37,162 nt of DNA from a virus. The stretch covers positions 1 to 37,162 of the IMG/VR virus record IMGVR_UViG_3300029922_000175; one strand, 5' to 3'. Of the stretch, positions 1-37,162 are shown piece by piece; positions within the stretch are counted from its first letter, which is position 1; every line of letters starts with the position of its first letter. Under the pieces are notes generated by a model, which saw nothing but the letters and a program-made list of their open reading frames with translations, had not been told where the DNA came from and did not search any database. A program made the position numbers and the translations under genes.

Positions 1-649
1 TATTTCTTAAACCGGCATTTGTCATGCTTTGACTATTTACTTCTTCCTGAACCTGTTGAACAATATCATAATAAGCGGCAATAGGAGAACACTCCAAACC
101 AAATAAATCTGGACTTCCCAAAGAACCATTGTCTAAAGAATAAACCCCCCCTTCAGAACACAAACAAGCGCCAGTCGCAATAGCTGTAAAAGAATTATTG
201 CTTGACCATCCTGTTACGTAAGGTCTACCGGGACTAACCATTATTTCTGAAAATGGATATGAAGCTTGTAATACGTTTCCGCTTATATCTGGAATACTCC
301 ACTGTCTAATTAAACTTATTGTATTGGAATTAGGGTCTGCAAAATTACCACAACCACCCCCTAAATATCCCCCAGTCACATAATTACCTGTACCCAAATA
401 ACTAAAAGCAGGAACTCCAGTTACAAGACCAGTTGTGGGTGCAATTGACAATCCTGTTGAGTTTATTCCTGTGCCAATACCCAAACTTAAATAACGAAAA
501 CAATCTGCAAATGCAAAGTAATATGGATACAAAGCCCCCGAGTTAGTAATGAAATTTTTAACGTAATTAGAAGACCTTTTTAGTTCTCCATCACTATTAA
601 AAATATCTACCTTAAACTCACCGTGCAGTTTTAGATTAATGCTTGGCAT
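1..649 (-). CDS. Partial virion/fibre protein, paralogue of the next gene
   Basis: Open reading frame that starts at ATG 647-649 and runs off the left edge, with 216 codons visible and no stop. The first 60 residues align with those of the gene at 651-3125. Both have G-[E/Q]-[F/Y]-KVDIF, then ITN[S/T]G.LYPY, FA.CF and LSLG[I/L]G, and later an R.W..P segment followed by MVSP. A short N-terminal 'ITN.G' segment of this kind is common in phage tail and fibre proteins. The start lies 1 nt after the stop of the upstream gene, so the two are one transcription unit. Function is inferred from homology to its neighbour and from position; no enzymatic motif is visible. Confidence 0.8.
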   Translation of the reverse strand, partial: MPSINLKLHGEFKVDIFNSDGELKRSSNYVKNFITNSGALYPYYFAFADCFRYLSLGIGTGINSTGLSIAPTTGLVTGVPAFSYLGTGNYVTGGYLGGGCGNFADPNSNTISLIRQWSIPDISGNVLQASYPFSEIMVSPGRPYVTGWSSNNSFTAIATGACLCSEGGVYSLDNGSLGSPDLFGLECSPIAAYYDIVQQVQEEVNSQSMTNAGLRN

Positions 650-650
650 A

Positions 651-3125
651 TTATGCTGACCAAATAAAGTCGAAGAAAATCTGCATACCATTCTGAGAAC
701 TCAAACCGGGAAATGCTCCTCCGTAAATTGGTGAATAGGAATCAATTCCAGTTTTATTTGTTCCTGATGCATAGTTTGGCAAAAGTCTTTGTCCGTTTCC
801 ACTATAGATTTCCATATGGTGAATTCTTCCAACTGGTTTCCTAAAGTTCGTTGGTACGAATCCAGATATACCATTAGACGCTGATGTTATTGCAGAAGAA
901 AAACCTGTTGTAGATGCTGTAATCTGATGGGTATTTACGGTAATTGAAAATCCATTAATTGTATAAGTAGCATTTACAGAAGAACCCAATAATGATGTAC
1001 CCGCAGAACCAGTTACATCTCCAACTAATTGATATCCAGATGAACCAATATAATCATATGCGGTATCGTCATAAATATAATTTGTAGCGAATGTCGGATA
1101 ATAATATTTCATTCCAGAAACAACTAAATTCAAACCAATTCCCGGCGTAGGCCAACAAAGTAGGCCAGTTTCTCCCGTAGGATTAGGTGTGGTATTCCAG
1201 CCTTTATCTCCAGAAAAACCACTCCATACTGGATTGTCAAGCAAACAAGTATCAGTAGGTAAAGCATAAAATCCAGAAAAAGGAACAATTATTCCATATA
1301 CAGCACCATAGCCATATTGTCCGATGCTAGTACTTCCTGATAAATTTGGTTTAGGACTAGTTCCACTAAATACAAAACCACTTGGTAAATCAGTTCCATT
1401 TCCAAAAGTTGGGTCAGTACCGCTAATATATCCAGTCCAAGGATAGTTTCCATTTAAACCAGAGGAATTGCTTTGATATGGCCCCATGAATCCCGTGACA
1501 TTCCAAAACATTTGAATTGGACTATTCGGGCCACCGTTCACTCCAGCACCAGTGATGCTAAATACAACTTGAGCAACACCAGTACCTCTATCAAGCAAGT
1601 AAATTTCTGGAATATAACGATAATGAGGCATATTAGCCGCTCTGCCAGAAGTATCAAAGAATAAATATTCCATATATGGATATGCAACTACCGTTTCTGG
1701 CGTTGTCAATCCATTAATATTTGCTAATACCATTGAACCATAACGAGCATTCCAACCCAAAGCTTGAATAGGAGAAATTCTAGAAGACTTTGTCACCTTT
1801 TGAACTCTACCGCCAACGTTTGGATTTGGTGGAACTCTGGTTAAAGCAGTAGAAAATACCGCAGGTTGACCGTAATTAGGAACCGCAGTTGTAAATAAAC
1901 TACTGCCGGGACTTGCATATGCTATTTGTTGTCCTGTTGCATTTACAAAGTTTGTTTGATTATATGTAAAGGAAGTAATGAGATTAGAATATCCAGAAAG
2001 GTTGGGGAAGTTCTTTAAGTGAATATTTTGGTTCGTTGCAGTTAATTGAACTGGCGTTTGATTAGAAAGAAAAACTGATGATGAACCATTAGTTACGTCA
2101 TTACCATAATAAAAAGAGTTAGGGTCAGAAATGGATACGTTATTAATTACCTTAGTAATAGCTGCTGTTGGGTTTGATGGGCCAACATAATTTGAACAAT
2201 ATTCTGAATAATTAGCACAAAGTCCATTTGAATTATAAGCTGAATTTTCTGTCAATAATCCCGTACCGTCATACTTAGAAACGGCGTAAGCAGAAATATC
2301 AGGAGATAAGTAAAAATATAAATTACCGGGATTCAATAAATTAGGTTCAAGCATCGCTCCGTGGTCAGTGACAACACAAGCGCCATTATTGTCAACACAT
2401 TGCAAACCGGGAAACAATTGACGATAAATACCACTTAAATTTGCCCAACCACTAACAAGTGTTGTATCAAGTCCACCAATATTAGCGCTTCCAGTATTAA
2501 AGTAACCATTGCTATTCACGCCCGTAGGAAAATAAACAGCAGAATTCGAATAATCACTAAAATTTAAAGAAAGTTGATAATAGATTGTAGCATTATATCC
2601 AGAAGCAATAAAGACTGGTTGATTGACACAACTGAAAGCAAAACATCCAGTTGGGTCAGTGCCGCTGGAAGGAGAAACCATAAAAGAATCAATTTCGAGT
2701 CCAGCCCCACCAACAGCTACATTACCAGTTGGTACGTTCCAAGCGCGGAACATGTTTAAACCATTTGGGGTGAATTGTGTTCCACAAGCGGTTGTACTTG
2801 CTCCACCAGAAGCATATGATTGCCAACCCATGTAACTTCCAGTTTGAGTGTTTCCATCGTTTGTCGGATAACTGACAATGGCAGTAGCACCATTCGTACC
2901 ATTAAAACCCGTATAGCTTTGAAGACCATTTCCTAATTCAGTAAATTGTCCCAAGCCCAAAGACAAGAACATAAAACATCTAGCAAATGAATATGTATAT
3001 GGATAAAGGACGCCAGTATTGGTAATATCGTTGGTAAACCAATCTGTCGTCTTTACAAGGGTTTTTCCGCTGAAAATATCAACCTTATATTGACCCCTCA
3101 TTCCACACTGTATATTCGATTTCAT
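651..3125 (-). CDS. Large Gly/Ser/Asn-rich virion surface or fibre protein
   Basis: 824 residues, low in charge and rich in Gly, Ser, Asn, Thr, Tyr and Pro, which is typical of beta-structured phage fibre or surface proteins. The N-terminal 60 residues (KVDIF, ITNTG, LYPY, CF.FLSLG) match the truncated downstream gene, showing a tandem duplication. No signal peptide, membrane segment or catalytic motif is visible. Several short Cys-containing patches (CLLDNPVW, LLCWPTPG) are scattered through it. It is the fourth gene after the portal-side fibre block and is separated from the next gene by 15 bp. No Shine-Dalgarno is visible; the leader is A/T-rich. The role is inferred from composition and position next to the portal and collagen-like genes. 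Confidence 0.75.
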   Translation of the reverse strand: MKSNIQCGMRGQYKVDIFSGKTLVKTTDWFTNDITNTGVLYPYTYSFARCFMFLSLGLGQFTELGNGLQSYTGFNGTNGATAIVSYPTNDGNTQTGSYMGWQSYASGGASTTACGTQFTPNGLNMFRAWNVPTGNVAVGGAGLEIDSFMVSPSSGTDPTGCFAFSCVNQPVFIASGYNATIYYQLSLNFSDYSNSAVYFPTGVNSNGYFNTGSANIGGLDTTLVSGWANLSGIYRQLFPGLQCVDNNGACVVTDHGAMLEPNLLNPGNLYFYLSPDISAYAVSKYDGTGLLTENSAYNSNGLCANYSEYCSNYVGPSNPTAAITKVINNVSISDPNSFYYGNDVTNGSSSVFLSNQTPVQLTATNQNIHLKNFPNLSGYSNLITSFTYNQTNFVNATGQQIAYASPGSSLFTTAVPNYGQPAVFSTALTRVPPNPNVGGRVQKVTKSSRISPIQALGWNARYGSMVLANINGLTTPETVVAYPYMEYLFFDTSGRAANMPHYRYIPEIYLLDRGTGVAQVVFSITGAGVNGGPNSPIQMFWNVTGFMGPYQSNSSGLNGNYPWTGYISGTDPTFGNGTDLPSGFVFSGTSPKPNLSGSTSIGQYGYGAVYGIIVPFSGFYALPTDTCLLDNPVWSGFSGDKGWNTTPNPTGETGLLCWPTPGIGLNLVVSGMKYYYPTFATNYIYDDTAYDYIGSSGYQLVGDVTGSAGTSLLGSSVNATYTINGFSITVNTHQITASTTGFSSAITSASNGISGFVPTNFRKPVGRIHHMEIYSGNGQRLLPNYASGTNKTGIDSYSPIYGGAFPGLSSQNGMQIFFDFIWSA

Positions 3126-3140
3126 CGTATTAATTTACAC

Positions 3141-3878
3141 TTAATTACTGATTTGAACACCAACCAAACTAAATCCGATTGTATCGTTATCACCGGAAAC
3201 GACATTAATAATTGTAATTCCAGAACTGACAGAATATCCGACAAATGAAAATCCAATAGTTTTATTATCATTTATCATTGGCCATGCTGTTCCACTAAAA
3301 GAGGTATAAACAGCCAAATTATCTATGTTTTCTCCAGTTATTATACCTGAAAATTGGGTGTTTATCTGAGTAATGTCATTGTTCGAAGATATTTCTCCTG
3401 AAAAATTTACTCCGCAATTAAAAATCTCTAATACTTGACCGGTAAAAATTCCGCTTAATTGACTGACTCCATACATTGATTCTTTTGGAGTACCGGATAC
3501 CATACCCGAAAATTGAGAGTACTCTTTAAATAATCCGCTTAACTGAGGGTAACACATTCCATAGAAAGAAGAATTTATAGAAGCAAAATCCCTATTCGAT
3601 TGAAAGCTCCCAGAAAATACAGTTGATATTGTGGCATAGTGAAGTCCCGGTATAAACGCTCCATATGAATCTCCCAATATTTCGTGTTGGAACTTATTGG
3701 TTGTTATGGAGTTATACTGAATATTAGTTGTAGCATATGGAAAGTACCAATTAAAATCAGCAATAACACCACTAGCTTTATTGCCAGAAGCGACAATACC
3801 TGTATTCGGGGACGTAGGCTGATGTCCCGTATTCGGTTGTTGAAAAAAATTAAATAAACTAAATGCTCCAAACGACAT
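3141..3878 (-). CDS. Repeat-containing virion-associated protein
   Basis: 245 residues built mostly of a loose repeat of about 20 residues ending in FSG (for example TVFSG, QFSGM, QLSGIF, NFSGE, QFSGI, SFSG), between roughly residues 75 and 200. The C-terminus holds a second, close duplication: TIGFSFVGYSVSSG followed by TIGFSLVGVQIS. Such beta-repeats suggest an elongated fibre, baseplate or whisker element. The gene sits 3 bp after the portal stop and 15 bp before the 824-residue protein, so it is co-transcribed with virion genes. No enzymatic motif is visible. I do not recognise a named family. Confidence 0.7.
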   Translation of the reverse strand: MSFGAFSLFNFFQQPNTGHQPTSPNTGIVASGNKASGVIADFNWYFPYATTNIQYNSITTNKFQHEILGDSYGAFIPGLHYATISTVFSGSFQSNRDFASINSSFYGMCYPQLSGLFKEYSQFSGMVSGTPKESMYGVSQLSGIFTGQVLEIFNCGVNFSGEISSNNDITQINTQFSGIITGENIDNLAVYTSFSGTAWPMINDNKTIGFSFVGYSVSSGITIINVVSGDNDTIGFSLVGVQISN

Positions 3879-3881
3879 TCG

Positions 3882-6002
3882 TTACTTTCTGCTTGAGTAG
3901 AGCAGAGAAGCCACATAGTTATCAACTTGGTGTTCCGCCGCGATTCTCAAGACTTTATTTACCCTATCTTGATTCTTGTCAACTGGATTTTCACAATATT
4001 CTTTTGCTGCATTAACCCAATTGTCAGGTTCTTCGTTAGCGGTAATGACAGATAGGATATCTGCGGCGACAGATTCTTGGTCTTCATTAAGTTTCTTGAT
4101 TTTAAATTTCTTTTTCAAAAAAGATACGATATCTTTTTCAGTGGCTTGAGCTACAAGCATATTGTTTTTAAGTTTTGTGGTACTAAATTCTATTACTTCA
4201 CTAGCTTTTGCCGTTCCTCCTATTGGGCCGACTTTCTTCATTGCTTGTGGTGCAGAAGTAGAACCAGATGGACGACCGGCAGTGGAAGGAGCGCCAGATG
4301 GGCCATCTCCACCTTGTTGTTGAGGAGGTGGAATGAGAGGAACATAAAGTCCTTTATCGCGCATTGACTTATAATCTTCTTGAGCTGGTTCCAATTGGTC
4401 ATAATCAGGAAGACGATTATCTTGAATGGCTTGAATACCTTGTTCTGGCGTTAGAATACCCATCGAAATCAATTGAGTATAAATTTTAGCGTAAGAAACA
4501 TCATCTTTAAATTGGTCATCATCATAATAAGGCGTTGGACAATTTTTAAAGTTTAAAGACTTGCAGATTCTCTTTACTTCAGGAATTAAAAACTCTTGTA
4601 GGAACGCCTGTTTAGCCTGCTGCAATCTTTTAACGAAAATTTCCACCTTCTTTTGTTGGTTAGCGAACTTTTCTCCACCCAAGAATACGTTGTTTAAACC
4701 AATGTTAATATCTTTATCAATAATCTCATATTTTTTAGGGTCAAGAAGTTCCGCAATCTTAGGAATGATGAATTCTGCTTTCGTTGTATAATCAGCAACC
4801 AACACCCTTCCCACCGATTGATTAGTAAATATTTTCTTTAAAGCCTCGATGTTCTTTTGGTTAATGCCGCCCTTATCTGGTTCTGTACCACATGTTACCA
4901 TTAAAACAATCTGTTGCATTGTTCTGGTAATAGCCATATCAATACGACGCATTTCAATTTTTGCATTAATATCTTCCAAAATTGGAAATCCCATTGGAAC
5001 GGCAAACGGTTCATAGTCTTGCTTCTTATAAAATACCATTTTTACTTTTTTAGTATCTAAAGGAATATAAACGCTACGAACACCGGCCCTAATTTGGTCT
5101 TGAGTAAATTTAGGAAGAGAATTAAATACCTCAATATCTTCTTCAGTCTGCAAATTGCGTAAACGTGACACTTCGTATTCAGTCAATACCTTGTAGTAAA
5201 TACCATATGAAAAATTAGCTGTTCCCAACATGTTAATATCAGCGGGATTAAGAATAATATAACGCGCTGGCATTTTCATTGGTTCTACTTCTAATTTTAT
5301 TTCTCCTTCTTGTAATAAAGGATTGCTATCTTCAGATTTATCGTTAGGTTTTCCAGTGGGATAACCCATATGATTTTCTGGAGCACCCATTGGTTGATTT
5401 TGTTCCATGACGGGGTTACCGACGCTGTTTTTAGAAGCAACGCTTTGAATAATTTTCTTTACATCTCCCGGTTTTACTTCAGCATCAAAACGATAAATAA
5501 AAACGTTTCCCCCACGATAGTATTCTCTATAAAATCTATCTTGCAAACCCCAAATACCGACCTTCTTAAATAAGGCATCAAAGAAAGTCCTTGATTGTTT
5601 ATTACCACCTCTCCAAATAATATCATCAACAGAAAATTCTGTCATTAAGTCAATAACATTTCTAAATAAGGCAAAATTCCAATAACACTTCTGACAAAGA
5701 ATAACGGCATCACGAATATCAACGGCAGAAGCGCTGGGGCCATAAATAGCATTTGAATTTCTGAAAGGAACTAAACCATTGTCAATGTTCGCGAAGCGGT
5801 CGGTACGTTCTATTGTCCCCGCTGAATCTCTTCTCATGGTAGTAGACGCGCTTTGGTATTCAGAAGCCTCAGAAACCATCTCTGGCAAGCCAGCAGTACT
5901 TTTGCCAGCATTTTTAACTTTTTTGTTTTCCAACGATGGGCCACTAACTGTTGCACCGACCGATTGCAAAGCTGAAAGCTTTTTTGTTGTCTTTTTCTTC
6001 AT
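3882..6002 (-). CDS. Portal protein
   Basis: 706 residues. Portal proteins form the dodecameric ring at the capsid vertex through which DNA is packaged and ejected. The central part has portal-like features: a helical segment near residues 96-125 (DAVILCQKCYWNFALFRNVI), then FFDALFKKVGIWGLQDRFYREYYRGGNVFIYRF (split here from a longer segment at about 140-172), then the RYIILNPADI and GIYYKVL stretches. The N-terminus (1-70) is basic and low-complexity. A Pro/Gln/Gly/Ser-rich linker lies near residues 565-610. The length is within the range of large phage portals. It is encoded between the collagen-like fibre and the FSG-repeat protein and downstream of terminase. The call rests on these stretches and on context, because portals diverge strongly. 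Confidence 0.8.
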   Translation of the reverse strand: MKKKTTKKLSALQSVGATVSGPSLENKKVKNAGKSTAGLPEMVSEASEYQSASTTMRRDSAGTIERTDRFANIDNGLVPFRNSNAIYGPSASAVDIRDAVILCQKCYWNFALFRNVIDLMTEFSVDDIIWRGGNKQSRTFFDALFKKVGIWGLQDRFYREYYRGGNVFIYRFDAEVKPGDVKKIIQSVASKNSVGNPVMEQNQPMGAPENHMGYPTGKPNDKSEDSNPLLQEGEIKLEVEPMKMPARYIILNPADINMLGTANFSYGIYYKVLTEYEVSRLRNLQTEEDIEVFNSLPKFTQDQIRAGVRSVYIPLDTKKVKMVFYKKQDYEPFAVPMGFPILEDINAKIEMRRIDMAITRTMQQIVLMVTCGTEPDKGGINQKNIEALKKIFTNQSVGRVLVADYTTKAEFIIPKIAELLDPKKYEIIDKDINIGLNNVFLGGEKFANQQKKVEIFVKRLQQAKQAFLQEFLIPEVKRICKSLNFKNCPTPYYDDDQFKDDVSYAKIYTQLISMGILTPEQGIQAIQDNRLPDYDQLEPAQEDYKSMRDKGLYVPLIPPPQQQGGDGPSGAPSTAGRPSGSTSAPQAMKKVGPIGGTAKASEVIEFSTTKLKNNMLVAQATEKDIVSFLKKKFKIKKLNEDQESVAADILSVITANEEPDNWVNAAKEYCENPVDKNQDRVNKVLRIAAEHQVDNYVASLLYSSRK

Positions 6003-6014
6003 AAATTATTATAC

Positions 6015-8279
6015 TTAAAAATAAGGATTAGAGTAAGTCCCGTAAAAGGCTTCATTACCCAATTCTTGTGGGAAACGAATAATTGTATAAATGTTTGCCG
6101 TTCCACTATTCGGAAACGAATAAGCATTAGCTGGCCATTTAATATTCGTGTTAACATTATTTACACTGACAGACTGCAAATTGAACAGTTGAGAATGTAA
6201 TCCATCATTTTGTGGTACATTTATATTTCTAATTTTAATTATAATTGATTGCCCCGTTTGGAAATCGTTCCCCGATATGGTTATTGCTACGGGATTAACG
6301 CCAGCCGCGTTTCCTGATGCTCCGCTACTAATCTGAAGGCTATACATATCAAAGAATGTGGGGTCAAGCAAAACGCCACTGCTGGCAGCCCCAATACCAT
6401 TGCCATAAACAAGACTAAAGAAGTTTTGTGGTCTTAAGGTGGATGGTATACCAGATGGCCCTATTGGGCCGGTAGCGCCCGCCTGAGCGATTAATTGCCA
6501 AGGAGCCGATGGAGGAGTAACGCCGCTTATATTGCTTATACCTGTATTTAAATAACTAGAACCAGATAAAACTACAACCGTACTTGCCGGATACGAATAT
6601 ATTCCAGAATAATTTCCAGAAAATAGATTCGCCAAAGAACCAACCTTACCACTTGGCCCTATTTGTCCAGACAAACCAGATGGCCCAATTGACCCTGATG
6701 ATAAAGTCATCCACGGAGCATTAGGAGGATAAATTCCACTAATAACGATACCCGTATTAATATAAGAAGAACCAGATAAAGAAACAATGGCATCATTTGG
6801 ATATTGAGTACCAGTAAAGAAATTTCCTTTAAAATTATTAGTTAATGTACCTGCCGCGCCCGATGCTCCAGATGGCCCTCCTTGAGGCAAAGGAATCCAA
6901 GGTTGTGTTTGTCCATTTGCCAATTGAAATTGGATATAGATATTGTTTCCGTTACCGGAATAGGTATAGCTTACGATACCGGGACCAGCAGCACCATTTA
7001 ATCCCGGCAATCCTATTAAACCACTAGGGCCGGGGCTACCAGAAGCTCCAACTGGGCCTACTGGCCCAATTGGGCCAGCCTGAGAAGCAAAATAAGCATT
7101 ACCGACAACAGCAGCATAACCTGTTGAAGAAGATGTCCCAGTTAAAACAAAATCAGTTGTCGTATCTTGCCCAAGAGAATAAAGAATAAATCCGTATTGA
7201 TATTGAGTAGCAGCTCCAAAACTTGTAGCAAAAGATATATTTGTTCTATAAGGATTATTAACCAAAGAAGTAGTATAAACTGAAAAATTTGTTGATTCAG
7301 AAGCAGCCGTTGTAAATAAACTTGGATTTGATGTACTGGAATATACGCCGGTTGCAGTGCCACTTGGAAAGAAAGCGAATCTCCAATAACCGGTATTCCT
7401 TGAATCTTCGTAATAATTAGTTCTATCTCCCACTTTAAAAGGAATACTCTGACCAGAGAAAAAGAAAGATAACATCGCCAAATCACCACTAGTAATCGTA
7501 TGGGTATTCAAACCACTAACATCCAATGTATATGCCATACCCCTCATCAAGGTAATATCAGGAAAACCGCTTGGACTGTAATATGGATTAATTATTACTT
7601 GGTTAGGGAAAGTACCAGTTGGGAAATTAGCCGTATTGAATACACCTGTTCCAGATTGTTGAAAATACAAACCAATAGAAGCGGGTGGCCCCGGTGGCCC
7701 AGCAATCAATTGAATAGGAAAACCTATACCTTGGAGATTACTAAATTGAGGATAAATATACGAACCACTTTGATAAAAACCGGTGACGGATGTTCCAGTT
7801 GAACCACTCAATCCAGCGAAATTGAATGTAACCGGCGCACCACCATTAGATAAATAGAAAGAAAGTAAATGACTACTTGTATTGTAATTAATTCCAGTTA
7901 TCCCTATTCCAGATAATCCAGTTGGCCCTATGGCACCCGATGGCCCAGCCACACCACTCGGCCCCTGAATATAAATAGACTGTTGATTGGAAGCAATTGA
8001 AACGCCACCTACGTTAATATAAGCATATCCTCCAGAAGTATAGGCGTTGAAAGAAGTGTTACCGAAATTAATTCCACTACCAGATGGTATATTTAGTTGA
8101 TTAGCAAAGATTTGTGCATATGGATAGGTAGAAGAACCAATATTAAAAACCCCAGAACCAGACGGGATGATATTTCCAGAAATATTAATTTGAGGAAAAA
8201 GCGAAATAACACCATAAACAAAACCCGAAAGTTCTGTCTGATTTAACTGCCTTACGCGTATTGAGGAATCAAATGCCAT
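6015..8279 (-). CDS. Collagen-like tail fibre protein
   Basis: 754 residues. At least four collagen-like Gly-X-Y blocks are visible: near residue 105 (GPSGVAGPSGAIGPTGLSG), near 400 (GPIGPVGPVGASGSPGPSG), and shorter ones near 535 and 595. They alternate with beta-rich segments. Phage collagen repeats form trimeric rods in fibres. The spacers contain two similar units (about 485-530 and 550-590) sharing N.FSGN or N.FTG, IVVLSGSSY.NTGI and APW, so the fibre grew by internal duplication. The N-terminus (SIRVRQLNQTELSGFV) resembles the attachment end of fibre proteins, and the C-terminal 120 residues are non-repetitive and may be the tip. It follows the terminase gene by 22 bp and precedes the portal by 12 bp. 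Confidence 0.85.
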   Translation of the reverse strand: MAFDSSIRVRQLNQTELSGFVYGVISLFPQINISGNIIPSGSGVFNIGSSTYPYAQIFANQLNIPSGSGINFGNTSFNAYTSGGYAYINVGGVSIASNQQSIYIQGPSGVAGPSGAIGPTGLSGIGITGINYNTSSHLLSFYLSNGGAPVTFNFAGLSGSTGTSVTGFYQSGSYIYPQFSNLQGIGFPIQLIAGPPGPPASIGLYFQQSGTGVFNTANFPTGTFPNQVIINPYYSPSGFPDITLMRGMAYTLDVSGLNTHTITSGDLAMLSFFFSGQSIPFKVGDRTNYYEDSRNTGYWRFAFFPSGTATGVYSSTSNPSLFTTAASESTNFSVYTTSLVNNPYRTNISFATSFGAATQYQYGFILYSLGQDTTTDFVLTGTSSSTGYAAVVGNAYFASQAGPIGPVGPVGASGSPGPSGLIGLPGLNGAAGPGIVSYTYSGNGNNIYIQFQLANGQTQPWIPLPQGGPSGASGAAGTLTNNFKGNFFTGTQYPNDAIVSLSGSSYINTGIVISGIYPPNAPWMTLSSGSIGPSGLSGQIGPSGKVGSLANLFSGNYSGIYSYPASTVVVLSGSSYLNTGISNISGVTPPSAPWQLIAQAGATGPIGPSGIPSTLRPQNFFSLVYGNGIGAASSGVLLDPTFFDMYSLQISSGASGNAAGVNPVAITISGNDFQTGQSIIIKIRNINVPQNDGLHSQLFNLQSVSVNNVNTNIKWPANAYSFPNSGTANIYTIIRFPQELGNEAFYGTYSNPYF

Positions 8280-8301
8280 AGTCCTTCAAAGTATTACACC
8301 T

Positions 8302-10185
8302 TTATAGGAGTGTCGGTGTAAAAGTGTTATCTTCTGTTGGGACGTTCATTATATCTAAATATTGCTTCAAAGCCCAACACGCAAGCATCAAAGTTGTATA
8401 TGAATCTTTTCTCATTCTGGTTGAAGTATTATTCCTTTTCATGACTTGAGGTAAATCAAAACTTTGAGTTCCTTTGGATGTAGTTTTAACTTCAATTGAG
8501 GCGCATTGGTATTTTTGTTGTTTAAGCCAGAATTCTTGGTCGTCAATCATTTGAAGAATACCGCCACTTTTTAATTCAGATTCAGTTGCTTCTTTAACGA
8601 CATCTTCTACCCCAGTACTACTTAAATCAATGTCAGATGATATAACTCTATCGAAGGCATTTTCATCTCCTTTAATACTTGAGCCAAACCAAATTTTCTT
8701 ATAGTCAATACATCCTTGTAGATATTCGTTTCCTTTTCTAATAAAATCACTAGTAAAGTATTGGGTAAACGCTATTCTATGGATTGACCTATTGTATGTT
8801 CGACGAGCGTTCTTTAATTCCTTTTCGAGTTCGGCTCCATCTTTTTCCGCATAGAATTCGAAGATTTTAAATTCTATTCCCGCTTTTTTAAAGAGGTCAA
8901 ACTCATTTGCTGATTCTAAGAATTGATAACCAGCATAGTCAATACAAATAAGATGAATATCAAAGTGAGTCCAGATATAATAAAAGTATTTAATATTATC
9001 CTTAAGGTCTTTACCAAATTTTGCATAGTTGTGAACAACTGTTCCACCGACCTTTCCTTCTTTAAATCTATCTTCATCAATTTCAACAACCGTCATTGAA
9101 AAATTATCAGATGTTGTAGAATTTGACCAGTTTGGGTCGATAGCTAAGATATAACGCTTGTCTTTTTCTCCTCTAAGAAGAAGGCTTGGAGATTCTCCAT
9201 CTGGCAAAGTACATTCCATCATTTTTTTCATGGAAAAGTAACTATCGCTACCATCAATAAATTGTGCGCCATATTCGCGTTTAAAGTTTGCTGAATTTGA
9301 TTGTTCGCTTTGAGCTAATTCGATGATTGATTGTTCCATACGGTCTGCTGGAACAGAATCATAAGCCATTTGGCTGACGAAATATTTAGCCCCATTCTCA
9401 GGCATTGTATCAGAGTAAATTTGTTTAACGAACTCTTGATATTTTTCATAAAGATACTCACAAGTAAAACTGGCGGATGATAAAGCTATAAATTTAGCTT
9501 CATTTTTAAAGTTCATTCTTTCTTCTTCTTTTAAAACACCCCTTCGAATAAGTTCTGTTTCCTTGGCGCGAACAATTTGACGTTCTTTAATATCTTGAGG
9601 AGCAACCAAGTATGGAATCAAAACCTTTTCAACCATATCTTTATTCATCAAAAGAAACTCGTCAATTATAAGAATGTTAGCGCGAAAACCACGAATCTTT
9701 TCGCCGTTAAGAGGGATGGCTGTAATTTCTCCTTCATTAATTTTCCAACTAAATTGGTCGTTCCTTTTACTCTTTATACCCATTGCTTGCATCAATAATT
9801 GAGCATCAGGATTTTCACAAATCTTTTCTAAATAGTTAAAAATTAAACGAGCGGTACGAAAAGTTGGCCCAGCAATAAGAATCATTGAACCGGGAAAAAA
9901 TATACATTGCAATAAACAATAAACAGCAGCCACATAACTTTTACCGCAACCACGACCCCATACACAAAGAGAATAATTACTATCCATCAAAGCCTTGATG
10001 TTAATAATTTGGTCTGGATAAAGTTTGATTCCAGCAAGCATATCTGTAGTAAAACCAAGATTATAAAACAAAAATTTAGCCAAGAGAATGCGGGCTGTAT
10101 GTTCGTCAATTTCTCCTTTTACAGCGAGAATTTCCTTGTTTACATCTGGTTTTTTCTTACGGTATTTGTCGGGAAAATAAATCAT
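8302..10185 (-). CDS. terL: Terminase large subunit (packaging ATPase and nuclease)
   Basis: 627 residues. TerL is the motor that pumps DNA into the prohead and cuts the concatemer. Visible motifs are the Walker A WGRGCGKSY (76-84, Lys82), the Walker B ILIIDE (171-176) and a coupling-motif-like FIALSSAS (232-239). The C-terminal RNase H-like nuclease shows three acidic positions in the usual order: ILAIDPNWS (Asp350), LICIDYAG (Asp415) and KDSYTTL (Asp594). The length is normal for the family. The start ATG overlaps the TGA of the ERCC4-type nuclease gene by 4 nt (ATGA), so translation is probably coupled. Confidence 0.95.
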   Translation of the reverse strand: MIYFPDKYRKKKPDVNKEILAVKGEIDEHTARILLAKFLFYNLGFTTDMLAGIKLYPDQIINIKALMDSNYSLCVWGRGCGKSYVAAVYCLLQCIFFPGSMILIAGPTFRTARLIFNYLEKICENPDAQLLMQAMGIKSKRNDQFSWKINEGEITAIPLNGEKIRGFRANILIIDEFLLMNKDMVEKVLIPYLVAPQDIKERQIVRAKETELIRRGVLKEEERMNFKNEAKFIALSSASFTCEYLYEKYQEFVKQIYSDTMPENGAKYFVSQMAYDSVPADRMEQSIIELAQSEQSNSANFKREYGAQFIDGSDSYFSMKKMMECTLPDGESPSLLLRGEKDKRYILAIDPNWSNSTTSDNFSMTVVEIDEDRFKEGKVGGTVVHNYAKFGKDLKDNIKYFYYIWTHFDIHLICIDYAGYQFLESANEFDLFKKAGIEFKIFEFYAEKDGAELEKELKNARRTYNRSIHRIAFTQYFTSDFIRKGNEYLQGCIDYKKIWFGSSIKGDENAFDRVISSDIDLSSTGVEDVVKEATESELKSGGILQMIDDQEFWLKQQKYQCASIEVKTTSKGTQSFDLPQVMKRNNTSTRMRKDSYTTLMLACWALKQYLDIMNVPTEDNTFTPTLL

Positions 10186-11096
10186 AGTTTGTTCACGTCG
10201 AGAAGATATTGTAAATCTACATTTCTAACCTGTTCGTCAGCAGAAAAGATTTTCTGAATAATTCTACTAGCCTCATTTCTATCCTTTGTAAATAAGAATT
10301 GTATATGTTCGTATTTTTGCATCAACTCTCTTATGCTATAATATACGAATTCAACTGGCATTTTAATTTTACCAAATACTTTTTTTTGTAGTGGATACTT
10401 TTCGATAGAGTTAAAAGGGCTTTCAACAACTATCACTAGATATGCTCCCGCCTCCTTGGCGCGGATAATCTCTCTTTCAAATCTTTCAAATCCTCCTGTA
10501 AGAGTCCCCCATGCGTCTCCAAGACTTTTCCTTTCAATGTAAATATTGGAATGAGCGATTCTGTAGTCTCCAAAGTTCATTCCACTTGTTCTTGTAATAT
10601 TATCAAACTCTAATGGGGTTTGTTCCCTCGAATCTATAAATATTACCTTCTTTGATACATCCTTAAATTTCGATTCGTCTAAAGAATCTTGGGTGAAACG
10701 TATTTTTAACCCCAACTCTTTACAAAGTTTATCATAACCTCCAAGATTTTCATTAATATATTTAATTCCCGGCACCATTAACGTCCTCAATTCAACTTGA
10801 GAAGGAGCAAAAACCAATCCCTTCTTAATCTTGCGTGCGGCTAGGAAATCTACGACATATTGTTTTCTCGCTTGGGGTGTAGCCATAATCAACCACTGTT
10901 TTAGGTTGTCCTTTGAATTGAATTCTGTGGTGAAATAGTATTCTTTGTTTTTGTACTTAATGATTGTACCATCGTAACGGTCAAAGCGCGGGTTATACTT
11001 TTGGTAATAAACTGTTTGAGCCATTTTATGAGTCTTCAGGTGCTTATGGAATAAAGCATCTGTTTCAAAGGGCTTAGAACATAACTCGCAAATCAT
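10182..11096 (-). CDS. C2H2 zinc finger plus ERCC4-type nuclease
   Basis: 304 residues. Residues 3-23 form a textbook C2H2 finger: Cys3-x2-Cys6, Phe10, Phe16, His19-x3-His23. A middle part (about 28-135) has no clear assignment. The C-terminal half carries the XPF/ERCC4 nuclease signature: IDSREQTPLEF (154-164), FGDYRI (175-180), IERKSLGDAWGTL (187-199), then FERFEREI and LVIVVESP. The ERCC4 fold cuts branched or flapped DNA. The gene sits between terminase and the 362-residue gene with a 1-nt gap upstream and a 4-nt overlap downstream, so its product may act on packaging or replication intermediates. The nuclease call is firm; the substrate is inferred. Confidence 0.85.
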   Translation of the reverse strand: MICELCSKPFETDALFHKHLKTHKMAQTVYYQKYNPRFDRYDGTIIKYKNKEYYFTTEFNSKDNLKQWLIMATPQARKQYVVDFLAARKIKKGLVFAPSQVELRTLMVPGIKYINENLGGYDKLCKELGLKIRFTQDSLDESKFKDVSKKVIFIDSREQTPLEFDNITRTSGMNFGDYRIAHSNIYIERKSLGDAWGTLTGGFERFEREIIRAKEAGAYLVIVVESPFNSIEKYPLQKKVFGKIKMPVEFVYYSIRELMQKYEHIQFLFTKDRNEASRIIQKIFSADEQVRNVDLQYLLDVNKL

Positions 11097-11097
11097 A

Positions 11098-12186
11098 TTA
11101 GTCCTTAATATAGTCGTCTTTGTTTAAACCAAGGATTAAGGAACGCACTTCGGCCATACTCATTAATCTCTCTACTTCATTGCCAACCTGTATTTGTTCT
11201 AGTTCTCCGAGTTTGGCAAACTTAATTCTATTTTCTTCAAAACGCCATGCTTGGACAAGGTTTAAGATAGACGAGTTTTCTTGAATTTGTTTTGATAAAC
11301 GTTTGCTTCTTTTTTCTTTAAGGTCATCAAGCAAATCTCCGCAGCGTTTTAAACATTGGTCGTATTCAGTTCCTGCCTTACCAATTGCTTCCACCCATGC
11401 CATTGAAACCTTCGGGTCTGAACCAGAATTAGTAAGGTCTTCCAAAACACGTTGCATTCCTTCGCTACGTCTTTGAATTTTAATGCTTCGAACTACTTGG
11501 TTTGATAGTTCAATATATTGGTCAATTTCTTCTTGTGTTAAATCAGGTTTATCATAAGTATAGCGAATGAAGGCGTCTTCACACGAACTCCTATCTTCAT
11601 CACTATCGTAAGTATTCATTTGACGAATGAATCTGAAGGTATGAAGGTAGTTGATAAGCATCTCCAAAGATTTCTTTTGTTTGCTGGTTAACTTTTCTTT
11701 GTCAATTACGCCGTTGACGTATTTATTAGCACGTTTAAGAACTTTGTCTAAAGTATTTGGTGGTTCATATAAACCAGCAGGAATATCAGCATTACTTGCC
11801 GCATTATAAACGACTCTGGTATCAAGAGTTTTGACAAATTCATTAACAACACGAGTCTCAGCATTAAGATTTGTCAAAGATGGATTATTAAATGCCAATC
11901 GCGCCAACTCAAGAGAATTCATGGTGGCAACATTATTGGTAATAAGAGATTGTTGGTCGTCAGTAAGCTTTATCTCGGCGGTTTTAGAAAATGAATCACT
12001 GGTAGCTTTAGCTCTGAGACTGAATTTAGCAAGTGCGGCTTTAATTGAACGCCCCTGTTCGGAACGTCCGTCATAGTTTTGACCGGGGAAAAGTTCTTCT
12101 GTAATTTCTTTTAATCCCGGTGGATTATTGGGAGTACGATTCCAGAAATCCAAGACTTGCTTTTCTTGTTCAGTCGTAAGTTGCAT
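11098..12186 (-). CDS. Conserved phage protein, possible terminase small subunit
   Basis: 362 residues, charged and predicted mostly helical. The first 60 residues (QEKQVLDFWNRTP, then an ITEELF turn and a GRSIKAALAKF helix) look like a helix-turn-helix DNA-binding module. The rest contains long Lys/Glu-rich helices such as DQCLKRCGDLLDDLKEKRSK. Terminase small subunits bind DNA through an N-terminal helix-turn-helix and are usually encoded just before terL, which fits the position. The protein is longer than most small subunits, however, and no family motif is decisive. The start overlaps the sigma-factor stop by 1 nt (TAATG), indicating coupled translation. Confidence 0.6.
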   Translation of the reverse strand: MQLTTEQEKQVLDFWNRTPNNPPGLKEITEELFPGQNYDGRSEQGRSIKAALAKFSLRAKATSDSFSKTAEIKLTDDQQSLITNNVATMNSLELARLAFNNPSLTNLNAETRVVNEFVKTLDTRVVYNAASNADIPAGLYEPPNTLDKVLKRANKYVNGVIDKEKLTSKQKKSLEMLINYLHTFRFIRQMNTYDSDEDRSSCEDAFIRYTYDKPDLTQEEIDQYIELSNQVVRSIKIQRRSEGMQRVLEDLTNSGSDPKVSMAWVEAIGKAGTEYDQCLKRCGDLLDDLKEKRSKRLSKQIQENSSILNLVQAWRFEENRIKFAKLGELEQIQVGNEVERLMSMAEVRSLILGLNKDDYIKD

Positions 12187-12881
12187 TAATCCAATCCTTC
12201 TTCCTCTATGTGTTTCCTAGCTTTGGCAATTATTGATTTTTGAAGGTTTTTTAGTTGACGATATCCCGGCGTTCTTCCTTTTTCGTTAGAAATGAATCCT
12301 AAACTTTTAGCGACATCGCACTCTTCCTTGTGCTCCATATAAAGACCCTTATAAACTTGAAATTCAATTGGCTTTAAAATCTTCTTCATTAGTAAATGCA
12401 GCTTATCTTCATTAGCAAAACTATAAGCGGTGGCATCTTTCATTTCATGAACCTCATGAGAATGATTCTCGATTGATAAAGGTAATTTTACGAAGGTAGC
12501 TGGCTGCTTGTTCTTTTTCCAATGCGCGTATAAGGGGCAGTTATCGCATTGTTCTTTATAAATCTTACACCCATCTTCTCCAACAGCGGCATCACATCTC
12601 AAGCATGGACGGGCATAATTAGTATAATTATTTCGGATTAAATTTTTTATTTGATGGGAGATGATGGTGGAAATCCAAGGTTTAAGAGGTTTTTCAGGAT
12701 TATACTGACACCATTTTTGGTAGATATGAATACGTATGATTTGTGATACATCATCGAAGTCCATCCATGCAATAGACGATAGGTTCCATTTAGATTTTCT
12801 TTTGACAATTTCTTGATTAATCAAATCCAAACAATCCTCAAATTCAGGGCGTTGGGTTTGTTTCATGTTATTTAATTTCAA
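12186..12881 (-). CDS. Phage sigma-70-like factor with cysteine cluster
   Basis: 231 residues. Residues 38-88 match sigma-70 region 2: FDDVSQIIRIHIYQKW, KPLKPWISTII and HQIKNLIRNNY. Residues 158-225 have a region-4-like helix-turn-helix (IEFQVYKGLYMEHKE, DVAKSLGF, then a basic YRQLKNLQKS helix). Between them is an insertion with Cys93-x2-Cys96-x8-Cys105-x6-Cys112-x2-Cys115, a likely zinc or iron-sulphur site. I recall similar Cys-rich sigma factors from environmental phages. The probable job is directing RNA polymerase to middle or late phage promoters. It overlaps the zinc-ribbon gene by 14 bp at its start and the 362-residue gene by 1 nt at its end. Confidence 0.82.
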   Translation of the reverse strand: MKLNNMKQTQRPEFEDCLDLINQEIVKRKSKWNLSSIAWMDFDDVSQIIRIHIYQKWCQYNPEKPLKPWISTIISHQIKNLIRNNYTNYARPCLRCDAAVGEDGCKIYKEQCDNCPLYAHWKKNKQPATFVKLPLSIENHSHEVHEMKDATAYSFANEDKLHLLMKKILKPIEFQVYKGLYMEHKEECDVAKSLGFISNEKGRTPGYRQLKNLQKSIIAKARKHIEEEGLD

Positions 12882-13338
12882 TACTGCTTCTAGTTGCGCT
12901 ACCTTCGAGTCTTATCTGTTCCATCGTCGCTTTGGTATCTGTATAGAAACCTTGACGTGGTTGAATTTTATATCCCGGTGGTAATGCCGCACCGCTCTTA
13001 ACAACTGCGTCCATTGATTCACGAGGGACACCTTCTACTTGTACCTGAACGTCAAGTTGTTCCAAATGAATATTCAAATCAGCCAAACATTCGGCACGGT
13101 CTGCCCTAATTTCATCTGCTTCGTATTCTCCCCCGCCAATTAAGCTTGGAGTAAAAGTTTCCTGTCGTTTGCTTCCTAGTACTGGTCTGTTATTAGGTTG
13201 GGTCTGTTGGGGAACAGGATTGGTTGTGGGTGGTCTTGCGTCAATTGACGCGAGGGAAGTTCCGCAACTAGAGCAGAATTTCGATGCCGCTATTTGTTTT
13301 GCGCCACAATTATGACAAAATTTATTAGGTATATCCAT
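12868..13338 (-). CDS. Zinc-ribbon protein
   Basis: 156 residues. The N-terminus has two CxxC knuckles, FCHNCGAKQ (Cys8, Cys11) and FCSSCGTSL (Cys22, Cys25), giving one zinc-ribbon. A Pro/Thr/Gln-rich linker (about 34-60) follows. The C-terminal part is acidic then basic (DEIRADRAECLADL, VQVQVEGVPRE, LPPGYKIQPRQGFYTDTK). It is the first gene of the sigma/362-residue/ERCC4/terminase operon, with a 14-bp overlap into sigma, and diverges from the plus-strand orphan at 13396. No specific function is assignable; a nucleic-acid- or polymerase-binding adaptor is plausible. Confidence 0.75.
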   Translation of the reverse strand: MDIPNKFCHNCGAKQIAASKFCSSCGTSLASIDARPPTTNPVPQQTQPNNRPVLGSKRQETFTPSLIGGGEYEADEIRADRAECLADLNIHLEQLDVQVQVEGVPRESMDAVVKSGAALPPGYKIQPRQGFYTDTKATMEQIRLEGSATRSSIEIK

Positions 13339-13395
13339 ATGTTTGACTTACTATATTCTAGAGAAATGCAGTAGTTTTGTTTAGATAATTTAATT

Positions 13396-13845
13396 ATGAG
13401 TACACTTTTTCAATCGCTTTCACAGGAAAAAAAGGTAGATTTCTTCATTAAGTGTCAAGAGCTTATGATTAAATATCATCCCGAAAGTTCATTTATTGTA
13501 AGGGAAAAATCCCTTCCGAAGACACTAGAAGTCTTTCAAGATAACATTCAGAAGTATAAAGGATATTCCTATACTGACGATAATATATGCGTACTTTGGA
13601 ATAAAATTTTCGTATCCGATAATAAAAATACTCATCGAACTATCAAAGAAAATGCCTACAAATCTCCACACGAAAATTATAACGGGGTGAGTATTGATTT
13701 CGCCGTTTTCAGGAAAATTGAAGATTGTTACATATTTATCAGGAATAACTATGATTCCAAAATGGAATATGTATTATTTATTCGAGAGGGCAAGCCAAAG
13801 CTGTACCCAATCAAAACGATATTAAATGGCCTGAATTTCAGCTAG
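13396..13845 (+). CDS. Orphan plus-strand protein
   Basis: 149 residues, one of only two convincing plus-strand genes. It starts 57 bp from the divergent zinc-ribbon gene. A GATAAT box (13384-13389) ends 6 nt before the ATG, the same spacing as the leaderless promoters on the right, although no clear -35 is present. The sequence is mixed alpha/beta with normal protein composition (DFFIKCQELMIKYHPES, YVLFIREGKPKLYPI) and no recognised motif. It converges on the 32-codon gene 13822-13920, overlapping its 3' end. Being single and antisense to a packaging/virion operon, it may be a recently acquired accessory (moron-like) gene; that is inference. Confidence 0.65.
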   Translation: MSTLFQSLSQEKKVDFFIKCQELMIKYHPESSFIVREKSLPKTLEVFQDNIQKYKGYSYTDDNICVLWNKIFVSDNKNTHRTIKENAYKSPHENYNGVSIDFAVFRKIEDCYIFIRNNYDSKMEYVLFIREGKPKLYPIKTILNGLNFS

Positions 13846-13920
13846 ACGTTTCCATTCAAGAAACCATTCTTGCGTCCACCATTTAATTAAATATAATTCT
13901 TCAGAGGTTAGTATTTTCAT
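13822..13920 (-). CDS. Microprotein coupled to PhoH
   Basis: 32-residue frame, MKILTSEELYLIKWW at the start and a Trp-rich middle (WWTQEWFLEWKR). Its ATG overlaps the phoH TGA in an ATGA junction, as at the terminase/nuclease junction, which argues for real translation. It overlaps the end of the convergent plus-strand gene by 24 bp. It is too short for domain assignment, and chance cannot be excluded. Confidence 0.4.
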   Translation of the reverse strand: MKILTSEELYLIKWWTQEWFLEWKRLAEIQAI

Positions 13921-14654
13921 TTGATTTCTTTTAATTTTTTGATGATAAACTTTACAAGACTACTTCTAACGATGTCTTCTTCAGTGAAAGTAAAGTTAAA
14001 AATACCATGTTGTTCGCTTTCTTCATTATCAAAAGTCTTCATCATTTTTGCGAATCCGCTTTTAGCGCCAATATCTGATTGGTCGGGGTCGCCAAGAATA
14101 AAGACTTTACTAAACTCGCCCGTGCGCGTAATAAGTGTTGTTAATTCCTTTTGGGTACAATTCTGAGCTTCGTCTGCGATAATAAATTTTGCGTTCCAAT
14201 TTAAACCACGCAAAAACCCAATGGGAATGCTATCAATACGATGTTCTTTCTGCAAAAAATCAATGTCACTTTTTGGGAGCAACTCATAAAGCTTGTCTAG
14301 TAAAGGTTGAATATAAGGAGACAATTTATCTCCAACTTCACCGGGAAGGAAACCCAATTTACTATCACTTGATTCTACGGCACTGCGGAGATAAAGAATA
14401 TCACTTATTCTTTTTATATTAAGAAGTCTGAGCGCGGCTAATACGGTAATCCACGTTTTTGAAGTTCCAGCGGGACCAGAAACGAATACCATTTTCGTAT
14501 TTTTATCCAATGCTAATTCAAGAAACCTCTTCTGCTTTTCAGTTAAATTTTGCCTTTCTGAAATAAATAATTCGCCTTTGATTTTGGTATTTTGGGGGAT
14601 TTTGGGACTTTCGTCTTTTTTATTTTGAGTTTTGTTCTTGTTTTTTTTGCTCAT
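13917..14654 (-). CDS. phoH: PhoH-like ATPase
   Basis: 245 residues. PhoH-family proteins are P-loop ATPases, related to the N-terminal half of helicase-like RNA enzymes and very common in environmental phages. Visible motifs are NLTEKQKRFLEL (about 36-47), Walker A VSGPAGTSKT (59-68), the family stretch GFLPGEVGDKL.PY.QPL (about 102-120), Walker B FIIADEAQN and the sensor-like FILGDPDQSDI. A Lys-rich tail of about 20 residues precedes the core. It lies downstream of a hairpin and upstream of a coupled microgene. The exact role in phage infection is not established. Confidence 0.93.
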   Translation of the reverse strand: MSKKNKNKTQNKKDESPKIPQNTKIKGELFISERQNLTEKQKRFLELALDKNTKMVFVSGPAGTSKTWITVLAALRLLNIKRISDILYLRSAVESSDSKLGFLPGEVGDKLSPYIQPLLDKLYELLPKSDIDFLQKEHRIDSIPIGFLRGLNWNAKFIIADEAQNCTQKELTTLITRTGEFSKVFILGDPDQSDIGAKSGFAKMMKTFDNEESEQHGIFNFTFTEEDIVRSSLVKFIIKKLKEIK

Positions 14655-14662
14655 AATTAATT

Positions 14663-14700
14663 AAAGAAAATCCAAGTTAATCTTAACTGATAAACTTGGA
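14663..14700 (-). terminator. Probable intrinsic terminator after the exported-protein block
   Basis: On the minus strand TCCAAGTT and AACTTGGA form an 8-bp stem with a 14-nt loop, followed by TTTTCTTT. It lies between the glycoside hydrolase stop and phoH. The long loop makes it weaker than the other terminators here. The same segment contains a 15-codon open frame (ATG at 14713), so it could instead be a tiny coding segment. Confidence 0.45.
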
Positions 14701-14734
14701 ATCTTCATATCGGTAATTACACCAATGTTGAGCT

Positions 14735-16867
14735 TTAAAACTTTCTTAGCGGTAAATAATATGGAATAACTGTTCCAGCCAATCCAGTGGCGAAAATTTG
14801 CCATGGTGAGTAATTTGTAGTAGATGTAGAATCGGTTGTCATAATTCTGAAAATAACATTAGTACTCGCAGGGACTCCGGTAATAATTTCACTAGTACTT
14901 GTCGTTTGAGTTGCGTTTGTCCAAGTATTAACGGACGGAAAATTGGTCGTGAAATCTGTTGTCACGAATTGAGGGGTATATTGAACTGTTCCTGTTCCAT
15001 TTGTAGCCGTTGCCCAAGAAAGATTAACTGTTGTTCCATTGGTAGTTCCAGTAGGACTCGTATAAATTGTTGGAGTATAATCCCAGATAGATTGGAAAAA
15101 TATATTCGTATAATATGGCTGTCCCAAATAGGTGCAAAGGCCCATGCCTCCCGGCGCTTGTAAAGATGAAGTTGAATCACTAACTACCAAAGAAGGAGAC
15201 ATTACAATACCAGAAGTCATATTACTTACCGTCATTGTAATAACTGTTGGATTAATATTTGTTGAAATATTCGCGGTAACTCTCCACCATTTTGTTAAGT
15301 CAAGCGCGGAACCATATGTTATATTACCCAAACTTGTCGCGGTCCCCCCCACCACAGAGAATATTTCAGCTTTATTATCATATGTATGACTATTATCTGA
15401 AGTCAAAGTAATCAAATATAAATTACCATTTCCTTGCCCACGAGCGATACATTCCCACTCTGCAAATTCACTATTATATAATGTTGGACTTTGTGGTGGA
15501 ATATCAAATTGAATATACAAACCTAATGCATTAGGTAAGGTAGTTTGATAAAGTACAGCAGAACCATTTGGAATACCAACAAAAGAAACATTTCCAAGTC
15601 CTTGTATTAAATTATTTTGTCTTTGCCATACACCACTTACATCTATCATGGCGTTTTGAACTCCATAATAATTACCGACTGAATAACTACTGGCGGTAGT
15701 ATTGACTCCAGTACAAATAATAGACCATGTATAGTTTGGAATAGTAATATTTGTAGGGAACATCATAAAATTTCCTACTTGGGCGCGTTGTTGAGTAAGC
15801 TGATATGCGCCATTTTGTACACCAGAAAACAAACCGAAGTCTTCTTCATTTGTTAACCAGTTTGGGGCAATAGCCCAAATACCTTCTAATTGAAAGAATG
15901 GTTCTTGGGCAATGCCTTGGACTTGAGCAAAAAAATGTTGTCTTATTTCAGAAGAGTAAGGATGTACACTTTCGTTATCTGGGCCACTACCCCATACGCC
16001 GCTCATATTAATACCAGTTTCACCAAATACAATTGGCAGCCCATATTTATTGGTTACGGTTTGATACCAATCAGCCTGAGAATACATATAATACGAATGA
16101 ATGTCCAAATATGTTGCTCCTGATGCAACTAATTTAGCAGCAGCAGGTCGAGAATTTATATTCATATCTGTTGCTGAACTAGCACCATTTAAAGAGCAGG
16201 TAATAGGGACAATCCTTCCCGATTTTGCCATTCCAGCATTAGAGGCGGCAAACCATAATGGTTCATCAATTACAATCCAACTATTTGTTCCTCCAGTAGT
16301 TCCATCAACTTCTTGAATTATATCTATAGCGGGTATATTAGGATATAAAACGGCTTCCGCACAAAAATTACTAATGTATTGAAACATTAAATTAGTATCA
16401 AGATTTCCATCATATATTACCCTAGAATCAGAACATACTGGATAAAAATACATTCCATTAGTTTGACATAGATTAGCTATCATTCCAATTTCATTGGTTA
16501 AACCAACATAATTATTTGTTCCGCGCCACGTCGATGCGCCATGATGCGATGAGTCTCCAATAAACGTATCAGCACTCCACATTAAACGAACACAATTAGC
16601 TCCAATTGATTTAGCAGCTAATACTTGGGGAGTAATCCAATTTGTCCATTCATTTCCTGAAGGACCATTGTTAGTCCAATAGTAATCTTGGTCACCATAA
16701 TTGGCAGCTATGCCATATAAAGCACCATTACCTGAATCATTAGTGCCGGGGGTAATATTAGCCTCACGAAGACGAACGCCACCGATGTTAGGAAAAGCAA
16801 ATCTGTTTTGAGCATCTACGGTAATAAGACTTGCAAGTAGCAAGAATATGAATAGAAGTTTTTTCAT
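14735..16867 (-). CDS. Exported GH5-like glycoside hydrolase with C-terminal beta domains
   Basis: 710 residues. It begins with a Sec signal peptide (Lys-Lys, hydrophobic LLFIFLLLASLI, cleavage after VDA near 19). Residues about 25-390 look like a clan GH-A (beta/alpha)8 barrel, the fold of GH5 endoglucanases and mannanases: GVRLREANI, GANCVRLMW (89-97), then DIIQEVDG (Glu186, acid/base position) and IVFGETGI (Glu283, nucleophile position). Residues about 390-600 look like a laminin-G/concanavalin-type beta-sandwich and about 610-700 like a fibronectin type III unit. The product would leave the host cytoplasm and cleave a beta-linked polysaccharide; the substrate is unknown. Unlike virion depolymerases it carries an export signal. 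It is the last gene of the exported block. Confidence 0.75.
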   Translation of the reverse strand: MKKLLFIFLLLASLITVDAQNRFAFPNIGGVRLREANITPGTNDSGNGALYGIAANYGDQDYYWTNNGPSGNEWTNWITPQVLAAKSIGANCVRLMWSADTFIGDSSHHGASTWRGTNNYVGLTNEIGMIANLCQTNGMYFYPVCSDSRVIYDGNLDTNLMFQYISNFCAEAVLYPNIPAIDIIQEVDGTTGGTNSWIVIDEPLWFAASNAGMAKSGRIVPITCSLNGASSATDMNINSRPAAAKLVASGATYLDIHSYYMYSQADWYQTVTNKYGLPIVFGETGINMSGVWGSGPDNESVHPYSSEIRQHFFAQVQGIAQEPFFQLEGIWAIAPNWLTNEEDFGLFSGVQNGAYQLTQQRAQVGNFMMFPTNITIPNYTWSIICTGVNTTASSYSVGNYYGVQNAMIDVSGVWQRQNNLIQGLGNVSFVGIPNGSAVLYQTTLPNALGLYIQFDIPPQSPTLYNSEFAEWECIARGQGNGNLYLITLTSDNSHTYDNKAEIFSVVGGTATSLGNITYGSALDLTKWWRVTANISTNINPTVITMTVSNMTSGIVMSPSLVVSDSTSSLQAPGGMGLCTYLGQPYYTNIFFQSIWDYTPTIYTSPTGTTNGTTVNLSWATATNGTGTVQYTPQFVTTDFTTNFPSVNTWTNATQTTSTSEIITGVPASTNVIFRIMTTDSTSTTNYSPWQIFATGLAGTVIPYYLPLRKF

Positions 16868-16878
16868 TTTATTATTTT

Positions 16879-19800
16879 TTAAAACAATCTGAAAGACAAT
16901 GCGTTTTTTATTGGAGGCGCAATAGGTATTGCATTTACATTATCAAAAAATAATCCCTGTATAATTGCTGCTCCACCTTCGTAAAGGGTATATGTACCAC
17001 TAGTGTCAGTTGCCCACACTGAAGCATTGCCTCTAAACATAAATTGAAATAAATATGAATATCCATTCACTTGACTTTCATTATATTGAACACTTGAACC
17101 ATTTGTCGATGTCATACCTATAGAAAAATTTTGAGATTGATAAATGATAGCCGAACACTCTACTGTTAAATAATGCCAATTCGTATCCGTAACCGTTATG
17201 TTGATTGTACCGTTGGGATAGCCAGCCATTGCATTTACGACATTTGTATATCCGGTATTTCCGTCTACGGAAAATGTTCTAATTATATTTGTTCTATTTA
17301 TCCAACCAGAAGGAGCACCAATAGAAAAGTTTGTTGATGTAAAAATAAAGTTAGTACCGACACCACCAAAATCGTATAAAGCAAATCCATTGTAGCCGAT
17401 ATTTTCATTCCATAAGTGACCGAAATCATAATTATCTCTGTCTTGTACAGTGAAATTACCAGTATAATGAGTACTTGATTGTAATGAAGGAAGACCAAGC
17501 GACAAAGCATTTGAAGATACGTTATATTGGATTGTATTAAGTTCTCCTTCTGATGCTTGTCCAGTAGCTATAATAAATTGTGTGGTATCGTATGGCGTAA
17601 CTGATACTTGTTCTGATTTTATTCCCTCAATTCCACCGACAACAGCAGAAATTACAAAGTAATAAGTCATTCCATTAATTAAACCAGTAATTGTATCACC
17701 GGAAGCGCGGGGAGAATCGCTTAATAAAATATATGGGCCTCCGTTATTTGTAGTATAATAAATGTTATAATTATAAGCTCCACTGACTGAATTCCATGAC
17801 AACAAACATGAATTATTTAAAGGGAACGCTTTTAAGTTCGATGGGAAATTAAATGGTTGATTGGTAATTATAATAGAAGTACCGACGATTCCAGCTCCCC
17901 AATTTTCTCTAATATTACGGACGTTGATTAAGTGCCATCTTTGTGGGCCATGAGAATTTTCATCATTATGCCAAACATAATACTCCCCGTTTGTCTGGAT
18001 AAAATTTATACAAAACCCATTATCAGAAACAGATTGAACTGGTTGTTCATAATATTGGTGACCTGGATTCGCTTCTCCAAACTGACCAACAAATAATCCA
18101 TCATCCAAATATTGCATGAATTGACCAGCGCCACCACCATCTAAATAAAATTCTCCATGATAGCCAGCAATTATATTACGGTCTACACAGGCAACCATGT
18201 CACCACCGTAAGTAATACTATCACCAATATCATAATTGCCCGCGCCATTTAATGGACCTGAAGGTTCGGCTCGCCATAACCAGTTAGTTGTCCCACTAGC
18301 TATTCCACCTAAATGGAAACCAGCATTTAATGAAGGGTCATTTTGAATGTAAATTGCATTAGTACTTTGTGCTGCCGCTCCATAACCAACTCCACCAAAA
18401 CGATAATATGGGTCTAATGAATTTTGAGAAGCTAGTCCCACAAGTGAGGCTGCTCCCCATTGAGGATTATTAGAACCATCAAAATTAGTAAGTAATCGTT
18501 CATAAATAGTTGAACTACCCAAACTTTGACACCACGCATTTCCACTAGCATCAAAACTAGGAATTTGGTTAGTATATGCTAAAGCATTAAATGGATAGAT
18601 GCCAGTAAATCTAAGTCCTGTTCCTGTTAACTCACATATTTCTCCAACATGATTATTGTTATAAGTAGAGATATTAATATTAGTTCCATTATAAATTAAC
18701 GCATACGTTCTGCCATTCGTTAATGTAACAACATTATATAATCCCGGATAAGTTGGGTCTATATGATTAGTGTCTACATTAGAACACCAGTTAGTCACTA
18801 AAATCCAACTTTGTCCCAATGATTGATTATAATTAACTTGAAATTCGAGCCACTGATTAAATACATGAGACGGATTATTAAGGTCAACGGATGATTTATA
18901 ACTGTAGGGTTGATATACAATTTGTTCTAAATACGCTTGTGACCCATTAAAGTGCATGGCACGGTGATTATCCGCATCCGATACCCACCATGTGCCATCA
19001 CCCGCCCAGCGAACGAATCCCTGAGCATATCCATCTAAATCAAACCAAAATTTATTAGTAGTTATTGCGGGACCATTTGTTTGATACCCTCCCTGTAGTC
19101 CATAAACCCAAGTAAGGGTTCCGTTGGTAGCAAACATCTTAACTTGTTGATTGGTTCCGCCATCAGCTACAAGAATTTGATTTCCATTAGTAGGATTAAC
19201 TGAAATTCCTTCAGGATGACTTAATGTTAAAATATTTGTTTGTGCTCCGACCCCAATGGTTGTTGCGGTTGCATTTGTATATTGTATTATAGAATTAGAA
19301 GAACAGACCCATAAAGACCCATCTGGAGACCAAGAACAACGACCGGGACAGGGGGCTGACCAACTTTGTAAAGTTGAACCACTATGTTTATCAACTAAAT
19401 AAATAGTATTAGCATTAGAATTACAAATCGCTAATAAGCTTCCAGTTTGTTGAACATCCATACCACTTAATCCCGGTATTGTTCCAACATAAACGCCATT
19501 AGGCAGTACACCCGGATTCCAACCTAAACCCGGATTATTTGTTATTGTATAACCACTGGTAAATGTTGCTGATGAAAAATTAGTACAATTTGCAGCGACA
19601 ATACATCCAGCATAGGCATTATTTACTGCATTGCTGCCAGTAGATGCGGGATTAAATGTCGCTGTGCATGCATCATAAATCCAATTACTATCTGAACACA
19701 CAAAATCCCAATTTCGGTCATAGATATTTACTGGATTCTGTTCGGAATTTCCAGCACCGGGATAGGTTTCCATCCAGAACCATGCTTGTGAACAATTAGT

Positions 19801-20277
19801 TGGACTCCATGTATATGCTGAACTAAATGCCAACTTACCTTCGTCGTAACCGCGCACAAAATACATGTTCGTACCACTGATAGCCATATCGTGAAGAAAA
19901 TGAAAGCCCGTATGAACCGTATTGCCAAATTGAGCAGAGGAAGAATTTCCAATTGCCCCATCCCACTTATATAGGACATTATTTTCTAATACTTTAATTA
20001 CAATGTTTGAACCAACTGGAAGGGCATTTGTAAAATCATCAAATCCATCAAAATTACTGGTATACGTACCGGCGGATAATGATGATTTACTCCAAAGCGT
20101 TCTTATCTCTACCTGATTTGTTATAAAAGTTTGAGAAAGGAAATTACTTTGAACTTGTAGTGCATAAACTGCCGCACTAGTATTACAAGGTTCATCAAGA
20201 TTAAAAGAAAATTGAGTATTAACGGCTTGTAAGCAAAGCGTCGATGTCAAAAGTATGAGCGCAAATATCCACTTCAT
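16879..20277 (-). CDS. Giant exported beta-propeller/FnIII protein
   Basis: 1132 residues with an N-terminal Sec signal peptide (KWIFALILLTSTLC, likely cut near residue 18-20). Residues about 265-435 contain NHL/beta-propeller-like blades: RCSWSPDGSLWVCS, GISVNPTNGNQILVADGG and WAGDGTWWVSDADNHRAMHF. Residues about 805-895 form a fibronectin type III unit (LLSWNSVSGAYNYNIYY, ITGLINGMTYYFVISAV). The last 200 residues resemble a laminin-G-like sandwich. No catalytic motif is visible. It is very rich in Asn, Thr, Gly and aromatics, like surface proteins of soil and freshwater bacteria. It probably works outside the cell with the adjacent glycoside hydrolase, perhaps in binding polysaccharide. It precedes that gene by 12 bp in the same operon. 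Confidence 0.7.
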   Translation of the reverse strand: MKWIFALILLTSTLCLQAVNTQFSFNLDEPCNTSAAVYALQVQSNFLSQTFITNQVEIRTLWSKSSLSAGTYTSNFDGFDDFTNALPVGSNIVIKVLENNVLYKWDGAIGNSSSAQFGNTVHTGFHFLHDMAISGTNMYFVRGYDEGKLAFSSAYTWSPTNCSQAWFWMETYPGAGNSEQNPVNIYDRNWDFVCSDSNWIYDACTATFNPASTGSNAVNNAYAGCIVAANCTNFSSATFTSGYTITNNPGLGWNPGVLPNGVYVGTIPGLSGMDVQQTGSLLAICNSNANTIYLVDKHSGSTLQSWSAPCPGRCSWSPDGSLWVCSSNSIIQYTNATATTIGVGAQTNILTLSHPEGISVNPTNGNQILVADGGTNQQVKMFATNGTLTWVYGLQGGYQTNGPAITTNKFWFDLDGYAQGFVRWAGDGTWWVSDADNHRAMHFNGSQAYLEQIVYQPYSYKSSVDLNNPSHVFNQWLEFQVNYNQSLGQSWILVTNWCSNVDTNHIDPTYPGLYNVVTLTNGRTYALIYNGTNINISTYNNNHVGEICELTGTGLRFTGIYPFNALAYTNQIPSFDASGNAWCQSLGSSTIYERLLTNFDGSNNPQWGAASLVGLASQNSLDPYYRFGGVGYGAAAQSTNAIYIQNDPSLNAGFHLGGIASGTTNWLWRAEPSGPLNGAGNYDIGDSITYGGDMVACVDRNIIAGYHGEFYLDGGGAGQFMQYLDDGLFVGQFGEANPGHQYYEQPVQSVSDNGFCINFIQTNGEYYVWHNDENSHGPQRWHLINVRNIRENWGAGIVGTSIIITNQPFNFPSNLKAFPLNNSCLLSWNSVSGAYNYNIYYTTNNGGPYILLSDSPRASGDTITGLINGMTYYFVISAVVGGIEGIKSEQVSVTPYDTTQFIIATGQASEGELNTIQYNVSSNALSLGLPSLQSSTHYTGNFTVQDRDNYDFGHLWNENIGYNGFALYDFGGVGTNFIFTSTNFSIGAPSGWINRTNIIRTFSVDGNTGYTNVVNAMAGYPNGTINITVTDTNWHYLTVECSAIIYQSQNFSIGMTSTNGSSVQYNESQVNGYSYLFQFMFRGNASVWATDTSGTYTLYEGGAAIIQGLFFDNVNAIPIAPPIKNALSFRLF

Positions 20278-20289
20278 GAAATCCTTTAT

Positions 20290-20502
20290 TTATTTGCATT
20301 TGTGGTCTTTGGCATGAAGAAGTCCTATGCCCATCAAGATTACAGCGATGGGCGCGGTTTCAACATAATACAAATTAAAATATAAAGTCTGTCCATGAAC
20401 CCATTGAAGGATAAATGAGTGAAGGCCGAATGCCATAGAACCAAGACCCAAAAGGGTCGTTCTCCAAGAACCATTAAAAAACTTTGAAATAAATTTTTTC
20501 AT
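20290..20502 (-). CDS. Two-helix membrane protein, holin-like
   Basis: 70 residues with a basic N-terminus, hydrophobic segments at about 16-35 and 46-62, and a charged tail (LLHAKDHKCK). The pattern 'W+TTLLG' near the start and 'GLL.AKD' near the end resembles small phage membrane proteins often annotated as holins or holin-associated. It sits 13 bp from its neighbours in the exported-protein operon. No endolysin is visible in this window, so the lysis role rests only on size, topology and family resemblance. Confidence 0.55.
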   Translation of the reverse strand: MKKFISKFFNGSWRTTLLGLGSMAFGLHSFILQWVHGQTLYFNLYYVETAPIAVILMGIGLLHAKDHKCK

Positions 20503-20514
20503 ATAATTATACTA

Positions 20515-21336
20515 TTAAAATGCTTGTCCACCTTGGGCTGCACAACTTGTGCCCTTAAGAATCTCCCCCGGTTGAAGTATTATATCGGTCGGGACAGTAA
20601 TTGTGCCTCTATTTTCAAGGGTTGAAATAAAATATGTATTTGTTTGAGTAACAGATGTACCAGTAAACCCGATAATACGATAATTTATATTTAAAGTATT
20701 TGTAATACCCGTAGTAACAACAACTAATGTTTGATTTGTCGCATAAGAACGAATTCCATTTGTGACGGTCATAGAAGTAATCGAAGGGGTAAAAATAGAC
20801 TGACCTGAATCTGTCAAGGACGCTCTGCCAGCGTAAAACATTACTGAATCTCCAGCAACTCCACCGCCCGCAATTGGATAAAGAGTATCATATGTTCCCA
20901 TTTGTCTTCCTTGACTATACCAAAAGTTACCATTATTATCTAAAGAAAAGTTAGCATTTGTTAAAGTAGAAAAAGCAATATTTGTTACAACAAGATATCT
21001 AAGATTCATCCAGTTTGTACCTAAATTATATTCTCCGTTACCAGCGACAGTTAATAGATTTGCTCCATAAAGATTACCGTTAGTATCGCATATTTCAACG
21101 CCACCGCAGTAAATATTATTAATGAAATTCGGGTTATTGTAAATTCCATTATTAATACCATTCGTCATTATTTGGTAACTCGTCAATGTATTGGTGCCGT
21201 TATTACCGATTAAAAAGGTCGTAGCAGCAGTTGGTGTAATGGTAGGATTGCCAGCATTCCATACGTAAGCGTCGGCGTTAATAATGAAGGCCATCGCCAA
21301 CATCACAGAGAATAATATTTGTTTCATTTTTTTCAT
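20515..21336 (-). CDS. Exported Asn/Thr-rich protein
   Basis: 273 residues. The N-terminus is a Sec signal peptide (KKMKQ, then ILFSVMLAMAFII, cleavage after ADA near 23). The mature part is Thr/Asn/Gly-rich and predicted beta, with TN-rich segments much like those in the 710- and 1132-residue exported proteins (LTNANFSLDNNGNFWYSQG, ITNTLNINYRIIGFTG). A pair-of-Cys segment (YCGGVEICDTNGN) is near residue 75, and the C-terminus ends CAAQGGQAF. No enzymatic motif is visible. The gene is 9 bp from the preceding 97-residue gene. Confidence 0.65.
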   Translation of the reverse strand: MKKMKQILFSVMLAMAFIINADAYVWNAGNPTITPTAATTFLIGNNGTNTLTSYQIMTNGINNGIYNNPNFINNIYCGGVEICDTNGNLYGANLLTVAGNGEYNLGTNWMNLRYLVVTNIAFSTLTNANFSLDNNGNFWYSQGRQMGTYDTLYPIAGGGVAGDSVMFYAGRASLTDSGQSIFTPSITSMTVTNGIRSYATNQTLVVVTTGITNTLNINYRIIGFTGTSVTQTNTYFISTLENRGTITVPTDIILQPGEILKGTSCAAQGGQAF

Positions 21337-21344
21337 ATTAAAAT

Positions 21345-21638
21345 TTAGCTTAAACCGACAATTGGACTTCCATCCAAACCATAAATTACACTTGAATCCA
21401 AACCAATCATCCCATTTGTTCCAGAAGTAGAAAGCGCGGGGGTAATATAATATACATTACTTTGAAGCAAGGTAATGCCCCTTTTAGCGAATTCATTATT
21501 CCATTTTTGTATTTGATAGAAATAAGCTATTGTTAAATAGGTTGTTCCCTCGGTAATAAAAGAATTCAAATCATTCTGACTAGTAGGCAATTGGTGAAGC
21601 CTGCTTTCAAAGTCCAGAATGGTTCCATTAGCATACAT
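21345..21638 (-). CDS. Small protein heading the exported-protein operon
   Basis: 97 residues, soluble, no signal peptide. The first two thirds are helical (ILDFESRLHQLPTSQNDLNSF, shown split; then YLTIAYFYQIQKWNNEFAKRG) and the end is Gly/Ser/Ile-rich (MIGLDSSVIYGLDGSPIVGLS at about 76-96). It is the first gene after the 480-bp leader region, so its promoter probably governs the whole block down to 14.7 kb. A TATAAT box at 21665-21670 lies about 26 nt upstream of the ATG. I do not recognise the family. Confidence 0.6.
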   Translation of the reverse strand: MYANGTILDFESRLHQLPTSQNDLNSFITEGTTYLTIAYFYQIQKWNNEFAKRGITLLQSNVYYITPALSTSGTNGMIGLDSSVIYGLDGSPIVGLS

Positions 21639-22075
21639 AGAATGTTTTTCTTTATTTACACCTATTATAAGGTATGTGTGTTATTTTTATCTTTATCGTA
21701 GTTCCGCTTTGCCTGCTTAAATGGTGGTTGGATAGAGATAAGCCCCCATATGGACATTAAAAGTATGTTTCTTTTATTTTAGGTGGCGTAAATTTAATTA
21801 ATTATAATTAGATTTTGTCCTATCTCGAATTACCTTCCCGGTATTTTTGTCCTCATGATTTGAGTATTTTCAAGAATGTGTTAGATTTTAGACATTTTCA
21901 TTGAATTACAAATACCTCTTGCCCATTTTTTGACTTGATGAATTTTCATTGGTTTCAAATATTTTGGAGAGAATGAATAATTATACCCCCGGCGCGGCAG
22001 CGCGATTAGTTTCCCTAATTTTTTCAGAAATTCGACCCCCCCTATTAGCAAACATAATCAATTCAAATTAACAAT
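21639..22075. other. Non-coding leader region between early and late blocks
   Basis: About 440 bp without a convincing gene. On the minus strand it holds a TATAAT at 21665-21670 with no TTGACA upstream, a candidate late promoter that could use the phage sigma factor. A second TATAAT lies near 21977-21982 beside a GC-rich patch (GGCGCGGCAGCGCG) that can fold into a GCGC/GCGC hairpin. Two short minus-strand frames exist: 30 codons at 21665-21757 and 22 codons at 21881-21949. A C7 run sits near 22035. The rest shows nothing I can name. Confidence 0.5.
21665..21757 (-). CDS. Possible 30-residue microprotein
   Basis: A minus-strand frame starting MSIWGLISIQPPF and ending in a hydrophilic Lys/Asn-rich tail. 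It lies in the leader of the exported-protein operon, and its stop overlaps the TATAAT box. The composition is protein-like but there is no other support. Confidence 0.22.
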   Translation of the reverse strand: MSIWGLISIQPPFKQAKRNYDKDKNNTHTL

Positions 22076-22102
22076 AAAAAAACCTAATCATCTCTGATTA
22101 GG
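22076..22102 (-). terminator. Intrinsic terminator
   Basis: On the minus strand CCTAATCA, a GAGA loop and TGATTAGG form a perfect 8-bp hairpin followed by seven T. It ends the transcript of the gene stopping at 22123. There is no T-run on the other strand, so it is one-way. Confidence 0.9.
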
Positions 22103-22122
22103 CTTAGTGGTACTAATAGTTA

Positions 22123-22428
22123 TTACAGGGCCATGAGAGTGTCTTCTTGTTCATGCATTTTATTAATTACGCTACTGACTTCCGCGTGAATACGTGCGTG
22201 CATTGCAACCAAGTTGCCACGTGCGCGGGCGAAGCTAACCTTGGCTTGTAGTGATTCGGCGCTAATACGTTTATCCATTGGAACGCAAAGGTTATGCAAG
22301 ACAAGCTTGGCATGATTGATTATCGGCTTGTGTTGCGTGTCAATTGGTTGTTCTCCTTCGTTGGAAGCAACTTGAATAAGGCGCGAGAACTCGTTTTCGG
22401 CTGATAGTTGGTTAAAATCGTTTGTCAT
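22123..22428 (-). CDS. Hypothetical helical protein
   Basis: 101 residues, predicted mostly helical (AENEFSRLIQVASNE, ISAESLQAKVSFARARG, VAMHARIHAEVSSVINKMHEQ). No motif is recognised. The start is preceded by an AACCAACTTAACTTT leader that also occurs, slightly changed, before the next gene upstream. It is the last gene before the terminator at 22076. Confidence 0.65.
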   Translation of the reverse strand: MTNDFNQLSAENEFSRLIQVASNEGEQPIDTQHKPIINHAKLVLHNLCVPMDKRISAESLQAKVSFARARGNLVAMHARIHAEVSSVINKMHEQEDTLMAL

Positions 22429-22457
22429 AAAGTTAAGTTGGTTAAAAGTTAAGTTGA

Positions 22458-22718
22458 TTAGTCAGTTATGCCAAGTACCACACCAAAGGTTAAAACGTCT
22501 TTGTCGGCAAGGATAATGCGTGAATCTGGGCTGTAAGGCGAACCATGCACAAAAATTACTCTGCGGCCTAAGCTTGCTAGTTCTTCGGTATCGACCATTG
22601 CTTCGATAGGAGTATAATATATGACAGTGTCCTTACTTGTTCTTGTTATAACTCCGCAACGTGAGCGCGGTATCGACCGCATCGCTTGTTTGATTTTTTC
22701 CATGATAAGTTTTTGCAT
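22458..22718 (-). CDS. Hypothetical small protein
   Basis: 86 residues, basic N-terminus (MEKIKQAMRSIPRSRCG) followed by a predicted beta-rich part (TVIYYTPIEAM, RRVIFVHGSPYSPDSRIILAD, shown as adjoining pieces). A second Met at residue 6 is an alternative start. The upstream leader, AACCAATTTAACTTATT, supports the first ATG. A GTTGCGC/GCGCAAC hairpin lies 19-43 nt upstream of the start codon. The family is not recognised. Confidence 0.6.
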   Translation of the reverse strand: MQKLIMEKIKQAMRSIPRSRCGVITRTSKDTVIYYTPIEAMVDTEELASLGRRVIFVHGSPYSPDSRIILADKDVLTFGVVLGITD

Positions 22719-22736
22719 AATAAGTTAAATTGGTTA

Positions 22737-22761
22737 GTTGCGCTTAGTCATTTCGCGCAAC
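22737..22761 (-). promoter_or_regulatory. Leader hairpin
   Basis: GTTGCGC and GCGCAAC form a perfect 7-bp inverted repeat with an 11-nt loop in the 50-nt gap between two genes of the same operon. It has no T-run and so is not a terminator. It could be an mRNA-processing or translational control element for the 86-residue gene. Confidence 0.4.
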
Positions 22762-22768
22762 TGATTAG

Positions 22769-23233
22769 TCATTCCACAATGGCAAGGTTTTCTGCTTTGA
22801 CCGTCATACAACCTGATTCATTCTCCTTAGCTTGTGCCTTGCTTCCGCAGAGCGCGATTGCTTGTTCACGGCTAATGGTAACCCCATTGCAAAGGAAAGT
22901 AACAGTTGTTTTGCCGAAACCCGCTTCTTGTTGCGCCTTGCTAGGCAAGTAAAGGCGAATATAATCAACTTTCTTGTGTTCAATGACGTGGGGGAATTGT
23001 TTCCATTGTCCCCAAGCAAGGGGTTGTATCTCCCCGCGCTCGCCTTGTTCAATCGCTTCGCGTATATCCTTGCGGTTTTCAAATGAGACACCACTAATCA
23101 CAGTCATTTCGGTAACCTTGAGGACAATGTTTGAACGGTGCGCTGCAAGGGTTTCAACCTTGGACACCAACCGCACATTAAGAGCTTGTCCGCGCTTGTC
23201 GTTCAACTTGGCAACTATCGTTTCGGTTTTCAT
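22769..23233 (-). CDS. Hypothetical protein
   Basis: 154 residues from the ATG at 23233; an in-frame ATG at 23278 would add 15 residues. I prefer 23233 because an A/T-rich AATTATT precedes it, as before other genes here. It has a beta-rich N-terminal part (ALNVRLVSKVETLAAHRS) and a conserved-looking centre, WGQWKQFPHVIEHKKVDYIR, followed by LYLPSKAQQEAGFGKTT. The end has a CGSKAQAKENES segment. No enzymatic motif is visible. It is expressed from the promoter at 23297-23324 with a leader of about 57 nt. Confidence 0.65.
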   Translation of the reverse strand: MKTETIVAKLNDKRGQALNVRLVSKVETLAAHRSNIVLKVTEMTVISGVSFENRKDIREAIEQGERGEIQPLAWGQWKQFPHVIEHKKVDYIRLYLPSKAQQEAGFGKTTVTFLCNGVTISREQAIALCGSKAQAKENESGCMTVKAENLAIVE

Positions 23234-23296
23234 AATAATTTTTCTACTTTGCAGAACTGCGTCCGTTATTGGCAGCATGTCGTTCTACATGTAAAT

Positions 23297-23324
23297 AGAA
23301 TACCACACTAGACACACAATACAA
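23297..23324 (-). promoter_or_regulatory. Promoter, TATTCT type, with start-stop mini-ORF
   Basis: TTGTAT, a 16-bp spacer and TATTCT. An ATG follows 6 nt later but is immediately followed by TAG, so the leaderless position encodes only a start-stop pair. The real gene starts about 55 nt further on. Confidence 0.55.
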
Positions 23325-23390
23325 TAACTATATTCAATTGAATACCAGATACTTACAACAAAACACGAAAATAAATTAAATATATAAACA

Positions 23391-23421
23391 AAAAAACCAC
23401 TAGCCAATTGAGGCTAGTGGT
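23391..23421 (-). terminator. Intrinsic terminator after the DUF932 gene
   Basis: On the minus strand CCACTAGCC and GGCTAGTGG form a perfect 9-bp stem with a 6-nt loop, followed by seven T. It lies 20 bp after the stop at 23441. Confidence 0.93.
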
Positions 23422-23440
23422 TTGATTGAATACCATTGGT

Positions 23441-24349
23441 TTACTGTACTACCGTAACACCGTCAAAATCCAAGGGCGTGGACGGCGCACTAAGCAACTT
23501 TTGCAAGTTAACCGTGTTGCGTGCCGCAAGGTCAAACGACCCTGTTAAATACAGGTTAGCACGGCGCGACATTTCGAAACGTCCAAGCTTATCAACGTCA
23601 CGCGTAAAACGTGTTGCAGCATTATACAAGCGATAGAGAGTGTCTCCTAGCCCGCGTTCATCGGTGCTAGGATTCTGCCAATTATCATAAACCACATGGC
23701 CGACACGGGGGGACATACCTTTGCTTGCGCCCATTGCCACGATATTAGAGAGAATGGCGCGAACTTGGTTGTCATTCACCGCAATGTCAATCAATCGCAT
23801 GGTAAACTCACTAATACTCTTTGCGCCCGCGTCAATAGCGGTCTGAATGTTATCCTTAAGAAAAGCAATATCCAACTTTTCGCTGTGTTTTTTCAGCATG
23901 GCAAAAATGGTTTGCATAAGCATCATGCCGTTTAAACAAGCCAATCTTTCCGCCTCAAACGAAAAACCAGCTTGCAAGCTGCCATCATGCGAAGATTGCA
24001 AGCGTAAAATGTTAGTAAAAGATTCGTTGGCAACCTTTACCGTTCCGACCTCATAACGGCCAAAGAAACGCGCTCCGTTTCCCGTAGTCATAAGCTGGCG
24101 AGAAAAATTGAAACCGGCGCTTGCCAAGCCATCCTCAAAAGCTTGAACCATATCCGTATAAGGCAAAACTTTTTGCCCACTGTATTGTCCAATAACAGCG
24201 CCAGTGTCTTGGCGGATAACCGCATGAATACCAGAATCTACCCCCCGCGAAGTCTTCAAATGTTCTTGGCAAACTTCAAAATCCCATTGATTGCTTTGGG
24301 TCTTATCGTTGGCCAAGTTCATCGTGTAATTAGTTGTTTTAGCTTTCAT
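23441..24349 (-). CDS. DUF932-family protein
   Basis: 302 residues. The N-terminal part, GIHAVIRQDTGAVIGQYS, followed by VLPYTDMVQAFEDGL and a G-x-R-F-F-G segment (near residue 92), matches the DUF932 family (phage/plasmid-like TIGR03299). This family is widespread on mobile elements and of unknown biochemical function. The middle is helical (LACLNGMMLMQTIFAMLKKH) and the end contains LGRFEMSRRANLYLTGSFDL. Its codons appear GC-richer than those of the genes to the right. It is transcribed as a single gene from the promoter at 24402-24430 to the terminator at 23391. Confidence 0.8.
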   Translation of the reverse strand: MKAKTTNYTMNLANDKTQSNQWDFEVCQEHLKTSRGVDSGIHAVIRQDTGAVIGQYSGQKVLPYTDMVQAFEDGLASAGFNFSRQLMTTGNGARFFGRYEVGTVKVANESFTNILRLQSSHDGSLQAGFSFEAERLACLNGMMLMQTIFAMLKKHSEKLDIAFLKDNIQTAIDAGAKSISEFTMRLIDIAVNDNQVRAILSNIVAMGASKGMSPRVGHVVYDNWQNPSTDERGLGDTLYRLYNAATRFTRDVDKLGRFEMSRRANLYLTGSFDLAARNTVNLQKLLSAPSTPLDFDGVTVVQ

Positions 24350-24401
24350 ATAGTTTTGTAATTTACTTTGTTTTCGTTATCTGGCTTATGCCATTGAAAA
24401 G

Positions 24402-24430
24402 AGAATAATCCAATTCGTTTAAATTGTCAA
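24402..24430 (-). promoter_or_regulatory. DUF932 gene promoter, TATTCT type
   Basis: TTGACA, a 17-bp spacer and TATTCT. An ATG lies 7 nt after the -10 box but reads ATG-GCA-TAA, a two-codon frame. The DUF932 start is a further 40 or so nt downstream, so this mRNA has a leader. Confidence 0.75.
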
Positions 24431-24451
24431 TACCCAAACTAAATAAAATAC

Positions 24452-24484
24452 AAAAAAAAACACCAGATAATTAAATCTAGTGTT
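24452..24484 (-). terminator. Intrinsic terminator of the candidate small RNA
   Basis: On the minus strand AACACTAGAT and ATCTGGTGTT pair (one G-T wobble) around a TTAATT loop, followed by nine T. No coding gene ends upstream of it within 390 bp. Confidence 0.85.
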
Positions 24485-24578
24485 TCTTTAAAGATTCGTT
24501 AACAAAACCGCCTTCGAGCCAGACCTACCTTAAGAATCTGATAAACATTATCGGAATGGCTCTGTAATGCGCCAATAA
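24452..24578 (-). ncRNA. Candidate small RNA ending in a terminator
   Basis: There is no reading frame here, yet an intrinsic terminator ends it and a different terminator lies upstream, so a separate untranslated transcript is expected. A TG-T-TAAATT extended -10 box is found at about 24583-24590. The RNA can fold with GAGCCA pairing to TGGCTC (24516-24521 with 24557-24562) enclosing a GATAA/TTATC hairpin (24540-24552). AGATTC and GAATCT give an alternative pairing. The 3' terminal hairpin is at 24452-24484. Predicted length is about 125 nt. Function is unknown; no known RNA family is recognised. Confidence 0.5.
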
Positions 24579-24754
24579 TTTAACATAGCTTTTAAATAAA
24601 TAAAGACTTTTTTTAGGCAATTTTCAGATAACAGTTTTCCTAATAGCCAGCATAAGTAATTAGATAAGCTAACCGGACATATAAGCGGACATTATGACCG
24701 CCCGTATGCGCCCGCGCACGTATATTTGAACTATTTGTGGTTAATTTTGAAAAT

Positions 24755-24785
24755 AAAAAAAGCCATAGTTTGCAGTCCTATGGCT
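24755..24785 (-). terminator. Intrinsic terminator
   Basis: AGCCATAG and CTATGGCT form a perfect 8-bp stem with a 9-nt loop, followed by seven T on the minus strand. It ends the transcript of the gene at 24876-25130. Between it and the small RNA (24579-24754) I see no gene. Confidence 0.9.
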
Positions 24786-24875
24786 AATCTCCGAAGATTC
24801 TAATTTAAGTTTAAAGAATACTATTTAAACCGGGGGACCGCGTTTGTAATCTAGTCTCATAATTGTTTATTGGCC

Positions 24876-25130
24876 TTAGTTGGCGTGAGAAAAGTTGATA
24901 CCCTTATAAGTCGGTGTATCAATTATTTTCTTGATTTGACTGACTGCTAAACCGTCAATGACACCGCGTTCAATCTTTGAATTGCGCTTGAGGGAAGCGC
25001 CGATTTGAACCGCTATTTTAGAAGCTTTTGCCCTGCTAGTTCTGCCGGAAACGAGCAAACAAAAGGTTTCGCCCTTGAATTGCCATTTACCATTTTCCCG
25101 CGCGTATTCGACTTGAGGCTGATTTGACAT
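24876..25130 (-). CDS. Hypothetical small protein
   Basis: 84 residues, beta-rich N-terminus (ENGKWQFKGETFCLLVSG) then a basic helical part (SRAKASKIAVQIGASLKRNSK, at about 33-53) and IKKIIDTPTYKGINF. Its net charge is positive, so nucleic-acid binding is possible but unproven. It is a single-gene unit: promoter at 25159-25187, a 28-nt leader and a terminator at 24755. Confidence 0.65.
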   Translation of the reverse strand: MSNQPQVEYARENGKWQFKGETFCLLVSGRTSRAKASKIAVQIGASLKRNSKIERGVIDGLAVSQIKKIIDTPTYKGINFSHAN

Positions 25131-25158
25131 AATTTTATTTTGGTTTGACCGATAAGAA

Positions 25159-25187
25159 AGATTAGCAAATTAATTAAACAAAGTCAA
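25159..25187 (-). promoter_or_regulatory. Promoter with 28-nt leader
   Basis: TTGACT, 17 bp, TAATCT. Unlike the leaderless set, the ATG lies 28 nt after the -10 box. Confidence 0.75.
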
Positions 25188-25198
25188 CTATTAATTAG

Positions 25199-25346
25199 TC
25201 AAACTTCGGTATATGCAACTTGAACTTCTATGGGAGAAGCTTTTGAATATTTTTTCTTTGCCTTTTTTTTCGGCAGAGCTGTGATTTCCCGCTTTAATTA
25301 AAGCAGGTTACTCTTCTCCCCGGATATAAACAATGTATGATTTCAT
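25199..25346 (-). pseudogene. Broken or recoded small gene
   Basis: The frame from ATG 25346 reads MKSYIVYIRGEE, then TAA, then continues protein-like in the same frame (PALIKAGNHSSAEKK). At an A8-GG run near 25260 it must shift +1 to continue with AKKKYSKASPIEVQVAYTEV and a clean TGA. The joined reading is a credible small phage protein of about 48 residues, so it is either a pseudogene with two lesions, two assembly errors, or a recoded gene. A near-perfect 20-bp palindrome (CCTGCTTTAA and its mate) immediately follows the internal stop. A degenerate promoter (CTGACT, 18 bp, TAATAA, 5 nt, ATG) is present. Confidence 0.5.
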
Positions 25347-25354
25347 TTTTGTTA

Positions 25355-25480
25355 TTAGTTTGTAATTTGTTTCAAAGTCAGCCAATTGGCATGAGAATGT
25401 TTTTTCATCCAATTTTTAATTGCTTTCCGTTCGGGCCGCGTGCATTTAGTTTTCATGCTTTTAATATTACGCGATTTCAT
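25355..25480 (-). CDS. Small basic protein
   Basis: 41 residues from ATG 25480 (33 from an in-frame ATG at 25456). It is strongly basic: ERKAIKNWMKKHSHANWL preceded by MKSRNIKSMKTKCTRP. It follows the 60-residue gene by 24 bp and probably shares its transcript. Size and charge suggest nucleic-acid binding, but no family is recognised. Confidence 0.42.
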   Translation of the reverse strand: MKSRNIKSMKTKCTRPERKAIKNWMKKHSHANWLTLKQITN

Positions 25481-25504
25481 AACGGAAGTAAAGAGATTTT
25501 TTTA

Positions 25505-25687
25505 TTAATCTTGAAATTTAATTTTCCCGCCTAATTGTTTAATTGTCAAAGCTAATTCGCAAGTTTTTAAATGGCCATACTTGCCAAAGTTTTCTCTGCA
25601 ATCAGGGCATACATGGCAATAGTCGCCATGTTTGCAAAACTCAAGCCGCTGAAGCAAAAGCAATAAATTTTTGTCTTGTTTTGTCAT
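25505..25687 (-). CDS. Small Cys/His-rich protein
   Basis: 60 residues. The centre carries CKHGDYCHVCPDC followed by YGHLKTC, five Cys and several His in 27 residues, a likely zinc-binding site. Flanks are helical (LLLLLQRLEF, LALTIKQLGGKI). It lies 8 bp after the 67-residue gene and is co-transcribed with it. Confidence 0.6.
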   Translation of the reverse strand: MTKQDKNLLLLLQRLEFCKHGDYCHVCPDCRENFGKYGHLKTCELALTIKQLGGKIKFQD

Positions 25688-25695
25688 AAAATTTT

Positions 25696-25899
25696 TTAAT
25701 TATTTTTTAAACCAGCTAAAGCGCGGATTTTACGTTTAAGCATGAAGACCTCAAAAACGGGAATGTCTTTAATGCAAGCTAAAACTTCATTAAACATTTT
25801 ATCGGCCATAGCAAGTCTATTATGCTTAACGGCCAAAACGATTAGATTCCATTTCCCCAAGGGAACGTTGTCAATTGTTTTATAAGGTTTTTTTTTCAT
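25696..25899 (-). CDS. Hypothetical helical small protein
   Basis: 67 residues with a helical repeat look (GKWNLIVLAVKHNRLAMADK, then FEVFMLKRKIRALAGL). It has its own promoter 6 nt upstream of the ATG and heads a short operon with the Cys/His-rich gene. The family is unknown. Confidence 0.62.
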   Translation of the reverse strand: MKKKPYKTIDNVPLGKWNLIVLAVKHNRLAMADKMFNEVLACIKDIPVFEVFMLKRKIRALAGLKNN

Positions 25900-25905
25900 A
25901 CGCGT

Positions 25906-25934
25906 ATTATTGCAAAGTTAATTAAACTTGTCAA
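25906..25934 (-). promoter_or_regulatory. Leaderless-type promoter
   Basis: TTGACA, 17 bp, AATAAT, then 6 nt to the ATG of the 67-residue gene. Confidence 0.75.
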
Positions 25935-25951
25935 CTATTTTAGTACATAAT

Positions 25952-26146
25952 TTAATCAGTGCAAGCACTTAATTGACACGGTTCACAATCAAAACAATCG
26001 CCATCTTGGTCCTCAACAATAACGAATTTACGCCCAACTTGTTTGACTCTGCCAGTGAAATCCCCAAAAATATCTTCCGGCAATGCGCGAACATTGACCA
26101 ATTGTCCTTTGTTAAAATCTTCAATTGTATATTGTTTTGTTTTCAT
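25952..26146 (-). CDS. Small acidic Cys-containing protein
   Basis: 64 residues. A beta-barrel-like centre (QLVNVRALPEDIFGDFTG, GRVKQVGRKFVIVEDQDGD) is followed by a C-terminal CFDCEPCQLSAC, four Cys that may bind metal. It has its own leaderless-type promoter. No family assigned. Confidence 0.62.
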   Translation of the reverse strand: MKTKQYTIEDFNKGQLVNVRALPEDIFGDFTGRVKQVGRKFVIVEDQDGDCFDCEPCQLSACTD

Positions 26147-26152
26147 ATAAGT

Positions 26153-26181
26153 AGTGTCTCAAAATTTAATTAAAATGTCAA
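26153..26181 (-). promoter_or_regulatory. Leaderless-type promoter
   Basis: TTGACA, 17 bp, GACACT, 6 nt, ATG. The region matches the next promoter upstream over GAGTTGACATTTTAATTAAA. Confidence 0.65.
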
Positions 26182-26322
26182 CTCTTTTTCCCATTGTACA
26201 ATGTTAGCTTTAATTTCCGCTATTTTACTTTCATTGCGTGTTTTTTCACCCAATAACCACAGCAAATTAGTTTTGGCAAATTGAATTTGAAACCGGAGAT
26301 TTTTTTCGGGTGAATTGTGCAT
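26170..26322 (-). CDS. 50-residue helical microprotein
   Basis: Frame of 50 residues, predicted almost entirely helical (RFQIQFAKTNLLWLLGEK, ESKIAEIKANIVQWEKEL), with a coiled-coil-like pattern. The start is fixed by a promoter whose -10 box ends 6 nt before the ATG. The stop overlaps the next promoter's -35 region. Confidence 0.62.
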   Translation of the reverse strand: MHNSPEKNLRFQIQFAKTNLLWLLGEKTRNESKIAEIKANIVQWEKELTF

Positions 26323-26328
26323 ATAAGT

Positions 26329-26357
26329 ATTGTGGTTTAATTTAATTAAAATGTCAA
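26329..26357 (-). promoter_or_regulatory. Leaderless-type promoter
   Basis: TTGACA, 17 bp, CACAAT, 6 nt, ATG of the 50-residue gene. The -35 overlaps the stop of the 80-residue gene. Confidence 0.72.
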
Positions 26358-26358
26358 C

Positions 26359-26601
26359 TCATTTTGAAACAATTTTTGCCGTTTGCGTGCTTCCGTCCAA
26401 CATGCGGTAAAACACAATTTCCATCCTGTCACTGTTCCAACAAGAAAAGATGAACTTGCGACCTTCAAACAATAAAACCTTTTTGGTTAACTTTTTTACT
26501 TCGTCCCACCCGTTTATTGGAAAGGATAAAAATTCGCGGCCAAAATCAGGCCGGATTGTGTGATTTACAAATATTTCATCGGGGACAATTGTTGCTTTCA
26601 T
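26359..26601 (-). CDS. Hypothetical small protein
   Basis: 80 residues, mixed: VPDEIFVNHTIRPDFGREFL, then a basic VKKLTKKV helix and a beta-rich end (RKFIFSCWNSDRMEIVFYRM). Own promoter, 7 nt from -10 to ATG. No family assigned. Confidence 0.62.
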   Translation of the reverse strand: MKATIVPDEIFVNHTIRPDFGREFLSFPINGWDEVKKLTKKVLLFEGRKFIFSCWNSDRMEIVFYRMLDGSTQTAKIVSK

Positions 26602-26608
26602 GTAAAAG

Positions 26609-26636
26609 AGATTAACAGAATGTTTCTAATTGTCAA
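26609..26636 (-). promoter_or_regulatory. Leaderless-type promoter
   Basis: TTGACA, 16 bp ending CTGT, TAATCT, 7 nt, ATG. The TG before the -10 gives an extended -10 element. Confidence 0.8.
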
Positions 26637-26645
26637 TGATTAAAA

Positions 26646-26837
26646 TTATATTTTGGATTTAATGGCATCCCATTTTAAGCGTTTTTTTTGCCGTAAATCG
26701 CGTATGGCAATTTGTTTTTTAGTCAAGCGATTAGTCCATGGCCAGCATTTTAAACATACCCATGAACCATGTAAAACATAATTAGCCGAACAATTGCAAT
26801 TAGTACATTTTGGCGAGAGTCTGTAATTATTATTCAT
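26646..26837 (-). CDS. Zinc-ribbon small protein
   Basis: 63 residues. Residues 11-31 carry CTNCNC ... WVCLKC, a four-Cys zinc ribbon. The C-terminal half is strongly basic and helical (KKQIAIRDLRQKKRLKWDAI). It may bind nucleic acid. The ATG overlaps the TGA of the 23-residue membrane microgene (ATGA). Confidence 0.62.
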   Translation of the reverse strand: MNNNYRLSPKCTNCNCSANYVLHGSWVCLKCWPWTNRLTKKQIAIRDLRQKKRLKWDAIKSKI

Positions 26838-26905
26838 TTTTTACTTTGTTTGTGCGTCTCATAAGCACCCCAAAAGATAGCAAAGATAATGAAAAAGATT
26901 AACAT
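26834..26905 (-). CDS. 23-residue membrane microprotein
   Basis: Frame MLIFFIIFAIFWGAYETHK plus four residues: one hydrophobic helix with a basic tail. It is coupled to the zinc-ribbon gene by an ATGA overlap, which argues for translation. It lies in the divergent region facing the HNH gene. Confidence 0.45.
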   Translation of the reverse strand: MLIFFIIFAIFWGAYETHKQSKK

Positions 26906-26936
26906 AATTAATTCATGGTAAGATGGCTTAAGTGTA

Positions 26937-26942
26937 TATAAT
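26937..26942 (+). promoter_or_regulatory. -10 box of the HNH gene
   Basis: Perfect TATAAT, 5 nt before the ATG, with a TG three bases upstream. No TTGACA lies at the expected distance, so the -10 must carry most of the activity. The spacing again predicts a leaderless or near-leaderless mRNA. Confidence 0.55.
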
Positions 26943-26947
26943 AAAAT

Positions 26948-27490
26948 ATGATTAAACAAGATTTAATTGGTAAAACATTCGGACAAGGTAAGGTAACAAA
27001 ATTTGTTGGCAATAAAAGGCGCGGTAATACTTCAAACCGTTCTTGTAGGGTGTGGGAATTAACATGTTCTTGTGGTAATACATATCAGGCAATAACAGAA
27101 TTTTTAAATAATGGTGACGTAAGTTCTTGTGGTTGCCAAAAAAAGCTATTTCAAAGACACAACAAAACAAAAACTACAATTTCAAGATACCTTAAACATT
27201 TACGTTATGATGCTAAAGCGCGAAAAAGACAATTTAATATTACTATAGAACAATTAAATGATTTAATGACAAAACAAGATAATAAATGCGCCTTATCTGG
27301 TTTACCCGTTTCTTTTGATGATTCAAGCGCTTCATTAGATAGAATTGACAATAGTCAAGACTATTTTATTAATAATGTCCAATGGGTTCACCGTAAAATT
27401 AATTACATGAAAAATACATTGGAACAAAATGATTTTATTGAATTATGCCGTTTTGTGTCTCTCAAAAATACCGCTCTTTTTAAGAGTTGA
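26948..27490 (+). CDS. HNH homing-type endonuclease
   Basis: 180 residues. The N-terminal half has paired Cys (LTCSCG at 39-43, SSCGCQ at 59-64), a zinc site seen in many phage HNH proteins. The HNH core is at about 110-160: NKCALSG, then SLDRIDNSQDY, NNVQWVH and KINYMKN. Such enzymes nick or cut DNA and often spread by homing. It is one of two plus-strand genes in the window, inserted between minus-strand genes, and its last 48 bp overlap the 3' end of the convergent Gp88-like gene. This fits invasion by a mobile gene. I see no intron or intein around it. Confidence 0.85.
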   Translation: MIKQDLIGKTFGQGKVTKFVGNKRRGNTSNRSCRVWELTCSCGNTYQAITEFLNNGDVSSCGCQKKLFQRHNKTKTTISRYLKHLRYDAKARKRQFNITIEQLNDLMTKQDNKCALSGLPVSFDDSSASLDRIDNSQDYFINNVQWVHRKINYMKNTLEQNDFIELCRFVSLKNTALFKS

Positions 27491-28183
27491 TAAGGCTTTA
27501 CTGGCTAAAGATTTAGCTGGTTGCTGTCCATGAAGCAACAAGGCGAAAGATTTATCGCCCAAAGCATGAGTGTCGTTATGGTCTATTTCCAAGCCCTTGT
27601 CTTTTGCAGCTTGTTCTGTAAAGACTACTTCCGCGCATTTTAGGTTATATTCGGCAATGAGATTGTCATAACGTCCGCCGCGTGAAGCAGTTATATAAAA
27701 ATTACTTGGAATTTCAGCCAATCGTTTTACAATGAAATTAAGCGACTTGCTATAAGCATAAAATTTACGATTAGGATTGCTTTTAGCTACTTCTAACCAA
27801 GCGTCAAAATAAGCTTGGCTAAAGAAGTCGCCGCCGATATGCACGCGACAAATATTGAAATATTCGGGTAAACTCTCATTGATTAATTGAGCAATCGCCG
27901 AATAATCGTTTTTTAATTCGCGGATGGCATTAAAATTGCGCCATACCATTTCGCGCAAAACAGGATAAAGAACTTCTGTGCTTGCCTGAAAACAACGGAA
28001 TAAGGTATGTTTACCATCTTCAATCTTGCCGGTTTTAGGATTAGCTTTGCTAAGGCAATCCAATGCGCCAGGACAAGAAAAACCACTGGGCAAAGAAAAC
28101 GTAATTACTTTGGCTTGCAAGGCAATTTCCATTTTCCGCAACTTGGCGTTTGCGTTACCGAAAGATAACTTGTTTTTAATCAT
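27443..28183 (-). CDS. Gp88-like phage protein
   Basis: 246 residues. The motif order FSLPSGFSCPGALDCLSKA, followed by FRCFQASTEVLYP and VLREMVWRNFNAIREL, matches the phage 'gene product 88' type family. Members have conserved Cys and an alpha/beta core (here CRVHIGGDFFSQAYFDAWL). The biochemical role is not established; the Cys pattern suggests a metal or iron-sulphur site. Its promoter is TTGACT/TATTAT with 6 nt to the ATG. The 3' end overlaps the convergent HNH gene by 48 bp. Confidence 0.72.
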   Translation of the reverse strand: MIKNKLSFGNANAKLRKMEIALQAKVITFSLPSGFSCPGALDCLSKANPKTGKIEDGKHTLFRCFQASTEVLYPVLREMVWRNFNAIRELKNDYSAIAQLINESLPEYFNICRVHIGGDFFSQAYFDAWLEVAKSNPNRKFYAYSKSLNFIVKRLAEIPSNFYITASRGGRYDNLIAEYNLKCAEVVFTEQAAKDKGLEIDHNDTHALGDKSFALLLHGQQPAKSLASKALSTLKKSGIFERHKTA

Positions 28184-28189
28184 GGGAAT

Positions 28190-28217
28190 ATAATATAAGA
28201 TTTTTATCGAAAGTCAA
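28190..28217 (-). promoter_or_regulatory. Leaderless-type promoter of the Gp88-like gene
   Basis: TTGACT, 16 bp, TATTAT, 6 nt, ATG. The -35 overlaps the end of the upstream gene. Confidence 0.8.
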
Positions 28218-28474
28218 ATCTTTTTTATTTTGCGTAAAAATTTTGTGGCATAAGGCGGACGTGCATTTAATTGCAATCCAACGCCAATATCCACAAGTTC
28301 AAAACCTTTTGGAACTTTTGGCGCTGGCACCTCATAACCAGAATACCATTCATCGTCGATTACGGTTCCACCGTTATAAGTATAAGAAACGGGAAAAACG
28401 ACTAAATGACTATTCAACCACCGTTCGGTTTTTTCAAGTTTTGGCCGTTTACAAATAAAGGGTTTGTGTTCCAT
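28214..28474 (-). CDS. Hypothetical small protein
   Basis: 86 residues, beta-rich: VVFPVSYTYNGGTVIDDEWY, GYEVPAPKVPKGFELVDIG, with basic ends. Own promoter, 7 nt from -10 to ATG. No family recognised. Confidence 0.62.
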   Translation of the reverse strand: MEHKPFICKRPKLEKTERWLNSHLVVFPVSYTYNGGTVIDDEWYSGYEVPAPKVPKGFELVDIGVGLQLNARPPYATKFLRKIKKI

Positions 28475-28481
28475 ACGTGTG

Positions 28482-28509
28482 ATAATATCAGAGTTTTAAT
28501 TTAAGTCAA
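28482..28509 (-). promoter_or_regulatory. Leaderless-type promoter
   Basis: TTGACT, 16 bp ending CTGA, TATTAT, 7 nt, ATG. Confidence 0.8.
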
Positions 28510-28730
28510 CTTTTAAATGTTTCCTTAAGTTGTTTTGTTGTCGGCTGTTTCCAATTGAGTATCTTGCCTGTTTCGATGTCAATTTCCAAAATGACATAAT
28601 CGCCATAATGTTCACCGGGGAAAAAATCAGGCACGTAGCCATCATATTCACCAACGATTTTGTTGTCTTCCCGCAAAAATGCGGAAAACAGGTTAGAGCA
28701 TTTTGCTGAAATATGTATTGTCTTTGTCAT
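28506..28730 (-). CDS. Conserved small phage protein (YDGYVP motif)
   Basis: 74 residues with EYDGYVPDFFPGEHYGDYV followed by ILEIDIETGKILNW. The YDGYVP..P..HYGDY..L.ID..TG.I.NW pattern recurs, from memory, in small proteins of many unrelated phages and has no known function. Own promoter. Confidence 0.7.
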   Translation of the reverse strand: MTKTIHISAKCSNLFSAFLREDNKIVGEYDGYVPDFFPGEHYGDYVILEIDIETGKILNWKQPTTKQLKETFKS

Positions 28731-28738
28731 ATATAAAT

Positions 28739-28766
28739 AAATTAACAGAATTTTAGATTAAGTCAA
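28739..28766 (-). promoter_or_regulatory. Leaderless-type promoter
   Basis: TTGACT, 16 bp ending CTGT, TAATTT, 8 nt, ATG. Confidence 0.75.
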
Positions 28767-28776
28767 AGCAAATCTA

Positions 28777-28977
28777 TTAAATTTCTTCAAGATTTATTCC
28801 CCAATTTGCACGTGCAAACCTTTTAAGAGGGTGAATCATTCGGTCGCTCCCGACATGGGCAGAGTAGAAAGGCTGATTAGGGTCACTTGGATAAATCTTG
28901 ACCGTGCTGGCTTTGGTATAGTTTAGCCGGAATCCCCGTTTCTCCAATGCTTTGAGTATTTGATTAGCGTTTTTCAT
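28777..28977 (-). CDS. HicA/YcfA-like small protein
   Basis: 66 residues. QILKALEKRGFRLNY followed by KIYPSDPNQPFYSAHVG resembles the small alpha-beta-beta RNA-binding fold of HicA/YcfA proteins, but the usual G-S-H motif is replaced by A-S-T, and no HicB-like antitoxin is adjacent. It is therefore more likely a phage relative of the fold than a toxin. It lies 6 bp after the basic 35-residue gene and is co-transcribed. Confidence 0.5.
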   Translation of the reverse strand: MKNANQILKALEKRGFRLNYTKASTVKIYPSDPNQPFYSAHVGSDRMIHPLKRFARANWGINLEEI

Positions 28978-28983
28978 ATTTGA

Positions 28984-29091
28984 TTAGTTTCTGAATTTCA
29001 TTTTGCGGGTGTATTTGGTTTTATTGGGAATCACCTTGGTTGCGGGATTCATTATTCCCCATGACCGTCTAATTTTTACTTTAATTTTCAT
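28984..29091 (-). CDS. Small very basic conserved phage peptide
   Basis: 35 residues, about one third Lys/Arg: KIRRSWGIMNPATKVIPN then KTKYTRKMKFR. From memory, the R-[S/T]-WG.xNP.T+V....K.Y.RK pattern is seen in small proteins of many phages. A TATAAT box ends 8 nt before the ATG. Confidence 0.62.
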   Translation of the reverse strand: MKIKVKIRRSWGIMNPATKVIPNKTKYTRKMKFRN

Positions 29092-29099
29092 AAACACAC

Positions 29100-29112
29100 A
29101 TTATAAAGTCAA
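29100..29112 (-). promoter_or_regulatory. TATAAT box abutting a TTGACT box
   Basis: TTGACT and TATAAT occur 1 nt apart, 8 nt before the ATG at 29091. They cannot be used together as a normal promoter. The TATAAT is perfect and well placed for a leaderless start; the -35 would have to be elsewhere. Confidence 0.4.
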
Positions 29113-29310
29113 TCACAAAACACAAAATTCAATCGCTAGTTCATTTGCTGTTACCAGTTCATATTGTAAGTGACGCCATTGAATGTATTCTGCGCGGTCA
29201 ATGCGCTTGCATACATCGGTTTTAATAACAAACTCAGCATGGGGATTATCGCGAATCCAGTCAATTTCATCTTCAACAAGATACCAAACAGCGGGAATGA
29301 GTTTTTTCAT
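29113..29310 (-). CDS. Hypothetical acidic small protein
   Basis: 65 residues: VWYLVEDEIDWIRDNPHAEF, then a RIDRAEYIQWRHLQYELV helix. No motif recognised. Own promoter with 7 nt between -10 and ATG. Confidence 0.62.
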   Translation of the reverse strand: MKKLIPAVWYLVEDEIDWIRDNPHAEFVIKTDVCKRIDRAEYIQWRHLQYELVTANELAIEFCVL

Positions 29311-29317
29311 ATAAATG

Positions 29318-29345
29318 AGATTATCAGAATAATAAAATTAGTCAA
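29318..29345 (-). promoter_or_regulatory. Leaderless-type promoter
   Basis: TTGACT, 16 bp ending CTGA, TAATCT, 7 nt, ATG. Confidence 0.82.
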
Positions 29346-29353
29346 TAATTAAA

Positions 29354-29584
29354 TTAAACCAATTGTAAACTAACCCTAGCCAATGGAAAATGAGTATAAC
29401 CAATAATAGTTATGATTGTCATATCATCATCTATACTAAATTCTATTATCGAATTCCATATTTCAGCAATATTCGTTCGAGTTTGATTATCCCAAACTCT
29501 GATTATTTTAGTACCATTACTTCCTAAAGCAACGTATTGGCCTTTGTGTATATTTGGTAAATTATTTACATCAATTACTTTCAT
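29354..29584 (-). CDS. Hypothetical beta-rich small protein
   Basis: 76 residues: GQYVALGSNGTKIIRVWDN, then IAEIWNSIIEFSIDDDMTII. A small beta-barrel is likely. Own promoter with 6 nt to the ATG. No family recognised. Confidence 0.6.
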   Translation of the reverse strand: MKVIDVNNLPNIHKGQYVALGSNGTKIIRVWDNQTRTNIAEIWNSIIEFSIDDDMTIITIIGYTHFPLARVSLQLV

Positions 29585-29590
29585 ATCTAG

Positions 29591-29618
29591 AACTTACCAT
29601 AATATATTATTTTGTCAA
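29591..29618 (-). promoter_or_regulatory. Leaderless-type promoter
   Basis: TTGACA, 16 bp ending ATGG, TAAGTT, 6 nt, ATG. The -35 overlaps the end of the 54-residue gene. Confidence 0.72.
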
Positions 29619-29771
29619 TATATTATTTGCTTCAATTCGTGCGCGGTTTTTCATTAGGTCTTCAATTAGTTTGGCACCGTGGTACTCAGTCAAATGCGGG
29701 AAGAACCTTTCAGCAAGTGACTTATATAATTTATTTACCCTTTGCGGCTTTAGAATCAGTATGTGTTTCAT
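29607..29771 (-). CDS. 54-residue protein overlapping its upstream neighbour
   Basis: The frame starts at ATG 29771 inside the last 41 bases of the 99-residue gene and reads MKHILILKPQRVNKLYKSL, then AERFFPHLTEYHGAKLIEDL and a basic RARIEANNILTK end. It is a well-behaved helical, amphipathic sequence, so a real overlapping gene is likely. The stop lies in the next promoter. Confidence 0.6.
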   Translation of the reverse strand: MKHILILKPQRVNKLYKSLAERFFPHLTEYHGAKLIEDLMKNRARIEANNILTK

Positions 29772-30030
29772 TGATAACTTTCTTTGCTACTGCTTTATCA
29801 TATTCCTCCTCGGCCTTTTCAATCACACTTTTTACGAAAACGCGCACATTGGAATATTCCGTAGGCTCACCGCGAATGATTCGATTCGGCTTTGACAAAT
29901 TTGCAGTAAGCTCTTCTTGCTTTTCCTTTTCCAACTTATCAAACAAAACAGAATAGTAATGTTTGTAAAAGTCAGGAAGCGTATTTAGCGCGGGAACAGT
30001 CGTTTTTGGATTTTGTTTGGGATTACTCAT
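29731..30030 (-). CDS. Hypothetical charged helical protein
   Basis: 99 residues with a helical centre (YYSVLFDKLEKEKQEELTAN) and a helical tail (FVKSVIEKAEEEYDKAVAKK). No motif recognised. A TAATCT box ends 6 nt before the ATG, but no TTGACA is visible at the right distance. Confidence 0.6.
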   Translation of the reverse strand: MSNPKQNPKTTVPALNTLPDFYKHYYSVLFDKLEKEKQEELTANLSKPNRIIRGEPTEYSNVRVFVKSVIEKAEEEYDKAVAKKVINETHTDSKAAKGK

Positions 30031-30090
30031 AAAATTAGATTATTTACATTTATTTAATTAAAATAGGGCTAAAAAACATCAAATACCTTA

Positions 30091-30399
30091 TTATTTGCGA
30101 TATTTTCGTTTCAATTTAGCATCCCATTTGCGCCTAAGTTTACACACAACTTTCCATAATGCAACACCAATCGTACCTTCTAGCTTAATTATTTGACGCT
30201 CAGTTAAATCGGGGAGAGTAATGTGCATGAACTCATGATAGCTGGTCAAAAATATTTCCTTATTTGATTGGTTTGGGTCTACTTCTATTCGGTGCGCTTT
30301 ATCGTAGGCAAGTCCTACAATCGTAACGTTTTCGTCTTCATCACTCAAATCCTTGAAGGAAGTGCGCGGCTTCTTGATTACTACTCTTGATGCAGGCAT
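30091..30399 (-). CDS. Small HExxH protein, putative metallopeptidase-like
   Basis: 102 residues. LTSYHEFMHITLPDL holds a His55-Glu56-x-x-His59 motif, the zinc site of many metallopeptidases, followed by ERQIIKLEGTIGVALWKVV. The protein is short for an active protease, and no third ligand can be assigned with certainty. The C-terminus is very basic (CKLRRKWDAKLKRKYRK). It lies 67 bp downstream of the foldable repeat element at 30466-30566, which would form its leader. Confidence 0.6.
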   Translation of the reverse strand: MPASRVVIKKPRTSFKDLSDEDENVTIVGLAYDKAHRIEVDPNQSNKEIFLTSYHEFMHITLPDLTERQIIKLEGTIGVALWKVVCKLRRKWDAKLKRKYRK

Positions 30400-30448
30400 G
30401 AAACTATTTACAACCAGTAAAGAGAAAATAGATTATTTATTTGAATTA

Positions 30449-30586
30449 TTTTTGTTTAATTTAAAGCTGGTCGGGTGCGACGAGTGAGTAGGCATGCTTT
30501 TACCTGTTTACATCAGGGCATCTATGACGGCTCTTTATTGTGTAAATACAATATCACCCAACCAGCAAAATTTTTTGTTTAATTTA
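30449..30586 (-). repeat. Foldable element with inverted ends and flanking direct repeats
   Basis: Two exact 15-bp direct repeats, TTTTTGTTTAATTTA (30449-30463 and 30572-30586), bracket a 101-nt core. The core ends are 12-bp inverted repeats, GCTGGTCGGGTG (30466-30477) and CACCCAACCAGC (30555-30566). On the minus strand their one mismatch becomes a G-U pair. Inside, TATTGT/ACAATA gives a hairpin. TAGATGC..CCTG pairs with CAGG..GCAT(GC)CTA to give a second arm, so the RNA folds as a three-way junction. No reading frame is present. It could be a MITE-like insertion with target duplication or a structured regulatory RNA before the HExxH gene. Confidence 0.55.
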
Positions 30587-30763
30587 TTAATCGGCGCATT
30601 CGTCGATGCTACCTAATTCGTTATTTCCGCGCCAACACATCCATTTCCAACCAATCACAGCAATCAAACACCATACAGCAAAAACACCTATCATAAAACA
30701 AGCATAAACAAACCTCAATTTATCTTCAAGGAGTGTTTTGTATAGATTTTTAATTATTTTCAT
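30587..30763 (-). CDS. Single-helix membrane protein
   Basis: 58 residues from ATG 30763; an upstream extension exists but overlaps the previous gene more. A basic helix (KIIKNLYKTLLEDKLRF) is followed by a membrane segment FVYACFMIGVFAVWCLIAVI and a hydrophilic acidic tail. Its start overlaps the end of the 54-residue gene by 14 bp. Function unknown. Confidence 0.55.
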   Translation of the reverse strand: MKIIKNLYKTLLEDKLRFVYACFMIGVFAVWCLIAVIGWKWMCWRGNNELGSIDECAD

Positions 30764-30914
30764 ACAACCAAAGTTCAGCATCAGTAAACGTACTATAACA
30801 AACATTTAAATTACTACGTTTATTAAGTGTCCTATCTTTAAAATTTCTCCAAAATAGGAACTTCTTGTATTGACAGTAATACATTCCATTTTGGTATTTA
30901 ATTCGTGTTTTCAT
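30750..30914 (-). CDS. 54-residue basic protein
   Basis: Frame MKTRIKYQNGMYYCQYKKF, then WRNFKDRTLNKRSN and a YSTFTDAELWLYENN end. It is rich in aromatics and basic residues. It follows the zinc-ribbon gene by 10 bp and overlaps the membrane-protein gene by 14 bp. Confidence 0.6.
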   Translation of the reverse strand: MKTRIKYQNGMYYCQYKKFLFWRNFKDRTLNKRSNLNVCYSTFTDAELWLYENN

Positions 30915-30924
30915 ATTCGTTTAA

Positions 30925-31083
30925 TTAACAGGGGCGACCACAATTTGGGCAAACGGCGCGACCATTGCGGGCAAAATTCACCTTTGAATTACAACGTGGG
31001 CAAAAACCAAAACTAACCCAAACTAAACGCTTTACAAAAGTTAACTTATAACCAATCCATGATTTAACGCGCACTGTCGCCAC
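30925..31083 (-). CDS. C-terminal zinc-ribbon frame, possibly fused to the upstream helix
   Basis: 52-residue frame with no ATG; the best start is GTG 31083. It contains GFCPRCNSKVNFARNGRAVC (26-45) and then PNCGRPC, a clear zinc ribbon with CxxC pairs. The upstream 25-residue membrane frame (31064-31141) is in another frame. A one-base shift at the T10 run would join them into one membrane-anchored zinc-ribbon protein. Either an assembly indel, a frameshift mutation or translation from GTG explains it. Confidence 0.55.
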   Translation of the reverse strand: MATVRVKSWIGYKLTFVKRLVWVSFGFCPRCNSKVNFARNGRAVCPNCGRPC

Positions 31084-31141
31084 CAAGTAGAAACACCAAA
31101 AAAAAAATCACAATTAAACAAATGTTTTCTATGAATCGCAT
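31064..31141 (-). CDS. 25-residue membrane microprotein or N-terminal half of a split gene
   Basis: Frame MRFIENICLIVIFFLVFLLG followed by GDSAR: one membrane helix. It overlaps the zinc-ribbon frame. See the entry at 30925 for the possible fusion at the ten-T homopolymer (31098-31107). Confidence 0.45.
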   Translation of the reverse strand: MRFIENICLIVIFFLVFLLGGDSAR

Positions 31142-31163
31142 AAATTTATTAAATTAAATTAAA

Positions 31164-31195
31164 TTTGTGGCCGACGAGTTACCGCCGACCACAAA
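31164..31195 (-). promoter_or_regulatory. 13-bp leader hairpin
   Basis: On the minus strand TTTGTGGTCGGCG and CGTCGGCCACAAA pair fully (two G-U wobbles) around a GTAACT loop. On the plus strand the wobbles become mismatches, which points to function as minus-strand RNA. It lies in the leader between the promoter at 31231 and the ATG at 31141. No U-run follows, only AT-rich sequence. Confidence 0.6.
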
Positions 31196-31230
31196 TGGGA
31201 ACCATCACCGAGGTCTCATGTAACAAATAC

Positions 31231-31259
31231 AGAATAGCAGTTATTTCACCCAACGTCAA
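31231..31259 (-). promoter_or_regulatory. Promoter, TATTCT type, with short upstream frame
   Basis: TTGACG, 17 bp, TATTCT. An ATG 11 nt after the -10 reads ATG-AGA-CCT-CGG-TGA, a four-codon frame. The leader then contains the 13-bp hairpin. Confidence 0.6.
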
Positions 31260-31267
31260 ATATTTAT

Positions 31268-31351
31268 TTACTTTTTGTTTTGTTTGTTCCAGTTTCGGCA
31301 CTCTAAAAAAACGCCGTACAACACAATACCAGCACAGATAAGTAATAGCAT
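31268..31351 (-). CDS. 27-residue membrane microprotein
   Basis: Frame MLLLICAGIVLYGVFLECR followed by a basic NWNKQNKK tail: one short membrane helix. It follows the 51-residue membrane gene by 12 bp and probably shares its transcript. Confidence 0.42.
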   Translation of the reverse strand: MLLLICAGIVLYGVFLECRNWNKQNKK

Positions 31352-31363
31352 AAAATTTTTGTT

Positions 31364-31519
31364 TTATTCTTCACTACAGTAATCCGCCCATGCCAACGCG
31401 AAGAATGCTAAAGACGCTGTTGCTAAAGTAGTTATTTGATTCTTGTCGGCACTCATAAAAGACAGAATACCAAAACAAACAAAAGAGATAGTATAGATTC
31501 TATATTTTCTTATTTTCAT
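31364..31519 (-). CDS. Small membrane protein
   Basis: 51 residues with a basic N-terminus (MKIRKYRIY), a hydrophobic segment TISFVCFGILSFMS and a second weaker one ATASLAFFALAWA, ending acidic. The start is fixed by a promoter with 7 nt from -10 to ATG. Confidence 0.6.
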   Translation of the reverse strand: MKIRKYRIYTISFVCFGILSFMSADKNQITTLATASLAFFALAWADYCSEE

Positions 31520-31526
31520 TGGGAGT

Positions 31527-31555
31527 ACATTAACAGAGAAGGAAGCTTAAATCAA
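31527..31555 (-). promoter_or_regulatory. Leaderless-type promoter
   Basis: TTGATT, 17 bp ending CTGT, TAATGT, 7 nt, ATG. Confidence 0.7.
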
Positions 31556-31593
31556 GTGTTTTTTTTGTTTTTTTTTCTTGACTTTTGGTTTTA

Positions 31594-31611
31594 TTTATTT
31601 AATTAAATAAA
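31594..31611. repeat. 18-bp AT palindrome
   Basis: TTTATTTAATTAAATAAA, perfectly palindromic, directly beside the G-free tract. Possible unwinding or protein-binding site. Confidence 0.6.
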
Positions 31612-31646
31612 AATTGAGCACAACCCACCAACAAATCTAATTAAAA

Positions 31647-31702
31647 TTACAAACCATCTACAAACCAACTACAATCCAATCACAAACCCATCTATAATCC
31701 AA
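31647..31702. repeat. Five iteron-like direct repeats
   Basis: Five tandem units of 11-12 bp with the form [C/T][T/C]A[C/T]AA[A/T]CCAA: TTACAAACCAT, CTACAAACCAA, CTACAATCCAA, TCACAAACCCAT and CTATAATCCAA. The 11-bp period would place them on one face of the helix, as expected for sites of a repeat-binding protein. Confidence 0.6.
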
Positions 31703-31906
31703 TTCACTTCACTCAAATCATTCCCTATATCCATTCCTATCTTAACACTGTTTAAGCACAAGTCAAATTAATACCTAAATCATTTAAAATCAACAGCATG
31801 CACTTAAATCAATTATTAAGATTCTCTTAACGCTCTACAATGAGATTTAAGACACCACCACACCAAAACCTACCCACATTCATTCCAGTAATCAAAATCG
31901 TTTGTA

Positions 31907-31932
31907 GGCCATTCCCCGGCCATTCCCCGGCG
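31907..31932. repeat. 11-bp GC-rich tandem repeat
   Basis: GGCCATTCCCC occurs twice in tandem, followed by GGCG, 205 bp from the last iteron. It is conspicuous in an AT-rich genome and has the same 11-bp period as the iterons. Confidence 0.6.
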
Positions 31933-32034
31933 TTTTTAGCGCATATCCCAAAGAATTCAATCAATATATCCAAAAGGAATGCTTTTATATGTCTAGAAGA
32001 TACCTATATGTCGCGATTGTCCCTTGGTATATAT

Positions 32035-32072
32035 AAAAACAGACGCGAGACCTAGTAAATCCCGCGCCTGTT
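32035..32072 (-). terminator. Probable intrinsic terminator
   Basis: On the minus strand AACAGGCGCG and CGCGTCTGTT form a 10-bp stem (one G-U) with a 15-nt loop, followed by a T-run and TATATATA. It would end the transcript of the 111-residue gene before the non-coding island. Confidence 0.65.
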
Positions 32073-32100
32073 AGGGGTGAGCGTACCCGTTTTCTTGTTT

Positions 32101-32119
32101 CCCTTTACCCGCCCGACCC
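32101..32119 (-). other. G-quadruplex motif
   Basis: On the minus strand GGG-TC-GGG-C-GGG-TAAA-GGG, four G3 runs with loops of 2, 1 and 4 nt, preceded by GGTGGA. It lies in the 3' untranslated part of the 111-residue gene and at the edge of the non-coding island. Confidence 0.7.
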
Positions 32120-32152
32120 TCCACCATTTACCATTTTACAATGGCAAAGTAA

Positions 32153-32488
32153 TTAAATTAATTCAATTTCATCCTCTTCAAAAATCATACCATCGGCTTT
32201 GCCGTCTTGGACAACCATAAACATACAATTAGCCGTTTTAATACCATAAAAAGTATGAGCAAAATAATGACTCAAAGGATTGGTTACTTTAAATTTAATT
32301 ATTTCAGTTTCGCCGGGAGAACTAATACGGTGCGCGGGTTCAAGATTAAGTAATTCCATTGCCTCATTAATTAATCCAGTTAAAGTATTTAATGACAATG
32401 TAGTTAATTCCATTCCGCTCCTAAGTTCAAACTCAATTTCTTGAATATCACATAGGGCTTTAACTTGTCCGGGAGTAAGTTGTTTCAT
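32153..32488 (-). CDS. Hypothetical protein, start fixed by promoter
   Basis: 111 residues from ATG 32488. A longer frame exists to 32524 but would contain the whole promoter, so the shorter start (MKQLTPGQVKALCDIQ) is right. It has a helical N-terminal half (ALCDIQEIEFELRSGM, TLSLNTLTGLINEAMELL) and an acidic end (MIFEEDEIELI). No family recognised. Confidence 0.65.
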   Translation of the reverse strand: MKQLTPGQVKALCDIQEIEFELRSGMELTTLSLNTLTGLINEAMELLNLEPAHRISSPGETEIIKFKVTNPLSHYFAHTFYGIKTANCMFMVVQDGKADGMIFEEDEIELI

Positions 32489-32495
32489 ATTTAAA

Positions 32496-32524
32496 ATAAT
32501 AAATGAATTACCCGCAGTTGTCAA
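32496..32524 (-). promoter_or_regulatory. Leaderless-type promoter
   Basis: TTGACA, 17 bp, TATTAT, 7 nt, ATG 32488. Confidence 0.85.
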
Positions 32525-32644
32525 CTAATTACTTTTTTGAGACTTCTTCCAATTGTCCCATCGTACCTTGCGTCGTTGCCATTTTTTCTTTTCGGCGTTA
32601 TAGCGTTTGATTTCCTGCTCTTGGGATGTCAGTTTCATTTTCAT
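32525..32644 (-). CDS. 39-residue highly basic microprotein
   Basis: MKMKLTSQEQEIKRYNAEK followed by a Lys/Arg/Trp-rich stretch (KKWQRRKVRWDNWKKSQKSN), ending in TAG. The ATG overlaps the TGA of the 21-residue frame (ATGA), implying coupled translation. Likely nucleic-acid binding by charge; no family recognised. Confidence 0.55.
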   Translation of the reverse strand: MKMKLTSQEQEIKRYNAEKKKWQRRKVRWDNWKKSQKSN

Positions 32645-32706
32645 GCGCGGAACAGCCATTTTACACGAATGAGGCCGTTTTTATCGGTATAGATTTTGAT
32701 TTTCAT
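32641..32706 (-). CDS. 21-residue leaderless microprotein
   Basis: MKIKIYTDKNGLIRVKWLFR plus Ala. A full promoter (TTGACT, 17 bp, TATATT) ends 6 nt before its ATG, and its stop overlaps the next start. It may be a real peptide or a leader ORF that brings ribosomes to the 39-residue gene. Confidence 0.5.
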   Translation of the reverse strand: MKIKIYTDKNGLIRVKWLFRA

Positions 32707-32712
32707 GGTTTT

Positions 32713-32741
32713 AATATATAAAATTAAATTTACAAAGTCAA
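32713..32741 (-). promoter_or_regulatory. Leaderless-type promoter
   Basis: TTGACT, 17 bp, TATATT, 6 nt, ATG 32706. CGCTTGACTTT is shared with the promoter at 33365-33393. Confidence 0.8.
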
Positions 32742-32754
32742 GCGGTAATTAAAT

Positions 32755-33108
32755 TTAACCTTGAATATCCTGACATTTGCTTATATCGAAAATCTTGGTA
32801 AAATCCTTACCATTGGTAAGAATTAAATCTAACTGACTTGAGTAATAACCATTGTTGTCACCGTGTCCCGCGACACGCACAGGCCAACCAGTGATAGGCA
32901 ACAACTCAATACCATACCCGTCCACACGTTTAAAGAAATTGTCATTAGACAAATCAAATTCTAATCCCACAAAATCCTCCAAAGACAAGTCTTTAAAATA
33001 CAGTTCGTGAGTCTCACAACATTCTTGAGAATGGTCAGAAGACAACGTTAGACCATTATCAAAGGTGATACCATAATCACCGACATTTACAACTTTTACT
33101 TTATTCAT
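32755..33108 (-). CDS. Conserved phage protein with DHSQECCE motif
   Basis: 117 residues. LTLSSDHSQECCETHELYF resembles a 'SDH.Q.CCE..Y.DF' motif I recall from small proteins of many phages and cell genomes (DUF7448-like). It is beta-rich throughout, with GYYSSQLDLILTNG near the end. Biochemical function unknown. Its promoter is weaker than the others (TTAACT, 16 bp, AATTAT, 5 nt, ATG). Confidence 0.65.
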   Translation of the reverse strand: MNKVKVVNVGDYGITFDNGLTLSSDHSQECCETHELYFKDLSLEDFVGLEFDLSNDNFFKRVDGYGIELLPITGWPVRVAGHGDNNGYYSSQLDLILTNGKDFTKIFDISKCQDIQG

Positions 33109-33154
33109 ATTAAATAATTGATTTTAAATTAACTAAGTTAACCACTAACTGAAA

Positions 33155-33358
33155 TTATTCAGAATCTACAACAAATTTACAAGCAATGACGGAAGGATAA
33201 TAACGGTTTCCGTCCATGTAAATATATCCCGCCATTCCAGTATTAGGAGAAACGTCCGTAAGAATACCCTTCTCTCCGCGAAAATCAGTGACTTCATCAC
33301 CGACCTTTACTTGTTTATTAGTTTTAATGTTTATTAGTTTTACCATAGTTTCATTCAT
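33155..33358 (-). CDS. Conserved small phage protein (YYPSV type)
   Basis: 67 residues: QVKVGDEVTDFRGEKGILTD, then GYIYMDGNRYYPSVIACKFV. The pattern 'VGD.VTDFRGE...L......G..G.vyv....YYPsV' is familiar from small proteins in many phages; it looks like a small SH3-like barrel. Function unknown. Own promoter. Confidence 0.7.
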   Translation of the reverse strand: MNETMVKLINIKTNKQVKVGDEVTDFRGEKGILTDVSPNTGMAGYIYMDGNRYYPSVIACKFVVDSE

Positions 33359-33364
33359 GTATAA

Positions 33365-33393
33365 AGATTAGTTCATTGGTCATCGAAAGTCAA
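33365..33393 (-). promoter_or_regulatory. Leaderless-type promoter
   Basis: TTGACT, 17 bp, TAATCT, 6 nt, ATG 33358. Confidence 0.85.
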
Positions 33394-33405
33394 GCGGTAA
33401 TTAAA

Positions 33406-33609
33406 TTAATCTACCTCAAATATTGCCCATGTCGGAACGGAATAAAAATTGTTATTTACCTTAATCTGGTGTGACATGCTCCTGCCATTTTGTGCGATTC
33501 CACCTTTTGAAATTAATTGACATTCTTTGCCCTGTATGTCTAATGGAACCAACACATTAAAACTCTTATGGAAGTCGGTATCTTGCGGAATGTTTTTAAC
33601 GAAAATCAT
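33406..33609 (-). CDS. Hypothetical beta-rich small protein
   Basis: 67 residues: FNVLVPLDIQGKECQLISKG, then SMSHQIKVNNNFYSVPTWAI. No family recognised. Own promoter. Confidence 0.62.
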   Translation of the reverse strand: MIFVKNIPQDTDFHKSFNVLVPLDIQGKECQLISKGGIAQNGRSMSHQIKVNNNFYSVPTWAIFEVD

Positions 33610-33610
33610 A

Positions 33611-33712
33611 TTATGAATTTACCAGAAATTTAATAAATGTCAAACAATTAAAATTCTCCTCTTGCGCCCGCCAATCACTACTTTTGTCTGTCTCTAAATA
33701 AAAGAATTTCAT
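33611..33712 (-). CDS. 33-residue microprotein
   Basis: MKFFYLETDKSSDWRAQEEN then FNCLTFIKFLVNS. It lies 12 bp after the kinase-like gene, with a TTTTATT leader like other operon members, and its end overlaps the next promoter. The only support is position and composition. Confidence 0.38.
   Translation of the reverse strand: MKFFYLETDKSSDWRAQEENFNCLTFIKFLVNS
33616..33643 (-). promoter_or_regulatory. Leaderless-type promoter
   Basis: TTGACA, 16 bp ending CTGG, TAAATT, 6 nt, ATG 33609. Confidence 0.78.
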
Positions 33713-33724
33713 AATAAAATTATA

Positions 33725-34210
33725 TTAAGTAAAAATACATCCGTAATCAATCAATATCCCGCGCTTGTTTTTAATGTCCCAAACAATATTTTGTTCGTGC
33801 GCGTCACCCACGTCAAGACCAAATTTTCTTAAAGCTTTAACAATAAGCTTTTGCCAGCGGACATAATCAGTAACTTTAATCCATGTATTGTGATTGATAA
33901 ATTCACTAATAACCGCAAATCCTTTAGCGTGCAACCAATAGATTTTAGCAACAAATTTGCCGAAAATGTTTTTGTTTTTGTAATACTTAGACAAGGAAGA
34001 CAAATTATCAGAACCGACCTTAATCACCATTTTTTTGTACTGAAAACAATACATCGAACAACCAGAACTGATGAACTTAAGATTAAACTTCTTTTTCATA
34101 AAATCTTTAAAGTGTACGTGGTCGCCTACAGTTTTCAACAAATTATCAAAACTGTCAAACCGATTCAGGTATTTTACCACCCGTTTGAGTAAATTGCTTT
34201 TCGTATTCAT
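33725..34210 (-). CDS. Minimal protein-kinase-like protein
   Basis: 161 residues from ATG 34210, a start fixed by its promoter. It shows the hallmarks of the kinase/aminoglycoside-phosphotransferase fold in reduced form: a glycine-loop-like ISSGCSMYCFQYK (47-59), VIK (Lys64), a hinge-like ISEFI (101-105), a catalytic-loop-like GDAHEQN (Asp136, Asn141) and ILIDYG (Asp155, DFG-like). At 161 residues it is much shorter than normal kinases, with little room for the C-lobe. It may phosphorylate a host target or be a pseudokinase. It probably heads a unit with the 33-residue gene. Confidence 0.62.
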   Translation of the reverse strand: MNTKSNLLKRVVKYLNRFDSFDNLLKTVGDHVHFKDFMKKKFNLKFISSGCSMYCFQYKKMVIKVGSDNLSSLSKYYKNKNIFGKFVAKIYWLHAKGFAVISEFINHNTWIKVTDYVRWQKLIVKALRKFGLDVGDAHEQNIVWDIKNKRGILIDYGCIFT

Positions 34211-34216
34211 GTGCAA

Positions 34217-34245
34217 AGATTATCATGTTGAGTGTTTACTGTCAA
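34217..34245 (-). promoter_or_regulatory. Leaderless-type promoter of the kinase-like gene
   Basis: TTGACA, 17 bp, TAATCT, 6 nt, ATG 34210. It lies within the 3' end of the 55-residue gene. Confidence 0.85.
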
Positions 34246-34390
34246 GTGGATATTGGACAACAACAAAATGCACGTCTAAATTTCTGTCCAAGACCAAGGT
34301 TGTTGGAATCACTGTTGCACCCTCCTTTAACGCTTCGGACAAATCGTTAAGAAAATCAACGTAATCGCTTCTTGAAATGACTTTTTGCAT
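34223..34390 (-). CDS. 55-residue hypothetical protein
   Basis: Frame MQKVISRSDYVDFLNDLSEA then LKEGATVIPTTLVLDRNLDV and HFVVVQYPLDS. An N-terminal helix followed by beta strands. It follows the winged-helix-like gene by 6 bp. The last codons contain the promoter of the kinase-like gene. Confidence 0.6.
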   Translation of the reverse strand: MQKVISRSDYVDFLNDLSEALKEGATVIPTTLVLDRNLDVHFVVVQYPLDSKHST

Positions 34391-34396
34391 AATTTA

Positions 34397-34804
34397 TTAA
34401 AATGCTTGAGGAAACAATGTTTGAGCGGCCTCATTGGTAATCTGAAACCAGTTATCGTGTATTAAAAAACCCGAATGTTTAGACCATATCAAATGGATTG
34501 TATCGAAAAATTGTCCATTAGTTATTTGTCCATATGGAAAACGATAAAGTACACGCGAGCTGTTGGCACGATAAAAATAATAATCATATTGCGCTTCTTG
34601 CGACTCGATTTCTTTCAATAATGACTTACCAATGGTAGTCGAAAAATAACCACCACTCAAATTCTGATAGATAAGACCTTTTTTCACTAATGATTCGGCG
34701 ACCGTAAACAAAAAAAGGGTATTTTTATTTTTGGTGTCGATAGTTTTCAATACTCTGAACTCGTCATTACTGATTTCAAATTGTTCTGTAATTTTGATTT
34801 GCAT
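34397..34804 (-). CDS. Winged-helix-like protein
   Basis: 135 residues. The first 70 (ISNDEFRVLKTIDT, TLFLFTVAESLVKKGLIYQN, GGYFSTTIGKSLLKEI) have the helix-helix-wing order of a winged helix-turn-helix. The second half is aromatic-rich and beta (YDYYFYRANSSRVLYRFPYG). It may be a DNA-binding regulator. It lies 18 bp after the CxxC gene in an operon beginning at 35521. Confidence 0.55.
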   Translation of the reverse strand: MQIKITEQFEISNDEFRVLKTIDTKNKNTLFLFTVAESLVKKGLIYQNLSGGYFSTTIGKSLLKEIESQEAQYDYYFYRANSSRVLYRFPYGQITNGQFFDTIHLIWSKHSGFLIHDNWFQITNEAAQTLFPQAF

Positions 34805-34822
34805 AATTTTATTAAATTTTAT

Positions 34823-34978
34823 TTACTTTCTTATCTTATAACCAACTGGTTTGCCCTCAAACAAAAAATGTTTACCACAACCAACACACACATACTCGCC
34901 TACTTGGGTTTCTTTGTCAACATAAATTAACAAAAACTCATGCCAGTGAATTCCAAAGAATGCGAGTAAACGTTTCAT
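34823..34978 (-). CDS. Small CxxC protein coupled to a membrane protein
   Basis: 51 residues from ATG 34978, which overlaps the stop of the membrane gene (TAATG); the longer frame upstream is antisense-free but is only another reading of that gene. MKRLLAFFGIHWHEF is followed by GEYVCVGCGKHFLFEGK, a half zinc-ribbon (CxxCG) typical of short phage proteins. Confidence 0.58.
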   Translation of the reverse strand: MKRLLAFFGIHWHEFLLIYVDKETQVGEYVCVGCGKHFLFEGKPVGYKIRK

Positions 34979-35178
34979 TACTTTGCAAGTTTGGTAATCA
35001 TAATTGGCGATGCAATCCAAATGGCAAAAGACGCCCAAATTAGACAAGCGATAAACATAATGAATGCCACTGCATAAAGCCAAAATTGCCCTTCTTCTGA
35101 CGCATAATCCATTTTATTGGCTATATGTAAAAATGAAATTACCACAATCAATGCTAGAATCCAAATAATTAATGGCAT
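34978..35178 (-). CDS. Two-helix membrane protein
   Basis: 66 residues with hydrophobic segments LIIWILALIVVISFLHIA (3-20) and FWLYAVAFIMFIACLIWAS (32-50) plus a further apolar stretch to about 60. Only 4 bp separate it from the stop of the 112-residue gene. Function unknown. Confidence 0.65.
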   Translation of the reverse strand: MPLIIWILALIVVISFLHIANKMDYASEEGQFWLYAVAFIMFIACLIWASFAIWIASPIMITKLAK

Positions 35179-35182
35179 AAAA

Positions 35183-35521
35183 TTAATAATTAAAAGTTGC
35201 CTTCTTGTTTTCAGTTACCGGGATTTCGGCCTTGATTTCAATTTGAACGTTCATATAACCTTGTGTGAAAAGTACCTGCTTAATTAGGGCGATTGCTTGT
35301 CGAATATCTTCATCTTGTTGCTCTTTTCCTGTTGGGATAGGGCGAAAAACATCCCATTCACTACTACGCAAGTCACCATTTGAATCATCATTATAAATAC
35401 TTCCAATTGAAGAATAACAATTGAAAGCTTGTGCCCAAGTTTTTTTGCTATTTTTTCGTTTAAACCTGTCGCCTTTTTGAATTGTTTCACCGATAATGAG
35501 CGGACGATATTGGGTTTTCAT
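35183..35521 (-). CDS. Hypothetical protein heading an operon
   Basis: 112 residues. GETIQKGDRFKRKNSKKTW, then SSEWDVFRPIPTGKEQQDED, an IRQAIALIKQVLF helix and a beta end. No family recognised. Own promoter; it heads the run 35521 to 34223 (112-residue, membrane, CxxC, winged-helix-like, 55-residue). Confidence 0.62.
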   Translation of the reverse strand: MKTQYRPLIIGETIQKGDRFKRKNSKKTWAQAFNCYSSIGSIYNDDSNGDLRSSEWDVFRPIPTGKEQQDEDIRQAIALIKQVLFTQGYMNVQIEIKAEIPVTENKKATFNY

Positions 35522-35523
35522 GT

Positions 35524-35868
35524 TTATATTAAAGCAGTTTTATCTGGTTTTGTCAAGTGCCAATCAACCAATTCCCCCAACGTTTCGTCTAACTTACTAC
35601 AAAATCCAGTGGGCCAACAGCTACAGCGCCCGTTTTTGTTAATCGAAATGGAATACGACTGTTTGTTTACCCTATCGAAATAAAGGACTTCAACGTCTTC
35701 CGGTTTGATTTTCCCGCGCTTGACGTATAGGCGGAACACGTCAAGGAAAAGGCTGTTTGAGAAGATGAACTCACCGCCGCCTTTGGCAAGGAGTGAAACA
35801 AATTCATCTATCAAACCATCAGCAAGAGCATGACCTAGTACGGCGTCATAGGTGAGTTTTATTTTCAT
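35524..35868 (-). CDS. Hypothetical protein
   Basis: 114 residues. AVLGHALADGLIDEFVSLLA, FSNSLFLDVFRLYVKRGKI, then GRCSCWPTGFCSKL with three Cys, and ELVDWHLTKPD. No family recognised. It starts 2 nt after the stop of the 84-residue gene, in the same transcript. Confidence 0.62.
   Translation of the reverse strand: MKIKLTYDAVLGHALADGLIDEFVSLLAKGGGEFIFSNSLFLDVFRLYVKRGKIKPEDVEVLYFDRVNKQSYSISINKNGRCSCWPTGFCSKLDETLGELVDWHLTKPDKTALI
35528..35556 (-). promoter_or_regulatory. Leaderless-type promoter
   Basis: TTGACA, 17 bp, TTTAAT, 6 nt, ATG 35521. It lies inside the end of the 114-residue gene. Confidence 0.75.
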
Positions 35869-35870
35869 AA

Positions 35871-36125
35871 TTAATTTATCTGTTCCAACGTTTTCTTAAG
35901 GACAAATGCGCGTTCTTGTGTATTAATCCAATCCAGTTCCGCGCCAGTCAGTTTGCGGTAAAATTTGCCATTTTTTTCTAGTTTGGCATTTGGCATAAGG
36001 CAAAACAAAACTGCGTCTGTTTCAATCCAGCCTTCGTCAATGAATGCATCTACATAGTCTGGATATTGGTCGCCATAAACTTCTTTGACTTTACAGTCGC
36101 ATACTTTATCTAGGTTTACTTTCAT
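35871..36125 (-). CDS. Hypothetical acidic protein
   Basis: 84 residues: KVCDCKVKEVYGDQYPDYVD, then WIETDAVLFCLMPNAKLEKN and FYRKLTGAELDWINTQE. No family recognised. Its promoter is overlapped by a 14-bp palindrome reaching the start codon. Confidence 0.62.
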   Translation of the reverse strand: MKVNLDKVCDCKVKEVYGDQYPDYVDAFIDEGWIETDAVLFCLMPNAKLEKNGKFYRKLTGAELDWINTQERAFVLKKTLEQIN

Positions 36126-36138
36126 AGGATGTATCCTA
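36125..36138 (-). promoter_or_regulatory. Palindrome from -10 box to start codon, possible operator
   Basis: TAGGAT-AC-ATCCTA, 6-bp arms with a 2-nt centre. The left arm is the -10 box and the right arm runs into the ATG. It could be a repressor site that blocks polymerase or a short hairpin at the 5' end. Confidence 0.45.
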
Positions 36139-36161
36139 GATGATTATGGACTGATTGTCAA
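36133..36161 (-). promoter_or_regulatory. Leaderless-type promoter
   Basis: TTGACA, 17 bp, TAGGAT, 7 nt, ATG 36125. Confidence 0.78.
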
Positions 36162-36166
36162 CGATT

Positions 36167-36475
36167 TTATTCAACAATGCCAGATTCCCATTCGCCATTA
36201 CGAAAAATAGAAACAGAAGTATTTGGACGAAACTCACATTTTTCTACGATTGTACCAATTTCTTGTTTTAAAGTTCCTGTGCCAGCAATCCTATTAGATT
36301 GACGAGTTCCGGTTTTGACATAAATTCCTTTATTTTTGGAGTCAAGGATAAAAAGAAATAATGTACCAATCGGCAATTCATCAAAATAATGGGGTTTATT
36401 ACAAACCAAAGCGCCAGCTTCAATGGCCTTTTGGACGTTTAAAGAATATTCTATGTCGTTTACTTTAATTTTCAT
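36167..36475 (-). CDS. Hypothetical protein
   Basis: 102 residues, beta-rich: IGTLFLFILDSKNKGIYVKT, then RIAGTGTLKQEIGTIVEKCE and VSIFRNGEWESGIVE. No family recognised. It follows the 56-residue gene by 2 nt. Confidence 0.62.
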   Translation of the reverse strand: MKIKVNDIEYSLNVQKAIEAGALVCNKPHYFDELPIGTLFLFILDSKNKGIYVKTGTRQSNRIAGTGTLKQEIGTIVEKCEFRPNTSVSIFRNGEWESGIVE

Positions 36476-36477
36476 AA

Positions 36478-36648
36478 TTAAATAATACTGTTTCTGTTCT
36501 TGTCGTATGCTTCTGCCAATTGCTTAACCGCAACAATACTAAATTTCAGGTCGCCAACCATTATAGAATCCTTATTGGAAATTTTATCAGAATTAGCTGG
36601 CATCGTATCTTCTTCGTTTCGGAAATACCGAATATAAAGGTGTTTCAT
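36478..36648 (-). CDS. 56-residue hypothetical protein
   Basis: Frame MKHLYIRYFRNEEDTMPANS, then ISNKDSIMVGDLKFSIVAVK and QLAEAYDKNRNS. It lies between two genes with gaps of 3 and 2 nt, so it is almost certainly translated as part of that operon. Confidence 0.65.
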   Translation of the reverse strand: MKHLYIRYFRNEEDTMPANSDKISNKDSIMVGDLKFSIVAVKQLAEAYDKNRNSII

Positions 36649-36651
36649 ATA

Positions 36652-36813
36652 TTAACCAATCTCCACGATGTTACCATTGCAGAGAATGGTATAGGTATGA
36701 CCAATCAGTTTGCATCCTTGCGCGTATTTCATCGCATCAAACAGACCTTCGTCATTGGTGCGTTCCATCGTTACTTCCGCGCCGAATGAGATTACTTTAT
36801 AGATTTTGTTCAT
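36652..36813 (-). CDS. 53-residue hypothetical protein heading an operon
   Basis: Frame MNKIYKVISFGAEVTMERTN, then DEGLFDAMKYAQGCKLIGHT and YTILCNGNIVEIG. The promoter ends 6 nt before its ATG. It leads the operon to 36167. Confidence 0.68.
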   Translation of the reverse strand: MNKIYKVISFGAEVTMERTNDEGLFDAMKYAQGCKLIGHTYTILCNGNIVEIG

Positions 36814-36819
36814 GTAAAA

Positions 36820-36848
36820 AATGTAACAGAATTATTTATATTTGTCAA
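36820..36848 (-). promoter_or_regulatory. Leaderless-type promoter
   Basis: TTGACA, 17 bp ending CTGT, TACATT, 6 nt, ATG 36813. The -35 overlaps the stop of the 91-residue gene. Confidence 0.8.
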
Positions 36849-37120
36849 GTCCATCGACCCATAAGATTATATTGGTCAATCAGTTTTTGCATTAATTGAG
36901 GCTTACCATTTAAAACTACGCATTCGTCCCAAAATGTGGCAGCATCTTTGCCTTTCATCCAAGTACTCCAATTGCCATGTCCGTTTCTCTCGATAAAAAT
37001 GTAAAAATTACAACGTTGTCCGCATAAACAAGCATAATTACTTGAATTTTCAAATACAAACGGCTCCCCCTTCTTTGAAGCCATTTGTTTTATTGCGTGC
37101 TCAAAAGTTCTATAATTCAT
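36845..37120 (-). CDS. Hypothetical protein
   Basis: 91 residues: FEHAIKQMASKKGEPFVFEN, then YACLCGQRCNFYIFIERNGH and a WSTWMKGKDAATFWDE part. The CLCGQRC cluster could bind metal. No family recognised. Own promoter. Confidence 0.62.
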   Translation of the reverse strand: MNYRTFEHAIKQMASKKGEPFVFENSSNYACLCGQRCNFYIFIERNGHGNWSTWMKGKDAATFWDECVVLNGKPQLMQKLIDQYNLMGRWT

Positions 37121-37127
37121 GTGAGTG

Positions 37128-37155
37128 ATAATAACGGAATGGATTAATATGTCAA
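37128..37155 (-). promoter_or_regulatory. Leaderless-type promoter
   Basis: TTGACA, 16 bp ending CCGT, TATTAT, 7 nt, ATG 37120. Confidence 0.82.
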
Positions 37156-37162
37156 GCTAATT

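Follow-up and report, generated by a model that had tools for sequence, protein, structure and literature searches.

Comparative examination of an intergenic gap in a phage contig indicates, with slightly better than even confidence, that it encodes a small structured noncoding RNA on the minus strand, which would be free-standing and act in trans and is so far represented in two phages of one terminase lineage. The window, by which we mean the whole 37,162-nt stretch analyzed, is a linear IMG/VR contig whose relatives were gathered via the terminase. Given that a distant relative carries a copy with a compensating change in the stem, at an unrelated genomic place and with a promoter-like signal, the element is probably an uncatalogued small phage RNA and not a switch of the neighboring gene. 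We rate as about even the further proposal that the two members found to date belong to a novel family of phage RNAs, structured and free-standing, that is defined by a long closing stem and a AGAGCCGUC box and has a dedicated role in infection, such as titrating a host factor. For uncultured phages, small structured RNAs have hardly been catalogued, and candidates are mostly indistinguishable from chance hairpins. The distant second copy lifts one hairpin-rich gap above chance and shifts the question from an effect on the next gene to what the RNA binds; should metagenomes supply further members, modeling and direct tests of the family would become feasible.

The element and its predicted fold

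The element lies in a 188-nt gap between the stop codon of a small upstream ORF (30587) and the start codon of an HExxH ORF (30399) on the same strand (Table 1). Its letters agree with the earlier description of 12-bp inverted ends that close a gene-free 101-nt core: there is no ORF of at least 60 aa in 30464-30571, and the overlapping frames, of at most 44 aa, are incidental. The two ends pair as a 12-bp closing stem (P1), whose single mismatch is U-G on the minus strand and C-A on the plus strand.

Table 1. Positions of the element, its predicted parts and its neighbors in the window
Feature	Position	Strand	Remarks
Direct repeat copy 1, TTTTTGTTTAATTTA	30449..30463		2 nt from the stem
Direct repeat copy 2, TTTTTGTTTAATTTA	30572..30586		5 nt from the stem, directly past the upstream ORF's stop codon (stop at 30587)
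Structured element, 101 nt	30466..30566	minus, read 30566 to 30466	strand and limits fixed by the G008 copy
P1 5' arm, GCUGGUUGGGUG	30555..30566	minus	pair probability 0.98-1.0; 8 of the first 10 letters the same in G008
P1 3' arm, CACCCGACCAGC	30466..30477	minus	from the fold; CCCGACCARC retained in G008
Hairpin A, UAUUGU-AUUUAC-ACAAUA	30536..30553	minus	pair probabilities 0.86-0.99
Conserved box, AGAGCCGUC (9 nt)	30526..30534	minus	between hairpin A and the 3' half; identical in G008
Tentative hairpin B, AGGUA-AAAGCA-UGCCU	30490..30505	minus	pair probabilities 0.77-0.91; no covariation support
Upstream small membrane-protein ORF	30587..30805	minus	start possibly at 30763
Neighboring HExxH ORF, 102 aa	30091..30399	minus	homologues in G012 and G008 without an element upstream

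The earlier note had pictured a three-way junction with two inner hairpins. Pair-probability analysis reveals that hairpin A is firm, whereas elsewhere the interior can adopt several almost equally good folds; hairpin B is ambiguous, and the minimum-free-energy structure is a four-way junction. The note had also read the G-U pair, present only on the minus strand, as a sign of selection as RNA. The letters are as it described, but the strand argument taken alone is weak, since it concerns one site with a 50:50 prior. The two strands fold equally stably (z against shuffles of -3.6 on the minus and -3.5 on the plus strand), so that thermodynamics picks no strand. Furthermore, folding energy alone is unpersuasive, because a scan of the window recovered several other intergenic sites with equal or better z, below -3.5. 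Stems of 12 bp at the element's spacing arise about 2.4 times per simulated window; G+C-rich ones (at least 16 of 24 letters G or C) occurred in none of 20 simulated windows, and the stem of the element has 17. Elsewhere on the minus strand of the window, strong terminator-like hairpins are seen at 31163-31196 and 32038-32072.

Consistent with the earlier statement that no known riboswitch or ribozyme is recognizable, Rfam 15 gave no family for the window at the gathering threshold, nor for the second copy described below; when matches to the window with E up to 10 were admitted, the best was a snoRNA with 14.7 bits against a threshold of 70 bits. ARAGORN detected no tRNA or tmRNA in the window or in the piece of the second phage that holds the other copy (L108), and BLAST of the element against phages and plasmids returned short matches only, mostly to the AT-rich flank. 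Three resemblances were rejected: a hammerhead (CUGAUG/GUC, minus strand), whose core is by inspection incomplete and which is missing from the second copy; an attC-like site (RYYYAAC/GTTRRRY), which on inspection has reversed orientation; and group II domain V (GAGCCGU), the complementary half of which is absent.

A second copy in a related phage

As the earlier note had suggested, the core was searched for with a covariance model, here built from the window sequence alone, and one extra full-length match was recovered in 0.8 Mb of relatives. It lies in phage G008 (IMG/VR contig IMGVR_UViG_3300023184_009677), whose terminase is about 70% identical to that of the window phage. The match itself (44203-44088, minus strand, 12 bits, E 4.8) is weak alone; the element there spans 44090-44198 on the minus strand, with the P1 arms GUUGGUCGGG and CCCGACCAAC and the AGAGCCGUC box inside. 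The distance from the box to the CCC of the 3' arm is exactly 50 nt in both copies. A scan for long G+C-rich intergenic stems in the relatives (about 0.75 Mb) yielded 7 rows, among which the window and G008 are the only pair with common arms and box.

Comparison of the two stems reveals that 10 pairs are kept, one is compensatory (C-G to U-A) and one is changed on one side (U-G to C-G); with two sequences only, the covariation depends on the single compensatory pair. The in-register 9-mer recurred in 5 of 20000 shuffles of the G008 interior, and the arms, which agree in 8 of 10 letters, have a P between 0.0005 (uniform letters) and 0.03 (shuffled arm). The G008 copy folds with a z of -3.9 against shuffles. 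Beyond the box and arms the interiors are near chance identity (34/81 in register, with the box counted) and their predicted folds differ; a hairpin at the place equivalent to hairpin A is found in G008 only as a near-optimal alternative. Most of the box is paired in the fold predicted for G008, and its state in that of the window is mixed, so the folds do not establish it as an exposed seed.

These features also bear on whether the element is a G+C-rich hairpin of the ordinary intergenic sort, matched in G008 through a coincidence of the search. The E value of the covariance-model match taken alone and the comparable z of several other sites in the window would fit such an origin; we nevertheless regard it as very improbable, since the arms, box and 50-nt spacing agree jointly with a P of about 1e-7 to 8e-6, a multiplied estimate before about ten candidates are allowed for. 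The homology of the two copies is well supported at the level of sequence comparison.

A site acting as DNA, where a phage protein would bind a cruciform or paired half-sites, for instance in replication or recombination, is quite unlikely. The long inverted repeat with AT-rich flanks and the equal folding of both strands are compatible with such a site, as is a nearby gene-poor region, at about 31.5-32.15 kb, with 11/23-bp repeats (31648-31703) and a dip in GC skew, which is possibly origin-like. However, the P1 arms of the two copies are spaced 8 bp differently, out of helical phase, an altered base in one arm has its counterpart in the other, and single arms recur in these genomes only as stray one-mismatch matches.

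Genomic context, flanking repeats and mobility

Gene neighborhoods provide the main evidence on the earlier proposal of a structured RNA controlling the HExxH gene. In the window the element precedes the HExxH start codon directly on the same strand, and the P1 5' arm could face competition from another copy of CUGGUUG (30411-30421), as might be expected of a riboswitch-like or thermosensor-like leader acting in cis. In contrast, the element of G008 is located between GP88 and a small ORF, and the HExxH homologue of this phage (30225-30509, plus strand) is about 14 kb away on the opposite strand, with no element upstream. In a further relative, G012, the order is a zinc ribbon, other small genes, a small membrane protein and HExxH; the gap before the last is about 11 nt and contains no element. 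Given these homologues without an element and the different position of the G008 copy, control of the HExxH gene is unsupported. In G008, moreover, a separate leaderless-type promoter intervenes before the next gene, past the element region, and Rfam gave no riboswitch match at E up to 10. A cis-acting leader is accordingly very unlikely; the neighborhoods remain compatible with an insertion or with a free-standing RNA. Thus, the RNA part of the earlier proposal gains from the second copy, which keeps the stem with a compensatory change and the 9-nt box, and the control part finds no support in G008 and G012.

The sequence preceding the G008 copy contains a sigma-70-like promoter, TTGACT-16-TATCTT, that ends 6 nt ahead of P1, with its predicted start on the first base of the stem. 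Promoter-like sites of this quality (9/12) are found on each strand about every 375 nt, and the chance of this placement is estimated at about 1%. No promoter-like signal is seen at the matching place in the window. Past the G008 element come a short hairpin, a second structure and then the leaderless-type promoter of the next gene. The second structure (L108:3945-4046; G008 43945-44046, minus strand) directly follows the element, is unrelated to it and has a closing stem of 11 to 12 bp; it has no relative in the window or the 37 phage records searched. Leaderless-type starts, with TTGAC(N)-16/17-TAnnnT ending 6-7 nt before ATG, also occur on the minus strand of the window at 20-37 kb: a strict rule identifies them at 6 of 39 genes, against a mean of 0.48 and a maximum of 2 in shuffles, more are apparent by eye, and Shine-Dalgarno-like motifs precede only 2 of the 39.

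A 180-aa ORF on the plus strand of the window (26948-27490) is opposed to its minus-strand neighbors and overlaps the end of the GP88 gene; by eye it has the look of an HNH-type endonuclease, with no Pfam match, and in G012 an HNH-like ORF next to the HExxH gene is opposed in a similar way. Two long ORFs (710 and 1132 aa, within 14735-20277) have signal-peptide-like starts and weak fn3 and NHL matches, and no relatives of them were found in 15 related phages compared.

MITE-like elements are characterized by terminal inverted repeats, flanking direct repeats and the lack of a gene, and the window copy has all of these. The 15-bp direct repeats that had been noticed around it are confirmed as 100% identical, with a chance P of about 7.5e-4 for two 60-nt flanks of like composition. 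The P1 arms could then be the terminal inverted repeats of a small non-autonomous element whose target-site duplication is the pair of 15-bp repeats, and G008 would carry an old insertion of it. The unrelated places of the two copies would suit this, as would the matching order of small membrane protein and HExxH in G012, which fits insertion in the window without being proof. The earlier call for other copies and empty sites produced one further phage copy and, in G012, an element-free gene order with an unalignable flank.

Several observations nonetheless make the earlier reading of a MITE-like element with target duplication weak, and we consider it unlikely. There is no direct repeat around the G008 copy, where the longest common word is 6 nt and not adjacent on both sides; the interiors are not kept, having only the 9-nt box in common; and the window repeats are asymmetric with respect to P1. 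The other long AT-rich direct repeat of the phage, a 22-bp exact one with GAGTTGACATTTTAATTAAATT at 26163-26184 and 26339-26360, is plainly duplicated promoter sequence. Pairing predicts compensatory change in the stem, of which terminal repeats have no need.

Nor is there any multi-copy spread in the IMG/VR patterns or the whole-contig model searches, and the window holds one copy. The window and G008 are the only members found in IMG/VR: both exact arms gave no matches there, arms plus box gave G008 and one G+C-rich chance match, and box plus 3' arm gave 20 matches, the only real one being G008. With the arms alone, the only other candidate of note among the matches listed was an intergenic stem on a 5.8-kb contig (L298:1830-1933; 15 bp, AATTGGCTGGTCGGG/CCCGACCAGCCAATT), which has the same 10-nt arm but no AGAGCCGUC box and is not counted as a member. 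In GTDB genomes an exact-pattern scan for arms plus box had 25 matches, of which none was accepted, either for want of an extended P1 or, in a Neisseria record (L196), because the match is an unrelated inverted repeat. No third copy was found among terminase, HExxH and GP88 relatives, and the four closest phages (84% terminase identity) have neither the element nor the HExxH gene.

Proposed function and relation to known systems

In light of the above, we return to a free-standing RNA acting in trans and propose that its long G+C-rich P1 pairs the RNA ends, which would protect the molecule and present the inner branched domain. In G008 the element would be an independent gene, with transcription predicted to start on the opening base of P1. 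In the window it is probably cotranscribed with the small genes upstream and may be freed from their transcript by processing. The box region would bind a protein or RNA partner in trans, and the neighboring HExxH gene would not be switched. Sites complementary to the box, with at most one mismatch, occur at no second place in the window, and G008 has no shared target, so pairing with phage mRNA is unsupported; a host RNA or protein would be the more likely candidate partner. We infer, from these comparisons, the transcription of the element, its processing in the window, its action in trans and its partner.

The pRNA of phi29 has paired ends, a branched interior with hairpins and complementary loops, and is encoded beside the packaging ATPase. 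The element is alike in its paired ends and branched interior with hairpins, and in the window the loop of hairpin A (UUUAC) complements a later GUAAA, 5 bases by inspection; in G008 this complementarity is not clearly kept, about 4 A-U pairs being possible. It differs in having no Rfam match, in belonging to another phage family with another terminase and in not being located beside terminase or packaging genes. The MITE-like elements differ from it on the side of the G008 copy, which is repeat-free, and in copy number and conservation of the interior. Structured motifs carried by phages include manA, wcaG and the c4 antisense RNA, of which manA and wcaG have been proposed to act as leaders for metabolic genes (PMC2864571). 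Like these, the element is a phage-borne structured RNA recovered by comparative genomics; unlike them, it matches no Rfam family and has no constant downstream gene. Phages also encode small RNAs, as set out in a review (PMC12197685). With these, the element shares its nature as a short intergenic RNA candidate in a phage and, in G008, a promoter-like signal; it differs in being a predicted RNA and in having no sequence or structure match to Rfam. Neither the phage small RNAs nor the structured motifs described in these two papers resemble the element in the comparisons made. Together, with no Rfam match for either copy, these comparisons suggest that the element is a candidate for a new family within a known kind, the phage small RNAs.
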